From Chryseobacterium ginsenosidimutans (GTDB lineage: Bacteria > Bacteroidota > Bacteroidia > Flavobacteriales > Weeksellaceae), in contig NZ_JAUSXC010000001.1 of assembly GCF_030823405.1 (NCBI RefSeq), positions 620,001-684,000 on the forward strand: a DNA stretch of 64,000 nucleotides, written 5' to 3'. Below, one piece after another: positions 1 through 64,000 of this stretch; position 1 is the first letter of the stretch; each line of letters starts with the position of its first letter. Under the pieces are notes generated by a model. That model did no database searches, was not told the origin of the DNA, and saw only the letters and a program-made list of their open reading frames with translations. Both the position numbers and the translations under genes were made by a program.

Positions 1-1476
1 CAGGAATATTTTAGAAAATCTCTTAAAGAAAAGGTTTCCGACGGGCAGATCCGTGGTTTGGCTTATTATGAAATAGGGAAGGGGTATTTAGATAAAAACG
101 ATTACATTGGCGCCGGAACTTATTATGATTCTGCATTAGCTGTAATGACGTATGAACCTTCTAAAATTCTTTTGGCAGATCAGTCTGTTTACATTAAAAA
201 GATTTCTAAAAACTATTATTTAATTAAGAAAAATGACAGTATTCTGAACTTAGCTAAAATGTCTACAGAACAGAAAACTGACTTTTTCACAAAATATATT
301 GCAAAAGTCAAGGTAAAAGAAGAAAGAGAGGAATTAGAAAGAAGACGTGCGGAAAGAGACAAAGGTTTTGATACCGGAGATTATAGTTCAAAATCAATTT
401 TTGCAAACAGTCCAAGTACTTTTGAAGATTTCGGAGTAGCAACTAAAGGTTTTTATTTCTCCAATACAGGTACCGTTTCAAAAGGAACTTCTACCTTTAA
501 GCAAACCTGGGGTGAAAGAGCATTGGTTGATAACTGGCGTTTTTCTAAGAAAATGGCAACGATCGAGGATATGAAGAATGACGCATTAGGAACAAACACA
601 GCGCCAAACCCAAGACGTTTTGAACCTGCTTTTTACATAGAGCAGATTCCTACAGATATTGCAAAGCTAGATCAATTAAAAAAAGACAGAGATACCGCTT
701 CTCTCGGATTAGGGGTCATGTATCAGAATTACTTTACGAATACTCCTTTAGCCACAAAAACGCTATATGATCTGGTAGATGTAAAACCTGAAGAAAAAGT
801 AATGTTGCAGGCTTTATACGAGATTTTCGCCATGAATTACGAGAAAAACCCGCAGGCATCAGAAAGAGCAAAGCAGATATTACTGACTGATTATCCTTAT
901 ACTTCTTATGCAGAATTCGCTAGAAATCCGAAGAATAAAACTTTCGTGAAATCTTCTGAAGATGTTGAAAATCAATATAAACAAGCTTTTGCTTTATATG
1001 AAACTGAGAAATTCGGGGAGAGTAAAGATATTATTGAGCAGACCATTCAAAAATATCCTAAAGATGCACTTGTCCCTAAATTATACCTTTTAAATGCTTT
1101 TAATTCAGGAAAATCGAGTGGGAAAGAGGTAATGATTTTACAGTTGGAACAAATTGTTTTAAATTATGCTAAGACGCCTGAAGGCGAAAAAGCCAAAGAA
1201 ATGTTGAATTACCTGAAAAGCGATCTAAGTTTTCAGGCTACGGATAATAAAGGAAATGCGATACCTCAAAATCCTTCAAACATGAGTAACAACATTCCAC
1301 AACAGCCTTCTCAACAGCTTAATGGAACGAGTACCCAACAAAAACCGAGCAGCAATAATTTCATGAGCAATCCTCAGCAAATGCAGCCTGGCGGAAACGG
1401 TAACAGACCGCCTAAAAAACCAAACACTAACCAGCCATTACAGCCAACGCAAACAGTTCCTGCAAAACCACAATAA
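1..1476 (+). CDS. sprE: SprE/PorW-like gliding motility / type IX secretion lipoprotein, 3' part
   Basis: The reading frame is open from the first base, so only the C-terminal 491 residues are present and the start lies outside the window. The visible part is rich in Tyr, Lys and Glu helices like tetratricopeptide repeats. It contains the block FYFSNTGTVSKG followed by TFKQTWGERALVDNWR, which resembles the conserved core of SprE (Flavobacterium) and PorW (Porphyromonas). Those are periplasmic outer-membrane lipoproteins needed for type IX secretion and gliding. The last 80 or so residues are low-complexity Gln/Pro/Asn-rich. The lipobox would be upstream and cannot be checked. The gene ends at a bidirectional terminator shared with tsaB. 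The family assignment is from motif recognition. Confidence 0.75.
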   Translation, partial: QEYFRKSLKEKVSDGQIRGLAYYEIGKGYLDKNDYIGAGTYYDSALAVMTYEPSKILLADQSVYIKKISKNYYLIKKNDSILNLAKMSTEQKTDFFTKYIAKVKVKEEREELERRRAERDKGFDTGDYSSKSIFANSPSTFEDFGVATKGFYFSNTGTVSKGTSTFKQTWGERALVDNWRFSKKMATIEDMKNDALGTNTAPNPRRFEPAFYIEQIPTDIAKLDQLKKDRDTASLGLGVMYQNYFTNTPLATKTLYDLVDVKPEEKVMLQALYEIFAMNYEKNPQASERAKQILLTDYPYTSYAEFARNPKNKTFVKSSEDVENQYKQAFALYETEKFGESKDIIEQTIQKYPKDALVPKLYLLNAFNSGKSSGKEVMILQLEQIVLNYAKTPEGEKAKEMLNYLKSDLSFQATDNKGNAIPQNPSNMSNNIPQQPSQQLNGTSTQQKPSSNNFMSNPQQMQPGGNGNRPPKKPNTNQPLQPTQTVPAKPQ

Positions 1477-1480
1477 ACAA

Positions 1481-1507
1481 AAAAGCGAAGAACTAATCTT
1501 CGCTTTT
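1481..1507. terminator. Bidirectional Rho-independent terminator between sprE and tsaB
   Basis: Two perfectly complementary 11-base arms (AAAAGCGAAGA and TCTTCGCTTTT) are separated by a 5-base loop, with A and T tracts on either side. It serves both convergent genes and overlaps the last codons of tsaB. Confidence 0.8.
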
Positions 1508-2173
1508 CTTTTTCTTTACCCCATGAAAGTCTTTCAGATAAAAGGGTTCGAAATAAGCAATATCTTCAAACTCTTTTTTATCAATTTTTTCAAGACTTTT
1601 CTTAATTAAATATTGTGCAGAAGGGTATATCGTTTCGTTAAACTCAGCACTTGGAAGCTGCAAAATTTCTTTTGCTTTTTTCGCTCCGTCACCTACAAAT
1701 ATTACTTTTTTATCTTTAAATTCTTGAAAAGAAGTTTCATCTAAAATCTTAGCTTCCGTTCCTGACATTTCTTTTCCAGTTTTACCGTCATAAACCGCCG
1801 TATAAACCTCCATTCTCCTTGCATCTATTAATGGTATTACAAAGTCGTAGTTTAGGTTTAAAAAGGGTTCTATCATCGTTTCTAAGGAATTCACTGCGAT
1901 CAATGGTACTTTTAATCCATAACAAAATCCTTTTGCAGAAGAAGCGCCAATTCTCAATCCTGTGTAAGAACCGGGTCCTTTACCTAAAGAAACCGCTTCA
2001 ATCTCTTTTATTGAAATTCCGGCTCCCTCTAAAGCCCATTCTATGAAAGTGTGAAGACTTTCAGACTGTTTATAGTTCTCAGAAACTTCTTCAGTTAAAC
2101 ACAACAATTTTTCCTTATCCGAAATGGCTACTGAACAGTTTTTTGAGGAAGTTTCTATGTATAAAATTTTCAT
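1493..2173 (-). CDS. tsaB: tRNA threonylcarbamoyladenosine biosynthesis protein TsaB
   Basis: This 226-residue protein belongs to the ASKHA-fold TsaB family. TsaB is the partner that stabilises TsaD in the cytoplasmic complex making t6A37 on ANN-decoding tRNAs. The N-terminal ETSSKNCSVAI strand (residues 7-17) and the KGPGSYTGLRIG block near residue 65 are TsaB hallmarks. The length matches the family. The ATG start gives the usual N-terminus MKILYIETS. The C-terminal lysine-rich tail is encoded inside the shared terminator hairpin. A TAAATTTG box on the minus strand (2255-2262) about 80 bases upstream is a possible promoter. Confidence 0.93.
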   Translation of the reverse strand: MKILYIETSSKNCSVAISDKEKLLCLTEEVSENYKQSESLHTFIEWALEGAGISIKEIEAVSLGKGPGSYTGLRIGASSAKGFCYGLKVPLIAVNSLETMIEPFLNLNYDFVIPLIDARRMEVYTAVYDGKTGKEMSGTEAKILDETSFQEFKDKKVIFVGDGAKKAKEILQLPSAEFNETIYPSAQYLIKKSLEKIDKKEFEDIAYFEPFYLKDFHGVKKKKSED

Positions 2174-2273
2174 TTAGTTGAATCTATCCGTTTAATTTGT
2201 CATTTGCAGAATTTCATCACTAGACATTTAACTATGATAAAATTTATTATTTTACAAATTTAATGGTTTTAAT

Positions 2274-3023
2274 TTATTTTCTGTAAATCGTTCTAGGTTC
2301 TGCCTGAGCACTCGGATAAATGGTCATATCAGAAATACATACATGCTTTGGGGCATTTACACAATAAGCGATAGAATCTGCAATATCTTCAGCTTTCAAA
2401 GGTTCATAACCCGCATAAACTGTTGCTGCCCTTTCACTGTCACCTTTGAATCTTACCATAGAAAAATCCGTTTCTACAGCACCCGGTTGGATATTCGTTA
2501 CTTTAATTCCAAATTCTGTTAATTCTATCCTCATTCCTTCGGAAATCACATCAACAGCTTTTTTGGTTGCACAATAAACAACTCCATTGGCGTAAGTCTG
2601 TCTTGCAGCCACTGAACTAATATTTACGATATGCCCGGAATTCCTTTCTTTCATAATAGGAATAACCATTTTTGAAACATATAAAAGTCCTTTTACATTT
2701 CCGTCGATCATAGAATCCCAATCGTCTGTTTTTCCGGCAGAAAGAGGATCTAAACCGTGTGCATTTCCTGCATTATTAATTAAAACATCAATATTTTTCC
2801 ATTCTTGAGGAAGCGAATTGATGGCAGTTTCAACTTCATCTAAATTTCTAACATCAAACTTTAAACTAAATATTTCGGTAAATTCGGAAAGCTCTATTTT
2901 TACTGATTCCAGAACCTCCGATCTTCTTCCACAAATGATAATTCTGTTTCCTTGCTTAGCAAAAAGCTCTGCTGTAGACTTTCCTATTCCGGAAGTTGCC
3001 CCGGTGATGAGTATGGTTTTCAT
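2274..3023 (-). CDS. SDR family NAD(P)-dependent oxidoreductase (YdfG-like)
   Basis: This is a classical short-chain dehydrogenase of 249 residues. It has the nucleotide-binding TGATSGIG at residues 7-14, NNAG at 83-86, the catalytic Ser near 136-137 and the YxxxK pair Tyr149/Lys153. GRR at 32-34 after the second strand suggests NADP(H) preference. The closest characterised relatives by pattern are YdfG-type 3-hydroxy acid dehydrogenases (serine/allo-threonine), but the substrate cannot be told from sequence. It lies about 100 bases from tsaB and is leftward like its neighbours. Confidence 0.88.
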   Translation of the reverse strand: MKTILITGATSGIGKSTAELFAKQGNRIIICGRRSEVLESVKIELSEFTEIFSLKFDVRNLDEVETAINSLPQEWKNIDVLINNAGNAHGLDPLSAGKTDDWDSMIDGNVKGLLYVSKMVIPIMKERNSGHIVNISSVAARQTYANGVVYCATKKAVDVISEGMRIELTEFGIKVTNIQPGAVETDFSMVRFKGDSERAATVYAGYEPLKAEDIADSIAYCVNAPKHVCISDMTIYPSAQAEPRTIYRK

Positions 3024-3101
3024 AAAAATTGTAAATTTTAATATTTTCTTTTAAAAAGTTCAGCAAATAAACTCGCAAACTTTTACATTGTTAAATTGAT
3101 A

Positions 3102-3473
3102 TTAGTTAGCATCAAATGCTTCAAAAGCATTGATTATATGTTCTATAGATAAATTTCCCTTTTCATCCGGAAGAACAGAAATAATATCAAATCTTACTTC
3201 TTGTTGTTTATTAAATTCTTCCAGATAATGATTGGCAGCGGAAACGATTAATTTAATTTTCCTTTTATTGACAGCTTCTTGCGGAAGATTAAAAGCATCC
3301 GTTGAGCGCGCTTTTACTTCAACAACAATTATTAAACTATCTTTTTCGGTGATAATATCAATCTCTGCTTTTTGATATCGAAAATTTCTTGCTAAAATTT
3401 TGTAGCCATTCTTCAATAAAAATTCTGCCGCTAAGTCTTCTGCCTTTTTCCCGAGATCGTTATGAGTTGCCAT
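3102..3473 (-). CDS. YraN family (UPF0102) endonuclease-fold protein
   Basis: This small 123-residue protein has the restriction-endonuclease-like core E37-x-D39 followed by EVKAR (E52, K54), which defines UPF0102/YraN. Members resemble Holliday-junction resolvases in fold, but a cellular role is not firmly established. The N-terminus DLGKKAEDLAAEFLLKNGY is the typical helix. The gene is separated by only 34 bases from ldcA upstream, so the two may be cotranscribed. Confidence 0.9.
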   Translation of the reverse strand: MATHNDLGKKAEDLAAEFLLKNGYKILARNFRYQKAEIDIITEKDSLIIVVEVKARSTDAFNLPQEAVNKRKIKLIVSAANHYLEEFNKQQEVRFDIISVLPDEKGNLSIEHIINAFEAFDAN

Positions 3474-3507
3474 TTTAGTTTAAATGTAAAAGTGTTTTTG
3501 AACGTTT

Positions 3508-4434
3508 TTAAAACTCGACCTTGACTTTATCTTCAACCTTTAATTTCACATTCCCACCAATAATCAAAGGTCGGTTGTCTTTAATGTGACCATTCGGAAA
3601 ACCGAAAACCACAGGAAAATTATACTTTGAAATTCTGTTTGAAATTAATTTGTAAGCAAATTCATCAAAACTTTCTTCGTATTGTTTATTTTCTTTTTCA
3701 TCACCCATATTGGTCATTCCTCCGATAATTAATCCTGAAATTTTATTGAAAACTCCGGCAAGTTCCAAACTCATAATCATTCTGTCAAGTGCGTAAAAAT
3801 TTTCGCCGATATCTTCAATGAATAAAATTTTGCCTCTGAAATCAAAAGAATATTTAGTTCCCAAAAGTGCATAAATAAGAGCTAAATTCCCTCCAACCAA
3901 TTCTCCTGCAATAATCCCCCTTTTATTAAATTGATGCGATCTAAGGCTATATTTTGGAGTTTTACCTTTTAAAATATCAAAAATCAAATTATAGCTTTCC
4001 TCAGTTACTCCAAAACTTGATGTTTTTATAGTTTGACCGTGAATTGAAACAAATCCTTTTTTCAGCAAATAACTTTGGATCACCGTGTTATCAGAATAAC
4101 CAATATACCATTTCGGATTTTTAGTAAAATTTTTAAGATTTAAATGTTCAATTAAATGCTGACAACCATAACCACCTCTGGAAGCCCAGATTGCTGAAAT
4201 CTCATTGTCATTAAGTGCCCAATTGATGTCCTTTATTCTTTCCTGCTCTGTTCCCGCATAATTGTAGCCATTGGAAAATTTTGTGTAAAGATGTTCTCCC
4301 AAAACAGGTTCATATCCTTTACTTTTAATCATTTCTATTCCCTTTTCAAGTTGAGTTGCATCAACTGCTCCTGCAGGGGAAATAACAGCTATTTTATCAC
4401 CTTTTTTAAGTGATTTTGGAAAGATTTTTTTCAT
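3508..4434 (-). CDS. ldcA: LD-carboxypeptidase (peptidase family S66)
   Basis: This 308-residue cytoplasmic enzyme would cleave the terminal D-Ala from murein tetrapeptides during peptidoglycan recycling. The S66 catalytic triad can be placed at Ser114 (in IGYSDNT), Glu207 (in FIEDIGE) and His283 (in FPNGHIKDN). The N-terminal LKKGDKIAVISPAGA is also characteristic. The start codon overlaps the lysE stop by 4 bases, which implies translational coupling within a lysE-ldcA-yraN operon. Some S66 members process microcin C instead, but the general assignment is secure. Confidence 0.92.
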   Translation of the reverse strand: MKKIFPKSLKKGDKIAVISPAGAVDATQLEKGIEMIKSKGYEPVLGEHLYTKFSNGYNYAGTEQERIKDINWALNDNEISAIWASRGGYGCQHLIEHLNLKNFTKNPKWYIGYSDNTVIQSYLLKKGFVSIHGQTIKTSSFGVTEESYNLIFDILKGKTPKYSLRSHQFNKRGIIAGELVGGNLALIYALLGTKYSFDFRGKILFIEDIGENFYALDRMIMSLELAGVFNKISGLIIGGMTNMGDEKENKQYEESFDEFAYKLISNRISKYNFPVVFGFPNGHIKDNRPLIIGGNVKLKVEDKVKVEF

Positions 4435-5117
4435 TTGTTTTTTTGATATTTTACTTCTTTCTTTTCGGCTTCCTCCAGTCGTTTATCAAACTGATTGAAT
4501 TTTTTGAAACTCTGTAAAAAGATAAAGAAACTGAATATAATAAGAATTCCACCAACGATTCTTCTTATTTTGTTGGCTAATATTTGTGTTAATCTATCGT
4601 GAAATTGTTTGGCTAAAAAGATTTTAATTAAATCAATGAACAGATAAGTGCCAATAACAATCCCGATGTATAAAATAAAACTGCCGGTATCCGGATATTG
4701 ATTTCGAACTGAAATCACCGTTACCAACCAAAAAAGAATGACTCCTACATTTAAAAGATTAAAGAAAAAACCATTCATAAAAGTTTTAAAATAATTCTGA
4801 TTGATGATTTTCTCTTCTCCGGGCATGTGCATTTTGGTTTTTGTAACTAGCATGACAATTCCGTAAACAAAAATTAGGATAGATGTAATCCGGTAAAAAC
4901 CAGGATGCTTATCTATTAAAGTCACAATATCTGCACTCGCATAATAAGCTGCTAAAATACAGAGAAGATCTGCAGAAATAACCCCAATATCTAATGCCAA
5001 AGCATGTTTCGGACCTCTCGAAAAGCTGGTTTCAATTAAAAGGAAAAAAATTGGTCCTATGAAGACCAAACTTAACATGAAGCCTAAAATAACGGCCGAA
5101 AGTATGAGTTCAAACAT
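4431..5117 (-). CDS. LysE family transporter
   Basis: This 228-residue integral membrane protein has about six hydrophobic segments. The N-terminal stretch includes LVFIGPIFFLLIETSFSRGP, which matches the conserved first helix and loop of the LysE/RhtB exporter superfamily. Such proteins export amino acids or related small molecules; the substrate here is unknown. The C-terminus is a charged Lys/Glu tail. Its stop overlaps the start of ldcA, so it is probably the first gene of that operon. Confidence 0.85.
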   Translation of the reverse strand: MFELILSAVILGFMLSLVFIGPIFFLLIETSFSRGPKHALALDIGVISADLLCILAAYYASADIVTLIDKHPGFYRITSILIFVYGIVMLVTKTKMHMPGEEKIINQNYFKTFMNGFFFNLLNVGVILFWLVTVISVRNQYPDTGSFILYIGIVIGTYLFIDLIKIFLAKQFHDRLTQILANKIRRIVGGILIIFSFFIFLQSFKKFNQFDKRLEEAEKKEVKYQKNK

Positions 5118-5220
5118 TAAAAAATTGTTTCTCTCCCAAATTTAAAAATTATATTTCTATTTGCAGATAAAATCCAATTATTTTAGGTTCAGATAATAAA
5201 ATTGATATGACTAAAAAATA

Positions 5221-5243
5221 AAAGACCGCAAATTGCAGTCTTT
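5221..5243 (-). terminator. Terminator downstream of rnr
   Basis: AAAGAC and GTCTTT arms enclose a GC-AAAT-GC inner stem with one mismatch. On the minus strand it is followed by a T-rich tract (TTTTATTTTTT), so it fits termination of rnr transcription. Confidence 0.6.
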
Positions 5244-5267
5244 ATCTATATTATTAATTTCTAATTA

Positions 5268-7422
5268 CTAATCAACAATCTTGAAATCCAATTGTTTTTG
5301 AATTAAATTCGCCTTCACTACTTTGATTTGAACCTTATCTCCCAACTGATATCTGTTACCAGTTCTAGAACCGTACACAGCATGGGTCGATTTATCATAC
5401 TGATAAGAATCGTCCATCAGATCTCTCAATTTAATCAAGCCTTCAGCACCATTTTCAGGGATTTCTACCCAGAAACCAAACTCTGCAACGCCAGAAATTA
5501 CTCCTGTGAAAGTTTCTCCCAAGTGTTTTTCCATGAATTTTACCTGCATATATTTGATGGAATCTCTTTCTGCATCAGCAGCCAGTCTTTCCATAGAGCT
5601 GCAATGTTTTGCTTTTTCCTCAAGTTCATTTCTATCCGGAGATTTTCCTCCATCGAGATAATGCTGCAACAATCTGTGAGCAAGTAAATCCGGATAACGA
5701 CGGATAGGAGAGGTGAAGTGGCTGTAATAATCAAAGCCAAGACCATAATGGCCGATTGGTTCCGTAGAATAAACCGCCTTACTCATGCTTCGCATCGCTA
5801 ATGTTTCAATCATATTTTCTTCCCCTTTACCTTTTACGTCCTGCAATAATCTGTTTAAAGATTCTGCAACTTTTTTGGTATTGGCAAGATCCATTTTATA
5901 TCCGAAAGTAGAAACAAAATCTCTTAAAGACTCTAATTTTGCAGGATCCGGATCGTCGTGAACCCTGTAAATAAAGGTATTTTGAGAAACATCTCCTCTT
6001 TTATTTAATGAAACAAATTCAGATACTTTTTTATTCGCCAGCAACATGAATTCTTCAATTAAATGGTTTGAATCTTTGCTTATTTTAAAGTAAACTCCGA
6101 TTGGCTGGTTATTTTCATCTAAATTAAATCGAACTTCACTTCTGTCAAAAGTAATTGCACCGTTTTTGATTCTTGCCTGACGCATAATTTTCGCCAGTTT
6201 ATCCAGAACCAAGATTTCTTCTGCTAAATCTCCTTCTTTCGTTTCAATTCTTTCCTGAGCTTCTTCATAGCTGAATCTTCTGTCAGAATGAATTACTGTT
6301 CTTCCAAACCACTGTTTCTGGATTTCTGCATTATCATTTAATTCAAAAACAGCTGAAAAGGTGAATTTATCTTCATTCGGACGAAGTGAACAAACGTCGT
6401 TACTTAAGACCTCAGGCAACATCGGTACAACACGGTCTACAAGGTAAACGGAAGTTGCTCTCTGATACGCTTCATCATCCAAAATAGTTCCCGGAACCAC
6501 ATAATGAGAAACATCTGCAATATGAACACCAATCTCCCAGTTTCCATTATCTAACTTTCTCATAGACAATGCATCATCAAAATCTTTTGCATCTTTCGGG
6601 TCAATCGTAAATGTAAGAACATCACGCATATCCCAACGTTTTGCTACTTCTGCATCATCGATTGTTCTATCGATTTTATCAGCATCTCTTTCAACGTCTT
6701 CAGGAAATTCGTAAGGTAATCCGTATTCCGCAAGAATAGAGTGGATCTCAGTCTCATGTTCTCCGGGAGCACCCAAAACCTGAATAATTTCTCCTTCCGG
6801 ATTCTTATCTCCCGGTCTCCATTCGGTCATTTTCACGATTACTTTATCACCGTCCTGAGCACCTCCGAATTTTCCTTTTGGAATAAAAATATCTGTATTA
6901 ATCGTCTTTTTATCGCAAACTACAAATCCGAAATCTTTATGGGCAACCATTTGCAAAGTTCCAACAAATTCTGTTCTTGATCTTTTCCAGAACTTCCAAA
7001 ACGGAACCTTCCAGTTTTTTTCCTTTATAAGTATAGGTTACTATTAAAACTTTATCACCCTGTAACGCATCTTTTACATTTTTGGAATGAATGAAAACAT
7101 CATCTTCCAACCCTTCAACTTTTACGTAAGCATTTCCTGACTGGTTGAAATCTATAACTCCTGTTAAAGTTCCAGCAATATTCAGATTGATAATGTACTT
7201 TCCTTTTTCAGTTTCTTTAATTCTCTCAGAAGACTGAAGTTTGTGTAAAGCCTGAATTACAAGTTCTCTCTGGCGTGGATTTTTATAATCTATACCGTCT
7301 GCGATCTGCTTATAATTATAAATTTTCGTGGAATTTTCATTCATAAAACGCAGGATCAATCTTCCGATTTCTACGATTTTATGGTCATTTTTCTGACTTA
7401 TATATTTTCTTTTTTTTGGCAT
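5268..7422 (-). pseudogene. rnr: Ribonuclease R gene split by a +1 frameshift
   Basis: Two overlapping frames together make a full-length (~715-residue) RNase R, the processive 3'-5' exoribonuclease that degrades structured RNA. The upstream frame (6937-7422, 161 aa) holds the N-terminal winged-helix and first cold-shock domain. The downstream frame (5268-6956, 562 aa) holds a second cold-shock region, the RNB catalytic domain with TIDPKDAKDFDDALS, and a C-terminal S1 domain (TGVISGVAEFGFWVEI). The homology passes from one frame to the other at the T run 6983-6986: removing one base restores ...VLE-RSRTEFVGTLQMVAHKDFGF. As written, the protein is truncated before catalysis. A sequencing error is the simplest explanation; a real indel or recoding is possible. 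Confidence 0.85.
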
Positions 7423-7740
7423 TTTATTTTAGTTCTTAATTATTATAGTTTTCTACACTATCGGTATTATCTTTAATTATAAAGATAATTTATATATTTT
7501 AAATTTTCCTATCTAATATATACATCAATTTTGCCTCCAGTTTTTCTACAACGGAAGTTTTAGTTTTGTATAAATTTAATACAAATATGGAGAAGAGTGA
7601 AGAAAAACCGTTTATTAAATGTGTTTTAATATTTCTAGGATTAATGGAAATAATAGAATGGTAAATTCTATTGGACAATGCAAATATACAAAATAAAAAA
7701 TAAATAAGGCTTGTAAATTGATTTACAAGCCTTTATATGT
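7423..7740. other. 318-bp intergenic region between rnr and rpiB
   Basis: This AT-rich segment holds the rpiB terminator near its right end and a minus-strand TATATTTG box (7681-7688) that could start rnr transcription about 260 bases upstream of its ATG. A 25-codon plus-strand frame (7587-7664) is described under findings. No structured RNA is recognisable to me. Confidence 0.4.
7706..7733 (-). terminator. Terminator downstream of rpiB
   Basis: A perfect 13-base stem (AAGGCTTGTAAAT / ATTTACAAGCCTT) with a minimal loop lies directly after the rpiB stop. On the minus strand it is followed by a T-rich tract. Confidence 0.8.
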
Positions 7741-8175
7741 TTAGCAAAATGCAATCTTATCAACTCTGTTCTGATGTCTGCCACCTTCAAAATCTGTTGA
7801 GAGAAATTTGTCTACAATTTCGATCGCCAATTCCTTAGATATGAACCTGGCAGGAATTGAAATCATATTGGCATCATTATGTTGTCTTGCCAATGTTGCA
7901 ATCTCCGGCATCCAACAAAGAGCGCAGCGAATCTTCTGATGTTTGTTTGCCGTGATCTGTACACCATTTCCACTTCCGCAGAATAATATTCCCAATTCAT
8001 TCTCACCATTCTCAACAGACGTTGCAGCAGGATGTACAAAGTCCGGATAATCCACACTGTCTGTGGAAAACGTTCCAAAATCCTGAACCTCAAAGTTTTC
8101 TGATAAATAGTTCTTAACAATCTCTTTATACTCGAAGCCTGCATGGTCAGCAGCAATAGCGATTTTTCTTTTCAT
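7741..8175 (-). CDS. rpiB: Ribose-5-phosphate isomerase B
   Basis: This 144-residue enzyme interconverts ribose-5-phosphate and ribulose-5-phosphate in the pentose phosphate pathway. DHAG at residues 10-13 and the CGSGNG loop with catalytic Cys66 identify the RpiB/LacAB family. The frame is open upstream to 8349, but I chose the ATG at 8175 because it gives the standard N-terminus MKRKIAIAADHAGF and the normal family length; the extra upstream residues have no family character and run into the proposed origin region. Confidence 0.94.
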   Translation of the reverse strand: MKRKIAIAADHAGFEYKEIVKNYLSENFEVQDFGTFSTDSVDYPDFVHPAATSVENGENELGILFCGSGNGVQITANKHQKIRCALCWMPEIATLARQHNDANMISIPARFISKELAIEIVDKFLSTDFEGGRHQNRVDKIAFC

Positions 8176-8204
8176 AATTCTTGTATTAAGCTTTTTAGAT
8201 TTAT

Positions 8205-8560
8205 TTTCAACACAAATGTAAGTATAATGTGGATAACTCTTAAATTTTTGCGAATTAATTGTGAAAAGAGATGTTAGTAAATGTGGAAAAATGTTGGAAA
8301 GTAAATCTTTGTTAACATTAAAAATTTTTGTAATGGAAATCGGTTCCAAATTTTTTGCTCACTATTTCAAAAAAGTTGTTGTGGAGAATTCTATACTTTT
8401 TCCATAAATCAGTTATTAATAAATGGAAATGGGGAAAAGTTATCCATAATTGTTAGTAACGAATATAAAAATCATATTTTCAATAGATTATAATGTCTAT
8501 AAATTGTTAATTACATAAAAATTAAATGTGATAAAGTATTTTAATAAAATTTATCCCCGA
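8205..8560. other. Candidate chromosomal replication origin (DnaA-box cluster)
   Basis: This gene-free, very AT-rich segment has one perfect DnaA box in reverse orientation (TGTGGATAA, 8228-8236). It has three one-mismatch boxes: 8282-8290 (TGTGGAAAA), 8380-8388 (TGTGGAGAA) and 8440-8448 (TTATCCATA). Weaker versions lie at 8397-8405 and 8551-8559. An almost pure A/T tract at about 8460-8550 could serve as the unwinding element. Two parS sites lie 3-5 kb to the right. dnaA itself is not in the window, which does not exclude an origin here. The call is inference from box density and parS proximity. Confidence 0.5.
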
Positions 8561-8670
8561 AACTCACAACACTCAACAACAATACCATATTCTTTTTTTT
8601 AATAGAAAAAAAAATTGTTGATAGGTGAATGTTGAGTCTGGGGGAAACTTTTCTGAAAACTTTTATCGGG

Positions 8671-8706
8671 TTGCGGCTTTTCAAAAATTTTAAAATCTTA
8701 CATTTG
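8671..8706 (+). promoter_or_regulatory. Probable pgk promoter
   Basis: TTG (8671-8673) and TACATTTG (8699-8706) match the Bacteroidota -33 (TTG) and -7 (TAnnTTTG) elements, with 25 bases between them. The -7 box ends 24 bases before the pgk ATG. Confidence 0.6.
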
Positions 8707-8730
8707 TGAAACGAAAATTCAACGATATTT

Positions 8731-9921
8731 ATGAAAACAATCAATGATTTCAATTTTAATGACAAGAAGGCTCTGGTAAGAGTTGATTTCAATGTTCCAC
8801 AGGACGACCAGCTGAAAGTTACAGATAACACAAGAATTGTTGCGGTAAAACCAACAGTAGATAAAATCCTTAAAGACGGAGGCTCCGTAATCTTAATGGC
8901 TCACTTAGGACGACCAAAAGGAGAGGTAAAAGATGAGTTTTCACTTAAACATATCTTAGAGGAAGTTTCAATGGTATTGGGACAAGAAGTAAAATTCGTT
9001 GAAGAATGCATAGGCGAGAAGGCTGAACAGGCTGCTTCTGAACTTAAGCCTGGAGAGATCCTTTTGTTGGAAAATTTACGTTTTCATAATGAAGAAGAAA
9101 AAGGTGATGAAGCTTTTGCCGAACAACTTTCTAAATTGGCTGATGCTTATGTGAATGATGCTTTCGGAACGGCTCACAGAGCTCATGCTTCTACGGCTGT
9201 AATCGCTAAATTTTTTCCTTCAACTAAATTTTTCGGTTTATTGATGGCTAACGAACTTCAAGCAATTGATAAAGTTTTAAAAAGTGGAGAACGTCCTGTA
9301 ACAGCTATACTTGGTGGATCTAAGGTTTCAACTAAAATTACCATTATAGAAAATATTTTACCGGCTATTGATAATTTGATTATTGGTGGTGGAATGGCAT
9401 TTACATTTATTAAAGCTTTGGGTGGTAAAATCGGAACATCATTAGTAGAAGAAGATAAATTACCTCTTGCTCTTGAAATTTTAGCAAAAGCAAAAGAACA
9501 TAAAGTAAAAGTATATCTTCCGTCTGATACGATCATCGCTGAAAGTTTCAGTAATGATGCAGACAGAAAGGAAGTCGACATTTATGAAATTCCTGAAGGA
9601 TGGATGGGATTGGATGCTGGTGCAAAATCTAGAGATCAGTTTAATGATGTACTTTTAAATTCCAGAACAATTCTTTGGAATGGACCGATCGGAGTTTTCG
9701 AAATGTCAAACTTTGCTGCAGGGACTATTGCTCTTGGTGAAAGTATTGCAGAAGCGACAAGACAGGGAGCTTTCTCTTTAGTTGGAGGAGGAGATAGTGT
9801 TGCTTTTGTAAAACAATTTGGCTACGGTGAAAAAGTAAGCTATGTTTCTACCGGAGGTGGAGCAATGCTTGAAAGTCTGGAAGGTTTAGAACTTCCGGGA
9901 GTTGCTGCAATTAATAATTAA
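8731..9921 (+). CDS. pgk: Phosphoglycerate kinase
   Basis: This is a 396-residue glycolytic enzyme that transfers phosphate between 1,3-bisphosphoglycerate and ADP in the cytoplasm. RVDFNVP at residues 17-23, the substrate-binding HLGRP motif, LGGSKVSTK in the mid-protein, and the C-terminal nucleotide-site GGGDSVA are all present. The length is typical. It stands alone, with its own promoter and a strong terminator, and is the only rightward gene between 1.5 and 19 kb. It is transcribed away from the candidate origin. Confidence 0.97.
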
Positions 9922-9945
9922 GAAATTTTAATTTTATAAATTTTT

Positions 9946-9978
9946 AAGTCTACTGAATTTTTCAGTGGACTTTTTTTA
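9946..9978 (+). terminator. Terminator downstream of pgk
   Basis: AAGTCTACTGAA pairs with TTCAGTGGACTT (one G-T wobble) around a 3-base loop and runs into a T tract. It lies 25 bases after the pgk stop. Confidence 0.85.
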
Positions 9979-10270
9979 TTTAAGGTTAACCTTAGAATTC
10001 ATTCTTAAAAAATAATAACAACTTTTTTAAGTTTGAGCTTTGCTCAACATAGTGCTCTAATACTTATTTATTAAAAATTTGATTTGAAATAATATAGGTT
10101 TGTAAAAATCTCTAAGTAAAATTATTTAAAATTTCAAGATTGGTTTTTTAAGGTTACTAACTTTTTACTAACAATTTTCAGTTATCTTTTCATGATTTAA
10201 TAAAAATTTCACTTTTTGAAAAAAAAACATTCTATAAAAAGTAAAGAGTAGGGGAGATATTAAAAAAATA

Positions 10271-10295
10271 AAACTCAGAATTTTTCTGAGTTTTT
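10271..10295 (-). terminator. Terminator for the leftward methyltransferase gene
   Basis: AACTCAGAA and TTCTGAGTT arms form a hairpin with T-rich tracts on both strands. The minus-strand tail (TTTTATTTTTTT) suits the gene ending at 10355. Confidence 0.7.
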
Positions 10296-10354
10296 AATTT
10301 TTAATGAGAAAATAGTGAAAATTGACCTTCTGAAATGGTTTAAAAATCGATTTT

Positions 10355-11176
10355 CTACTTTTTTTCGATAATATATATCAAACTTGAGAATTCGTTCGAA
10401 AAAAGAGCTTTTACGTTAGAAATCGTTCCGTAGATTGTTGCTTTTAGCCAAAAAAAAGTTGATTTCTTGTATTTTTCGCTCAACATAGAGATATAATACG
10501 AGTCAAGAACCAAAGGTTTAATTTTTCTCATTTTCCAGTTTGGTTTCTTTGAAATTAAATTTTCCATTCCTTTTTTAGAAAAATGGTAAATATGTCTCGG
10601 TACATCATAAGCTGCCCAATATTCTTTATAATGTTTTGCATCATAAGAAGTGGGATTGGGAACAGCAATGATTAATAATCCTTTTTCTTTTAATTTACGA
10701 TTAAAAATTTCAAGCATCTCATCCTGATTTTCCACATGCTCGAATACGTGCCAAAGTGTAATCGCATCTAAACTGTGATCTTCAATGAAATTAATATTAT
10801 CTAAAATTGTTGCTTTTGAAATTTTTGTTTGTGCTGCTTTTCTTGCATCCGCATCAGGTTCAAAACCGAAAGTTTCAAAATCATTTTCTATAAATTTTAC
10901 AAATTCTCCGGCACCGCAACCATAATCTAAAACTTTTGATCCTTTTTCTATTCTGTCCAAAAGGATAGTCTTTTTATACTGTAAATTGAATGATTGTAAG
11001 AATTTGTAAAGTTTTTCTTTTAAACTTCCTGAATCCTGATGATGAGAAATATAATCTTCACTTTCATAATATTTAGAAATATTTGATGGAATAGGAGAGG
11101 TTTTAAAAACACCTTTAGTTTCCGTTTCTTTGATTTCAAATATTTCCTGAGAAAGAAAATGATCTTTTATTTTCAT
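10355..11176 (-). CDS. Class I SAM-dependent methyltransferase
   Basis: This 273-residue protein has a Rossmann-fold methyltransferase core. VLDYGCGAGEF (motif I, near residue 87) binds SAM, and LDAITLWHVFEHV, near residue 135, is typical of type 11/12 methyltransferases. The C-terminal third contains aromatic and hydrophobic stretches as in UbiG/Coq3-like or cell-envelope-linked members. The substrate cannot be inferred. The gene has its own terminator and is separated from mnmG by a parS site. Confidence 0.85.
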   Translation of the reverse strand: MKIKDHFLSQEIFEIKETETKGVFKTSPIPSNISKYYESEDYISHHQDSGSLKEKLYKFLQSFNLQYKKTILLDRIEKGSKVLDYGCGAGEFVKFIENDFETFGFEPDADARKAAQTKISKATILDNINFIEDHSLDAITLWHVFEHVENQDEMLEIFNRKLKEKGLLIIAVPNPTSYDAKHYKEYWAAYDVPRHIYHFSKKGMENLISKKPNWKMRKIKPLVLDSYYISMLSEKYKKSTFFWLKATIYGTISNVKALFSNEFSSLIYIIEKK

Positions 11177-11262
11177 TTAATTAATTTCTTTTAAAATTAA
11201 AAAGTAAGGTATTAAGATTTAAAATAAGCTCATAAATACCTTAATTTTTGATTATAGTTTAT

Positions 11263-11284
11263 AAATGTTTCACGTGAAACATTT
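11263..11284. promoter_or_regulatory. parS: parS centromere site 1
   Basis: TGTTTCACGTGAAACA at 11266-11281 is the exact 16-base bacterial parS consensus bound by ParB. The dyad extends to 22 bases with AAA/TTT flanks. It lies just beyond the 3' end of mnmG. parA and parB are not in the window. Confidence 0.92.
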
Positions 11285-11289
11285 TGAAT

Positions 11290-13152
11290 TTAACGTCCTA
11301 AATACACTAGTAAAACGTTTATGTCAGCAGGTGAAACACCACTGATTCTTCCGGCTTGAGCTATAGTTTTTGGTCTTACATTAGACATTTTTTGTTTTGC
11401 TTCTGATGAAAGACTTGAAATACTTTTATAATCGAAATCTTCAGGAATTTTAATATTCTCCAAACGGTTAAGCTTGGCTACATTTTCTTTCTCCTTTTCT
11501 ATATACCCTTTGTATTTGATGTTTACTTCTGCCTGCTCTCTTACTTCATCATCAAATTGAGAAGAAAATTCTTTAATAACTTCAATATTTTCTAATTTTT
11601 CTAATGTTATATTAGGTCTTGTAAGAAATTGAGAAGCTCTGTATGCCTGATCAACAGGATTACTGTCTATACTTTCTAAAACAGGATTAATAAGTCTTGG
11701 CTTTAAAGAAGTTTCTCGTAAGAAAGCCTCAAGTTCTTGACTTTTAGCTATTTTCTTCTGCACTCTAATTAATCTCTCTTCTTTAGCAAGACCTAAATTA
11801 AAAGCTTTTTCTGTTAATCGTATATCTGCATTATCTTGTCTTAAAAGTAACCTGTATTCAGCCCTAGAAGTAAACATTCTGTATGGCTCTTCAGTTCCTT
11901 TTGTGATTAAATCATCTACTAAAACACCAATATAAGCTTCATCTCTGTTCAGAATAAATTCATCTTTTTCGTGTACCTTATTGTGTGCATTGATGCCGGC
12001 AATTAAACCTTGTCCTGCTGCTTCTTCATATCCGGTTGTACCGTTGATCTGTCCTGCAAAATATAGATTATTTATCAATTTTGTTTCTAAAGTATGCTTT
12101 AATTGAGTAGGAGGGAAGTAGTCATATTCAATGGCATATCCTGGACGGAATACTTTTACATTTTCAAATCCCGGAATATGTTTCATTGCTTTAATCTGAA
12201 CATCTTCAGGTAAAGAAGAGCTGAATCCGTTTACATAAATTTCTACGGTTTTCCAACCTTCAGGTTCTACGAATAACTGATGCCTTGTTCTTTCTGCAAA
12301 ACGATTGATCTTATCTTCAATACTTGGGCAATATCTTGGTCCTAAACTCTGAATTGTACCATTGAACATTGGGCTTCTGTCAAACCCTTCGCGTAAAATA
12401 TCGTGTACAGTTTCGTTGGTATAAACGATATGGCAACTTAATTGTTTGGTTAATTTAGGAGTATCTAAATAGCTGAATTTTTGAGGCTTTTCGTCTCCTT
12501 TTTGTTCCTCCATTTTAGAATAATCAAGGCTTCTTCCGTCAACTCTCGGTGGAGTACCGGTTTTCATTCTTCCAGCTTCAAAACCTAAAGAAACCAATTG
12601 TTCAGTTATTCCGAAAGCTCTCGGTTCGCCCATTCTCCCGCCTCCTAATTGTTTATCTCCAACGTGGATTAATCCGTTAAGGAAAGTACCGTTAGTAAGA
12701 ACAACTGATTTGGATCTTATCTTAATTCCCAATGAAGTAATAACTCCTACAGCTCTGTCATTTTCTATAATAAGCTGTTTTACCATATCCTGAAAGAAAT
12801 CAAGATTGGGTGTATTTTCTAAAGCTAAACGCCATTCTTCTGCAAAAAGCATTCTGTCATTCTGTGTTCTAGGAGACCACATTGCGGGACCTTTGGAAAG
12901 ATTCAGCATCTTGAATTGTATGGCAGATTTGTCTGCGATAATTCCTGAGTAGCCTCCCATTGCATCGATCTCTCTTACAATTTGTCCTTTTGCAATTCCT
13001 CCCATTGCCGGGTTGCAGCTCATCTGTCCGATAGTCTGCATATTCATTGTAACGAGCAGAGTTTTCGAACCTAAATTTGCTGCTGCAGCTGCTGCTTCAC
13101 ATCCCGCGTGACCGGCACCAACTACGATTACATCATATATTTCTGAAATCAT
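11290..13152 (-). CDS. mnmG: tRNA uridine-5-carboxymethylaminomethyl(34) synthesis enzyme MnmG
   Basis: This 620-residue FAD enzyme, with MnmE, installs the cmnm5 group on U34 of certain tRNAs. The N-terminal dinucleotide fold GAGHAGCE (12-19), the CNPAMGGIAKG block, GGGRMGEP and the C-terminal GRISGVSPADI helical domain are all present. The length is standard. parS sites lie immediately beyond both ends of the gene. mnmG (gidA) is commonly origin-linked in bacteria, which agrees with the candidate origin 3 kb away. Its partner mnmE is not here. Confidence 0.97.
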   Translation of the reverse strand: MISEIYDVIVVGAGHAGCEAAAAAANLGSKTLLVTMNMQTIGQMSCNPAMGGIAKGQIVREIDAMGGYSGIIADKSAIQFKMLNLSKGPAMWSPRTQNDRMLFAEEWRLALENTPNLDFFQDMVKQLIIENDRAVGVITSLGIKIRSKSVVLTNGTFLNGLIHVGDKQLGGGRMGEPRAFGITEQLVSLGFEAGRMKTGTPPRVDGRSLDYSKMEEQKGDEKPQKFSYLDTPKLTKQLSCHIVYTNETVHDILREGFDRSPMFNGTIQSLGPRYCPSIEDKINRFAERTRHQLFVEPEGWKTVEIYVNGFSSSLPEDVQIKAMKHIPGFENVKVFRPGYAIEYDYFPPTQLKHTLETKLINNLYFAGQINGTTGYEEAAGQGLIAGINAHNKVHEKDEFILNRDEAYIGVLVDDLITKGTEEPYRMFTSRAEYRLLLRQDNADIRLTEKAFNLGLAKEERLIRVQKKIAKSQELEAFLRETSLKPRLINPVLESIDSNPVDQAYRASQFLTRPNITLEKLENIEVIKEFSSQFDDEVREQAEVNIKYKGYIEKEKENVAKLNRLENIKIPEDFDYKSISSLSSEAKQKMSNVRPKTIAQAGRISGVSPADINVLLVYLGR

Positions 13153-13196
13153 TTCTTTATTGCTTGTTTTAAGCCTTAAATTTTAATCTTTTTCGT

Positions 13197-13218
13197 AAAT
13201 GTTTCACGTGAAACATTT
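13197..13218. promoter_or_regulatory. parS: parS centromere site 2
   Basis: This is a second exact TGTTTCACGTGAAACA (13200-13215) in the same 22-base extended dyad as site 1. It is located about 45 bases upstream of the mnmG start, so ParB binding could also affect mnmG transcription. Confidence 0.92.
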
Positions 13219-13395
13219 TTACATTAACAAGCTACAAATTGCCTGTATTGTTGTTTATTTAGCCCCGATTGTAGCATTTGTTTGAGCTCATTTTTCTTTT
13301 TTTTAAGAAAAATAGCGAGTGCGAAAAGCGGGAAATAGCTTCTGATTAATCTCTATATTTATAATTTGAAATAGTAAACATTCCTGAGATTAATT

Positions 13396-13803
13396 TTAAT
13401 TATATTTTGCTAAATAATGATCTTCTTTACTTCGCATTAGTAGTTCTTCTTGCTCAGATTTATCTTTATATCCCGAAAGATGAAGAATACCATGAGCCAA
13501 AACTCGTCTTAGTTCTTCTTCATATTCTTTGGATAGAGTAGAAGCGTTGTCTAAAATGCGCTGCAAAGATACAAAAATCTCTCCGCTTATTGTCTTGCCT
13601 TTCACATAGTCGAAAGTAATGATGTCTGTATAGTAGTCGTGTTGCAGATAATCCTGATTTACTTTCAATAAATATTCATCATCACAGAATATATAATTGA
13701 TTTCTCCAAGCTTTTTTCCTTCTGAAAGAATAATGTCTTCCAGCCATGAAATGTAATCTGTGTTTACAGATTCGGGTAAGTTTTCGTAAAAAAATTGTAT
13801 CAT
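13396..13803 (-). CDS. ybeY: Endoribonuclease YbeY (rRNA maturation factor)
   Basis: This 135-residue metalloprotein is involved in 16S rRNA 3' maturation and ribosome quality control. The zinc-binding region reads AHGILHLSGYKD: His104 and His108 are in place, but the third ligand position (H-x3-H-x5-H in E. coli) is Asp114. From memory this substitution is common in Bacteroidota YbeY, so the protein is probably active. The N-terminal YLQHDYYTDIITFDY block, with D-x-I-T-F-x-Y, is conserved. The stop of the upstream patatin gene is only 4 bases away, so the two are likely cotranscribed. Confidence 0.92.
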   Translation of the reverse strand: MIQFFYENLPESVNTDYISWLEDIILSEGKKLGEINYIFCDDEYLLKVNQDYLQHDYYTDIITFDYVKGKTISGEIFVSLQRILDNASTLSKEYEEELRRVLAHGILHLSGYKDKSEQEELLMRSKEDHYLAKYN

Positions 13804-13807
13804 TGTT

Positions 13808-15967
13808 TTAAAACCAGTGCCCTAATATAACACTGAATATGCCTTTTTGGTTGTTTTTAAGTGAGTGACTGAAGTTAACTTTAATTTGTCCGAAAGGAGA
13901 TTTGTAACCTATATTAAGTCCTACTGAACTATAATTTAATTTTACGGCTTCCTCAAAAGTAAGATCGTCGGAGAGGTTAGCAAAAGAGAAGTTACCGCTT
14001 ATGAAATAGTTTTTGTTGAATTTAAACTGAAGATCGTTTGAAATTAAAACAACATTATTCGTGTTTAACTGCCCAAAATAAAAACCTGAAAAGTTTTTAA
14101 AATTAATAATATTTTGTTCAAAAATTCCACCAAGTCTGTATTGATAAAACTGAGGAAGATTTTCTCCGATGGTGATTCCTCCGTAAAGGTTTAATCGATA
14201 GGCAAATTGTCTTGATATAGGAATATTTATTCGAATATCTGCTTTTATCTGAACCAGTCTTTTATCAACTTCAGATTTCATCAGATCAATAACTTTTCCT
14301 TCTGCATTGATATAAATCCCACGGGTAGGGAAGTCTTTGTCATTCTGGGTGTCACTTTTTAGAAATAGATAAGGATTTATAAAGCGACTATATCTTTCAT
14401 TATTGCCATTAGTCTGGGCTTCAAAATAATCGTGACTTATTCCGCCTCCTACAGCGAACTTATCTTTCCAGGTAGATTGTATATAAACTTCATTTCTCAG
14501 CCAATTCCATTTATCGACATCATAATTATTTACATCTTTTACATTGAAACTCATTCCGGAAGAATAAATTCCGAAGCCGGGAATATATCCGTTATCAATA
14601 AAATAATTTAAATAATATCTGGGTTTATCACCTATGATAACGTCTAGGGAAAGATTTGAATTTTTAAATAAAAGACGTTTAGCAGAATAATTTAACAGTA
14701 GACCAGTTTTGAAAATTTCGTCATAGTGTAATCCAAATTTTAAAAAATGTCTTGCATCATCTTCTGTTACATAAAGTTTAAGATAATTTACATCATGTTC
14801 TGAAATTATATCATAATTGATAAATTTATAATTATTCGTGGCAATCAGTTTATCAATTCTCTTATTAATACTTCCATATGTTTGCATTGATGGAAGACGT
14901 AGTGCCATTTTCCCCAGAACATAGTTTTTACCGTAAATACGACCTCCTTCTATCGAAATGCTGTCAATCTTATACACGTTGGAATATATGGGATTTATGC
15001 GCTGTCTAATACGGTCAAAAGGACGCTTAGGCAGTTGGTCGAGAATATTGACGTATTTTAAGCCTTCAACATAACCGCTGTCGAGGATTTTTTTCTTTTC
15101 ATCGTAGCTTGTGGCGGTCATGCCTTTTAAATTTGGCTTAATATTAATGTCGGTATATTTATATTGTCTTCTTGTATCTTTTTTTATTCCGAAATCTATT
15201 ACCTGATTTAGAATAGAAATAATATTACTTAAATCTTCTCTTTTTGATAGATCCTGGTTAAGGTCAACACCAATAACAATATCAATGCCCTTATCTTTTA
15301 AAGGTTTTGAAGGATAATTTACAGACATTGCTCCGTCTATATAAATGCTGTCTCCGATTTTCACGGGATCCATCAAAGAGGGAAATGCAGAACTTGCCAT
15401 AATAGATTGTACTAAATCTCCTTTTTCAAAAATCTGCATATTTCCACTTTCAAGATTTGTAGCAACACACATAAAAGGAATAGGGAGTTTCGAGAAATCG
15501 TCGATATTCGAAACATTCTTGAAAAGTTCTTTAAGAAGATAAACGTTTTTCTGTCCGGAACTGATTGAAGAGGGTAGTGTAATTTTCCCGTTTTTTAAAG
15601 GAATGGATAAAAGATATTTATCAACAGATTTATTGTAAAAAGTAGTTTCCTGGCGTTTGGCTTTCGGATCCATAATCAAAGAATAGAAATCTGTATCCAT
15701 TACAATTTTTTCTATTTCTTTTCCGGAATATCCCGAAGCATACAGACCTCCGACAATAGCACCCATACTTGTTCCGGAAATGTAATCAACCTTAACTCCC
15801 AAAGAATCCAATATTTTAAGTACTCCTACGTGAGAGAATCCTTTGGCTCCGCCACCGGCAAGAGAGAGTCCGATTCTTGGATTTTTTGGTATTACCAAAT
15901 CTTTTTTCACCTGAGATGGGATCAAAAGCAATTGAAATGCTAATAAAAGAATCAGAATTTTTTTCAT
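13808..15967 (-). CDS. Patatin-like phospholipase with C-terminal outer-membrane beta-barrel
   Basis: This protein has 719 residues and a signal peptide (MKKILILLLAFQLLLIPSQ). The patatin domain has the oxyanion loop GGGAKG (38-43), nucleophile Ser67 in GTSMG and the catalytic Asp211 in DGA. A POTRA-like segment (about 350-420) and a C-terminal BamA-type beta-barrel ending in Phe (ILGHWF) follow. This is the architecture of PlpD-type (type Vd) autotransported lipases, although in this phylum the patatin domain may stay periplasmic. I chose the ATG at 15967 rather than an earlier one at 16042, because it starts the signal peptide and avoids a 73-base overlap with murF-alr. Confidence 0.88.
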   Translation of the reverse strand: MKKILILLLAFQLLLIPSQVKKDLVIPKNPRIGLSLAGGGAKGFSHVGVLKILDSLGVKVDYISGTSMGAIVGGLYASGYSGKEIEKIVMDTDFYSLIMDPKAKRQETTFYNKSVDKYLLSIPLKNGKITLPSSISSGQKNVYLLKELFKNVSNIDDFSKLPIPFMCVATNLESGNMQIFEKGDLVQSIMASSAFPSLMDPVKIGDSIYIDGAMSVNYPSKPLKDKGIDIVIGVDLNQDLSKREDLSNIISILNQVIDFGIKKDTRRQYKYTDINIKPNLKGMTATSYDEKKKILDSGYVEGLKYVNILDQLPKRPFDRIRQRINPIYSNVYKIDSISIEGGRIYGKNYVLGKMALRLPSMQTYGSINKRIDKLIATNNYKFINYDIISEHDVNYLKLYVTEDDARHFLKFGLHYDEIFKTGLLLNYSAKRLLFKNSNLSLDVIIGDKPRYYLNYFIDNGYIPGFGIYSSGMSFNVKDVNNYDVDKWNWLRNEVYIQSTWKDKFAVGGGISHDYFEAQTNGNNERYSRFINPYLFLKSDTQNDKDFPTRGIYINAEGKVIDLMKSEVDKRLVQIKADIRINIPISRQFAYRLNLYGGITIGENLPQFYQYRLGGIFEQNIINFKNFSGFYFGQLNTNNVVLISNDLQFKFNKNYFISGNFSFANLSDDLTFEEAVKLNYSSVGLNIGYKSPFGQIKVNFSHSLKNNQKGIFSVILGHWF

Positions 15968-15969
15968 AT

Positions 15970-18417
15970 TTAATCTTTTACATAAATCCGTTTCACCCGG
16001 GGCGAAATAGAGGTTAATACTTCGTATGTGATTGTTTTGCAATAGTCTGCAAATTCTTTAAGGCTCGGTTTTGCGTTAAATATAGTTACAGTATCACCTT
16101 CCTTTACATTGGGAACATTATCTACGTTAATCATCATCATATCCATACATATGCTTCCGACGATCGGTGCTAATGTTTTATTAATTCCTACGTTTCCAAT
16201 CTGGTTACCAATTAATCTTGGGATTCCATCTGCATATCCTACAGGGATCGTGGCTATTTTTGTCTTATGATCTGTTTTAAAGCTTCTGCTGTAGCCTACA
16301 GATTCTCCATCGTCTACAATTGAGATTTGTGAAATGACTGTTTTAAAGCTTACAACAGATCTTAACTGTTTCTGTATTTCACTATTTGGTGATTCTCCTA
16401 ACATTCCGATACCAATTCTTACCATATCATATTGATGATTGGTATAACTTGTTATTCCTGAAGAATTTAAAATATGTCGGATAGGAGTGTATCCCAATTT
16501 TTCAATCAAATAGGTTGAATTTTTTTCAAATAGTTCTAGCTGATGCAAAGTAAATTCTTTCTCATCAGGTATATCTGAAGACGAAAGATGACTGAAAATA
16601 CTTTGAACTTTTAAATTTTTATTGTTTAAAGCTTCATTTAATTGGTCTAATTCAAAATCTTTAAAACCAAGACGATGCATTCCTGTTTCCAGTTTAATAT
16701 GGATAGGATATTTTTTATCATAACCGGATTTTTGGACGGCTTGATAAAATAATTCAAGAACTCTGAAACTGTAAATTTCCGGTTCCAGATTATATTCAAT
16801 TACTGTTTCATAACTGTGTTGTTCAGGATTCATGACAACGATAGGAACTGTAATCCCTTTCTTACGAAGTTCAACACCTTCATCCACAAAAGCAACTCCA
16901 AGATAATCAATATGATGATGCTGAAGGAATTCTGAGATCTCATAACTGCCTAAACCATAAGAATTTGCCTTTACCATAGCCATCATCTTTGTAGTTGGTT
17001 TCAACAACGATTTATGATAATTGATATTATGAAGAATCGCATTTAGATTGATTTCTAAAACCGTATCGTGTTTTCTTAGTTCAAGGATATCTTTAAGTCT
17101 TTCAATCTCAAATTTTCTTGCTCCTTTGAGTAAAATAATCTGATTTTCGATTTCTGTAAGATGTTTACTGTCAATTAATTCCTGAGTGTTAATGAATGTG
17201 AAAGTTTTAGCTTTAAATAATTCACTAAATTTAGATATTTCATCACCGATCAGGAAAACGAAATCAAATTTCTGCTCATTCACCAATTCGGAAACCTCTT
17301 CATACAATTCTTTTGAATTGGAATTGACTCCAACAATATCTGTTAAAACCAAAGATTTTTTTGATTTTTTATATTCATTTAAAAACTGAAGGGCAGTTTT
17401 TAAAGAATCAAGATCAAGGTTAAAAGAATCATTAATAACAATATTATTTTTAATTCCTTCAATGGCTTCAAGTCGCATTTCAACGGCTTTCAGAGCATTA
17501 ATTTTCTCTATGATCTTTTGATTTCCGATATTTAATTCTTTCAAGACTGTTACCAGTGCCAAAGCATTAGTGAAAGTCGCCTCATCTCTCTGATGAACGG
17601 GAAAAGAGATTTCTTCATCGAAATATTGTATAATGACGCTTTCGTCTTTAGAAATATTGTTTTTAAAGAAAACATGATTACCTTCTTTAAAGCCGTAAGA
17701 AATTAATCTTTTACTTGAATATAATTCTTTTATTTTTTTGTCAACCAATGAATTGTCACCATTGTAAATAATCACTTCAGAATTTTTGAAAAGATTGATT
17801 TTTTCATCAATCAATTCTTCTTCAGATGTAAAATTGGCAAGATGGGCGGTTCCGATATGAGAAAGCAATCCAATCTGCGGATGGAAAATATTTTCCAGTT
17901 TTTCCATTTCATCAGGTTTCGAAATTCCGACTTCTAAAATTCCTAATTCGTGGGAATTGTTGATCTGAAGCAGAGAAAGTGGAAGTCCTATTTGAGAATT
18001 GAAGCTTTTTGGGCTTTTTACCGTAGGATACTCATTCCAAAGGCATTGATACAACCATTCTTTTAAAATAGTTTTTCCGTTGCTGCCTGTAATTCCGATG
18101 GATTTTAAATGTGAATTTTCGAAATGATATTTGGCTAATTTTTGAAGGAAATCTACAGAATTCTCAACAATGATCCATGTTATATTTTCAAACTGAGGAT
18201 ATTGATGCTCAGAAATAATCACAGTAATACCTCTGTCAACAGCAGATTCAATGAATTTTTCTCCGGAATTTTTATGAGTATTAATTGCAATGAATGCAGT
18301 ATTTTTAGTAGAATAAATAATTCTGCTATCGAAAGCTATATTTTTGATAATTAAATTATTATCTCCAATAATCTGCGCATTGGTGATATCTGCAATTTGT
18401 TTTACTGTATAATTCAT
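15970..18417 (-). CDS. murF-alr: Bifunctional UDP-MurNAc-tripeptide--D-Ala-D-Ala ligase / alanine racemase
   Basis: This 815-residue fusion combines two steps of peptidoglycan precursor synthesis in the cytoplasm. Residues 1 to about 450 are a Mur ligase with the ATP-binding GITGSNGKT (P-loop 111-116). Residues from about 455 on are a fold-III alanine racemase, with PLP Lys483 in MVKANSYGLG and the SVGYSRSF and IGIGMLGESP blocks. The fusion couples D-Ala supply to D-Ala-D-Ala addition and is known in Bacteroidota. Whether the ligase half is the organism's only MurF cannot be judged here. Its stop lies two bases before the patatin ATG. Confidence 0.93.
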   Translation of the reverse strand: MNYTVKQIADITNAQIIGDNNLIIKNIAFDSRIIYSTKNTAFIAINTHKNSGEKFIESAVDRGITVIISEHQYPQFENITWIIVENSVDFLQKLAKYHFENSHLKSIGITGSNGKTILKEWLYQCLWNEYPTVKSPKSFNSQIGLPLSLLQINNSHELGILEVGISKPDEMEKLENIFHPQIGLLSHIGTAHLANFTSEEELIDEKINLFKNSEVIIYNGDNSLVDKKIKELYSSKRLISYGFKEGNHVFFKNNISKDESVIIQYFDEEISFPVHQRDEATFTNALALVTVLKELNIGNQKIIEKINALKAVEMRLEAIEGIKNNIVINDSFNLDLDSLKTALQFLNEYKKSKKSLVLTDIVGVNSNSKELYEEVSELVNEQKFDFVFLIGDEISKFSELFKAKTFTFINTQELIDSKHLTEIENQIILLKGARKFEIERLKDILELRKHDTVLEINLNAILHNINYHKSLLKPTTKMMAMVKANSYGLGSYEISEFLQHHHIDYLGVAFVDEGVELRKKGITVPIVVMNPEQHSYETVIEYNLEPEIYSFRVLELFYQAVQKSGYDKKYPIHIKLETGMHRLGFKDFELDQLNEALNNKNLKVQSIFSHLSSSDIPDEKEFTLHQLELFEKNSTYLIEKLGYTPIRHILNSSGITSYTNHQYDMVRIGIGMLGESPNSEIQKQLRSVVSFKTVISQISIVDDGESVGYSRSFKTDHKTKIATIPVGYADGIPRLIGNQIGNVGINKTLAPIVGSICMDMMMINVDNVPNVKEGDTVTIFNAKPSLKEFADYCKTITYEVLTSISPRVKRIYVKD

Positions 18418-18528
18418 TGATTCCCTTCTTCTTTTGCTTTTGATGTCTTTTGTTGATTAAACTTAAAGATGTAGTTATGATTAACAAAATATATTTCAAT
18501 TAGATCCGTAAATCTTAGTGTAATTTAA

Positions 18529-19119
18529 TTATTTTTTCTTCTTTAAAAGTACTTCATCAATAAAAACACGGCGGCTTACTGCTTCGTAACTTTCTGTTTC
18601 ACCTAATTCTACCAAATTATTTCCCTGAGAAATCCTCATAGAATAGTTAGCAAGATTGCCTGTTCTTTTACAGATCGCATGCACTTTTGTTACATATTCT
18701 GCAGTTGCCATCAGATTCGGCATCGGTCCGAAAGGCCGTCCCAAAAAATCCATATCCAAACCTGCAATAACGACTCTTACCCCGCTGTTTGCCAGCTGAT
18801 TGGCGACATCTACAATGCCTTCATCAAAAAACTGTGCTTCATCAATACCTACAACATCACAATTTGATGCCAACAAAAGGATTTCGTTGGGGTTTTCCAC
18901 GGGTGTACTGCGAATTTTATTCTGATTATGAGAAATTACATCCTCTTCAGAATATCTGGTATCCAATTTCGGTTTAAAAATCTCCACATTTTGCCCTGCC
19001 ATTTCTGCCCTTCTCAGCCTTCTGATCAACTCTTCGGTTTTTCCGGAAAACATTGAACCACAAATAACTTCCATCCAACCGCTTTGTTTGGAATGATTAA
19101 TTGTATTTTCTAAAAACAT
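18529..19119 (-). CDS. tdk: Thymidine kinase
   Basis: This 196-residue type II thymidine kinase phosphorylates thymidine in pyrimidine salvage. The P-loop GSMFSGKT is at residues 21-28 and the catalytic DEAQFF at 93-98 (base Glu94). The lasso-domain zinc site is degenerate: only one Cys of the expected pair occurs in HAICKRTGN, and the distal CxxC is replaced by SRRVF. To my knowledge this loss occurs in related Bacteroidota enzymes, so it need not mean inactivity. It stands between murF-alr and the divergent acidic-repeat gene. Confidence 0.94.
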   Translation of the reverse strand: MFLENTINHSKQSGWMEVICGSMFSGKTEELIRRLRRAEMAGQNVEIFKPKLDTRYSEEDVISHNQNKIRSTPVENPNEILLLASNCDVVGIDEAQFFDEGIVDVANQLANSGVRVVIAGLDMDFLGRPFGPMPNLMATAEYVTKVHAICKRTGNLANYSMRISQGNNLVELGETESYEAVSRRVFIDEVLLKKKK

Positions 19120-19180
19120 TTGTTAAATTAGCCGTATATTTTTAAGATCAAAAGTAAGCAATTTTAACAAGATTCTTAAT

Positions 19181-20632
19181 ATGCATAACATCCAAGATTT
19201 AAAGGAAAAGATTTTTTTTGAATCCAAGAATATCATTGGTATTCTGGATAAGATAAACAATATAAACGAATTACTTTCCAAGCAGGATCTTGTGGATGAG
19301 CTTGCTGACAGTATTTCATTTTTACGTTTACTGGAAAAAAATATTCAGTATTTCGGAAATGAAAATTCTTCGGTTTCTGGTATTCCGGCTTCAGGAAATG
19401 AATTCGTTGGGATTGATAAAAATATGCAGGGATATTCTTCAAGTGAAGTTACTGAAGAAGAGGCGATTTTTAATAATCAATTAAATGAGATTGTAGAAGG
19501 TGAACTTCACGAAACTTTAGTTAATTTTGCCGAAGAAAATTCTGAACCTGAAAATGTTGAAGATTTAGGAATAAATATCCAAAATGAGACAGAAGAAGAA
19601 GCAATTTTCAATAATCAACTGAACGAGATTGATGAAAATGAACTTTCTGATTACGATGGAAATACTTTAAATTTTGTAGATGAAGAAAGAATTCTGGCTG
19701 ATTCCGAGCCTGAAAATGATGATGACATCCACGAAGGAATGTTTAGTGATAAAATAACGGAAGAAGAAGTTATCTTCAATAATCAGTTAAACGAAATTGA
19801 TGAATTTGAAAATGAAATTTCCGATGATCAGGGAAATGGAAGTGATTTTGATGAAGAGGAAAAAATTCAGGATATTTTTGAATCCAATGTAAAAAATAAG
19901 GAAGAAGTAACAGAAATAATTCCAAGCATTTTCGATACTGAAATTTTAGACGATGAAGAAGAAATTTTAGTGGAAGAAACCGGTGAACAGTTTGTGTCTT
20001 CAAATGTAATGATTGGGCAGGGAGAAATGGCGACGGATACTTCTAATGTAGACAATATTGTAAACGAAATTAAAAATGAAGCGATTGTTGAAGAAAAACA
20101 TGATCAATCGATTTTAGCTGAGATTAATGACAGAAGAAAAATTGTTGATATAGAGAGACCTGTTTCTGAGATTGAAAAAGAAAGATTAGCGTCTGATGAA
20201 AGTTTTGAAAACTTAGACAAATATCAGCAGGAAAAAAGAATAAAACTGGCAAATATCAAAGGATTGAAAGCTGTACAGTCGCTTTTTGACGATGATCATC
20301 TCGAAAGAGAAATGCCGGAAGAAAAAACAGCTCCTGTAGAAAAAGAACAGGCAGGAAGTATTTTAAAAAACAATATTCCAACAGATTTCATGGAGGCGGG
20401 TAAACCAAAACCTGAGTTTAAACTTGATCTGAACGATAGAATTGCATTTTCGAAAATGTTGTTCGGTGGAAGCCAATCTGAAATGAATCAAGTTGTTAAT
20501 TATCTCAACAGTTTCACGAATCTGGAAGACGCAAAAGAGTATTTGAGCGATCTGTATTACCAGAAAAAATGGAATAAAGTAGATGAATATGCTCAGAGAC
20601 TTTGGATATTGGTAGAAAATAAATTTTTATAA
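19181..20632 (+). CDS. Acidic repeat-containing protein of unknown function
   Basis: I do not recognise a family for this 483-residue, strongly Glu/Asp-rich protein. A 14-residue unit T-E-E-E-A/V-I-F-N-N-Q-L-N-E-I occurs three times (91-104, 137-150, 193-206), separated by acidic variable linkers. The first 60 residues are helical and leucine-rich. The last 70 (from about 412) form a more ordered, conserved-looking domain with FSKMLFGGSQSEMN and a Trp near the end. There is no signal peptide or membrane segment, so it is probably cytoplasmic. The stop lies 8 bases before rsmI, so the two appear cotranscribed. Confidence 0.85.
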   Translation: MHNIQDLKEKIFFESKNIIGILDKINNINELLSKQDLVDELADSISFLRLLEKNIQYFGNENSSVSGIPASGNEFVGIDKNMQGYSSSEVTEEEAIFNNQLNEIVEGELHETLVNFAEENSEPENVEDLGINIQNETEEEAIFNNQLNEIDENELSDYDGNTLNFVDEERILADSEPENDDDIHEGMFSDKITEEEVIFNNQLNEIDEFENEISDDQGNGSDFDEEEKIQDIFESNVKNKEEVTEIIPSIFDTEILDDEEEILVEETGEQFVSSNVMIGQGEMATDTSNVDNIVNEIKNEAIVEEKHDQSILAEINDRRKIVDIERPVSEIEKERLASDESFENLDKYQQEKRIKLANIKGLKAVQSLFDDDHLEREMPEEKTAPVEKEQAGSILKNNIPTDFMEAGKPKPEFKLDLNDRIAFSKMLFGGSQSEMNQVVNYLNSFTNLEDAKEYLSDLYYQKKWNKVDEYAQRLWILVENKFL

Positions 20633-20640
20633 ACTAAATT

Positions 20641-21315
20641 TTGAGCGGAATCCTATATTTTGTTCCCACACCAGTCGGGAACTTGGAAGATATGACTTTC
20701 AGAGCGGTAAAAATACTGAAGGAGGTTGATTATATTTTATGTGAAGACACAAGAACTTCCGGAATTCTTTTGAAGCATTACGAGATTTCTAAGCCTTTAA
20801 AATCTTATCATCTGCATAACGAACATCAGGCAACAGAGAAAGTAATTGCAGATCTTAAAAGCGGGCAGAATATTGCGATCATAACTGATGCAGGAACGCC
20901 AGGAATTTCAGATCCGGGTTATTTACTTGGGAAAGCAGGGGCAGATCACAATATTGAAATGATTTGTTTACCCGGAGCAACAGCTTTTGTTCCGGCTCTG
21001 GTGGTTTCAGGACTGCCAAATAATGAATTTCTTTTTGCAGGATTTCTGCCTCAGAAAAAAGGAAGACAGACGAAACTTAAACAGCTTGCAGAAGAAAAGA
21101 AGACTGTTGTTATCTATGAAAGCCCACATAAAATCAATACCACTTTAGAGCAGATCAAAGAATTCTTTGGTGAAGAGACTAAAGTAAGTCTGAGTAGAGA
21201 GATTTCCAAAAAATTTGAGGAAACTAAACGGGGGACTATCAATGAACTAATTGAATTCTCAAAAAGTAAAACTTTAAAAGGTGAGATCGTACTCATTGTA
21301 AATAATTCTATTTAA
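20641..21315 (+). CDS. rsmI: 16S rRNA (cytidine(1402)-2'-O)-methyltransferase RsmI
   Basis: This 224-residue SAM-dependent tetrapyrrole-methylase-fold enzyme would 2'-O-methylate C1402 in the decoding centre. The sequence begins LYFVPTPVGNLEDMTFRA and contains CEDTRTSG and SDAGTPGISDPG, all RsmI signatures. The length is at the short end of the family, as common in Bacteroidota, which lack the C-terminal extension. The start codon is TTG at 20641; no ATG in frame fits the conserved N-terminus. The next gene starts immediately after its stop. Confidence 0.94.
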   Translation: MSGILYFVPTPVGNLEDMTFRAVKILKEVDYILCEDTRTSGILLKHYEISKPLKSYHLHNEHQATEKVIADLKSGQNIAIITDAGTPGISDPGYLLGKAGADHNIEMICLPGATAFVPALVVSGLPNNEFLFAGFLPQKKGRQTKLKQLAEEKKTVVIYESPHKINTTLEQIKEFFGEETKVSLSREISKKFEETKRGTINELIEFSKSKTLKGEIVLIVNNSI

Positions 21316-22791
21316 TTGAAAAAATTAATTTTCGTGCTGTTTTCGTCGGTTTGCTTCGGACAGACGGATCAGTACAAACAGATACTTTTAACTAAAAAAC
21401 TGGGCCGAGAGGTGCATTCCTATTCCAAAGGTTACGGAATGATTACCGACGCTAGAACCGGAAAAACCGGAATTGTAGATTCTTTAGGCAATATTACTTT
21501 CGATTATCCCTTTAAAAGTGAAATTTCGCATCTATGGAAAGATCGTTTTATTTTAAAAGTTAAATCGGGAAATTTAAACGGAAAAACGGCTGTAATTGAC
21601 GGAAAAGGAAAAGAGTTGATTCCTTTGGATGCTTTTAAATTCAGAACATGGGAGAATAAAGACAGACTGATTTATTCAAAACAGGGGAAAGACTGCGTTT
21701 ATGATTTTAATGGCAAACAAATTATTCCCTTTTCAGAAAAAATTGTATTTGCAAGCGAAAGTCGGTTTTTTGTTAAAAATCAAGGCATTTGGCTGATTTA
21801 TGATTTTAACGGGAAACAGATTTCTGATAGAGAGTTTACAGAAGATTTACGTTTTTACAAAAACAGGGCTTATCTTACAAAAGGCGAAAAATCTGGTGAA
21901 ATTATAGATAATAACGGAAAAACCTTAAGTACAATTTCCAATCATAATATCGACAATATCAATGCTTTTCCTTATTTGGTGACACTTGATACATCCAAAA
22001 ATAAATATGGAATTGTAGATGAGAAAGAAAATGTAATTTCAGACGAAATTTACGAACAGGCATTTGTAGGCAGAGAATATATTTATCTCACAAAAGAAGA
22101 CAAAGTAAGCATATTTTCAAAGAAAGAAGGCAAGCTGTATGATCTTGATTACCAATATGTAAACCCGTTATTTAATGGATTGTTTAAAACTTCTCAGGAT
22201 CAGAAAAATCCTAAAACTGCCGTTGTTCGATTAAATGGAGAAATTGTTTTTCCAAAAGAATATGACAGAGTAGAAGGTTTGAACATTGCCGGTGAAAAAT
22301 ATCTTTATCTGAGAAAAGATGATGAGGAAAAGCTTTTAGATAAAAATTTAAAAAGTGTTTTAAATGACGATTACGAAATTAAGAAAATATTTCCTAATAC
22401 ATTGATTGTAAGCAAAGAAGATATTCATTATAAATTTTCTCCAAAAGACGGAAAATATAGAGAACTGAAAGGTTTCAAAGAAATAAAGCCTTCTGAAATG
22501 TATCCTATGTTAGTAGGAAAAAATATAGATAATTTCTACGGAATTTTGGATGAGGAAGGAAATGAAGTGGTTCCGTTTATTTATGATGATATTACAACTT
22601 TTCTCGGTTTCAATGAATTTGTAGTGAAAAAAGACAACAAATTCGGGGTTACCAATCATAAAAACGAACCTCTTACAGAAATTATTTTTGATAAGTTTAT
22701 TCCTGATAAAAAGGGAATCAGGCTTACCAAAGGAAAAGATACCGAATTCATATATTTTACTGAACAAAAAGACAGAAGTTTTATAGATTAA
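21316..22791 (+). CDS. WG-repeat-containing secreted protein
   Basis: This 491-residue protein starts at a TTG directly abutting the rsmI stop. Its N-terminus, MKKLIFVLFSSVCFG followed by QTDQY, is a signal peptide. The rest is a chain of beta-strand repeats of the WG type (for example YGIVDEKENVISDEIYEQ and YGILDEEGNEVVPFIYDDI). WG-repeat proteins have no single defined function. The tight coupling to rsmI is likely positional rather than functional. Confidence 0.8.
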   Translation: MKKLIFVLFSSVCFGQTDQYKQILLTKKLGREVHSYSKGYGMITDARTGKTGIVDSLGNITFDYPFKSEISHLWKDRFILKVKSGNLNGKTAVIDGKGKELIPLDAFKFRTWENKDRLIYSKQGKDCVYDFNGKQIIPFSEKIVFASESRFFVKNQGIWLIYDFNGKQISDREFTEDLRFYKNRAYLTKGEKSGEIIDNNGKTLSTISNHNIDNINAFPYLVTLDTSKNKYGIVDEKENVISDEIYEQAFVGREYIYLTKEDKVSIFSKKEGKLYDLDYQYVNPLFNGLFKTSQDQKNPKTAVVRLNGEIVFPKEYDRVEGLNIAGEKYLYLRKDDEEKLLDKNLKSVLNDDYEIKKIFPNTLIVSKEDIHYKFSPKDGKYRELKGFKEIKPSEMYPMLVGKNIDNFYGILDEEGNEVVPFIYDDITTFLGFNEFVVKKDNKFGVTNHKNEPLTEIIFDKFIPDKKGIRLTKGKDTEFIYFTEQKDRSFID

Positions 22792-22849
22792 GACCTTTAC
22801 GGGTATGCTATGACAAAAAACAGGTATAAAGTTTTCCTAAAAAGACCAA

Positions 22850-22885
22850 TTGAAATGCTTTGAATAACATTTTATAATATCTTTG
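22850..22885 (+). promoter_or_regulatory. Probable fabG promoter
   Basis: TATCTTTG (22878-22885) matches the Bacteroidota -7 box. A TTG at 22850-22852 lies 25 bases upstream; another at 22860-22862 lies 15 bases upstream. fabG starts about 90 bases further on. Confidence 0.55.
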
Positions 22886-22976
22886 CGCACTGTATAATTT
22901 GAATAAAATTTAAATATGCTATATTAGCCAACTTTCAAAGAGCTAATAAGTTGTAAAGAAAATAATTGTCATAAAT

Positions 22977-23720
22977 ATGAAACTATTAGAAGGAAAAGTA
23001 GCATTAATCACGGGAGCTACAAGAGGAATTGGTAAAAGTGTTGCTGAAATGTACGCTCAGCAGGGAGCAAAAGTAGCTTTTACTTACGCCGGATCTGTAG
23101 ACAAAGCGAAAGAATTAGAAGCGACTTTAAGTTCTGTAACTCAAATTAAAGGTTACCAATCTGATGCATCAGATTTCGATGCAGCTCAAACATTAGTAGA
23201 TGAAGTAATGGCTGAATTCGGTCAGATCGATATCTTGATCAATAATGCAGGAATTACAAGAGATAATTTATTATTGAGAATGTCAAAAGACGATTGGGAT
23301 AAAGTAATAAAAGTAAATCTTGATTCTGTTTTCAACCTTACAAAGGCGGTTATTAAGCCGATGATGAAAGCAAAATCAGGGTCTATCATCAATATGACTT
23401 CAGTAGTAGGAATCAGCGGAAATGCAGGTCAGGCAAATTATGCAGCTTCAAAGGCCGGTGTAATTGGCTTTACTAAATCTGTTGCATTGGAATTAGGATC
23501 CAGAAATATCCGTTGTAATGCAATTGCTCCAGGATTTATCGAAACTGAAATGACGGCAGCTTTAGACGAAAAAGCGACTCAGAAATGGAATGAGGCCATC
23601 CCAATGAAAAAATTAGGAAAAACTACAGACGTAGCCAATGCTTGTATATTTCTAGGAAGCGATATGGCAAGTTATATTACAGGACAGACATTGAATGTCG
23701 ACGGTGGTTTATTGACATAA
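22977..23720 (+). CDS. fabG: 3-oxoacyl-[acyl-carrier-protein] reductase
   Basis: This 247-residue SDR would perform the first reduction of fatty-acid elongation with NADPH. TGATRGIG is at residues 12-19, and NNAGITRDNLLLRM is the FabG-specific version of the NNAG loop. The catalytic Ser is in MTSVVGISG, with YAASKAG for Tyr/Lys. The C-terminal ITGQTLNVDGGL is canonical. It stands apart from other fatty-acid genes, with its own promoter, and is followed after 5 bases by an unrelated membrane protein gene. Confidence 0.93.
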   Translation: MKLLEGKVALITGATRGIGKSVAEMYAQQGAKVAFTYAGSVDKAKELEATLSSVTQIKGYQSDASDFDAAQTLVDEVMAEFGQIDILINNAGITRDNLLLRMSKDDWDKVIKVNLDSVFNLTKAVIKPMMKAKSGSIINMTSVVGISGNAGQANYAASKAGVIGFTKSVALELGSRNIRCNAIAPGFIETEMTAALDEKATQKWNEAIPMKKLGKTTDVANACIFLGSDMASYITGQTLNVDGGLLT

Positions 23721-23725
23721 AAAAC

Positions 23726-25045
23726 ATGAAATTAGCACAGAATATTATTTTATTCTTGTCGGTTTTATTATTCTTCGGTCTGATTTACATTTCTTTTTTT
23801 AATGTATATCAGACCGATGATTATATATATTCTTACAGTACAAAAAAACTGGGAATACTAGAAAATATTCAGGATTTTTATATGAATTGGGGCGGTCGGT
23901 ATTTCGGATATACCGTTAATATGTTTACTCCTCTTTCAAGAGATCCAGAGAATTATTTGCCTAAAATTTATCCGGTAATTCTATTTTTCGCTTTTATCGG
24001 TGTTTCAGCTTTAAATTTTAAAAAGTATTTTAAATATTCCCTTCGTGAATCAATTGTGAAAGGGTTATTGTTGTTTTTCTTTTACACCATTCTTTTGGTT
24101 AATATTTCTGAACATTGTTATTGGTTTACAGGTTCAAATGTATATTTTCTGCCGATTATTTTATCTGGATTTTTGCTTTTCTTTTATGGTAAATTTCAGG
24201 AATCGGGCAAAAAGATATGGTTTTATCTTAGTGTATTATTGATTGCCATTTTAATGGGTTCTAATGAAGTCTTGGCATTAATTCTTCTGGGAATATTGGT
24301 TTATTTTAATATCCAAAACAAGTCGAAAGAAGCAAGAATTTTATTGGCTGTTGGTTGTGTAGGAATTTTAGTCACTTTTCTAGCTCCCGGAAACTTTAAA
24401 AGATTGCTTGATCTGGATGAACCTTTTTACAGAACTTGGCTCAGAAGAATAGCTTATTCTGTGGCAAATACAGGCTATATTTCAATTAAAGTACTCTTAA
24501 TTCTTCCCCTTTTTATTAAAGTTTTTGAAAAAGAATTAAACGAAATCAAGAATAAGATAAACATAAAAAAAGCGTTGATTATCTGGTCAATTTCTTTTCT
24601 GCCATTGGTCTTTTTAGGATATATCATGAATATAATAGGGAGACAATTTGAGCACATTATTTTCTTTTATCTTCTAAGCTTTTCGGTTGTGACGATGTTT
24701 AAGTTTGAGAAGATCAAAAAAATATGGTGGATCAGCTGCCTTATCATTTTCTTACCTGAAACCAACTTTTTTCCTCAAAATTACGCGAATTTTAACCTCG
24801 ATTTTAATGTAAATAATCTGGCTGATGAAGTCTTAAATACAGATTTAAAAATGTATGATCAGGAGATTGAAAACAGAGTATATACATTGAAAAATTCGCC
24901 GCAGGATTCTCTGATTCTGGATAAGATAAAAATGGTTCCCAAAGTTTTATATTTCGGAGAAATGTCTTCTGTCGATGAACCTCGCGGTTATGTAAATATG
25001 CAGCAAGAAAAATATTTTGACAAGAAATATATAAGAACAAAATAA
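23726..25045 (+). CDS. DUF6056-like polytopic membrane protein
   Basis: This 439-residue protein has about ten hydrophobic helices. The first periplasmic loop, VYQTDDYIYSYSTKKLG and then MNWGGRYFGYT, is typical of DUF6056 proteins and recalls GT-C glycosyltransferases (acidic DD after the first helix). The soluble C-terminus contains a Tyr/Asp-rich segment. A glycosyl or lipid-linked sugar transfer role is plausible but not shown. I chose the ATG at 23726 because the upstream part of this frame lies inside fabG and is not hydrophobic. Confidence 0.75.
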   Translation: MKLAQNIILFLSVLLFFGLIYISFFNVYQTDDYIYSYSTKKLGILENIQDFYMNWGGRYFGYTVNMFTPLSRDPENYLPKIYPVILFFAFIGVSALNFKKYFKYSLRESIVKGLLLFFFYTILLVNISEHCYWFTGSNVYFLPIILSGFLLFFYGKFQESGKKIWFYLSVLLIAILMGSNEVLALILLGILVYFNIQNKSKEARILLAVGCVGILVTFLAPGNFKRLLDLDEPFYRTWLRRIAYSVANTGYISIKVLLILPLFIKVFEKELNEIKNKINIKKALIIWSISFLPLVFLGYIMNIIGRQFEHIIFFYLLSFSVVTMFKFEKIKKIWWISCLIIFLPETNFFPQNYANFNLDFNVNNLADEVLNTDLKMYDQEIENRVYTLKNSPQDSLILDKIKMVPKVLYFGEMSSVDEPRGYVNMQQEKYFDKKYIRTK

Positions 25046-25193
25046 ATCAGGATATTATTTTTCTTGCAAAATGGGTTGTAAATCAATCCTGTATATCTCC
25101 AAGAATTACCTCTCCCAAAAACAATAATCTCGCCGTCCACAGAAATTTTCTGATTGATCAGCGAGAGAATCGTTATTTGATATTTTCTAATAA

Positions 25194-26234
25194 TTAATCC
25201 TTAAAAATTTGATTTTCTTGCTCCTGAACTCTTATAAATGTAGTTCTTTTAGAAAGTTCTTTCAATTTGGAAGCTCCAACATAAGTGCAGGTTGAACGGA
25301 CGCCTCCCAAAATATCTTTTACCGTTTCCGAAACAGGTCCTTTATAAGCAACCTTTACTGTTTTGCCTTCTGAAGCTCTGTATTCTGCAACACCTCCGGA
25401 ATGTTTATCCATTGCAGTTTTTGAGCTCATACCGTAGAATAATCTGTATTTTTTGCCATTTTCTTCAATTATTTCACCTCCGCTTTCATCGTGACCGGCA
25501 AACATTCCGCCCAACATCACAAAATCTGCTCCGCCACCAAAAGCTTTTGCCACATCTCCAGGCACTTTACAGCCTCCATCAGCGATAATATGACCTCCTA
25601 AACCATGAGCAGCATCCGAACACTCAATAATTGCCGAAAGTTGAGGATAGCCAACTCCGGTTTTTACGCGGGTTGTACAGACCGAACCGGGGCCGATTCC
25701 TACTTTTATGATATCTGCTCCCACTAAAAGCAGCTCTTCAACCATTTCTCCTGTTACCACATTTCCTGCAATAATAATTTTATCAGGAAAATTAGCTCTT
25801 GCTTCCTTCACAAAGTCTACGAAATGCTCCGAATAACCATTGGCTACATCTATGCAGAGAAATTCTATTTTTGGATGTTTTCCGAGGATTTGTCTGAGCT
25901 TTTCTTCATCAGCTTTTCCGGTTCCTGTACTTAAAGCGATATATTGATGAATGCTTTCCGGCTGATTGTTTAAAAATTCACTCCATTCTTCAACAGAATA
26001 ATGTTTATGGATTGCAGTAATAATTTTATCTTTTGCCAGCTCTACAGCCATTTCAAAGGTTCCCACCGTATCCATATTCGCAGCAATGACTGGCGTTCCG
26101 ATCCATTTCTTTTTGGTATGTCTGAATGTGAATTCTCTTTCTAAATCTACTTCTGACCTGGATTTTAATGTAGAACGTTTCGGGCGAAACATAACATCTT
26201 TAAAACCCAGCTTTATTTCATTTTCTATTCTCAT
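25194..26234 (-). CDS. guaC: GMP reductase
   Basis: This 346-residue TIM-barrel enzyme would reductively deaminate GMP to IMP with NADPH in purine salvage. The catalytic cysteine lies in [11 protein letters not shown]. The substrate loops [28 protein letters not shown] and the N-terminal [13 protein letters not shown] identify GuaC rather than IMP dehydrogenase; there is no CBS domain. It is monocistronic and leftward between two rightward genes. Confidence 0.93.
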
Positions 26235-26393
26235 AATTTGGAAGATTATTTTAAATAAATTTAGGAAAAAGATTTGGTGGAAAACTGACTTGAAAGGATT
26301 TTATAAATTATTTAAGAATAACTTTCATGAATATTTTTACTGCAGAATACATTTTACAAGATATATTATTGAAAAAATGATACTTTTGAAGTA

Positions 26394-27152
26394 ATGGATT
26401 TTCCTTTCACTTTTCACATTTTCGGTAAAACAATTCTTGCACATCCGCTTTTTGAAGCTTTGGGGATGTTTATTGGGATGCGATATTATTTTTATTTAAA
26501 AAGAAAATCTAAAGAAAAAACCTCATTCAATACTTCTGCAGCAGTTTTGATTGGAGCGACAGCAGGAGCTTTAATCGGATCTAAATTAATAGGTAATCTC
26601 GAAAATCCGTATAAGCTTTTTGAACACTTTGATGTAAAAACAATCTGGACAAATAATACAATTGTTGGCGGATTGGCTTTTGGACTGATCGGGGTAGAAG
26701 TGGCAAAAAAAATTGTAAAACACAGAGAAAGTACTGGCGATTTGATTGTTTTTCCGTTGATACTGGCAATGATTATCGGTAGGATAGGCTGTTTTTTGAC
26801 AGGAATTTATGAAGAAACATACGGTTTGCCAACCCAATCAGTTTTCGGAATGCATTTGGGTGATCAATATATAAGACATCCCGTTGCATTGTATGAAATT
26901 GCTTTTTTACTCGTTCTCTGGATCGTTTTAAGATTGATTCGGAAGAAAACAAAAAGTAATCCAGGATATATTTTTCAGGTATTTATGTTGAGTTATTTCA
27001 CATTTAGATTTTTACTTGATTTTATTAAGCCGAGATTAGAGTTAATTGGAAATCTGGGAACGATTCAAATAGTATGTATTTGTGTAATTATTTATTACAT
27101 TTATAAAATAAAAAAACACTCAAACGCAAAGTTTAACCAAGAAACAGTTTAA
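26394..27152 (+). CDS. Prolipoprotein diacylglyceryl transferase family protein (Lgt-like)
   Basis: This 252-residue protein has about seven membrane segments. The Lgt signature is partly kept: GRIGCF at 129-134 contains the key Arg but has Cys where canonical Lgt has Asn (GRIGNF), and HPVALYE (162-168) matches the conserved H-P-x-x-L-Y-E. The Lgt active-site loop is therefore altered, so this is likely a paralogue with another acceptor or lipid. It is followed after 2 bases by a small membrane protein and then a radical SAM gene, which suggests a lipid-related function for the group. Confidence 0.8.
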   Translation: MDFPFTFHIFGKTILAHPLFEALGMFIGMRYYFYLKRKSKEKTSFNTSAAVLIGATAGALIGSKLIGNLENPYKLFEHFDVKTIWTNNTIVGGLAFGLIGVEVAKKIVKHRESTGDLIVFPLILAMIIGRIGCFLTGIYEETYGLPTQSVFGMHLGDQYIRHPVALYEIAFLLVLWIVLRLIRKKTKSNPGYIFQVFMLSYFTFRFLLDFIKPRLELIGNLGTIQIVCICVIIYYIYKIKKHSNAKFNQETV

Positions 27153-27154
27153 AT

Positions 27155-27391
27155 ATGAAAATACTGACCATATTAGAAGTAGGTGGATTAGAAGGTTTAG
27201 TTGCCATGATTATTCTGATTATTATCGGCGTAGCGGCAGCGATATCATTAGTAATTACAGTATTTGTAAAACTGATTTATGAAAGCAAGGATGGAAGAAA
27301 ATTTTCTAAAAAACAATTTTGGCTTACAATGTTGATTTCAATGCTTATCTGTGGTTTGATAAGCGGTGTTATTTGTGGAGGAGGACTTTAA
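27155..27391 (+). CDS. Small two-helix membrane protein in the Lgt-like/radical SAM group
   Basis: I recognise no family in this 78-residue protein. Two hydrophobic helices (about 14-40 and 57-76) are joined by a positively charged loop, YESKDGRKFSKKQ. Spacing to its neighbours is 2 bases upstream and 9 bases downstream, which makes cotranscription very likely. Its role may be as a small membrane partner of the flanking enzymes (inference only). Confidence 0.65.
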   Translation: MKILTILEVGGLEGLVAMIILIIIGVAAAISLVITVFVKLIYESKDGRKFSKKQFWLTMLISMLICGLISGVICGGGL

Positions 27392-27400
27392 AATAAAATT

Positions 27401-28804
27401 ATGCCAGTTAGAGATTATACTTATTACGATTATACGATCAGTCTTTGCCCGGAATGCCTGAAAAGAGTAGGAGCCAAGATTATTATTGAAGATGAAGCGG
27501 TTTTTATGACTAAAAGATGTCCGGATCATGGATTCTTTAAGACTAAAATTGCTTCAGATATTCATTATTACAAAAATATCAGAAATTATAATAAAGCTTC
27601 GGAAATGCCGGTTCATTTTGGAACAGATGTAGAATATGGCTGTCCTTATGATTGTGGTTTATGTGTTGATCATGAACAACATAGCTGTCTTTCTATCGTG
27701 GAAGTGACGGACCGCTGTAACCTGACTTGCCCAACGTGTTATGCGATGTCTTCACCGCATTATGGAAGTCATCGGACGTTGGAAGAAATTGAAGCCATGT
27801 TCGATATTATTGTAAAAAATGAAGGTGAGCCAGACGTTGTTCAAATAAGTGGAGGCGAACCGACCATACATCCGGAATTTTTCAAAATTATGGATATTGC
27901 GAAGACAAAACCGATCAAACATTTAATGTTGAATACGAATGGTGTCAGGATTGCTAATGATCCCGGTTTTGCAGAAAAACTCGCAACTTATGCACCTGAA
28001 TTTGAAGTTTATCTCCAGTTTGATTCTTTTAAACCTGAAGTTTTGCAGGATTTCCGTGGAAAAGATCTTACCGATGTCCGAATGAAGGCTTTGGAAAAAT
28101 TAAATGCCTTAAATCTTTCTACAACACTCGTTATTGTTCTTCAAAAAGATAAAAATATTGATGAAATAGGAAAAATCATTGATTTTGCTTTAAAACAAAA
28201 ATGTGTCCGCGGAATTACATTCCAGCCTGTGGAAATTGCAGGCAGAAACCGTGATGATTCTGCGCATGAAAAAATTACTTTAACTGAAGTAAGGCAGGAA
28301 ATTTTAAACCAGTTTCCACTGCTGAATTCGGATGATATTATTCCGGTTCCTTGTAATCCTGATGCATTGGCGATGGGATATATTTTGAAGCTTGAGGGTG
28401 AAATTATTCCTTTAACAAGATATATCAATCCCGCTGATTTACTGAATAATGAAACTCGGAATACAATTGTCTATGAACAGGATACAGGACTTCAAATGCA
28501 GCTTTTAGATATTTTCAGCACAGGTATTTCGGTAGATAAAGTACAGCCTAAAGTAAATCAGTTATTATGTTGTCTTCCAGAAGTTTCAGCTCCAAACTTG
28601 GATTATGATAATCTTTTCAGAATTATTATCATGAATTTTATGGATGCACACGACTTTGATGTTCGGGCGGTAAAGAAATCTTGCGTTCACATTGTTAATA
28701 AAGATTTAAAAATGATCCCGTTTGAGACGATGAATTTATTTTATCGGGATGATAAGATAAAATATTTGGAGGAATTGAGGAAGGATGATAAAGTCTTGTT
28801 TTAA
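27401..28804 (+). CDS. Radical SAM protein related to class D methylase / tetraether lipid synthase
   Basis: This 467-residue protein has the radical SAM cluster motif CNLTCPTC (Cys106/110/113). Upstream is CPYDCGLC (Cys81/85/88) with Cys96, the likely ligands of a second cluster. CPEC (16-19) and Cys40 could hold a further metal. C-terminal cysteines occur in PVPCNPDA, LLCC and KKSCVHI. This multi-cluster layout is that of the MJ0619/Tes family of archaea, which couples lipid tails or methylates. GGEPT follows the core as usual. Placement next to an Lgt-like gene supports action on a lipid, but the substrate is unknown. Confidence 0.8.
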   Translation: MPVRDYTYYDYTISLCPECLKRVGAKIIIEDEAVFMTKRCPDHGFFKTKIASDIHYYKNIRNYNKASEMPVHFGTDVEYGCPYDCGLCVDHEQHSCLSIVEVTDRCNLTCPTCYAMSSPHYGSHRTLEEIEAMFDIIVKNEGEPDVVQISGGEPTIHPEFFKIMDIAKTKPIKHLMLNTNGVRIANDPGFAEKLATYAPEFEVYLQFDSFKPEVLQDFRGKDLTDVRMKALEKLNALNLSTTLVIVLQKDKNIDEIGKIIDFALKQKCVRGITFQPVEIAGRNRDDSAHEKITLTEVRQEILNQFPLLNSDDIIPVPCNPDALAMGYILKLEGEIIPLTRYINPADLLNNETRNTIVYEQDTGLQMQLLDIFSTGISVDKVQPKVNQLLCCLPEVSAPNLDYDNLFRIIIMNFMDAHDFDVRAVKKSCVHIVNKDLKMIPFETMNLFYRDDKIKYLEELRKDDKVLF

Positions 28805-28897
28805 TAAAAAATTAACCCAAAGACTGCATCAATCTCACAGGTTGTTAATTTCTGTGGATTTTTGTAATCTTTGGGAGAATTTATAGTTTTTAAATAA

Positions 28898-29668
28898 TTA
28901 ATCAAAATTCATTACTTCCTGCAAAGTATTCATGTATTCGTAAGCTGTAAGGTCAAACTTTACAGGCACAATTGAAATATATCCGTTTGCCAACGCCGTT
29001 TCATCAGCATCTTCGGAATCATCCATATTATTGAAATATCCTGTTAACCAATAGTATTTTTTACCATGGGGATTTACTCTTTCATCAAAACTTTCTTCCC
29101 ATTTTGCTTTAGCCTGTTTGCAGACTTTTATACCTTTTATCTCTTCTTTCGAAAGCTTCGGAATGTTTACATTTAAAACAATTCCCTTTGGCATTGGATT
29201 TTCTAACGTTCTTCTTACAATATTCTGAATATATTCTTTTGCCTGAGTAAAATCTGCCTCCCAACTGAAATCCTGCAGTGAGAATCCGATCGCCGGAAGG
29301 TTTTCTACACCTGCTTCAACAGCCGCAGACATCGTTCCGGAATAGATGACATTAATTGAAGAGTTTGCACCATGATTAATCCCTGAAACTACAATATCAG
29401 GTCTTCTTGGCAAGATCTTATCAAGAGCCATTTTTACACAGTCAACAGGAGTTCCGCTACATGAAAAATCCGTTTGCGGGCCTTCAAGATGTACCTCTTC
29501 ATAACTTAGGGTAGAATTAATGGTAATAGCATGGCCTTTACCGCTTTGTGGAGAGTTTGGTGCAACAACAACTACTTCTCCGATTTCGTTCATAAAACTT
29601 ACAAGATTTCTGATACCAGGTGCTGTAATTCCGTCGTCATTAGTAACCAGAATAAGTGGTCTTTCCAT
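28898..29668 (-). CDS. surE: 5'/3'-nucleotidase SurE
   Basis: This 256-residue metal-dependent phosphatase acts on nucleoside monophosphates in the cytoplasm. The metal-binding LVTNDDGITAPG starts near residue 5, SGINHGANSS lies in mid-protein and the GTPVDCVKMAL loop is present. I chose the ATG at 29668 because it gives MERPLILVTNDDG, the standard N-terminus; a TTG seven codons upstream (29689) is less likely. Confidence 0.94.
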   Translation of the reverse strand: MERPLILVTNDDGITAPGIRNLVSFMNEIGEVVVVAPNSPQSGKGHAITINSTLSYEEVHLEGPQTDFSCSGTPVDCVKMALDKILPRRPDIVVSGINHGANSSINVIYSGTMSAAVEAGVENLPAIGFSLQDFSWEADFTQAKEYIQNIVRRTLENPMPKGIVLNVNIPKLSKEEIKGIKVCKQAKAKWEESFDERVNPHGKKYYWLTGYFNNMDDSEDADETALANGYISIVPVKFDLTAYEYMNTLQEVMNFD

Positions 29669-29812
29669 ATTAAAATTTAATTTTAACAAAAATACTTAAA
29701 ACTATCCGATATTTATAAATAAGGTATTAAATTTGATAGTTTGTAACAGTAAATTAAAAATTACTACTAATTAAAATACTTTTAAAAAATTAATAAAATA
29801 CATTACAGATTT

Positions 29813-31940
29813 ATGTGGAAAAATTTTAAGCTAAATAAATTTTTACTCCTAATTCCATTAACAAGTCTAATGTTTTGTTTCAACTCGCCAAAGGATGATG
29901 ACGAAAAGATGCAGACGATAATGGTGAGCGTAAAAAATACACTTTCTTATTTGCATTACAGCCCAAAGCCGATCAATGATGCGTATTCCAAGGATGTTTA
30001 CAAGCATTATTTTGAATTGGTTGATCCGGGTAAAAGATACTTCGTACAGTCGGATATGGATGAGTTTGGAAAGCATGAAACCAAGCTTGATGATTATATC
30101 AACCAGGGAGATCTTACTTTTTACAAATTAACGATCGACAGATTATACCAAAGAGTTGATGAGATTGATAAAATAACTCAGGAGATCTTCAGCAAACCGA
30201 TCAGTCTGGATGAAGATGAAAATTTAACTCTTGAGCCAAAACTGAAAAAAGTGCCTGCTAACAAACAGGAACAATATACAGAATGGAAAAAGTTCATTAA
30301 ATACAATATTCTTCAGGAAATTGAATCAATGAACAGTAAAGAAGAAGCTCAGAAAGAGAAAAAAGACTCTGTTCAGAAGTATAATTTAAAAGATACTATC
30401 AAATATCAGCCTCTTAACCCTGATCAGAAAATGAAAAAAGCAACTGATGAGGTGAAAGATCTTGTAAAAGAAACATTTACGAGGTTTTAAAAAGAGAAAA
30501 AAAATGGATTGGTTTACTGTGTATATGAATGCTTATACTGAAGTTTTCGATCCGCATACGAATTATTATTCCCCAAAAGATAAAGAAGATTTTGATACTA
30601 ATTTCACAGGAAAAGTAATCGGAATCGGAGCAATTATTCAGGAGAAAAAAGGAAATCTCTATTTGGGTGCGCTTACAATCGGTGCTCCTGCCTGGAAATC
30701 AAAACAGCTTTCAGAAGGTGATAAAATTTTAAAAGTAAAATCTAAACCTAAGGAAGATGCTGTAAACGTTGTGGGAATGCTTTCTGATGAAGCGGTACGT
30801 TTGATTAGAGGTGAAAAAGGAACTCCGGTAACATTGACGGTTCAGAAAAAAGACGGAACAACTAAGGATGTTACAATGATCCGTGAAGAAGTTGCTATTG
30901 AAGATACTTTCGCAAGAAGTATTGTAGTAAATTCAAACGGTAAAAAATATGGCTTCATCAATTTACCAAGCTTCAACGCAGATTTTGAAAATCCTAATGG
31001 AAGAAACGCTTCTGATGATATTAAAAACGAGATCATTAAACTGAGAGGTCAAGGAATTGAAGGAATTGTTTTAGATTTAAGAAATAACGGAGGTGGTTCA
31101 TTAACGGAAGTTGGTGATATCATGGGACTTTTCATGAATGCCGGACCTTATGTTCAGGTAAAAGACGGAAACGGAAAGATTCAGACATTAAAAAACAAAC
31201 AGGAAGCTCCAATTTGGACAGGTCCTCTTGTTATTATGCAAAACGAACTTTCGGCTTCGGCTTCTGAGATTTTGGCAGGTGCAATGCAGGATGCTGGAAG
31301 AGCGATGATTATCGGTTCGCCACAGTCTTTCGGAAAAGGAACGGTACAGACTTTTGTTGATTTGAACAGATTCTTAAATACAGAAGATGATTTCGGATCT
31401 TTGAAACTGACCATCCAGAAATTCTACAGAATTACAGGTGAATCTACTCAGAGAAAAGGAATTGTTTCTGATATTCAGATGAAAGATTTCTTCACGTATG
31501 CTGAAGTGGGAGAAAGATATGACGATTATGCTTTAGCTTGGGATAAAATTCCGGCTACAAGTTTCCAAAAACTGAATTATTTCAATGTTCAGGCTCTTGA
31601 AAAAGCAAGCAACGACAGAATGGCAAAAAATGCAAAATATCAGTTGTTGCTAGAATCTGCTCAATGGAGAGAACAATTGGATAAGGAAGAAACTATTACT
31701 CTGAATATCAATAAGTTTAATGATTTAATGAAACAGCGAAAATCGCAGATTGAAAAATTCAAATCATTAACGAAATTTGAAAATGGCCTTCAGTTCTCCA
31801 TGTATCAAAACGAAATTGATAGAGAGAAAAAAGATGAAGCATTCAAGAAAAAATCTGAAATCTGGGTCAAAAATCTTAAGAAAGATCTTTATCTTCAGGA
31901 AGCGATGAACATCATGGCAGATATGAGTGTAAAATCTTAG
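29813..31940 (+). pseudogene. prc: Tail-specific (C-terminal processing) protease, split by a +1 frameshift
   Basis: Two successive frames encode one periplasmic S41 protease of about 700 residues. Frame one (29813-30490) has a signal sequence and the N-terminal helical domain. Frame two (30504-31940) has the PDZ domain, the LDLRNNGGGSLTEV core, the SASAS stretch with the catalytic Ser (250-254 of this part), Lys278 in FGKGTVQ, and the C-terminal domain. The frame is lost in the TTTT run at 30485-30488, where codon TTT is followed by a TAA stop. Dropping one T gives TRF-KKRKKMDWF, the expected linking sequence. An indel or sequencing error is likely; +1 recoding at TTT-TAA is conceivable. Confidence 0.85.
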
Positions 31941-31960
31941 TATAAAATAAGGAACAACAA

Positions 31961-31990
31961 AAAAGCCGCTAATGAAAATTAGCGGCTTTT
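31961..31990. terminator. Bidirectional terminator between the protease and sodC
   Basis: A perfect 13-base stem (AAAAGCCGCTAAT / ATTAGCGGCTTTT) with a GAAA tetraloop is flanked by A and T tracts. It lies between two convergent genes. Confidence 0.9.
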
Positions 31991-32007
31991 TTATTTAGAT
32001 GATTGGA

Positions 32008-32511
32008 TTATTTAATCTCAACACATCCAACTCTTCCTCCTGCATTTCCTGTAGGCTGAGTATGAAAGTCATCCGCTGCAGCGTGTACAATCATTCCTTT
32101 TCCGATGATATTTTTAGATTCATCTGCACATCCAAGACACCATTTATTGGTCTTAAATGTCAACGTTGCATTTCCGCTTTGGTCAGCTACCAGATTTCCG
32201 ATATCTCCCATGTGGAAATGTTCGGCGCCCCATTTTCCGTGGTCATTTTTAGAAGGATTCCAGTGTCCTCCGGTAGAAGTTCCGTCCGCAGCAGAACAGT
32301 CACCTTTTTCATGAATGTGTACTGCGTGAATTCCCGGAGTAAGATTTGTTACATCCAATTTCATGATAACTTCATCTCCTTTTTGAGTAAATTTTGCCGT
32401 TCCTCCTGTTTGTGTGTTGCTTTTAGATAGGACTTGATACGTATTGGTTGTTCCGCAAGAAACAGCAAATAGCGAGAATCCTGCTAATAATGCTAATGTT
32501 TTACCTTTCAT
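32008..32511 (-). CDS. sodC: Cu/Zn superoxide dismutase lipoprotein
   Basis: This 167-residue protein has a lipoprotein signal (MKGKTLALLAGFSLFAVSCG, lipobox AVSC). The copper/zinc ligands are complete: H-x-H in HAVHIHEKGDCS, the bridging His in GGHWNP, further His/Asp in HGKWGAEHFHMGD and the His in MIVHAAADDFH. The active-site Arg is in GGRVGC. It would dismutate superoxide at the outer membrane or in the periplasm. A second Cys pair (WCLGC) is an uncommon extra. It converges on the protease gene across a shared terminator. Confidence 0.9.
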   Translation of the reverse strand: MKGKTLALLAGFSLFAVSCGTTNTYQVLSKSNTQTGGTAKFTQKGDEVIMKLDVTNLTPGIHAVHIHEKGDCSAADGTSTGGHWNPSKNDHGKWGAEHFHMGDIGNLVADQSGNATLTFKTNKWCLGCADESKNIIGKGMIVHAAADDFHTQPTGNAGGRVGCVEIK

Positions 32512-32657
32512 TTTTAAATGATTTAAAGTGATTTTATGTTAAATTTAAACAACATTTTCCAAACCGCATTATGATTCCAAGCCTTTTTTCATCAATAGCA
32601 ATAAAAGACAAATCATTTTCCTGTTATGTTGATACCTTTGTTACAAACACTTTTTAG

Positions 32658-33560
32658 TTGGAAGAGTATAAAAAAAGGATCGTAAAGGCCATTCAGTATA
32701 TTGATGATAATTTAGAGACAGAACTTTCTTTAGAAAAAGTATCGAATATTGTTGCGTATTCACCGTTTCATTTTCACCGTATTTTTAAGTTGATTACCGG
32801 AGAGGCCATTCAAAGCTATATTATTAGAAAAAGAATTGAAAAAAGTGCCTTTTATTTAGCTGTAAAGAAGAATGTAACCTTAAAAGATATCTATCTTGAA
32901 CTTGGATTTTCCAATCATTCAACTTTTAATAAAACTTTTAAAAAATATTACGGAAAATCTCCCTCTGAATTCAGAAAATCGGCTCCCGAAAAGTTTCATA
33001 AAATTCAATTAAAACAAAGCAAGAACGGACAAATTGATACGGTTTTTCGCCAATATATTTGCAATATAGAAAACCTATTAAATTGGACTACAATGAATTT
33101 TAAAATTAAAGTAACAGATTTTCCGGAAATGAATTTGGCATCCGTTATGAGCCTTGGAATTGCCAATGTTGAACCTTCTTTCAATGTTTTAATGGATTGG
33201 GCAAAAGAGAAAAAACTGTTTCCAAGAGAAAATGTAAAGATGATTTCCGTCTATCATGACAGTTTTAAAGTAACACCGCCGGATAAAGTTAGGATTCATG
33301 CATGTATGCTTTTAAATGAAAAATTAAAACAACAGGAAGGTCAGGTTTTCCCTGAAACAATCGAAGCCGGAAAATTTATTATTGGAAGCGCTGAGGTCAC
33401 ATTGAATGATTTTGAACAATGTTGGGTTTCTTTGTTTTTATGGATGAATGAAAATAACTACTTTATGCGTAAAGCCTTTCCTTTCGAAATCTATCATACC
33501 AATTTTAAAGAACATCCTGAAGGAAAAATGTTCGTCGATTTCTGTATTCCCATTAATTAA
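32658..33560 (+). CDS. AraC family transcriptional regulator with GyrI-like effector domain
   Basis: In this 300-residue protein the first 105 residues form two AraC helix-turn-helix motifs (for example VSNIVAYSPFHFHRIFKLITGE and ELGFSNHSTFNKTFKKYYGKSP). The rest is a GyrI-like small-molecule-binding domain. This order (DNA-binding first) is that of Rob/SoxS-like sensors. The start is a TTG at 32658; no ATG precedes the HTH. Nothing adjacent is an obvious target. Confidence 0.86.
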   Translation: MEEYKKRIVKAIQYIDDNLETELSLEKVSNIVAYSPFHFHRIFKLITGEAIQSYIIRKRIEKSAFYLAVKKNVTLKDIYLELGFSNHSTFNKTFKKYYGKSPSEFRKSAPEKFHKIQLKQSKNGQIDTVFRQYICNIENLLNWTTMNFKIKVTDFPEMNLASVMSLGIANVEPSFNVLMDWAKEKKLFPRENVKMISVYHDSFKVTPPDKVRIHACMLLNEKLKQQEGQVFPETIEAGKFIIGSAEVTLNDFEQCWVSLFLWMNENNYFMRKAFPFEIYHTNFKEHPEGKMFVDFCIPIN

Positions 33561-33584
33561 TAATCAATTACCAGTTAGTTGTAA

Positions 33585-33641
33585 AATTTCCCTCCTGCGG
33601 ATGGGTGTCGAAAATTCAAAGAATTTTTGACGGGATGGTTA
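33585..33641. repeat. Dispersed non-coding repeat, copy 1
   Basis: This shares a 26-base identical core (33609-33634, containing AAAATTC and GAATTTT arms) and similar flanks with 60843-60900. The CCCTCC...GGATGGG outer hairpin is degenerate here. It resembles the GGGG-rich intergenic remnants seen in other Flavobacteriia (recollection). Confidence 0.75.
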
Positions 33642-33816
33642 TGTATTACAATTACTGCATTCACGAAAAAAATAGGCAAAATATTTTCAAAATTCTTTGC
33701 ATCATTGAATCAAAAAAATCAAAAGCAACGATTCAGGTTCCAAATTTTACAACTCAGCAACAAAAATTTAAAAGCGATAAAATTTCGAACTATTTTTGAA
33801 TCGAAAATTAACAGCT

Positions 33817-36057
33817 ATGAAAACAAAATTATTATTTTTCTTCTCTTTTTTCTTATTCACTCTGAGTTTTGCACAGACGAAAATTTCAGGAAAGGTAACT
33901 TTTAAAAATAAAGGAGTAGGAGAGGTAAATGTTACATTAAAAGATACTTACGACGGTGCAACGACAGATGCCAACGGAAGCTTCTCTTTTGAAACTTCAG
34001 AAAAAGGAAACCATATTTTAATTTTCACGCATCCGAAATATATTGACGTTGAAAAACCAATTGTAATTGATAACCAGGAAATTTCTGTTAACTCAGAATT
34101 AAAAGAACAGATCAATGAGATCGATGCGGTTGTAGTTTCTGCGGGTTCTATTGAAGCGAGCGACAGAAAGAGGGCAACTGCACTTTTGACGCCGATTGAC
34201 ATCTACACCACGGCGGGAGCGAACGGGCAAATTTCTTCGGCATTGACATATCTTCCCGGAGTTCAGAAAGTTGGAGAAACAGAAGGACTTTTCGTAAGAG
34301 GCGGAACGGGAACTGAGTCTAAGATTTTCATGGATGGAAGCTTGATTAACAATTATTTTTCAAGCTCGGTTCCGGGAATTGCGGGTAGAGATCGTTTTAA
34401 TACGTCGCTTTTTAAGGGGAATATATTCTCAAGTGGCGGATATTCTGCACTCTATGGTCAGGCTCTTTCCGGTGCATTGATGTTGGAAAGTGTTGATCTG
34501 CCGGATCAAAGTTCTTATGACTTCGGAATTTCACCAATATTTTGGAATGCGGGATTTCAAAAATTAAGTGATCAAAAAAACTATTCTTTCGGAGCAACGT
34601 TGGGTTATTCAAATTTGAAATTAATGCAGAAAGCTTTTAATTTTAACACCAATTTTACAGATGCTCCACAAGGTTTGAATGGTGATTTTAATTTCAGAAT
34701 TAAAACAAAATCAGGAGGTTTTTTCAAATATTACGGAATGTATGATTCCAACAGGATGGGAGTAGAAACCGAAAGCCTGGAGCCCAATCAATATGACTTT
34801 TCTTTAGTAAAACTGAAAGGAAAAAATACCTATCACAATTTATCATTCAAGCAAAAATTCGGGAAATATTTGTTGAATGCAGGGGCTTCTTATTCTTTCA
34901 ACAGATCGGATCTTGATTTTTCAACACAGAAAAACGATATAGAAACGGGAAATACAAAATTGCTGACCGATGGAAATTATATCAATTTTAAAACAGTTAT
35001 AGAACGAAAGATAAATAAAATCAGTGCATTGCGAGGTGGTTTTGAGCTTAACAGCACGAGTGAAAAACTTAATTTCAATGATTTCGTAGAAAAGCATTAC
35101 AAAGATTTGATTTCAGCAGCTTTTGTGGAAACAGATTTGGGTTTTAGCAATCAATTATCGGCTAAAATCGGAGTGAGAGTAGAGAATTCATCTTATCTTG
35201 GAAAGAGCAATATTGCACCGCGTTTAGCTTTAGCTTACCGTTTTGCGAAAGATTGGACGACTTCATTTGCTTATGGATTGTTCTACCAAAACCCGGAAAG
35301 TAAATACATCAATGGTCCTGCAAATTTAGGTTTCCAGCAGTCGCAGCATTATATTTTTCAGGTGCAGAGAACTACCGATAGAAGAAGTTTGAGATTTGAG
35401 GCATTTTACAAAAAATATGATGATTTATTGAAAGTGAAAAATCTTGAATATAAAGACGGACAAAATCAATACGTTCAGACTGCAGATAATAACAACGGCT
35501 ACGGCTATGCAAAAGGAATGGAATTATTCTGGAGAGACAGAAAAACATTTGAAAATATCGATTATTGGATCAGCTATTCGTTCCTGGATTCAAAAAGAGA
35601 TTTTATGAATTATCCTTTTAGTTTAAAACCAAATTTTGCTTCAGAACATACAATCTCTGTAGTTGCCAAAAGATTTGTGCCGAAATGGAAAACGGGATTC
35701 AATTTTTCTTATACTTATGCAAAAGGACGTCCTTATTATGATATTGCAACACAGGATGTAAATGGAGAACCTCAATATTATGTGAGACATGAAGGAAGCT
35801 TGAAAGATTATAACGCATTAAATTTCAGTGTCAATTATCTTCCGAATCTGGGTAAAAAAGATGCAAAAGCATTTACGGTTTTGGTGTTGAGTGTATCAAA
35901 TATTTTAGGGTCAAAAAATGTTTATGGGTATAATTTCTCAACGAATGGATCTAGAAATTCAGCAGTCGTTCCACCGGTGAATACTTTCGTTTTTATAGGT
36001 GCTTTCATCAGTTTTGGTGTCGATAAAACGCAGGATGCCATTAATAATAATTTATAA
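33817..36057 (+). CDS. TonB-dependent receptor with carboxypeptidase-like N-terminal domain
   Basis: This is a 746-residue outer-membrane protein. A signal peptide (MKTKLLFFFSFFLFTLSFAQ) precedes a CarboxypepD-like domain (about 22-105) typical of Bacteroidota receptors. The plug follows, with LPGVQKVGETEGLFVRGG and an SALYGQALSGALML segment, then a beta-barrel to the C-terminus. The substrate is unknown; no SusD-like partner is adjacent. I chose the ATG at 33817 as the start of the signal peptide rather than the TTG at 33796. The following secreted protein gene may be cotranscribed. Confidence 0.9.
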   Translation: MKTKLLFFFSFFLFTLSFAQTKISGKVTFKNKGVGEVNVTLKDTYDGATTDANGSFSFETSEKGNHILIFTHPKYIDVEKPIVIDNQEISVNSELKEQINEIDAVVVSAGSIEASDRKRATALLTPIDIYTTAGANGQISSALTYLPGVQKVGETEGLFVRGGTGTESKIFMDGSLINNYFSSSVPGIAGRDRFNTSLFKGNIFSSGGYSALYGQALSGALMLESVDLPDQSSYDFGISPIFWNAGFQKLSDQKNYSFGATLGYSNLKLMQKAFNFNTNFTDAPQGLNGDFNFRIKTKSGGFFKYYGMYDSNRMGVETESLEPNQYDFSLVKLKGKNTYHNLSFKQKFGKYLLNAGASYSFNRSDLDFSTQKNDIETGNTKLLTDGNYINFKTVIERKINKISALRGGFELNSTSEKLNFNDFVEKHYKDLISAAFVETDLGFSNQLSAKIGVRVENSSYLGKSNIAPRLALAYRFAKDWTTSFAYGLFYQNPESKYINGPANLGFQQSQHYIFQVQRTTDRRSLRFEAFYKKYDDLLKVKNLEYKDGQNQYVQTADNNNGYGYAKGMELFWRDRKTFENIDYWISYSFLDSKRDFMNYPFSLKPNFASEHTISVVAKRFVPKWKTGFNFSYTYAKGRPYYDIATQDVNGEPQYYVRHEGSLKDYNALNFSVNYLPNLGKKDAKAFTVLVLSVSNILGSKNVYGYNFSTNGSRNSAVVPPVNTFVFIGAFISFGVDKTQDAINNNL

Positions 36058-36124
36058 AAATAACTTCAATACATCTAAAATCTATCTTTATTAAATCAAA
36101 TATTAACTTTAAAAATTTTATAAA

Positions 36125-36775
36125 ATGAAAAAATACCTATTAAGTTTTGCTTTAGCTTTTATGAGTTTAACGGCTTTTGCTCAGTCAGATTACGAAAAAG
36201 TAATGAAAGAAAAAATTTCGAAACTTGAAGCATGCAAATCAGTCGACGAATTTCAGACTTTAGCAAATGACTTTGACAGAATCGGGAAAAAGGAAACGAA
36301 GCAATGGCTTCCTTCTTATTACGCGGCATTTGCTTATATCCAGAAAGGGAGAGTGCAGATGAGAGAAGGAAAAATGGATGAGCTTTCTGTACAGGCAAAT
36401 GCAGCCGAAAAATATCTGGATCAGGCAGAAAGTGTTGCCGGAAAAGATAATGCTGAGATTCATTTGCTTAAAAAAATGGCATCTTCTCTGAAAATGATGG
36501 AAAATCCTGCAGAAAGATATATGACAGACGGAATGAAAGCAATGGAAGAACTTAAAAAAGCAGAAAGTCTTGATCCCGGAAATCCAAGAGTTGCTTTGAT
36601 TAAAGCTGAAGATACTTATTTTACGCCTGAACAATACGGTGGAAGTAAGACAAAAGGAATGGAACAATTCCAGGATGCTTTGACAAAATTCAAAACGTAT
36701 GCTCCGAAATCTGCAATAGATCCGAACTGGGGTAAAGCAGAAGCAGAATACTTTATAAGCGGTGCTGCAAAATAA
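36125..36775 (+). CDS. Secreted TPR-like protein of unknown function
   Basis: This 216-residue protein has a signal peptide (MKKYLLSFALAFMSLTAFAQ). The mature part is helical, with an AKYL/AEKYLDQAESVAG and KAESLDPGNPRVALIKAE pattern suggestive of tetratricopeptide repeats. It follows the TonB-dependent receptor by 67 bases and ends at a strong terminator, so the two probably form one transcription unit. I cannot assign a function. Confidence 0.72.
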   Translation: MKKYLLSFALAFMSLTAFAQSDYEKVMKEKISKLEACKSVDEFQTLANDFDRIGKKETKQWLPSYYAAFAYIQKGRVQMREGKMDELSVQANAAEKYLDQAESVAGKDNAEIHLLKKMASSLKMMENPAERYMTDGMKAMEELKKAESLDPGNPRVALIKAEDTYFTPEQYGGSKTKGMEQFQDALTKFKTYAPKSAIDPNWGKAEAEYFISGAAK

Positions 36776-36791
36776 TTATAGAGATCTCAAT

Positions 36792-36820
36792 AAAACCTTC
36801 CTGTCGCGGAAGGTTTTTTT
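36792..36820 (+). terminator. Terminator after the receptor/TPR unit
   Basis: AAAACCTTCC pairs with GGAAGGTTTT around a 6-base loop and runs into a T tract. Confidence 0.85.
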
Positions 36821-36910
36821 ATGCCGCTCAGTCAGGAAAAATGACGATTCAGAGAAAAATAATTTTTAATACCTGTAATATCCAGTATTTTTGAACCAAG
36901 AAAACCAATA

Positions 36911-38227
36911 ATGAAACGCAAGAACCTTATTACTTTATTCTGGATATCATTGGCAACATCCCTGTTTTTCTTTTTTGTTTTTACAGATGAGAAAAGTTTG
37001 GATAACTTTATTCTCAGCCTTCTTATCTCATTTATGTATTCCTTTATTTTGGGAATGGGTAACGGCTTGATTAATGATTTTCTCAATAAAAAATTGCCAT
37101 GGTCTGAAGCAACGACAAAAAGAGCGATTATAAGTATTGTTTCGATCCTCATTGCCAATACTATCTTAGTGTATTTCTGCAATTATATGAATTTCGTGAT
37201 TTTTCAGAAAGCGGCAACTACGGAAGAATATTTTTCAGGAAAATATAATTATATCAATTGGTTTACCATTAATGTTGCTCTTTTGATCTCTGCTTTTCTT
37301 CACGCGAGAGGTTTCATGGAGGAACTGAAAAAAACATCGAAGAAAGAGGTTGTTGAACAAAAACTGATTGCAAAATCGGCAAATGCACAGTTTGAAAGTC
37401 TTAAAAATCAATTGGATCCTCATTTTCTTTTTAATTCTTTGAATGTTTTAAGTTCATTAATTGACGAAAATCCGAGACAGGCGCAGAAGTTTACTGCTTC
37501 AATGTCAAAGATTTACAGATACGTTTTGGAGCAGAAAGACAAAGAATTGGTAACCGTAGAAGATGAACTGGAATTTGCAAAAACATATTGCGATCTGTTA
37601 AAAACAAGGTTTGAAGACAGCGTAGATTTTGTTTTTGATGTTAAAAAAGAAGATTACAGAAGATTTGTGGTTCCGTTGTCGCTGCAGTTGCTTTTAGAAA
37701 ACTGTATCAAACATAATTTTGCGACTTCTTCAAAACCATTAATTATCAAGATTTTTTCTGAAAATGATACGTTATGCATTGAAAATAATCTGCAGGCAAG
37801 AGAGCAGATAAAAGAAAGTGCAGGAATTGGATTGTCGAATATTGTTCAGCGCTATTCTTTGCTTACTAAACGAAATGTTTTTATCGAAAAATCGAAAGAT
37901 TACTTTAAAGTTAAGCTTCCGGTATTGTCGGCTAAGCCAAACGTTGTCAGTGAGAAAATTGAAGATACAGACAGAGCTTATGAAAGAGCTCAAAAACGGG
38001 TGAAAGAAATAAAAAGCTTTTATGGAAACCTGATTTCTTACTGTATCGTGATCCCTTCTTTAATTATAATTAATTTAATCACCAATCCGAATCATATATG
38101 GTTTTACTTTCCGATGTTGGGTTGGGGAATAGGACTTGCAGCACACGGAATGAATGTTTTTGCGATCGGTAAAAACTGGGAAGAAAGAAAAATAAGAGAA
38201 ATTTTAGAAAAACAAAATAAACAATAA
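36911..38227 (+). CDS. LytS-type sensor histidine kinase fused to a 2TM domain
   Basis: In this 438-residue protein four hydrophobic segments (about 8-25, 32-54, 71-95, 116-132) precede a LytS/YehU-type His_kinase domain with the phospho-acceptor His171 in LDPHFLFNSLN. An ATPase domain follows, with LLLENCIKHN and GIGLSNI. The C-terminus (from about 355) is a 2TM domain, RVKEIKSFYGNL...GWGIGLAAHGMNVFAIGKNWEERKI. This resembles stand-alone 2TM proteins encoded downstream. The likely partner is the LytTR regulator at 40011. The sensed signal is unknown. Confidence 0.86.
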   Translation: MKRKNLITLFWISLATSLFFFFVFTDEKSLDNFILSLLISFMYSFILGMGNGLINDFLNKKLPWSEATTKRAIISIVSILIANTILVYFCNYMNFVIFQKAATTEEYFSGKYNYINWFTINVALLISAFLHARGFMEELKKTSKKEVVEQKLIAKSANAQFESLKNQLDPHFLFNSLNVLSSLIDENPRQAQKFTASMSKIYRYVLEQKDKELVTVEDELEFAKTYCDLLKTRFEDSVDFVFDVKKEDYRRFVVPLSLQLLLENCIKHNFATSSKPLIIKIFSENDTLCIENNLQAREQIKESAGIGLSNIVQRYSLLTKRNVFIEKSKDYFKVKLPVLSAKPNVVSEKIEDTDRAYERAQKRVKEIKSFYGNLISYCIVIPSLIIINLITNPNHIWFYFPMLGWGIGLAAHGMNVFAIGKNWEERKIREILEKQNKQ

Positions 38228-38234
38228 ATCAATC

Positions 38235-38540
38235 ATGGAAAATAGTAACAATGACGATTTCAGATACAGAGAAGTAGAAAGAAGAGTGAGAAAAATCAAG
38301 AGGTTTTATACTTTTATATTTATCTATTTTGCTGTAAATATTTTTATTTTATTCCTGAATTACAGAGAGCTAGAACCTAATGAAACAATCTGGCAGTTAA
38401 AATATTTTTCACTTCCGTTATTTTGGGGAATCGGAGTTATAGGTTACGGAATGAGTGTTTTCTTACCCGGATTTATCTTGGGAAATAAGTGGGAAGAAAA
38501 GAAAATTAAAGAGTTGATGGAGAAAGATAGAGAACTTTAA
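38235..38540 (+). CDS. 2TM domain-containing protein
   Basis: This 101-residue protein has two hydrophobic helices (about 22-40 and 55-76) and the 2TM pattern: an N-terminal RRVRKIKRFY helix, a W-G-I-G-x-x-x-x-G loop and a C-terminal GNKWEEKKIKELMEK. It starts 7 bases after the kinase gene. It may be a membrane modulator of the kinase, since the kinase carries the same domain (inference). Confidence 0.82.
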   Translation: MENSNNDDFRYREVERRVRKIKRFYTFIFIYFAVNIFILFLNYRELEPNETIWQLKYFSLPLFWGIGVIGYGMSVFLPGFILGNKWEEKKIKELMEKDREL

Positions 38541-38565
38541 TTGTTTAATATTTAAAAGCTTCAAA

Positions 38566-39135
38566 ATGAAAACATTACAAATTATATTTACGATCTCGAT
38601 GTTCGCTTGGTTCATTAGCGAAATTCTCTACAAAAACATATTAAAATCCAGTGAAAAAGATAAAAAGGATAAAGATAAATCCACATTGAATCTTCTTTGG
38701 ATTGCAATTCCTTTTTCGATTGCAAGTTCTGTATCGGTTTCTTATTTTACTAAATTTCCGATTTCTGATGAGGTTTGGATTTATTATCTGGGAGTAATTT
38801 TTATTATCATAGGAATTGTTTTGAGATTTGTCATTATCAGATCTTTAGGAAAATATTTTACTGTTGATGTGACAATAAGAGAAGATCATAAAATCAAAAA
38901 AGAAGGGTTTTATAAATATTTGAGGCATCCTTCTTATGCGTTTTCTTTATTGACTTCTTTAGGTCTTGGATTGTATCTGAATAACTGGCTGTCATTATTT
39001 TTTGCTTTTGTTCCTACTTTTATTGCATTCAGTTATAGAATTACAGTTGAGGAAAGAGCATTGATTGAACAATTTGGTGAAGAATATTTGGAATATAGAA
39101 GAAAAACGAAGAAAATAATACCTTTTGTTTATTGA
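38566..39135 (+). CDS. ICMT-like isoprenylcysteine methyltransferase family membrane protein
   Basis: This 189-residue protein has about five membrane helices. The C-terminal half, GKYFTVDVTIREDHKIKKEGFYKYLRHPSY and then the EERALIEQFGEEYLEYRRKTKKIIP tail, is the ICMT/PEMT methyltransferase signature: RHP, with Glu/Tyr near the C-terminus binding SAM. The substrate in bacteria is generally unknown. It sits 25 bases after a 2TM protein gene and precedes a terminator, so it closes the first part of the cluster. Confidence 0.85.
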   Translation: MKTLQIIFTISMFAWFISEILYKNILKSSEKDKKDKDKSTLNLLWIAIPFSIASSVSVSYFTKFPISDEVWIYYLGVIFIIIGIVLRFVIIRSLGKYFTVDVTIREDHKIKKEGFYKYLRHPSYAFSLLTSLGLGLYLNNWLSLFFAFVPTFIAFSYRITVEERALIEQFGEEYLEYRRKTKKIIPFVY

Positions 39136-39202
39136 TGATGAGTTTAATTAAAACCTGCGTCTTTGCGTAAACCGACAATTATTTCGCAAAATATAAGAAA
39201 CA

Positions 39203-39246
39203 AAAAATCCCGATTCTCCATTGAGCCGGGATTTTTACAATTCAGT
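39203..39246 (+). terminator. Terminator after the ICMT-like gene
   Basis: AAAAATCCCG pairs with CGGGATTTTT around a 24-base loop. It lies about 70 bases after the stop. Confidence 0.7.
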
Positions 39247-39276
39247 TCTCATTTTCTACGGTTCGGTAATATAAAA

Positions 39277-39308
39277 TTGATTCAAGGGTAATTGTTGACC
39301 TAAATTTG
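39277..39308 (+). promoter_or_regulatory. Promoter of the second 2TM/LytTR unit
   Basis: TTG (39277-39279) and TAAATTTG (39301-39308), 21 bases apart, match the Bacteroidota -33/-7 consensus. The gene starts 44 bases further on. Confidence 0.65.
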
Positions 39309-39352
39309 TCTCAACAAAAACAAACAACCTTAATCCTAAACAATAAAAAGAT

Positions 39353-39646
39353 ATGGAAACTATTATCAGCAAAGAAAGTTTAGCTTATAGAAAAGCAACA
39401 AGAAGAGTAAAAGAATTGAAAGGATTCTACGGAAATCTGACTTCGTACTGTTTGGTAATTCCTTTTTTAATGGTTATAAATTTAACGACAGATTCAAGAC
39501 ATTTATGGTTCTTTTGGCCAATGTTAGGATGGGGAATGGGGCTTGCCGCTCATGCAATCAATACTTTCGGAATCGGAAAATCTTGGGAAGATAAAAAGAT
39601 CAGACAATTGATGGAAGAAGAAAGAAAAAGCACAAAAACACTTTAA
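39353..39646 (+). CDS. 2TM domain-containing protein, close relative of the kinase C-terminus
   Basis: This 97-residue protein is a two-helix membrane protein. Its sequence, ELKGFYGNLTSYCLVIPFLM...PMLGWGMGLAAHAINTFGIGKSWEDKKIRQLMEE, is nearly parallel to the last 80 residues of the histidine kinase, so one probably arose by duplication from the other. It is the first gene after a good promoter and belongs to a unit with a second 2TM gene and a LytTR regulator. Confidence 0.85.
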   Translation: METIISKESLAYRKATRRVKELKGFYGNLTSYCLVIPFLMVINLTTDSRHLWFFWPMLGWGMGLAAHAINTFGIGKSWEDKKIRQLMEEERKSTKTL

Positions 39647-39677
39647 TAAATTTTTAAAACTTTAAAAACTAAATATA

Positions 39678-39953
39678 ATGGACTACAATCAAGCACAACA
39701 AAGAGTAAAAGAACTTAAGAAATTCTATAAAAGCATTTTATGGTTCGGAATTGTCACTTTTATTATTTTCTCTGACGATATTTTTGAAAAAGGAATTTTT
39801 AATTTTTCACTTTGGAACGGATCAATCATTCTGGTAATCTGGGGGATTATTCTTACTGTAAAAGCCGTAAAACTATTCATTCTCGATTCTGATTGGGAAA
39901 AAGATGTGATTGAAAAAGAAATGAGAAAAACAAAAGAACCGATTCAGTTTTAA
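39678..39953 (+). CDS. 2TM domain-containing protein (divergent)
   Basis: This 91-residue protein has two hydrophobic helices and the usual 2TM ends (AQQRVKELKKFYKS and SDWEKDVIEKEMRK). The middle is more divergent than in the neighbouring paralogues. It lies 31 bases after the previous 2TM gene and 57 before the LytTR regulator, in the same direction. Confidence 0.8.
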   Translation: MDYNQAQQRVKELKKFYKSILWFGIVTFIIFSDDIFEKGIFNFSLWNGSIILVIWGIILTVKAVKLFILDSDWEKDVIEKEMRKTKEPIQF

Positions 39954-40010
39954 AACCTGATAAGTTTTGACTAATTTTATTCGAAATTTTAAAACTAAAA
40001 CGGGAACTCA

Positions 40011-40754
40011 ATGATCAAAACAGTCATTATCGAAGACGAAAAACCTGCTTCAAGGAAATTGGAAAGAATGTTGAATGAATTTCCTGAAATTGAGGTGGTT
40101 GCAAAAATAGAATCCGTAGAAGAAGGTGTTCAGTGGTTTTCTGAAAACGAACATCCACAGCTGATTTTCTCGGATATTGTTCTCGGAGACGGGCTGTCAT
40201 TTGATATTTTTGAGAAAATTCCGACAAAAGGATTTATCATTTATACCACAGCTTTCGATCAGTACACTTTGAAAGCTTTTAAATTAAACAGTATCGATTA
40301 TCTTTTAAAACCGATTCTGGATGAAGATTTGGGCGGAGCAATAGAAAAATTCAAGTCATTTCTTCCATCAGATAATTCTGTTAGTTCGCACGAAATTAAG
40401 CAGTTAATTAAAAAAGATAAAACAACACTTTCAAGGATTCTTGTAAAGATCGGGTACAATTTGAAAATTGTTCAGACGCATGAAGTAAGCTGTTTTTTCA
40501 GTGAAAATAAGATCGTTTATCTGCAGACCCAGGAAAGAACGTATCCGTCAGATTTTACTTTGGATGAGCTTGAAGATGTTCTGGACGAGAAAAAATTCTT
40601 TAGAGCAAACCGACAGTTTATCATTAATTCGGATTATATTAAAAACATTCACACCTCGCCCAATTATAAAGTTGAGATGGAATTTCAGCCACAGGAAGAG
40701 ATTACCGTGAGTCGTGATCGGGTAAAAGATTTTAAAGATTGGTTGGTTGGTTAA
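40011..40754 (+). CDS. LytTR family response regulator
   Basis: This 247-residue protein has a receiver domain with acidic pocket IIEDE (7-9), phospho-acceptor Asp55 in FSDIVLGDG and the Lys of YLLKPI near residue 99. A C-terminal LytTR DNA-binding domain follows, with ANRQFIINSDYIKNIH. LytTR regulators pair with LytS-type kinases; the kinase at 36911 is the obvious partner. Its stop directly abuts the end of the convergent gene at 40755, with no terminator between. Confidence 0.9.
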   Translation: MIKTVIIEDEKPASRKLERMLNEFPEIEVVAKIESVEEGVQWFSENEHPQLIFSDIVLGDGLSFDIFEKIPTKGFIIYTTAFDQYTLKAFKLNSIDYLLKPILDEDLGGAIEKFKSFLPSDNSVSSHEIKQLIKKDKTTLSRILVKIGYNLKIVQTHEVSCFFSENKIVYLQTQERTYPSDFTLDELEDVLDEKKFFRANRQFIINSDYIKNIHTSPNYKVEMEFQPQEEITVSRDRVKDFKDWLVG

Positions 40755-41651
40755 CTATTTATAATCTATACGATTAGCTTCGGTATCTTCAAGCTGTCTT
40801 ATAATTGATTTCGGAATTTCATCACTGTCGATCGGGAAGCTTATGGAATCAGGAATGAAGTTTTTTCTGTCTGCTTTCTGAAAAATTTCGAACAGAGCAA
40901 TCGGTTCTTGATTAAAACTTATACACGTACTTATAAAATGCAATTCATGGAGCTTATAATCTGGATTTTTCAGCTTTTCTTTGATATCTTTTATTCTTGA
41001 AATAAAATGACGTTGACGAATGAATGTATTGCTGTTCATGATGATAAAAATATAATCCGAGTAAGCAGTAACTTTCCCAAAATACTTGTGACGGTCTCCG
41101 CCGCTTCTTTCGACAAAATATTCCCCGGAAGTTTCGGATTTGTAGATTTCCGTTGCTGACCGCCAGATTCGGTCTTCTTTTGCCAGCAAAGGATTATCTG
41201 GCAGATTTCTGTTATAAGAATACCAACAGCCAATTAATCTGTCTAATAACTCTGTATTCTGTTTTACATTATTCATATCAATTCTCAAATCATTAAAATC
41301 AAATGATTCTGTATTAGAATTAATGAAATCAATATAATTTGAATAGCCTAAAGCTTTTACAATCAAACTTAGTTTTGCCAGATTCGGTTTACTGAGAACC
41401 GAATTTTCATTTTGATAATATTTCTTTAATTTATTGATTATCAAATGTTCATAAAGATAATTTGAACCCAGTAAATCGGGTTCTTTTTTTATGTCTTTTT
41501 TTGTGTTATCATTGATAATTAAATCGTTAAGTTCAGCAACGATGTATGACCATTCGGTTTTCGAAACATTTTCCCAATGATTTTTCTTTAAAAAATGCAG
41601 GCTCAAAAAATTCATCAGTTTCTCAAGATGCAGAATATCTTCTTTTTTCAT
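40755..41651 (-). CDS. Hypothetical protein, 298 aa
   Basis: I do not recognise a family. The protein appears soluble and cytoplasmic, with no signal peptide or membrane segment. The N-terminal half is helical and Lys/Asn-rich. The C-terminal half contains LIGCWYSYNRNLP and FGKVTAYSDYIFIIMNSNTFIRQRHFISRI, which look like mixed alpha/beta folding with a possible ligand-binding domain. The gene converges on the LytTR regulator end to end. Base composition is like its neighbours. Confidence 0.7.
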   Translation of the reverse strand: MKKEDILHLEKLMNFLSLHFLKKNHWENVSKTEWSYIVAELNDLIINDNTKKDIKKEPDLLGSNYLYEHLIINKLKKYYQNENSVLSKPNLAKLSLIVKALGYSNYIDFINSNTESFDFNDLRIDMNNVKQNTELLDRLIGCWYSYNRNLPDNPLLAKEDRIWRSATEIYKSETSGEYFVERSGGDRHKYFGKVTAYSDYIFIIMNSNTFIRQRHFISRIKDIKEKLKNPDYKLHELHFISTCISFNQEPIALFEIFQKADRKNFIPDSISFPIDSDEIPKSIIRQLEDTEANRIDYK

Positions 41652-41766
41652 GCTTTTGTTTTTGTAAGACTAATTTAAGATTTTTTTAAAACCAAAAAAG
41701 ATTATTGCAAGACTTTTATATTTTATAATCAAATGATATTTGAATAGGAAACAAAAAGCAATTATT

Positions 41767-42261
41767 ATGAAAGTTGTGAACGGTGAAATAATAATTTACA
41801 AAGATGAGCCAACTTCTGGACTGAACTTCTTTTGGTTATTTGTTTTTTCTGTTCTTTTTATCATTACTGCAGGTTGGGTGGTTGGACTTTTCTATGAAAG
41901 CTTCTGGAATACCACTGAAGACATCATTTTCTGTGTTGTTCTTTTCATTTTTGCAATTATTTTTTTCTTTTTGGCGATCAACACAGTAAAAGATATGATG
42001 GATACAAACAAAGAAAAACCTCTTGTTGTAATTGACAAATTCGGGATAAAATTTTTTAATACACCAATTATATACTGGATAAATATTGAAAAAATAGTAC
42101 TTATCAGAGAGTTTGATATCAAACATCTTAATTTTTACATGAAGGATAAGCAGGAAAAAATCTATCGATTGGATGATTTGGATGTTTCAGAATTTAGGGA
42201 ACTTGCTCGGTTCCGGAGAATACTGAAACAGTTTTTTGATAATGTAGAATATTTCGAATGA
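41767..42261 (+). CDS. Two-helix membrane protein with C-terminal soluble domain
   Basis: This 164-residue protein has two strong hydrophobic helices (about 20-44 and 54-78) followed by a soluble region, KPLVVIDKFGIKFFNTPIIYWINIEKI, that looks like a PH-like domain of the YdbT/DUF type. I cannot name it with certainty. The ATG at 41767 is preferred over a TTG at 41740. Confidence 0.65.
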   Translation: MKVVNGEIIIYKDEPTSGLNFFWLFVFSVLFIITAGWVVGLFYESFWNTTEDIIFCVVLFIFAIIFFFLAINTVKDMMDTNKEKPLVVIDKFGIKFFNTPIIYWINIEKIVLIREFDIKHLNFYMKDKQEKIYRLDDLDVSEFRELARFRRILKQFFDNVEYFE

Positions 42262-42291
42262 GACTAATAAATTATAAATAAAACTTAAAAA

Positions 42292-43038
42292 ATGGAAACA
42301 AAAACCTTATTACAAAATGATTTGCTTTGGAGCAGGCTTCAGGGTTTTTCATTAGATTGTCCGAATGTTGATTTTCCTTTTTCAAAAAAGCTGGCAAAGG
42401 AAGAAAAATGGACTTTAGATTTTACAGCAAAAGCAATTGATGAGTATAAAAAGTTCGTTTATCTGTGTTGTATTTTGCCAAACGGAGCTTCACCGAGCGA
42501 AATTGTAGATAAAGTATGGCATATGCATCTAATCTACACTCAAAATTACTGGGAAGAATTCTGCCCGAATATTTTACAGCAAAAACTTCATCATCTTCCT
42601 TCAAAAGGAGGTTTAAACGAAATAGAAAAACACGAGAACTGGTTTCTGGATACTTTGAAAAGTTACAAAGAAATTTTCCAGGAAAAAGCTCCGGAAGATA
42701 TTTGGTTAAATAAAAAAGAAACCCCAAAACAAAGAAAATCCTGGCTGAATATTGGTAAAGTTTTCTCATTTATTTCAATAATTTTTATTTTAAGTTCCTG
42801 TTCGGATGATGTAAGTGATTTAATGTCAACTGTATTTATATTAATTATTTTAGTATTCGGGCTGATAGGTTTTCTTTTCAAAATTTTTAACGGAAATAAT
42901 GATCCAAAAAACCAAAATAAAAACGATGGCGGTAACAGCAGTTCTGGAGGAAGTTGTAGTGGAGGAGGTTCTGGTTGCAGCAGTTCTTGCGGAAGCAGTT
43001 GCGGCGGCGGAGGATGTGGTGGTTGTGGAGGAAGCTAA
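42292..43038 (+). CDS. Glycine-rich-domain-containing protein with Gly/Ser/Cys-rich tail
   Basis: This 248-residue protein has three parts. The N-terminal 130 residues match the GRDP-like pattern (VDKVWHMHLIYTQNYWEEFC). Two hydrophobic helices lie near 160-195. The last 45 residues are almost only Gly, Ser and Cys, with about eleven Cys. A tail of this kind is reported on plant GRDPs and some bacterial membrane proteins. Its DNA is clearly more GC-rich than the surroundings. The role is unknown; it may bind metal or cross-link by disulfides. The next gene starts 16 bases later. Confidence 0.72.
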   Translation: METKTLLQNDLLWSRLQGFSLDCPNVDFPFSKKLAKEEKWTLDFTAKAIDEYKKFVYLCCILPNGASPSEIVDKVWHMHLIYTQNYWEEFCPNILQQKLHHLPSKGGLNEIEKHENWFLDTLKSYKEIFQEKAPEDIWLNKKETPKQRKSWLNIGKVFSFISIIFILSSCSDDVSDLMSTVFILIILVFGLIGFLFKIFNGNNDPKNQNKNDGGNSSSGGSCSGGGSGCSSSCGSSCGGGGCGGCGGS

Positions 43039-43054
43039 TCTTAAAACAAAGATT

Positions 43055-43396
43055 ATGAAAAAAGCAATCATTCATACAATTCCGGTTATAATAGGTTTTG
43101 TATGGCTTGTTATGAATAAAAATGCTTTCAACCCGATTTCTTTGAAAGGTCCTGATTTTCTAAAATTTTATTTAATTCTTTTATTTGGATTTTACAGCTC
43201 GGTTTTTGTTTTAAAGTTTTTCAAAGAAAAGGTTTCAAACATCACATTTTACTTTATGATTTCTATTTTCGTTTTAGGAATTGTAAAATTAATACGGGGG
43301 ATATTATTAGAAAAACCGGTCGGATTTTTAATAATGATTTTGATATTGGAATTAATTGTAATACTGTTTGTTAATTCGAATAAAATTAAAGTTTAA
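43055..43396 (+). CDS. Small polytopic membrane protein
   Basis: This 113-residue protein has about four hydrophobic helices and short charged ends (MKKAIIHTIPV; NSNKIKV). I recognise no family. The ATG at 43055 is the sensible start: the frame is open further upstream, but there it only reads the Gly/Cys tail of the preceding gene in another frame (a Val/Glu/Ala-rich artefact). It is probably cotranscribed with the preceding gene. Confidence 0.6.
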   Translation: MKKAIIHTIPVIIGFVWLVMNKNAFNPISLKGPDFLKFYLILLFGFYSSVFVLKFFKEKVSNITFYFMISIFVLGIVKLIRGILLEKPVGFLIMILILELIVILFVNSNKIKV

Positions 43397-43431
43397 AATG
43401 AATAATTAGACTTGATTATTTCAACAATAAA

Positions 43432-43452
43432 CCCGAAACAAAACGCTTCGGG
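43432..43452. terminator. Weak shared terminator
   Basis: CCCGAA and TTCGGG arms with a 9-base loop are followed by T-rich sequence on the minus strand. It lies between two convergent small genes. Confidence 0.4.
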
Positions 43453-43473
43453 CTTATAATTTATTAGAATAGT

Positions 43474-43680
43474 TTAAATCTTTTCTTTTTTCTGCTCAAT
43501 TTTTGTTCCATATTTTTCGACCATAAAATAAGTGAAGAGAAGCAAAATAATACTCAAAATAAGGTGTGATTTTTCAGGATTTATGATTGCCTGATAAAGA
43601 TTGTATCCGAAAGTGGAAGATACAATCGCAAGTAAAATCTGGTTTGTAATGGTGTGCTGATTTTTTAAAATGGTTTTCAT
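43474..43680 (-). CDS. Small two-helix membrane protein
   Basis: This 68-residue protein has two hydrophobic stretches (ILLAIVSSTFGYNLYQ and LILSIILLLFTYFMVEKYG) and a basic/acidic tail. I chose the ATG at 43680 (MKTILKNQ). The upstream part of the frame is not convincingly coding. No family is recognised. Confidence 0.55.
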   Translation of the reverse strand: MKTILKNQHTITNQILLAIVSSTFGYNLYQAIINPEKSHLILSIILLLFTYFMVEKYGTKIEQKKEKI

Positions 43681-43747
43681 AAGTAATATTTTTAAATTGT
43701 TATTTATCAAGTAAGTATAACAGTTCAAAATATGTTACAAAAAATAA

Positions 43748-43776
43748 AAAGTCCGGAAAAATTATTTCCAGACTTT
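43748..43776 (-). terminator. Terminator downstream of the small secreted protein gene
   Basis: AAAGTCCGGAAA pairs with TTTCCAGACTTT (one mismatch) around a 5-base loop. On the minus strand it runs into a T tract. Confidence 0.6.
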
Positions 43777-43797
43777 ATGATAAGCATTAATAGGGTC

Positions 43798-44100
43798 TTA
43801 CTTTCTAAAACCACGATTTACAGCGACTCTTCTGTCTTTATTGAAGTCATTTTTCTGATATTGAGCATATTGACCTCTGTTTAAAATTTTTCTTAGACGA
43901 ATATCATATTCTCTTGGGTTCAGTCTTTCTCTTGACAGCATGCTGATTTGTTTTTTCTGAAAAGGAGATAATCTTAATCCCTCAAAACCTCTTGAACCTT
44001 GGTGATATTCGGTTTTATCATTTCTTCTGTCGTCGTTTCTATGTTGTGCATTTGTAGCGAATGCGATAAATAAACTTGCTACTAAAACTAACTTTTTCAT
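43798..44100 (-). CDS. Small secreted Arg/Asn-rich protein
   Basis: This 100-residue protein has a signal peptide (MKKLVLVASLFIAFATNAQ). The mature part is very basic and hydrophilic, with HRNDDRRNDK at its start and a region LRLSPFQKKQISMLSRERLNPREYDIRLRKIL near the C-terminus. I see a resemblance in pattern to periplasmic stress proteins of the CpxP/Spy kind (LTxxQ), but not enough for a call. The gene is between two terminators, so it is likely monocistronic. Confidence 0.65.
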   Translation of the reverse strand: MKKLVLVASLFIAFATNAQHRNDDRRNDKTEYHQGSRGFEGLRLSPFQKKQISMLSRERLNPREYDIRLRKILNRGQYAQYQKNDFNKDRRVAVNRGFRK

Positions 44101-44184
44101 AATAATTAAATTTTAAGATTGATAATCTATTTTGTTTTTCTTACTTACTATTAAACAATAGGCATGCCTGAAACTGCCACAAAT

Positions 44185-44210
44185 AAAGGCTTATAGAAGT
44201 ATAAGCCTTT
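44185..44210 (-). terminator. Terminator downstream of the SDR pair
   Basis: AAAGGCTTATA and TATAAGCCTTT form an 11-base stem with a GAAG loop. It has T-rich flanks on both strands. Confidence 0.7.
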
Positions 44211-44251
44211 TTTATAGATGAATGATAAAATTTAATCGACCATTGAGGAAA

Positions 44252-45022
44252 TTACTTCATAAGACTGATATTGGTGAGTCCTCCATCTGCAAGAATTTCG
44301 GTTCCGACAACAAAAGATGATTCGTCTGATGCCAAAAATACGGCAGCATTTCCGATGTCAGACGGTAATCCCTGTCTGCCGACTGGGGTAATGTCTATCC
44401 ATAATTGTTTTACCTGTTCCAATTGTTCTTCTGGTACGATTTTTCCAAAAACCGGGGTGTCAATAGAACCTGGTGAAAGTGCATTCACTCTTATTTTCTT
44501 TGCTAATAGATCTAATGACAATCCTTTTGCTAATGATATGATGGCGGCTTTAGCAGCTCCGTAAATTGCCATTCCAGGGGCAGCACGATGGGCAGCGCTT
44601 GATCCGATAAGAATGATAGAAGCTCCTTCATTAAGAAAGGGAAGTGCTTTTTGCACTGAAAAATAAGCGCTTTTTAGGTTTAAATCCATATACTGATCAT
44701 AACTTTGTTCAGTTACATCCTCAATACTTCCCAATGGAACGCCATCAACAATACCACCGGCATTGACTACCAAGACATCAATTTTCCCAAATTTATCAGA
44801 TGTTTTCTTAAATACATTTTCCAGATCATCAAGATTTGTGACATCTCCTTTGATCCCAATAAATTCTGAGCCTAAAGTATCTACAGAGCTTTTTAATGTT
44901 ACCTCGTTTCTGCCTGTAATTGTACCAACCGCACCTTCATTTCTGAATGATTCTGCGATGCCAAATCCAATACCGCTATTGCCACCTGTAATGACTGCTA
45001 CTTTGTTTTTTAATCTGTTCAT
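44252..45022 (-). CDS. SDR family oxidoreductase (second gene of pair)
   Basis: This 256-residue classical SDR has TGGNSGIG near residue 12, NAGG in mid-protein, a catalytic Ser in IGSSAAHR and YGAAK for Tyr/Lys. The C-terminal VVGTEILADGGL is typical. I chose the ATG at 45022 because the frame upstream lies inside the first SDR gene and does not resemble SDRs. It lies 10 bases after the first SDR gene, forming one unit probably controlled by the divergent HxlR regulator. Confidence 0.88.
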   Translation of the reverse strand: MNRLKNKVAVITGGNSGIGFGIAESFRNEGAVGTITGRNEVTLKSSVDTLGSEFIGIKGDVTNLDDLENVFKKTSDKFGKIDVLVVNAGGIVDGVPLGSIEDVTEQSYDQYMDLNLKSAYFSVQKALPFLNEGASIILIGSSAAHRAAPGMAIYGAAKAAIISLAKGLSLDLLAKKIRVNALSPGSIDTPVFGKIVPEEQLEQVKQLWIDITPVGRQGLPSDIGNAAVFLASDESSFVVGTEILADGGLTNISLMK

Positions 45023-45032
45023 TTCTTTAATA

Positions 45033-45788
45033 TTATAAACCATAAATCCCTCCGGAAACTGAAATTTTCTCACCGTTGATCCATGCAGCGTCATCAGAAG
45101 CAAGAAAAATAGCGGCTTTTGCAATATCTTCCGGCTGACCTGTACGCCCAAGTGGAGTATTGGCAACCAATTTTGCTTCGAACTCACTGCCAATGAAGCC
45201 TGTGCTGTGGGAACCTTCAGTTTCTACAATTCCGGGTAAAATAGAATTGATACGAATATTTCTTCCTGCAAATTCCTTCGATAGAGCAATCGTAATAGCA
45301 TCTAATGCCGCCTTTGTTGCCGAATAAACCGAACCTGTAGGTAATGGAGTATTGCTTGCTCCCGAACTGATGTTAATGATATTTCCACCTTTCTCACTAA
45401 ATAATTTTAAAGATTCCTGAATGGTAAACAATGATCCTAAAACATTAATGTTGAATTGCTGATGAAATGTTTCTGCAGATATTTGTTCAATAGGCTCGTA
45501 ATTGTAAATACCGGCATTGTTTACTAAAATATCCAATGTTCCGAATGTGTTTTTTACTTCATTAAATAATCTAATCACATCTGCTTGTATGGAAACATCT
45601 GCCTGTATGGCAATTGCAGTTCCTCCATTATCCGTAATGGCTTTTACAACTTTGTCTGCACCTTCTTTACTTGATGCATAATTCACGACTACTTTTGCAC
45701 CTTCTGTTGCAAAATATTTTGCGATTGAAGCTCCTATTCCTTTTGAAGCACCTGTAACTACTGCTACTTTATTTTTTAATTTACTCAT
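45033..45788 (-). CDS. SDR family oxidoreductase (first gene of pair)
   Basis: This 251-residue classical SDR has TGASKGIGASIA near residue 13, NNAGIYNYEP in mid-protein, a catalytic Ser in ISSGASNTP and YSATKAAL. The C-terminal INGEKISVSGG is canonical. The substrate is unknown. It is divergent from an HxlR-type regulator across a 104-base region, and such HxlR/SDR pairs often respond to quinones, aldehydes or other electrophiles (inference). Confidence 0.88.
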   Translation of the reverse strand: MSKLKNKVAVVTGASKGIGASIAKYFATEGAKVVVNYASSKEGADKVVKAITDNGGTAIAIQADVSIQADVIRLFNEVKNTFGTLDILVNNAGIYNYEPIEQISAETFHQQFNINVLGSLFTIQESLKLFSEKGGNIINISSGASNTPLPTGSVYSATKAALDAITIALSKEFAGRNIRINSILPGIVETEGSHSTGFIGSEFEAKLVANTPLGRTGQPEDIAKAAIFLASDDAAWINGEKISVSGGIYGL

Positions 45789-45841
45789 TGTTTTTTTATT
45801 TAAAACTTGAGAGCAAAATTACCACATTGAAATTTATTTTG

Positions 45842-45889
45842 GTAACTTTGTAACTAAAAGTAACAGTAACCTCTAAGTAACAATGTAAC
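45842..45889. promoter_or_regulatory. GTAAC-repeat operator in the SDR/HxlR divergent region
   Basis: Six copies of GTAAC start at 45842, 45850, 45860, 45866, 45877 and 45885. Pairs 8 bases apart occur at both ends. The first copy overlaps a TAACTTTG -7-type box (45843-45850, plus strand). A TAATTTTG box on the minus strand (45814-45821) could serve the SDR genes. The layout suggests HxlR binding and autoregulation. Confidence 0.6.
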
Positions 45890-45892
45890 CTT

Positions 45893-46246
45893 GTGGAATG
45901 TAAACCTCTTGAAAAAGAACTTCATAGAAAGGAGATGATGGCCGTTCAGGATTCAATGGATGTGCTGAGTGGAAAATGGAAGATATCCATCATTTCCTCC
46001 ATCTGCTATTACAATAAAAGAAGATTTTCTGATATTCTGAATGATGTTGTGGGAATTTCCAATAAAATGCTGAGCAAGGAATTAAAAGAACTGGAAATCA
46101 ATAAACTGATAAAGCGAACTGTTTTAGATACTCAACCTATAACGGTGCATTATGAACTTACTAAACACGGTAAAACATTGCAGACGATCATCAATAATCT
46201 TACAGATTGGGGAATTGCCCACAGAAAAGAAATTATTGGGAAATAA
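45893..46246 (+). CDS. HxlR family winged-helix transcriptional regulator
   Basis: This 117-residue protein has the pattern CPLEKELHRKEMMAVQDSMDVLSGKWKISIISSIC near its N-terminus (shifted from the usual C-P-v), the MLSKELKELE recognition helix and the VHYELTKHGKTL wing. The start is a GTG at 45893; the following MECK-type N-terminus holds the conserved Cys. HxlR proteins bind as dimers and often sense redox or electrophilic compounds. The adjacent divergent SDR pair is the likely target. Confidence 0.88.
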   Translation: MECKPLEKELHRKEMMAVQDSMDVLSGKWKISIISSICYYNKRRFSDILNDVVGISNKMLSKELKELEINKLIKRTVLDTQPITVHYELTKHGKTLQTIINNLTDWGIAHRKEIIGK

Positions 46247-46276
46247 ATTGGCTTTGAGATTTACATTATCAAACAT

Positions 46277-46303
46277 AAAAAAGACCTGCTAACAGGTCTT
46301 TTT
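46277..46303. terminator. Bidirectional terminator between HxlR and mnmA
   Basis: AAAAGACCTG and CAGGTCTTTT arms with a 4-base loop (CTAA) are followed by T tracts on both strands. Confidence 0.85.
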
Positions 46304-46311
46304 ATTTATAG

Positions 46312-47499
46312 TTACGAAATAACTCCGCTTCCGATTAATTCGTCATCAATATACCACGAGGCAAATTGTCCTTCTGCAATAGCAGATTGTGGCTCTTCAA
46401 ATTCCATGTAAAAAGCATTTTCAAACTGGAAAATCGTTGCTTTCTGAAGGCTTTGTCTGTACCTAAATCTTGCCAATACTTCCATTGATTCACCATTTTT
46501 TAGTCTTAGATCTTCGCGGACCCAATGTAATTCAGAATTATCAACTTTCAGAGCTTTTTTATGCAAACCAGGGAAACTGTGACCTTCTCCAACGAAAATA
46601 ATGTTGTTTTCCATATCTCTTGATACGATAAAACAGCTTTCTTTGTGTCCTCCGATTCCTAATCCTTTGCTTTGTCCGATCGTGAAAAACTGAGCACCCT
46701 GATGCTTTCCTATTACTTTGCCGTCAGCTTTTTTATAATTGATTTTTAGACTTAAAAATTCTAATTCTTCTTCTTTTGAAGAAAATTTCGGTGTTTCCTG
46801 AGAAAAAAGGGGAGAATCTTTAAAAATTTCTACAATTTCGCCTTCTTTTGGAACCAATTGCTGCTGTAAAAATTGAGGCAAGCTCACTTTTCCGATAAAA
46901 CACAATCCTTGAGAATCTTTTTTATCAGCCGTTACCAATCCGATTTCTTTGGCAATTTCTCTTACTTCAGGTTTCGTCAGTTCACCAATTGGAAACAATG
47001 CTTTCGACAATTGATCCTGATTCAACTGACATAAAAAGTACGATTGATCTTTATTATTATCTTTTCCTGCTAAAAGGTGAAAAATTTCCTTTCCGTTTTC
47101 GTCAAAAGTAGAATCTACTCTTGCATAATGTCCCGTTGCTACTTTATCGGCGCCCAAAGACATTGCCGTTTTCATAAAAACATCGAATTTTACTTCTCTG
47201 TTGCACAAAACATCAGGATTTGGAGTTCTTCCTCTCTGATATTCATCGAACATATAATCAACGATTCTTTCCTTATAAAGATCGCTCATATCGATTACCT
47301 GAAACGGGATTCCCAATTTCTGGGCAACCATTAAGGCGTCATTACTGTCCTCGATCCAAGGGCATTCATCTTCTAACGTTACCGAAGCATCGTTCCAGTT
47401 TCTCATAAACAAAGCCACGACTTCATGACCTTGTTGTTGCAGCAAATATGCTGTAACACTGGAGTCTACACCTCCGGATAATCCTACTACTACTTTCAT
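46312..47499 (-). CDS. mnmA: tRNA-specific 2-thiouridylase MnmA
   Basis: This 395-residue enzyme makes s2U34 in tRNA-Lys, -Glu and -Gln, acting on the same wobble base as MnmG. The PP-loop SGGVDSS is at residues 8-14, Cys99 is in NPDVLC and Cys200 in SQGLCFIG; these two cysteines are the catalytic pair. The C-terminal beta-barrel contains the FASWY segment. The length is slightly above the E. coli protein. It stands alone between two terminator-like regions. Confidence 0.95.
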
Positions 47500-47616
47500 T
47501 TTATTTCAATTTTACGAAACTCTTAACGGGAGTTCTTAGTTTGAGGCAGCAAAAATACAATTAAAAAAATTCGTAAAAAAGTTATAATTTTAAGGATTGA
47601 TAAAAACAATTTAGAT

Positions 47617-48144
47617 ATGAAAAAAATTATTATTCCTTTATTTTTTATGGTTTCAGGGGCAATGTTTTCTCAGGTTGCAGTAGGTACTTCTCCTGAAAAT
47701 AATAATCGCTGGACTTTTGGAGGCGGAATCGGAGTTGGTTTCGGAAGCAATAATTATTTTTATCTTTCAGCAGCTCCAAGAGTAGGATACAGGCTTACAG
47801 ATGATCTTGAAGGGGGTGTTTTAGGAAGTGTTTCGTGGCAGAAATCCAATTCTTACAGTTCCACGATGTTTGGAGTTGGGCCTTTCTTGAATTACTATAT
47901 TGGCAGAACTTTTTATATTGGAGCTAATTATCAGCATTATTTCATCAATTATAAAGACAAGTTTTACAACTATAAAATGAATGAAGAAGAAGATGCTTTA
48001 TATCTCGGCGGAGGTTATATGCAGAGAATCGGGAATAATTCTTTTCTGCAGCTCGGTTTGATGTATAATGTTTTGTGGAAAGAAAACTCGAGTATTTTCT
48101 CCAGTGGTTTGGCGCCAAATATTGGTTTTGTGGTCGGACTTTAA
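47617..48144 (+). CDS. Outer-membrane beta-barrel protein, 175 aa
   Basis: The protein has a signal peptide (MKKIIIPLFFMVSGAMFSQ) followed by alternating hydrophobic and aromatic strands rich in Gly and Tyr. Examples are FGGGIGVGFGSNNYFYLSAAPRVGYRL and GPFLNYYIGRTFYIGANYQHYF. It fits the small eight-strand OmpA/OmpW/PorT-like barrel group. I cannot assign a specific function. It ends before a strong terminator that is shared with clpC. Confidence 0.75.
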   Translation: MKKIIIPLFFMVSGAMFSQVAVGTSPENNNRWTFGGGIGVGFGSNNYFYLSAAPRVGYRLTDDLEGGVLGSVSWQKSNSYSSTMFGVGPFLNYYIGRTFYIGANYQHYFINYKDKFYNYKMNEEEDALYLGGGYMQRIGNNSFLQLGLMYNVLWKENSSIFSSGLAPNIGFVVGL

Positions 48145-48157
48145 GTTTTAATAAAAT

Positions 48158-48188
48158 AAAAAAGCACCGAAAATTTTCCGGTGCTTTT
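48158..48188. terminator. Bidirectional terminator between the barrel gene and clpC
   Basis: AAGCACCG and CGGTGCTT arms are separated by AAAATTTTC (itself partly self-complementary) and flanked by A and T tracts. Confidence 0.85.
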
Positions 48189-48208
48189 ATTATAATAAAA
48201 TAATCAAT

Positions 48209-50746
48209 TTAAGATTGAGAAGACTTTTCCGCCGCAGATTTCTTTGGCTTTGAAGTTTTACCTGTCAAACCGTCTTTTGCTTCATTCACATCAAGAACTA
48301 CGGTTTCTCCTTCATTTAATTGTTTGTTTACCAGCATTTCAGCTAATAAATCTTCAATGTATTTCTGGATCGCACGTTTCAATGGTCTTGCACCAAAGTC
48401 TTTATCCCATCCTTTTTCAGAAATAAAGTCTTTTGCTTCTTCAGTTAATTCTACTTTATAGTTTAATTTTTCAAGTCTGCTATAAAGTTTATTTAATTCA
48501 AGATCAATGATTTTCTTGATATCAGTCTGTTCAAGAGAGTTAAAGATCACAATATCGTCAATTCTGTTTAAGAATTCCGGTGCAAATGCTTTTTTAAGGG
48601 CATTTTCAATCGTGCTTCTTGCTCTTGAATCTGTATTTGTTTTCTTAGCGGAAGTTCCGAAACCTACACCGTCTCCGAAATCTTTAAGATCTCTTGTACC
48701 GATGTTTGAAGTAAGGATGATAATTGTATTTCTAAAATCAATTTTTCTGCCTAAACTGTCTGTAACGTGGCCTTCATCTAAGATCTGCAACAAGATATTG
48801 AATACATCCGGGTGAGCTTTTTCGATCTCATCCAAAAGAACCACCGCATACGGTTTTCTTCTTACCGCTTCAGTTAATTGTCCACCTTCTTCGTATCCAA
48901 CGTATCCCGGAGGCGCACCAACCAATCTTGAAACGGCAAATTTCTCCATATATTCACTCATATCGATTCTGATTAAAGATTCATCAGATTCGAATAATTC
49001 TCTTGCCATTACTTTAGCCAGCTCAGTTTTACCAACACCGGTTGTTCCCAAGAAAATGAATGTACCGATCGGGCGATTCGGATCTTTAAGACCAGCTCTG
49101 TTTCTTTGAATTGCTTTCACAACTTTTTTCACAGCATCTTCCTGACCTATTACTTTTCCGTTCAGTTTTTCATCCATCTGAGCTAATTTGTCAAGCTCAT
49201 TTTTACCCACTTTCGTTACCGGAACGCCACTCATCATAGAAACTACTTCCGCTACATTTTCTTCTGTTACGGTTTCTTTTCTTTCTTTCACATCTTTGTC
49301 CCATTTATCCTGAGCAGAATTCAGTTCCATCTGAAGACGTTCTTCTTCATCCTTCAGTTTTCTTGCTTCAAGATAATCCTGAGCTTTTACTGCTTTCTGT
49401 TTCATCTCCTTGATGTCTTCGATTTGTTTTTCAAAATCAATGATTTCGGTAGGAACTTTCATGTTTTTAATATAAACACGAGAACCGGCTTCGTCCATCG
49501 CATCAATCGCTTTGTCCGGTAAGAATCTGTCTGTAATATATCTTGCTGTCAAATTGACACAAGCCAGAATCGCTTCCGGAGTATATACTACATTATGATG
49601 TTCTTCATATTTATCTTTAATCTGATTCAAAATCTGAATGGTTTCCTCAATATTTGTAGGTTCCACCATTACTTTTTGGAATCTTCTTTCTAAAGCACCA
49701 TCTTTTTCGATGTACTGACGGTACTCATCAAGAGTTGTGGCACCAATACATTGTATTTCACCTCTTGCCAACGCTGGTTTGAACATGTTTGACGCATCTA
49801 AGCTTCCTGTAGAACTTCCTGCACCAACAATAGTGTGAAGCTCATCAATGAATAAGATGACATCTCTGTTTTTCTCCAGCTCAGTCATGATCGCCTTCAT
49901 TCTTTCCTCGAACTGACCACGGTATTTCGTTCCGGCCACTAAACTTGCAAGATCCAACGTAATCACTCGTTTTCCGTAAAGAACTCTTGAAACTTTCTTC
50001 TGTTGAATTCTTAAAGCCAACCCTTCAGCGATGGCAGATTTACCAACACCCGGTTCACCAATAAGCAACGGATTGTTTTTCTTTCTTCTGGATAAGATCT
50101 GAGAAACTCTCTCAATTTCTTTTTCACGACCGATTACTGGATCCAGTTTTCCGTCTCTTGCCAAAGAAGTAAGGTCTCTACCAAAGTTGTCCAAAGTTGG
50201 AGTTTTACTTTTTGCAGAGCCTAAATTTCCTGTAGGCTTTCTCATCTGCTCAAATTCCTCTCTGTCATCATCATCGTCATATGCAGAATTCTGTGGTGAC
50301 TGACCTGTATTTTTAAGCATCGTTTGGTACTCTCTTGAAACACCTTCATAATCGATGTCGTAAGCTCCCAGTATATTTGAAGTAGGATCCTCATATTTAT
50401 ATAGAATGCCTAAAAGCAAATGAACGGTATTAATCTCATTACTTTTATATTGTCTGCATTCTAGCTCAGCACGTTTTATGGCATGATCTGCCATCTTAGT
50501 GAAAGAAATATTGGTAACCTCCTCAGAAATAGGATTTAGACTTGCTGTATTTAGAGTTTCAATTTTTCTTCTGATTTGTGTTAAATCCGCATTAAGGTTT
50601 TGAAGGATTTCTTTTGCAGAGTTTTCTGTTTTTATAATACCTAAAAGTAGATGTTCTGTATTAAGAAATTCACTTTTCAGCCGTTTAGCTTCGCTTTTGC
50701 TTTGTTTGAACACTTGGCTCAAACCTTGTGAAAACTTATAATCCAT
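48209..50746 (-). CDS. clpC: ATP-dependent Clp protease ATP-binding subunit ClpC
   Basis: This 845-residue AAA+ unfoldase would feed substrates to ClpP. Two N-terminal Clp repeats (TEHLLLGIIK and TVHLLLGILY) are followed by AAA1 with GEPGVGKSAIAEG and DELHTIVGAG. A middle region with a UVR-like EARKLKDEEERL comes next. AAA2 follows, with GTTGVGKTELAK, DEIEKAHP and GARPLKRAIQ. The C-terminal 20 residues are Lys/Ser-rich. I use the ATG at 50746 (MDYKFSQGLSQ); an ATG four codons upstream (50758) is equally possible. It is transcribed alone. Confidence 0.95.
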   Translation of the reverse strand: MDYKFSQGLSQVFKQSKSEAKRLKSEFLNTEHLLLGIIKTENSAKEILQNLNADLTQIRRKIETLNTASLNPISEEVTNISFTKMADHAIKRAELECRQYKSNEINTVHLLLGILYKYEDPTSNILGAYDIDYEGVSREYQTMLKNTGQSPQNSAYDDDDDREEFEQMRKPTGNLGSAKSKTPTLDNFGRDLTSLARDGKLDPVIGREKEIERVSQILSRRKKNNPLLIGEPGVGKSAIAEGLALRIQQKKVSRVLYGKRVITLDLASLVAGTKYRGQFEERMKAIMTELEKNRDVILFIDELHTIVGAGSSTGSLDASNMFKPALARGEIQCIGATTLDEYRQYIEKDGALERRFQKVMVEPTNIEETIQILNQIKDKYEEHHNVVYTPEAILACVNLTARYITDRFLPDKAIDAMDEAGSRVYIKNMKVPTEIIDFEKQIEDIKEMKQKAVKAQDYLEARKLKDEEERLQMELNSAQDKWDKDVKERKETVTEENVAEVVSMMSGVPVTKVGKNELDKLAQMDEKLNGKVIGQEDAVKKVVKAIQRNRAGLKDPNRPIGTFIFLGTTGVGKTELAKVMARELFESDESLIRIDMSEYMEKFAVSRLVGAPPGYVGYEEGGQLTEAVRRKPYAVVLLDEIEKAHPDVFNILLQILDEGHVTDSLGRKIDFRNTIIILTSNIGTRDLKDFGDGVGFGTSAKKTNTDSRARSTIENALKKAFAPEFLNRIDDIVIFNSLEQTDIKKIIDLELNKLYSRLEKLNYKVELTEEAKDFISEKGWDKDFGARPLKRAIQKYIEDLLAEMLVNKQLNEGETVVLDVNEAKDGLTGKTSKPKKSAAEKSSQS

Positions 50747-50870
50747 AATATATCTCATTAGAATAAAAGCAACATTGCTATTTATCCATTATCTAAATTA
50801 CAAATATTTTACCAAAAACCAATAAATGACTTAATGGCAGAAAAAATTTTATTATCTTATTGAAAATGAT

Positions 50871-50878
50871 TAAGTTTG
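50871..50878 (+). promoter_or_regulatory. -7 box upstream of the YgjV/SemiSWEET-like gene
   Basis: TAAGTTTG lies 21 bases before the ATG and matches the Bacteroidota -7 element. A clear -33 TTG at the usual distance is not visible. Confidence 0.4.
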
Positions 50879-50898
50879 TTATCCTTTAAATTTCTCTC

Positions 50899-51123
50899 AT
50901 GAATCCCGAAATTGCCACTTATATCGGATATTCCGCCTCACTTTTCATTGTGTTGAGTTTTATATTGAAAGATATAAGAAAAATCAGGATTGTGAATATG
51001 ATCGGTTGTATCTGTTTTGTAATTTACGGGGTTTTCAGCGGAATGCTCTGGCCGGTCATTATCCCTAACGGATTGATCTGTCTTATACAAATTTATTACC
51101 TTTTGGTGGATAAAAAGAAGTAA
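50899..51123 (+). CDS. Small three-helix membrane protein (YgjV/SemiSWEET-like)
   Basis: This 74-residue protein has three hydrophobic helices. The pattern of an initial IGYSASLFIVLSFILKDIRKIRIVNMIG and then CFVIYGVFSGMLWPVIIPNG recalls half-SWEET/PQ-loop and YgjV-type proteins. SemiSWEETs transport sugars as dimers, but the function here is unproven. Its last base overlaps the start of the GT4 glycosyltransferase gene (51123), indicating cotranslation. Confidence 0.65.
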   Translation: MNPEIATYIGYSASLFIVLSFILKDIRKIRIVNMIGCICFVIYGVFSGMLWPVIIPNGLICLIQIYYLLVDKKK

Positions 51124-52220
51124 TGCAGAACAAGAAAATCATTACATCTGCATTCAGTAATTTATATACAGATCAGCGTATAGAAAAGGTTTGCCGTACT
51201 TTACATGAAAATGGTTACGAAATAGATTTAATCGGTAACGATTGGGGAGGAGCCGAGAAAATGTCCCGCCCTTATTCATTTTCAAGGATAACATTAGCTT
51301 CAAAAAGTTTAAAAACTGCTTATTTTGAGTTTAACTGGAAATTATACCATGAACTAAAGAAAAAAGCAGATCAAAACACGATTCTTCATGCCAATGATCT
51401 GGATGCCTTGCTTCCGAATTATTTAGTTGCAAAAAAATTAAATATTCCGTTGGTTTTTGACAGCCATGAAATTTTTTCAGAAATGCCTGCAATTCAGGGC
51501 AAAATGTCACAAAAATTGTGGAAATATCTTGAAAAAAAGATACTTCCTGACATACAATTCATGATGACAGCAAGTGGAAGTTATGCAAAATGGTTCCAAA
51601 ACAAATATGGAATTCATCCTGTTGTGGTACAAAATGCGCCAAGAAAATTAGATTTTACTATTGAAATTCCTGAAAATAATCCGAAAATTCTTTTGTATCA
51701 GGGGGCAATTAATCCTTTTCGTGGAATTGATAAAGCAATTCTGGCAATGCATCATCTGGAAAATGTACTATTTAAAATTGCCGGCGACGGTCCAATGAAA
51801 AAAGTATATGAAGAATTGGTTATTAAAGAAAATCTTCAGGATAAAGTTCAATTCTTAGGAAAATTATTGCCCGAAGATTTAAGAAAAATCACTTTAACCG
51901 CTGATTGCGGAATGAGTATTGAAGAGAATGGGGGAGAAAGCTATTTTTATTCGTTACCGAATAAAGTTCTGGATTGTATTCAGGCACGCGTTCCTGTCAT
52001 TCTGTCAAATCTCCCTGAAATGCAGAATATTAGAAGCCAATTTGACATTGGAGAAATTATTAAAGACCATCAACCTGAAAGTATCGCCGAAGCGGTAACA
52101 TCGGTTTTAAATAAAAACAGAAAGAATTTTCAACCCGAACTCGAAAAAGCGGCAAATATTCTTTGTTGGGAAAATGAAGAAGTAAAACTGCTGCAGGTTT
52201 TTGAAAGGGCTTCTCAATAA
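51123..52220 (+). CDS. Family 4-type glycosyltransferase
   Basis: This 365-residue GT-B protein has an N-terminal acceptor domain with HANDLDALLPNYLVAKKLNIPLVFDSHEIFSEMP. The C-terminal donor domain has LLYQGAINPFRGIDKAI, KIAGDGPMKK and GMSIEENGGESYFYSLPNK, an E-x7-E-like region. It probably adds a sugar to a surface glycan or LPS; the sugar is unknown. It overlaps the preceding small gene by one base. Confidence 0.85.
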   Translation: MQNKKIITSAFSNLYTDQRIEKVCRTLHENGYEIDLIGNDWGGAEKMSRPYSFSRITLASKSLKTAYFEFNWKLYHELKKKADQNTILHANDLDALLPNYLVAKKLNIPLVFDSHEIFSEMPAIQGKMSQKLWKYLEKKILPDIQFMMTASGSYAKWFQNKYGIHPVVVQNAPRKLDFTIEIPENNPKILLYQGAINPFRGIDKAILAMHHLENVLFKIAGDGPMKKVYEELVIKENLQDKVQFLGKLLPEDLRKITLTADCGMSIEENGGESYFYSLPNKVLDCIQARVPVILSNLPEMQNIRSQFDIGEIIKDHQPESIAEAVTSVLNKNRKNFQPELEKAANILCWENEEVKLLQVFERASQ

Positions 52221-52328
52221 AATTATCACAAACTAAAGTGAAAACTTAAAGAAATTGAACTGATTTAAGAATTATTATAAAATAGATTTCGAGTTAAGCA
52301 ATATTAAATTTATCTTTTTAAAATTGAT

Positions 52329-52336
52329 TAACTTTG
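52329..52336 (+). promoter_or_regulatory. -7 box upstream of sufE
   Basis: TAACTTTG is an exact Bacteroidota -7 element 17 bases before the sufE ATG. No TTG lies at the standard distance. Confidence 0.45.
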
Positions 52337-52353
52337 CAGAAAGAAAGTAAAAA

Positions 52354-52773
52354 ATGACCATTAAAGAAAAACAGCAGGAACTTATCGACGAATTTGCGTT
52401 TCTTGAAGACTGGGAGCAGAAATATGAGTATATTATTGATCTTGGGAAAGAGTTAAAAGGACTTGAAGAAAGCAAAAAAACTGATGATAATCTAATCAAA
52501 GGCTGTCAAAGTAAAGTTTGGATTGATGCTGAATATAAGGATGGAAAACTTTTTTTCGAGGCAGATTCTGACGGTATTTTGCCAAAAGGGATCGTTTCTT
52601 TGTTAGTTAGCATTTACAGCGGTCATTCTACACAAGAAATCTTAGATTCTGATTTCGAATTTATTTCTGAAATTGGATTGCAGGAGTTTCTTTCTCCTTC
52701 AAGAGCCAACGGTTTGATGGCAATGACAAAGCAAATTAAATTTTACGCAGTAGCATATCAACTCAAGTCTTAG
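52354..52773 (+). CDS. sufE: SufE family Fe-S assembly protein
   Basis: This 139-residue protein accepts persulfide sulfur from the cysteine desulfurase SufS. The sulfur-accepting Cys51 lies in LIKGCQSKVW, and the remaining blocks (FEADSDGILPKGIVSLLVSIYSG and FLSPSRANGLMAM) match SufE. The rest of the suf operon is not in the window. Its stop is followed after 2 bases by the GT9 gene. Confidence 0.93.
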   Translation: MTIKEKQQELIDEFAFLEDWEQKYEYIIDLGKELKGLEESKKTDDNLIKGCQSKVWIDAEYKDGKLFFEADSDGILPKGIVSLLVSIYSGHSTQEILDSDFEFISEIGLQEFLSPSRANGLMAMTKQIKFYAVAYQLKS

Positions 52774-52775
52774 GT

Positions 52776-53747
52776 TTGACCAGAATTTTAGCATATCGTT
52801 TTTCGGCTTTTGGTGATGTTGCGATGACAGCACCTGTTTTTCGTGAGTTTTTAGAACAAAACCCTAGTGTGGAAATCGTAATGGTTTCCAGAAGTAATTT
52901 TGGGGCTTTATTTGCTGATATTCCGAATGTTATATTCAAAGGAATCAACCTTGATGATTATAAAGGAATCTTTGGATTGAGAAGATTAGCGAATGAATTG
53001 ATTCAAGAATTTCATCCCGATATGGTTGCGAATCTCCATGACGTAATCAGAACGAAAATTTTAGATAAAATCTACGAGAGAAAGGGGCTTAAAGTCTTCA
53101 AAATCAATAAAGGAAAAGAGGAAAAAGAACATTTAACAGATATTTGGAGCCTGAATAAAGTTCAATTGAAAAAAACGGTAGAGCGTTATGCTGATGTTTT
53201 CCGTGAAATGGGTTTTAAAGTGGAATTATCCCATCAATTAAGGTCAACTTCTTCGGATAAGTCAGGTATTGGTTTTGCGCCCTTTGCACAGCATCAGGGG
53301 AAAATGCTTCCTTTAGAAAAATCATACGAACTGGTAAGAATTTTAGCTCAAAAACATACCATTTACTTCTTTGGAGGCGGAAAATCAGAAACCGAAACCC
53401 TGGAAAAATGGGAAAGAGAAATTCCTAACACACAAAGTTTAGCAGGAAAGCTAAGTCTTAATGAAGAATTAGAAAAAATTTCCAAACTAGAATTAATGAT
53501 TTCTATGGATTCTGCCAATATGCATTTGGCGAGTTTGATGGGAACGAGATGTATTTCAGTTTGGGGCGCTACTCATCCTTATGCAGGGTTTTTAGGCTTT
53601 GGACAGAGTGAAAATGATGTAGTGCAAATGAGTGATTTGACTTGTAGACCATGTTCTGTTTTTGGTGATAAAGAATGCTTTCGAGGCGATTGGGCTTGTT
53701 TAGAAGAGCTTGATATCCAGAAAATTATTGGAAAGGTAAATATATAG
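52776..53747 (+). CDS. Family 9 glycosyltransferase (heptosyltransferase-like)
   Basis: This 323-residue protein begins LAYRFSAFGDVAMTAPVFREF, the GT9 N-terminal pattern. The C-terminal donor site has FFGGGKSET and SMDSANMHLASLMGTRCISVWGATHP. GT9 enzymes add heptose or related sugars to the lipopolysaccharide core. The start is a TTG at 52776, 2 bases after sufE; no in-frame ATG fits the conserved N-terminus. It probably acts with the GT4 gene upstream. Confidence 0.88.
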   Translation: MTRILAYRFSAFGDVAMTAPVFREFLEQNPSVEIVMVSRSNFGALFADIPNVIFKGINLDDYKGIFGLRRLANELIQEFHPDMVANLHDVIRTKILDKIYERKGLKVFKINKGKEEKEHLTDIWSLNKVQLKKTVERYADVFREMGFKVELSHQLRSTSSDKSGIGFAPFAQHQGKMLPLEKSYELVRILAQKHTIYFFGGGKSETETLEKWEREIPNTQSLAGKLSLNEELEKISKLELMISMDSANMHLASLMGTRCISVWGATHPYAGFLGFGQSENDVVQMSDLTCRPCSVFGDKECFRGDWACLEELDIQKIIGKVNI

Positions 53748-53799
53748 ATGTTATAAAGAATTTCAGCAATGAGATTCTTACTTAAATAGTTTAAATAAA

Positions 53800-53827
53800 A
53801 AAATCTCCCTTAAAAAAGAGAGATTTT
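53800..53827. terminator. Terminator between the GT9 gene and the tRNA genes
   Basis: AAAATCTC and GAGATTTT arms enclose a 12-base A-rich loop, with A/T tracts on both sides. It suits both the rightward GT9 transcript and the leftward tRNA transcript. Confidence 0.7.
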
Positions 53828-53828
53828 G

Positions 53829-53903
53829 TGGGCCCTGAGGGATTCGAACCCCCGACCCTCTGGGTGTAAACCAGATGCTCTGAACCAACTGAGCTAAGAG
53901 CCC
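53829..53903 (-). tRNA. tRNA-Val (TAC), copy 1
   Basis: On the minus strand the gene reads GGGCTCTTAGCTCAGTTGGT..., with a D arm, a seven-base anticodon loop TTTACAC (anticodon TAC), a T arm with GGTTCGAATCC and an acceptor stem GGGCTCT/AGGGCCC with one G-T pair. The discriminator is A and CCA is not encoded. It is identical in all 75 bases to the copy at 53939-54013. Confidence 0.95.
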
Positions 53904-53938
53904 TGAAATTTTTTAAAAGGCTTCAGTATCCTTTTTAG

Positions 53939-54013
53939 TGGGCCCTGAGGGATTCGAACCCCCGACCCTCTGGGTGTAAACCAGATGCTCTGAACCAACT
54001 GAGCTAAGAGCCC
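53939..54013 (-). tRNA. tRNA-Val (TAC), copy 2
   Basis: This is identical in sequence to copy 1, 35 bases upstream in the transcript. It has anticodon TAC in a TTTACAC loop and a complete cloverleaf. The pair most likely arises from one precursor starting at the promoter at 54044-54073. Confidence 0.95.
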
Positions 54014-54043
54014 CACTATCTTGTTTCCTCGATTAGAGTGGTG

Positions 54044-54073
54044 CAAATATACGACTTATTCAGAAATCTCCAA
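54044..54073 (-). promoter_or_regulatory. Promoter of the tRNA-Val pair
   Basis: On the minus strand TTG (54071-54073) and TATATTTG (54044-54051) are 19 bases apart, an excellent Bacteroidota -33/-7 match. The -33 element lies inside the 3' end of folC. Confidence 0.75.
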
Positions 54074-55300
54074 ATTTTTTTCTAAAAATTCTCCTACTAC
54101 AAAGTTACTTCCACCGATAAAAATCATTTCACCGTTTCTACATTCCTCTTTTGCAGAAAGATACGCTTGCTGTACGGAATCGAAAATTTTGTAAGAAATT
54201 TTTGCATCAATTAGTAAATCTTCATAATCTTTAGGATGTCTTCCTCTATTGATGGATGGTTTTGCAAAATAAAACTCAGAATTTTCCGGAAGCAGCTCCA
54301 TAACTTCATTGATTTTTTTATCAATAACAAAACCTAAAATAACGTGTTTATGTTTGTCAATTGAGTTTAATTGAGCAAAAACGTATTCTAAACCTGCCTG
54401 ATTATGCCCTGTATCGCAAATCGTCAGAGGGTTTTGTGAAAATTCAAACCAGCGTCCGATGAAACCGGTGTTTTTATGAACAGTTAAAAGTCCTTTTTCA
54501 AGATTCTCATCAGAAACAATAAAATTTAGTTTTTTTAATTCTTCAATTAAGGCTAAAACAACTTTGATGTTTTTTGTCTGATAATTACCTTTTAAATCAG
54601 ATTTTAGGTCTGTTTTTAATAAAGTAGCATCTATAAAATGAGCATTTTCTTTTTCTGCTTTATTTTTAATGATATTTTTAACAATTTCGTTCTCGTCTCC
54701 AAAAATAATTGGAATATGATTTTTTATAATTCCTGCCTTTTCTCCTGCAATTTCTTCAATCGTATCTCCTAAAATATTCTGATGATCCAACTGTACATTT
54801 GTAATTGCAGAAACCAAAGGCTCAATAATATTTGTTGAGTCTAATCTTCCACCCAGGCCGACTTCAATAATTGCCAAATCTACATTCTGCTGATAAAAAT
54901 ATTCAAAAGCCATAATGGTTGTAAATTCAAAGAAAGAAGGAAGAATATCTTCAGGAAGACCTTTTAGTTTCTGGATAAAATTAAAGACAAATTCTTTATC
55001 ACAATTTTTACCATTTATTTTGATTCTTTCTGTAAAATCAATAAGATGAGGCGAGTTATATAAACCAATTTTATAACCAGATTCCTGAAGAACCGAAGCC
55101 AGCATATTGCTCGAAGATCCTTTTCCATTTGTTCCTCCGATATGAACACATTTTATTTTTTCCTGGGGATTTCCGAAAAATTCACAAAGTTTTGTGATAT
55201 TATCCAATCCGGGTTTATATGCTTTCTCTCCATCAATCTGGTAATTCGGAGCCTGTACAAAAAGCCAGTCAATAGCTTCCTGATATTGTTCGTTTGTCAT
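54056..55300 (-). CDS. folC: Bifunctional folylpolyglutamate synthase / dihydrofolate synthase
   Basis: This 414-residue Mur-ligase-fold enzyme attaches glutamate to dihydropteroate and to folates. The P-loop GGTNGKGSSSN lies at 55-65, IEVGLGGRLDSTN is the ligase-specific second motif and GHNQAG is in the C-terminal domain. The length is typical. The gene runs leftward toward the tRNA-Val genes, whose promoter overlaps its end. Confidence 0.94.
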   Translation of the reverse strand: MTNEQYQEAIDWLFVQAPNYQIDGEKAYKPGLDNITKLCEFFGNPQEKIKCVHIGGTNGKGSSSNMLASVLQESGYKIGLYNSPHLIDFTERIKINGKNCDKEFVFNFIQKLKGLPEDILPSFFEFTTIMAFEYFYQQNVDLAIIEVGLGGRLDSTNIIEPLVSAITNVQLDHQNILGDTIEEIAGEKAGIIKNHIPIIFGDENEIVKNIIKNKAEKENAHFIDATLLKTDLKSDLKGNYQTKNIKVVLALIEELKKLNFIVSDENLEKGLLTVHKNTGFIGRWFEFSQNPLTICDTGHNQAGLEYVFAQLNSIDKHKHVILGFVIDKKINEVMELLPENSEFYFAKPSINRGRHPKDYEDLLIDAKISYKIFDSVQQAYLSAKEECRNGEMIFIGGSNFVVGEFLEKNLEISE

Positions 55301-55397
55301 AATACAAAATTCTCAAAAGTTTCATTAAAATGAAACAATAATTTTTTAAAACTGTAACTTTTTTATATTTAGTTCGTCTAATAGGGAAAAATCTAAT

Positions 55398-56738
55398 ATG
55401 AAAAAAGTTTTGACTATTATTTTGGGATTATCTTGCCTGGCTGTAAATGCCCAGAAAAAGTGGTCGTTGAGAGAATGTGTGGATTATGCGACCAAACATA
55501 ATCTTCAGGTAATCCAAAATGAATACTCGAAACAAATGCAGGATTCTAACCTGAAAATTGCTAAGAAAAATTATCTTCCTTCTGTCTCTGCAACTATTGG
55601 AAACAGTGTCAGCTTCGGGCAGGCGTCGTTGGGAACAGGAAGTATCCGAAATGACAGATACGGGAACAGTGCTAATCTTGGAGCAGATATCTTGGTTTAC
55701 AATAATGGAAGATTGGAAAAAACTATTAGAAAAACGGAATTTGATGTAGAAGCCAGCCAGTACGATATAGAGACAATTCAAAATGATATTTCTCTTCAGA
55801 TTGCTCAGCAATATTTAACAACATTATTAAATAAAGAAATTGTAAAAATATCTGAAGCTGCCGTTGAAAATGCTCAAAAACAATACGACAGAGCAAAAAT
55901 TACAACAAATGTTGGTACTACAGCTCAAACGGTGTTAGCGGAAGCAGAATCTGGTTTGGCAAGAGAAAAGCAAAATTTAAAAACTGCTGAAATTAATGTA
56001 GGAAGAAGCCTATTTGCTTTGGCTCAGCTTTTACAGCTTGAAGAATATAAAGATTTTGATGTTGAAAATGTGGACGTTCCAGATCAGCTTGCTCCACAGT
56101 TGAAATCTGTGGATGAGGTTTTAACAACGGCTTACGAAACCCAGCCGCAAGTAAAAGCGGCAGAAAGCAGAATAAAATCTGCAGCAGCACAGACCGAAGT
56201 TACCAAAACGTCATTTTGGCCAACAATTACAGCAAGTGCTGGAATAGGAAGCTTTTATAATAACCTTTTAAATACAGATAATGTGGGTTCACCCCTTTTC
56301 TATGTTAAAGAGCAAGGAATCTTCCCTCAATATAAAGATAACTTTGGACAGCAGGCAGCCCTTTCAGTCAATATTCCGATTTTTAATAAAGGAATTACAA
56401 AACTGCAGGTTGAGCAATCCAAAATTAACGAAAGTATAGCTAAGGTTACCTTAGAACAACAAAAACAGACTGTAAGGCAGAATGTTCAGAAAGCTCAGTT
56501 TGATGTTGATGCCAATTATGAAATTTATTTATCTTCACTTCAGACCGAGAAAAGTACAAAGTTAGCTTTGGAGTTCGCGGATAAAAGCTACGCTGCGGGA
56601 AGATCTACAATTTATGATGTAAACGTTGCCAGAAATAATTATGCAAATGCGCAAGGTTCTGTGGCTCAGGCTAAATATAATTATGTTTTCAGTCTTAAAT
56701 TATTGAATTTCTATGCAGGAATTCCACTAAGTTTGTAA
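55398..56738 (+). CDS. TolC family outer-membrane protein
   Basis: This 446-residue protein has a signal peptide (MKKVLTIILGLSCLAVNA). Two homologous halves follow, each with long helices and a barrel hairpin, as in TolC (for example WSLRECVDYATKHNLQV at the start and NVARNNYANAQGSVAQAKYNYVFS at the end). It would be the exit duct of an efflux or secretion system. No inner-membrane pump or periplasmic adaptor gene adjoins it; the following genes are sprT-like and manC. It overlaps no neighbour and has 1 base to sprT. Confidence 0.9.
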   Translation: MKKVLTIILGLSCLAVNAQKKWSLRECVDYATKHNLQVIQNEYSKQMQDSNLKIAKKNYLPSVSATIGNSVSFGQASLGTGSIRNDRYGNSANLGADILVYNNGRLEKTIRKTEFDVEASQYDIETIQNDISLQIAQQYLTTLLNKEIVKISEAAVENAQKQYDRAKITTNVGTTAQTVLAEAESGLAREKQNLKTAEINVGRSLFALAQLLQLEEYKDFDVENVDVPDQLAPQLKSVDEVLTTAYETQPQVKAAESRIKSAAAQTEVTKTSFWPTITASAGIGSFYNNLLNTDNVGSPLFYVKEQGIFPQYKDNFGQQAALSVNIPIFNKGITKLQVEQSKINESIAKVTLEQQKQTVRQNVQKAQFDVDANYEIYLSSLQTEKSTKLALEFADKSYAAGRSTIYDVNVARNNYANAQGSVAQAKYNYVFSLKLLNFYAGIPLSL

Positions 56739-56739
56739 A

Positions 56740-57330
56740 ATGTCTATTCAGTCGCTAGAAAAATATTTACCGGAAAATACGCTTCAATATTTAAAAATCT
56801 GGTTTGCAGATTATTATATTCATATAAAAATTACAAAAAACAGGAATTCCAAGTTGGGAGATTATCGTAAACTTCCTGATAATTCTCATGAGATCACAAT
56901 AAATTCTACCTTAGTTCCTGAACTTTTCTTCTTTGTGTTGACTCATGAGTTGGCACATCTTATTGCCTTTGAAAAATATGGCAGAAGAATTTCTCCTCAC
57001 GGAAATGAGTGGAAAGATACCTTCAGAAAAATGCTGTTGCAAAGTCTTGATGTTTATGAGGAAAACTTGAGACCAATAATTGTGAAATTTTCAAAATCTC
57101 CTAAAGCCAATTTTATGGCAAGTCCGGATTTGGTTAAATATTTTCACATTGAAAAACAAGATGATAATCTTTTATTTATTGAAAAATTACAAAAAGGGGA
57201 TTTCTTTATTTACCGAAATGAAAAGTATTTATTAGAAGGTCTTATTAAAAAAAACTATCTTTGTAAGAACTTGGCTACGGGAAGGAAGTATTCTTTCAAG
57301 CCTTTGGCAAGGGTAGAAAAATGCACTTAA
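56740..57330 (+). CDS. SprT-like metalloprotease-fold protein
   Basis: This 196-residue protein has a zinc-binding HELAH (H69, E70, H73) and a third His87 in SPHGNEWK, as in SprT/Spartan-like domains. The C-terminal half has no zinc-ribbon. Function in bacteria is largely unknown; eukaryotic Spartan degrades DNA-protein crosslinks. It starts one base after the tolC-like gene and ends next to or within the manC start, so it appears cotranscribed with both. Confidence 0.85.
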   Translation: MSIQSLEKYLPENTLQYLKIWFADYYIHIKITKNRNSKLGDYRKLPDNSHEITINSTLVPELFFFVLTHELAHLIAFEKYGRRISPHGNEWKDTFRKMLLQSLDVYEENLRPIIVKFSKSPKANFMASPDLVKYFHIEKQDDNLLFIEKLQKGDFFIYRNEKYLLEGLIKKNYLCKNLATGRKYSFKPLARVEKCT

Positions 57331-57332
57331 GA

Positions 57333-58418
57333 ATGTCAAAATCAAATAGATATTGCGTGATTATGGCGGGAGGAATCGGCAGTAGATTCTGGCCTATGAG
57401 CACGCAGAAGTTTCCAAAACAATTTCAGGATATTTTAGGAGTCGGACGTACGATGATTCAGCAGACCTATGACAGAATCAGTAAAATCATTCCCAATGAA
57501 AATATATTTGTAATTACAAATAAAGAATATATTGAGCTTTCTCATCAGCAATTACCGGAAATTCCACAAGAGAATATTGTTGGAGAGCCGTTATTAAAAA
57601 ATACAGCACCCTGTAATCTTTACATGGCCAATAAAATTGCTGAAATTGATCCTGATGCAACGATGATTGTTTTACCCGCAGATCATTTGATTTTGAAAGA
57701 AGACATCTTTTTGCAAAAAGTGGAGTTGGCTTTTGATATTGCTGCTGAAAATGAATATCTTGTCACATTGGGAATTACGCCAACAAGACCCGATACCGGT
57801 TATGGTTATATTCAGTTTGTAGACAAGCGTAATTCCGATTATTATAAAGTAAAAACCTTCACGGAAAAGCCTATTTTGGAAATTGCGAAAAGCTTTTTGG
57901 AAAGTGGTGATTTCCTCTGGAATGCCGGGATTTTTATTTGGAGTGTAAAAAGTATTTACAGTGCTTTTGAAACCTATCTTCCTGAAATGACACAGCACTT
58001 TATGGCATGTGAATATAATGCAGACAGTGAAAAAAGCTGTATTGAAATTATTTATCCTAAAGTACAGAAAATTTCTATTGATAATGGAATTTTAGAAAAA
58101 GCAAAAAATGTTTATGTGATACCTGCAGATTTGGGGTGGAGCGATCTTGGAACGTGGACCTCGGTCTATGAAAACGGGGATAAAGATGAAAATCAGAACG
58201 CCGTAAGAGCAAAGCAGCATATTCTTACATACAACTCAAAAGGAAATGTTATTCGGTTAAAAAATACGAATAAAGCCGTTATTATTGATGGATTGGAAAA
58301 CTATATCATTGTTGATACAGATAAAGCACTGCTGATTTGTCCGAGAGATCATGATCAGATGATAAAAGACTATGTTCTTGACCTTAAAAATCTCAAAAAG
58401 GGGGACAAATTCATGTAA
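57333..58418 (+). CDS. manC: Mannose-1-phosphate guanylyltransferase
   Basis: This 361-residue enzyme makes GDP-mannose for glycan synthesis. The nucleotide-binding MAGGIGSRFWPMS is near the N-terminus, with FTEKP, FLWNAGIFIW and VIPADLGWSDLGTW further on. There is no fused isomerase domain. The ATG at 57333 follows the sprT stop by two bases; an ATG at 57321 would overlap sprT by 10 bases and adds four residues (MHLR), so the start is uncertain. Confidence 0.93.
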   Translation: MSKSNRYCVIMAGGIGSRFWPMSTQKFPKQFQDILGVGRTMIQQTYDRISKIIPNENIFVITNKEYIELSHQQLPEIPQENIVGEPLLKNTAPCNLYMANKIAEIDPDATMIVLPADHLILKEDIFLQKVELAFDIAAENEYLVTLGITPTRPDTGYGYIQFVDKRNSDYYKVKTFTEKPILEIAKSFLESGDFLWNAGIFIWSVKSIYSAFETYLPEMTQHFMACEYNADSEKSCIEIIYPKVQKISIDNGILEKAKNVYVIPADLGWSDLGTWTSVYENGDKDENQNAVRAKQHILTYNSKGNVIRLKNTNKAVIIDGLENYIIVDTDKALLICPRDHDQMIKDYVLDLKNLKKGDKFM

Positions 58419-58449
58419 AATATAGATACGCTTTCTGCGTTCTTGAATT

Positions 58450-59124
58450 ATGATGAAATTTACATATAAATTTAGTTTATTAGTTTTCATTTTGCTGAGT
58501 ATATTCTCTTATGCTCAGGAGAAAAAACAGTTTTCTAATGTTTCAACTATTTTACAGAATATTATTCCGAATATTAAAACAGATTTCTGGGTTTTAATTC
58601 ATAAAAACTACGGAAAAGACAATGTTATCAAACAGTCTGGAGCTGTTAAAGATTACATTTCCCAATCTTCAGGATTTAATATCGGAATCGCAGAAGAAGA
58701 TGAATTTTATTATATTGTTTATTCTTCAGGCGGAAAAACAGAATATATTACCAATTTGGACGGGCTTAAGAAGTTTATTGGAAAAGTAGATGATATTCAG
58801 GATGCTGCAATTTTTGCAACGACGGAAGGTTATATTATTGATGAGGAATTCAGGGATATTGCCGGAAATTATTACGAAGATAAGTCGAATTATTATCTTG
58901 ATTTAGGAAAGCTTACCTCAAAAGAATGTCCTTATCAGAAAAAGCACTTTACATTGACCGTCAGCAAATCTGCAGGGACAATTACTAATGTTAAAGATAA
59001 CGGATCTTATATTGAGCTGTATAATAAGAAATGCACCAATAATCCGAGGCTTTTAAAAATCGAGAAAAAAGAAGAACACAAAGATGAGCCTAAAAAATCA
59101 ACAAGATCCACAAAAAGGAAATAA
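58450..59124 (+). CDS. Secreted protein of unknown function, 224 aa
   Basis: The N-terminus MMKFTYKFSLLVFILLSIFSYAQ is a signal peptide. The mature protein is alpha/beta with conserved-looking blocks TDFWVLIHKNYGK and SKECPYQKKHFTLTVSK, and a Lys/Ser-rich tail. I do not recognise a family. Its 3' end overlaps the GNAT gene by 41 bases, which is more than usual; one of the two starts or stops may be mispredicted, or the overlap may be real. Confidence 0.68.
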   Translation: MMKFTYKFSLLVFILLSIFSYAQEKKQFSNVSTILQNIIPNIKTDFWVLIHKNYGKDNVIKQSGAVKDYISQSSGFNIGIAEEDEFYYIVYSSGGKTEYITNLDGLKKFIGKVDDIQDAAIFATTEGYIIDEEFRDIAGNYYEDKSNYYLDLGKLTSKECPYQKKHFTLTVSKSAGTITNVKDNGSYIELYNKKCTNNPRLLKIEKKEEHKDEPKKSTRSTKRK

Positions 59125-59626
59125 TTTCTATGAAACCGAAAGATTGATCCTTCGTCCAATGTCTTTGGAGGATGGGGAATTTATTCTTGACCTTTACAAC
59201 AGGCCAAAGTTTATTAAGTTTATTGGAGATCGCAATATAAAAACGGTTGCCGATGCAGAAAACTATATTCAGAACAGGTTTCTTCCACAATTTGAAAAGC
59301 TAGGTTACGGTAATTATTTAATGATGACCAAGGAAGGGAATCACAAAATAGGAGGTGTAGGAATCTTCGAAAGGGAAGGTTTAGATGTTGTAGATATAGG
59401 GTTTTCTTTGTTGGATGAATTTGAAGGAAAAGGATACGCTTATGAAGCTGCATTTAAAATAAAGTCAATAGGAATGGATGATTTTGGATTAAAGAAGATT
59501 TCCGCAATTACAACAAAAGGTAATTTCTCTTCCCAAAAATTAATTGAAAAATTAGGATTGAAATTCCAAAAATATGTAACAATTCCCGATGACGTTGAAG
59601 AATTAATGTATTACGAAACGGAATAA
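59084..59626 (+). CDS. GNAT family N-acetyltransferase
   Basis: This 180-residue protein starts with YETERLILRPMSLEDGEFILDLYN, the usual N-terminus of RimJ/RimL-type acetyltransferases. It has GIGFSLLDEFEGKGYAYEAA for acetyl-CoA binding and STKLIEKLGLKF near the C-terminus. The first twelve residues are encoded within the preceding gene; a later start would lie inside the core domain, so I keep this ATG. The substrate is unknown. Confidence 0.86.
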   Translation: MSLKNQQDPQKGNNFYETERLILRPMSLEDGEFILDLYNRPKFIKFIGDRNIKTVADAENYIQNRFLPQFEKLGYGNYLMMTKEGNHKIGGVGIFEREGLDVVDIGFSLLDEFEGKGYAYEAAFKIKSIGMDDFGLKKISAITTKGNFSSQKLIEKLGLKFQKYVTIPDDVEELMYYETE

Positions 59627-59715
59627 ATACTTATTTAAAAGATATTTTCACAAAAAACGCGATAATTAATACTGTGAAATTTGTGAAAATATTCATTTTG
59701 CTCTTGTTTAAAAAA

Positions 59716-60165
59716 TTATTCTTCTAAAATCTGTTCAGCTGCAGTTTTTGAAGTCACTTTTTCAATGACTCTTGTGCAGATTCCGTTTTCATCAAAAATA
59801 AAAGTGGTTCTTACAATTCCCATATATGTTTTTCCGAAAGTTTTTTTCTCCTGCCAAACGCCAAATTTTTCAATAACATCATGGTTTTCATCAGCGATAA
59901 GATCATAAGGAAAAGCAAATTTGCTGTGAAAATTTTTCTGCTTTTTTACAGAGTCTCCACTTATTCCCAATAATTGAAATCCTGCTTTTTCTAATTTAGA
60001 ATAATTATCACTCAGATTACACGCTTCAACGGTACATGTTGGAGTGTTGGCTTGAGGGTAAAAGAAAATTACTAACTTTTTCCCAATTAATTTTGATGAG
60101 GTTACCGTTTCATCATTTTGGTTTGTCCCTTCAAATTCAGGTAATTTATCTCCTACTTTAAGCAT
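59716..60165 (-). CDS. bcp: Thioredoxin-dependent thiol peroxidase (Bcp-type peroxiredoxin)
   Basis: This 149-residue peroxiredoxin reduces hydroperoxides with thioredoxin. The peroxidatic Cys44 and resolving Cys49 are in TPTCTVEACN, the Bcp arrangement with C-x4-C. I chose the ATG at 60165 (MLKVGDKLPEFEG), because a non-ATG start at 60186 adds only seven residues without family character. It is divergent from nth, which starts 34 bases away. Confidence 0.93.
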   Translation of the reverse strand: MLKVGDKLPEFEGTNQNDETVTSSKLIGKKLVIFFYPQANTPTCTVEACNLSDNYSKLEKAGFQLLGISGDSVKKQKNFHSKFAFPYDLIADENHDVIEKFGVWQEKKTFGKTYMGIVRTTFIFDENGICTRVIEKVTSKTAAEQILEE

Positions 60166-60199
60166 AATAATTTTAATTTTGTTCAAATTTAATCCTTAA

Positions 60200-60820
60200 A
60201 TGACAAAAAAACAAAGAGCTGCTCTTGTTCAACTCGAGTTAGAGAAACTTTATCCTGAGGTTCCAATTCCGTTGGAGCATACAGATGCTTATACTTTGAT
60301 GGTTGCTGTGGCACTTTCTGCTCAGACAACCGATAAAAAAGTGAACCAGGTAACACCAAATCTTTTTAAAGTTGCAGGAACGCCTGAAAAAATGGCAAAA
60401 CTGGAGGTCGCAGAAATTAAAGAACTGATCAAGGAAATCGGACTTTCAAATACAAAAGCCAAAAATCTGAAAAGAATGGCAGAACTTCTCCTGGAAAAAC
60501 ATAATGGAATAGTGCCTCAAACGTATGAGGAATTGGAAGCTCTTCCTGGCGTTGGTCACAAAACAGCATCCGTGGTAATGAGCCAAGGTTTTGGGTTTCC
60601 TGCTTTTCCCGTAGATACTCACATTCATAGATTGATGACTCAATGGAAGCTTACTTCAGGAAAAAATGTTGTTGAAACGGAAAAAGATGCAAAAAATATT
60701 TGGAAGGAAGAGGTATGGAATAAATTACACCTACAAATCATTTTTTACGGAAGAGAATATTCGCCGGCAAGGGGAAAAGGCGAAAAAGACTTTATTACGA
60801 AGATGATGTTTGAAAAATAA
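60200..60820 (+). CDS. nth: Endonuclease III lacking the iron-sulfur cluster cysteines
   Basis: This 206-residue HhH-GPD DNA glycosylase removes oxidised pyrimidines in base-excision repair. The HhH motif LPGVGHKTASVV has catalytic Lys121, and VDTHIHRL has Asp139. The canonical C-terminal C-x6-C-x2-C-x5-C cluster motif is missing: the region reads YGREYSPARGKGEKDFITK with Ser in place of the first Cys. The enzyme is otherwise complete, so a cluster-free version is likely. It starts 34 bases from bcp in the opposite direction. Confidence 0.91.
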   Translation: MTKKQRAALVQLELEKLYPEVPIPLEHTDAYTLMVAVALSAQTTDKKVNQVTPNLFKVAGTPEKMAKLEVAEIKELIKEIGLSNTKAKNLKRMAELLLEKHNGIVPQTYEELEALPGVGHKTASVVMSQGFGFPAFPVDTHIHRLMTQWKLTSGKNVVETEKDAKNIWKEEVWNKLHLQIIFYGREYSPARGKGEKDFITKMMFEK

Positions 60821-60842
60821 GAGAAACAATTTGACTATCGCG

Positions 60843-60900
60843 AAATTCCCCTCCTTTGGAGGGGTGGCGAAAATTCAAAGAATTTTTGACGGGGTGGTTA
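60843..60900. repeat. Dispersed non-coding repeat, copy 2
   Basis: This contains the same 26-base core as 33609-33634 (here 60868-60893) with AAAATTC/GAATTTT arms. It also has an intact CCCCTCC/GGAGGGG hairpin at 60848-60864. It lies just after nth, between convergent genes, and may add to transcript termination. Confidence 0.75.
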
Positions 60901-60921
60901 AAGAAGCAATAATTAAAAAAA

Positions 60922-61371
60922 TTACTGCACATCCAGCAATCTTCTGTGATAATTAATTTGACCCAAATGATACTCCAAATGACCAATTAAATGAATTAAA
61001 AAATACTCGGTGGTCATTTTATATCCCAAAGGTTCAATAGGATATTCTTTCTCCAAATCTTCTGCAGGTAATTTATCAAGAGTAGAATTTACAACTTCAA
61101 TGGTACTTTCTATTTGTTTGATAAGTTCTGTTCTGGGAATATCTTTTAGTGAAAATTCCAGTTCGCGGTTTCTGACATATCCTGAATTTCCAAGTATTGC
61201 TCCAACAAAATGATTTATATTTCCAATCAAATGAAGGCATAGATTTCCTGCAGAATTTGAAATATTTTTATCGATTTTCCAAATTGAATCATCTTTTTTA
61301 TAAGATTCAATTTCTGTTTTTAATTTGTTTAAATCTCTTGTGAAAAGTGATTGTAGACTTTGTATTAGCAT
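60922..61371 (-). CDS. DinB family protein
   Basis: This 149-residue four-helix-bundle protein has metal-binding His residues in HLIGNINHF (helix 2) and in HLIGHLEYHLGQINYHRR (helix 4), which match the DinB/YfiT-like fold, specifically the DUF1572-type group. Some members are bacillithiol or mycothiol S-transferases; the role here is unknown. The gene is leftward and separated from nth by the dispersed repeat. Confidence 0.86.
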   Translation of the reverse strand: MLIQSLQSLFTRDLNKLKTEIESYKKDDSIWKIDKNISNSAGNLCLHLIGNINHFVGAILGNSGYVRNRELEFSLKDIPRTELIKQIESTIEVVNSTLDKLPAEDLEKEYPIEPLGYKMTTEYFLIHLIGHLEYHLGQINYHRRLLDVQ

Positions 61372-61458
61372 TATGTTTTAAAATTAATTTAATCTAAATC
61401 TAAAAATATCTAAAATAAGAAAGCCACAAATTAATTCATGACTTTTATATTTTATTAA

Positions 61459-63255
61459 TTACTTCTGCTTCTTCGCCCAAAGTTCCATTTTTCTGTTTAG
61501 AACATCCAAAGGAAGACAACCTTGACTCAAAATTTCATCATGGAAGCTTGCTAAATTGAATTTACTTCCCAGTTCCTTCTGATATTTTTCTCTCAATTCA
61601 CGGATTCTCAATGAACCGATTTTATATCCTAAAGCCTGTCCCGGCATTGCCATATATCTCTCAACTTCTGCGGTTGCGCCTGCTTCATCGTAAGAAATAT
61701 TGCTTAAGAAATATTTAATTGCCTCTTCTCTGGTCATTTTCCCGGTATGCAAACCTGTGTCAACAACCAATCTTACCGCTCTCAACATCTGGTCGCTCAA
61801 ATACCCCATTTTTTGATAAGGATCTGTATAAAGCCCGAATTCCGGACCCAAGGTCTCACAATAATGCGCCCAACCTTCACCATATGCTCCAAACCAACCA
61901 AATCTCATGAATTTAGGAAGTTTTGTATTTTCCTGCTGTAGGGAAACCTGATAATGATGTCCCGGAATTGCCTCATGAAGGAAAAGAGATTCCATTCCTG
62001 AAGTTACATTGAATTTTGAGGGGTCAGGAAGTGGAACATAGAAAATTCCCGGTCTTTTTCCATCCGGAGTTCCCTGTATATATTCTGCACTCGCACTTAC
62101 TTCTCTGAATTTTTCTGTCTGTCTGATCTCAAATTTAGTTTTAGGAGTTACACCAAACATTGTTTTAAGCTTCGGAGTAATTTTAGCTAAGATACCGTTA
62201 AAACCTGCTAAAACCTCTTTTGAAGTCTTGTAAGGCATTGCTTTTGGATCTGTTTTTACAAAATTGATAAATTCTTCCAGCGTCCCCGTGAAACCCACCT
62301 GTTGTTTTACTTTTTCCATTTCGGCACGAAGCATAGCAACTTGCTGAAGACCGATTTTATTTATTTCTTCAGAAGATTTATTGGTTGTTGTCCAGCTTTT
62401 TGCATAATACTGATAAATTTCTTTTCCATTTGGTAAGCTGTTGTATCCGTCTGTATCTCTTGCCTTTGGAAGATATTCTTTTTCTAAGAAATTACCCATT
62501 TTAATATAAGCGGGAATGATTTTTTTAGTAATCATATCTCTATAAAGCTCTGAAAATCTTTCTTTTTGTTCTTTGGTGAAACTTTTTGGTAAATTTCGTA
62601 TAGGCCCGTAGAAAATATTTTTATCTAAATCTGTCGTTATGATTTCTTCCGCCCTCATCTGAGGAATCATTTTTACAACCAGTTTTTTAGGCAGAACCAT
62701 TTTGTTATTAATTCCTTCACGGAAATTATCGGCTGCAGCATTCATCCAATCCGGAAATTTTTCCATTCTTTTCAGCCAGTCGTTGTAATCTTTTTCTGTT
62801 TTAAAAGGCTGGTTGCCTTCTCCGCTTCCGTACAATGGGAAATTCAGAGGGAGACCGCCAAATTGGGTAAAAGGAATATATTCGGGATGATAAGCATACC
62901 CCTGAATTTTATCTTTTAAGGTATAATCCAAGACATCATAAACAACTTTATTTTCGTCAGAAAGACTCTTATAATCAACATTTTCCAATTGTTTTTGCAC
63001 AGAATTGTAAAAAGCGACTTCTCCCGAGATAAAATCTTTATCAATATTGATTGGAAGTTGGTCATTATACCTCAAATCACCTTGGGATGTTGCTTCCAGA
63101 GGATATAGCTTCAGATATTGCTCATAATAATTGGAAGCAATAGAATCCAGATTGGAAGGAGTGACTTTCGTTAAAGGGGAATCATATTTTTTGCAGGAAA
63201 CAAGACCTATCATCAAGCCTAAGCTTAAAATACTTTTAGATAAAATGTTTTTCAT
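61459..63255 (-). CDS. DUF885 family lipoprotein (metallopeptidase-like)
   Basis: This 598-residue protein has a lipoprotein signal MKNILSKSILSLGLMIGLVSC (lipobox LVSC). The DUF885 motif HEAIPGHHYQ, in the last third, contains an H-E-x-x-x-H zinc-site pattern, and GYGEGWAHYCE follows as a further metal-binding region. DUF885 proteins are predicted zinc peptidases; a natural substrate is not known to me. It probably sits on the periplasmic face of a membrane. It is monocistronic. Confidence 0.9.
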   Translation of the reverse strand: MKNILSKSILSLGLMIGLVSCKKYDSPLTKVTPSNLDSIASNYYEQYLKLYPLEATSQGDLRYNDQLPINIDKDFISGEVAFYNSVQKQLENVDYKSLSDENKVVYDVLDYTLKDKIQGYAYHPEYIPFTQFGGLPLNFPLYGSGEGNQPFKTEKDYNDWLKRMEKFPDWMNAAADNFREGINNKMVLPKKLVVKMIPQMRAEEIITTDLDKNIFYGPIRNLPKSFTKEQKERFSELYRDMITKKIIPAYIKMGNFLEKEYLPKARDTDGYNSLPNGKEIYQYYAKSWTTTNKSSEEINKIGLQQVAMLRAEMEKVKQQVGFTGTLEEFINFVKTDPKAMPYKTSKEVLAGFNGILAKITPKLKTMFGVTPKTKFEIRQTEKFREVSASAEYIQGTPDGKRPGIFYVPLPDPSKFNVTSGMESLFLHEAIPGHHYQVSLQQENTKLPKFMRFGWFGAYGEGWAHYCETLGPEFGLYTDPYQKMGYLSDQMLRAVRLVVDTGLHTGKMTREEAIKYFLSNISYDEAGATAEVERYMAMPGQALGYKIGSLRIRELREKYQKELGSKFNLASFHDEILSQGCLPLDVLNRKMELWAKKQK

Positions 63256-63473
63256 TTTTCAGAATTCTTTATAAAACAAATGTAAATATTATAATAGTAA
63301 AAGTCACAAAAGATTATTAAGAGCCTTAAAATCATACAGCTTTTTTCCGCCAACCTCAAAGGTTCTTATTTTTTTATCACTAAACTTTATTTTTTTTTGA
63401 ATAAGCCATTATTAATTTTGATCAATTTGTTAAAAATAATTTTCAAAAAATTTTACGCAACCAATCTATTTTT

Positions 63474-63481
63474 TATCTTTG
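63474..63481 (+). promoter_or_regulatory. -7 box upstream of the acidic protein gene
   Basis: TATCTTTG fits the Bacteroidota -7 consensus and lies 49 bases before the ATG. No TTG is seen at the standard distance. Confidence 0.45.
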
Positions 63482-63530
63482 CCGAAACGGTTTAACAATC
63501 ATATTATTACAGTTCTTTTTTTAAGAAATA

Positions 63531-63992
63531 ATGAAAGGGATTTTAAAAATTTACCATCCGGATGAAACGCTAAAGTACAATATCAGAAATACTTATTGTA
63601 AAGCGGTTTACAGCAATCAACAACACTTATTAGAAGTTGAAATTATCACGGATGATGGTTTGGATCATGTTGATGATGATTCTTTACAGTACAACTTTCC
63701 ACAGCTTTCACTTGAAGTTTTCGATTTTCCTATTGCGACTGCGGAAATAGAAGGGAAAACAATTACAATTAATGATTCTGAAGAAGAAATTTTTACGGAA
63801 GTAGATCTTTTCGACGATGAAGAAGCTTTTATTTATGATAATGAGCTTCAATTCGATAAAAACGAAGAGGGCGTGCTTCAGGTTATCTGGAAAGGGACTA
63901 TTGATGATTTCTATACCGGATCTGATACTCCGATTCCTTTCAGGCTCAAATGCGAATTTAAACAGGACGATATTGAAATAGACGAAGATTAA
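63531..63992 (+). CDS. Acidic protein of unknown function, 153 aa
   Basis: This short soluble protein is rich in Asp and Glu, especially in the second half (NDSEEEIFTEVDLFDDEEAF). It has no signal peptide or membrane segment. The N-terminal YHPDETLKYNIRNTYCKAVYS block appears beta-rich. I recognise no family. It stands alone behind a -7 box and ends 8 bases from the window edge. Confidence 0.75.
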   Translation: MKGILKIYHPDETLKYNIRNTYCKAVYSNQQHLLEVEIITDDGLDHVDDDSLQYNFPQLSLEVFDFPIATAEIEGKTITINDSEEEIFTEVDLFDDEEAFIYDNELQFDKNEEGVLQVIWKGTIDDFYTGSDTPIPFRLKCEFKQDDIEIDED

Positions 63993-64000
63993 ATTCTTTG

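Follow-up and report, generated by a model that had tools for sequence, protein, structure and literature searches.

An origin of replication situated next to dnaA is a common arrangement in other bacteria. Elizabethkingia is a genus related to Chryseobacterium. For Elizabethkingia meningoseptica G4076, Ori-Finder predicted an oriC of 649 bp, in which there are two A/T-rich elements and three DnaA boxes of no more than one mismatch, the predicted oriC being situated at 740.7 kb and dnaA at 2.61 Mb (PMC8994065). In the flavobacterial Algorimicrobium, Ori-Finder was used to place the origin, given as mnmG, with GC skew serving as a check (PMC12843772). Among gut bacteria that include two Bacteroidetes, origins were placed using parS clusters and GC skew and not dnaA, with read coverage in agreement (PMC10197239). 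DnaA-box clusters have also been described outside oriC, namely datA of E. coli and those of Bacillus subtilis and Streptomyces coelicolor (PMC4585315, PMC5835720), and E. coli accumulates DnaA boxes near oriC (PMC12371093); the available portion of PMC7858055 contains nothing on DnaA-box clusters outside or near oriC.

The window analysed here is a stretch of 64,000 bases, corresponding to bases 620,001-684,000 of the single 4,296,724-base contig (4.30 Mb; 99.89% complete) of Chryseobacterium ginsenosidimutans, whose pgk has its closest relatives in Chryseobacterium. Its stretch from about position 8,048 to 8,556, comprising 500 bases at and between rpiB and pgk (628.05-628.56 kb of the contig), is very probably the chromosomal origin, oriC. 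The features of the locus, in positions of the window, are as follows.

7741..8175, minus strand: rpiB, ribose-5-phosphate isomerase B, the left neighbour (NCBIfam TIGR01120, Pfam PF02502)
8048..8056, plus strand: DnaA-like box TAATCCACA, one mismatch, left arm of the inverted pair in rpiB (box scan)
8062..8070, minus strand: DnaA-like box TTTTCCACA, one mismatch, right arm of the same pair (box scan)
8213..8220, minus strand: likely -7 element of the rpiB promoter, TAnnTTTG type (sequence)
8228..8236, minus strand: perfect DnaA box TTATCCACA (box scan and alignment)
8272..8280, minus strand: box position of the TTATTCACA type, degenerate in the window (alignment)
8282..8290, minus strand: DnaA box TTTTCCACA, one mismatch, the most conserved (scan and alignment)
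8380..8388, minus strand: one-mismatch box TTCTCCACA (scan and alignment)
8440..8448, plus strand: DnaA box TTATCCATA, one mismatch (scan and alignment)
8451..8459, minus strand: weak inverted partner of the 8440 box, three mismatches in the window (sequence and alignment)
8462..8550, no strand: A/T-rich tract, candidate DNA unwinding element (composition, 88.8% A+T)
8551..8585, no strand: conserved block starting TTATCCCC (alignment of relatives)
8699..8706, plus strand: TACATTTG, likely the -7 element of the promoter of pgk, strongly conserved (alignment of relatives)
8731..9921, plus strand: pgk, phosphoglycerate kinase, the right neighbour (Pfam PF00162)
11266..11281, no strand: exact parS (contig search)
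11290..13152, minus strand: mnmG (gidA) (NCBIfam TIGR00136)
13200..13215, no strand: exact parS (contig search)

Comparison with the described systems showed both likenesses and differences. The candidate resembles the predicted oriC of E. meningoseptica G4076 in lying far from dnaA; flanking genes, box conservation and parS are not mentioned in the available portion of that account (PMC8994065). It resembles the origin of Algorimicrobium in being near mnmG, but its boxes lie at the rpiB-pgk interval, 2.7-4.6 kb from that gene (PMC12843772, as excerpted). Similar to the origins of the gut bacteria, it is marked by a parS cluster together with skew; the arrangement of DnaA boxes is not described for those origins (PMC10197239, in the part available). 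The naming of mnmG as a neighbour in the preliminary description was upheld by a family model, as were the identities of rpiB and pgk.

Scanning confirmed the earlier observation of one perfect TTATCCACA box and three one-mismatch boxes, all inside one 221-bp piece of the rpiB-pgk gap. Box density was surveyed over 61 stretches of the same genome, the window included (1,260,000 bases). The densest 230-bp window held four boxes at the candidate, seven in stretch L082 (which had been chosen for its perfect boxes) and at most two in each of the other 59 stretches, while a reversed-word control never exceeded two per 230 bp in any of the 61. None of 20,000 first-order Markov sequences built from the 555-bp gap gave four boxes. 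The grouping of boxes at rpiB-pgk exceeds chance. Between 612 and 640 kb of the contig, 18 boxes with at most one mismatch were found, six of them at 628,048-628,448. The adjoining near-pure A/T tract was likewise borne out, with 88.8% A+T at 8462-8550 against a window mean of 66.5%; such a tract is not unique to the locus, one other 90-bp spot of the window being richer and one equal. The gap was found not to be the longest gene-free stretch of the window, as had been proposed, but ranks second when ORFs of at least 60 amino acids are considered and fourth with those of at least 100.

GC skew was then examined for a break in the chromosome. Raw skew tracks gene strand, and third codon positions were therefore compared separately for plus and minus strand ORFs, a break model being fitted to third-position skew per gene strand over the 61 stretches (1.26 Mb). 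The skew minimum was expected near the candidate and was found there: the break fell at 615-634 kb with its best position at 620 kb, and 628.4 kb was 1.3 log-likelihood units below the best. This range corresponds to a drop of 10 log units and is only rough, as the likelihoods assume independent sites. The skew maximum, marking the terminus, was located near 2.77 Mb, half a chromosome from 628.4 kb being 2.777 Mb. Strand-averaged skew (40 stretches) was negative in 16 of 17 stretches on the arc running from 2.9 Mb across zero to 0.6 Mb and positive in 21 of 22 at 0.70-2.72 Mb, the remaining one being undefined as it has no minus strand ORF; the single stretch at 2.8 Mb gave -0.003. When the window was divided into four pieces, the three to the right of the candidate were positive in skew, and the piece to the left (620-628.4 kb, with one plus strand gene) gave +0.04, which is the wrong sign for an origin.

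Local fits over 400 kb were made for this genome and for genomes G013 and G007. The best position for the own genome was again 620 kb, with the candidate 3.8 units off. In G013, the best position was 424 kb with a broad range (372-443 kb), the candidate at 437.3 kb, just upstream of pgk, being 4.4 units off; in G007, it was 2,498 kb (range 2,476-2,517 kb), with the candidate at 2,484.5 kb being 5.6 units off. The optimum was thus 8-14 kb from the candidate in all three fits. In each of the three genomes, the densest box window per 400 kb was situated at rpiB-pgk (four boxes in the own genome, four in G013 and three in G007). The skew of G013 and G007, whose optimum is about 13 kb away, is compatible with an origin at rpiB-pgk.

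The same skew data bear on an origin adjoining dnaA. A search of the contig gave a sole DnaA match at 3.249 Mb; with the contig taken as a circle, the shorter arc between this gene and the candidate measures 1.68 Mb. The C-terminal part of this protein carries a signature of the GGKDHSTV type, which is usual for DnaA. As a skew break, 3.249 Mb was 174 log units worse; the 3.5 kb around dnaA contain two one-mismatch boxes only, and the nearest perfect box is 70 kb off. An origin at dnaA is ruled out by skew, and we regard it as having next to no likelihood.

A further site to be weighed is at 1,344,203-1,344,611 of the contig (L082:9204-9612), 716 kb (0.72 Mb) from the candidate, where six perfect boxes in 409 bp and four one-mismatch boxes form the densest perfect-box group of the genome, which has 55 perfect boxes in total. 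This exceeds by far the boxes of the window locus and would be the choice of a predictor based on box counts. As a skew break this site was 262 log units worse than the best, with the terminus refitted; no parS occurs there, just seven of 30 loci have at least three perfect boxes in a 600-bp span on the downstream side of the same gene (the own one included; of the others, one had a single perfect box and 22 had none), and genome G028 has neither a tandem pair nor a triple of perfect boxes. The origin is extremely unlikely to be situated here, this position being ruled out by skew.

Two parS sites had been reported to the right of the candidate, and both were found as exact matches at 11266 and 13200, at distances of 2.5 and 4.5 kb from the start of pgk, with no further parS in the whole contig even when one mismatch was allowed. 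In 14 further genomes of the genus, picked for having few contigs (one to 10), an exact parS was identified downstream of pgk in all 14, at 2.3-7.4 kb from its start (two sites in 13 genomes and one in G080). Among 80 named loci from relatives, 71 contain an exact parS at a distance of 2.1-7.3 kb from the start of pgk; none was found in the other nine, two of which stop some 2 kb beyond that start.

Comparison with relatives showed rpiB to be upstream of pgk and on the opposite strand in 76 of the 80 named loci. Alignment and box counts cover these 76, with L056, L075, L079 and L080, which lack an rpiB match, being omitted; a box was scored as conserved with at most one mismatch and three bases of slack. 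The median count over all alignment positions and strands was zero. The boxes proposed from the window sequence were kept in part: that at 8282 was conserved in 64 of the 76 relatives and that at 8440 in 41, and those at 8228 and 8380 were not, being shared with nine and none, respectively. The perfect box is thus a local feature, and the box at 8380 is probably a chance occurrence. Two positions that are weak in the window were found to hold boxes in relatives, at 8272 (32/76) and, in inverted orientation, at about 8451 (21/76). On these per-position counts, the conserved core has a tandem of boxes on the left (8272/8282) and an inverted pair on the right (8440/8451), beyond which the A/T tract lies. 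In a search for a DnaA-trio or basal unwinding motif, a TTGTTAATAA-type sequence was seen by eye in the alignment after the 8440 box; an inverted box is an alternative reading of this sequence.

The gap between rpiB and pgk is below 1 kb in 68 of the 76 loci and above 2 kb in eight, in which roughly 1.6 kb of extra DNA is situated between rpiB and the pgk-side region. In all eight, boxes were still found within 650 bp of pgk, with three or four boxes in seven loci and one in L035. Seven of the 76 loci (L004, L007, L009, L016, L022, L035 and L055) have a gap of 2.2-2.4 kb and carry a reading frame of 487-540 amino acids between rpiB and the pgk-side region. Locus L053 has a gap of 2.1 kb, inside which there is no ORF of 80 amino acids.

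A different explanation for the boxes is that they are part of the regulatory regions of rpiB and pgk, with the true origin elsewhere in 615-634 kb, for example beside mnmG and parS. Such a position would fit a skew minimum that stays flat for about 20 kb, and in a flavobacterium mnmG is named as the origin that Ori-Finder located (PMC12843772, in the part available). The gap also contains likely promoters of both genes, with their likely -7 elements at 8213..8220 and 8699..8706, and the perfect box at 8228 would overlap that of rpiB. Against this, no other group of at least three boxes was found in 612-640 kb, the box region stays beside pgk in all eight loci from which rpiB has moved away, and the conserved boxes and A/T tract sit between the two likely promoters. 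We consider the control-region explanation improbable, and the identification of the rpiB-pgk stretch as oriC, which the preliminary description had drawn, is supported by the skew minimum with the terminus opposite, by the interval and boxes being kept in relatives and by the nearby parS sites. The box cluster lies in a short non-coding region with an A/T-rich element, judged by composition only, beside it.

Further sequence elements were observed around the locus and in the window. Within 8551-8650, a conserved TTATCCCC...ACTCAACAACAA is followed by a T-run, an A-run and an inverted TTGTTGA...TGTTGAG; this conserved block is unaccounted for by the origin boxes. Folded as RNA, the inverted repeat beyond the A/T tract (8560-8660) was unremarkable (z -1.14). 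A search of the whole window with Rfam at gathering scores gave two tRNAs only, both of them tRNA-Val (TAC) genes, which are arranged in tandem at 53828-54013 and score equally.

The inverted box pair at 8048/8062 lies within rpiB, at codons 36-43. Codon usage at this pair was compared among the loci: the codons TTT TCC ACA were present in 36 of 50 loci retaining the amino acids FST, and AGT GTG GAT TAT in 43 of 75 retaining SVDY. Elsewhere in these rpiB genes, TCC and AGT make up 10% and 8% of serine codons, ACA 31% of threonine codons and GTG 16% of valine codons. Among the 68 loci with a gap below 1 kb, both rpiB boxes were found in 42, one in eight and none in 18; among the eight displaced loci (gap above 2 kb), none has both boxes, two have one and six have none, these displacement counts not being independent events due to kinship among the loci. 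The same eight amino acids were kept at the pair in five of the eight displaced loci. When the 123 three-codon windows of rpiB were ranked by a synonymous-codon score, the SVD window was fourth (4.1) and the FST window ninth (3.0), serine scores being inflated because the two serine codon families are not interconvertible in one step; the best windows of the control genes pgk and mnmG scored 3.85 and 5.0. The strongest synonymous codon bias in rpiB is at codons 66-70 (CGSGN), with scores of up to 6.3; it lies away from the boxes. Together, the codon and displacement data provide moderate evidence that the origin extends into rpiB, with the pair favoured by synonymous codon choice. The extent first given for the candidate, 8205-8560, is very probably right as to the locus, and its left edge should probably be shifted to about 8,048 so as to take in the rpiB box pair.

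With the rpiB-pgk stretch as oriC, initiation can be outlined as follows. DnaA, whose gene would be 1.68 Mb distant on a circular contig, is predicted to load on the inverted pair 8048/8062, on the left box 8282 and on the right box 8440 with its weak partner at 8451. It would then melt the A/T tract at 8462-8550, letting helicase load, after which two forks would leave in opposite directions. The newly made origins would be organised by ParB, bound at the two parS sites that lie 2.5 and 4.5 kb from the start of pgk.

The perfect-box array at 1.344 Mb fills the gap between the ends of a gene for a redoxin-like protein and a gene for an AraC-type regulator, which are convergent, so that its boxes are upstream of neither gene. 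Arrays of perfect boxes were identified in other genomes also. Tandem perfect boxes three bases apart were found in 24 of 98 genomes, including 22 of 58 other genomes of the genus; the own genome has none, and the reversed control gave none in the 98. With a spacing of at most 30 bases, tandem perfect pairs were found in 40 of 59 genomes of the genus, again with none in the own genome, and in none of the 59 with the reversed control. The lack of a tandem pair in the own genome is due to its boxes being mostly inverted. The 9-mer is exact even where, as is often the case, the spacers vary, a pattern that speaks for selection on the box and against a simple repeat. In genome G087, of another family in the same order, rows of six and seven perfect boxes with identical TCA spacers were observed (C1:163957-164025 and C4:41782-41862).

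The gene context of 21 array loci with flanking ORFs was inspected, these being L082 and 20 stretches picked from box-array matches (for L175, a denser box group was counted instead of the pair that led there). Nine were situated between convergent genes, ten between genes of the same direction and none between divergent genes, with one having no left ORF in the stretch and one being inside an ORF; several gene neighbourhoods recur among the 21. How far tandem pairs lie from the start of pgk was compared in 14 genomes, circular contigs being assumed. Pairs were found at 0.54-0.83 Mb in G002, G007, G013, G020, G025 and G080, at 1.1-1.9 Mb in G002, G003, G013, G020 and G025, and on contigs other than that of pgk in G022 and G026, while among these 14 genomes no tandem pair was present in G010, G028, G031, G032 and G035. 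G028, which is fully listed, is without a triple of perfect boxes, so that the arrays are not indispensable.

The 1.344-Mb array is similar to the clusters of E. coli (datA), B. subtilis and S. coelicolor in being a non-coding box cluster outside oriC (PMC4585315, PMC5835720, available portions). As in datA, consensus boxes are dense at a site outside oriC, and by skew this site is not an origin. E. coli datA keeps its relative distance from oriC, whereas the arrays of Chryseobacterium vary in place and presence (PMC4585315, as excerpted). A fixed relative distance was not found here, tandem pairs being situated at 0.54-1.9 Mb in seven genomes and in several neighbourhoods. The 1.344-Mb array was not assigned as datA, since its position and presence vary between genomes.

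The distant box arrays may act as sinks that titrate DnaA. Tentatively, and with rather less than even confidence, an initiator-titration system of Bacteroidota could be envisaged, in which the origin has a small number of boxes, most of them imperfect and two held in rpiB by synonymous choice, and is paired with relocating high-affinity arrays that soak up DnaA. At the level of titles and listings, no recognisable report of an rpiB-pgk origin or of box arrays in Bacteroidota was found. An origin away from dnaA is already known from other bacteria, and the noteworthy part here is the boxes in rpiB together with the distant arrays.

The findings tie a named gene interval to the likely origin in a large environmental genus, with dnaA being misleading as an origin marker here. 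With the origin at rpiB-pgk, dnaA need not be the reference for genome numbering, for chromosome maps or for estimating growth rates from read depth. The findings also lead to testable claims, namely that a coding gene carries origin boxes under synonymous constraint and that distant arrays could titrate DnaA.
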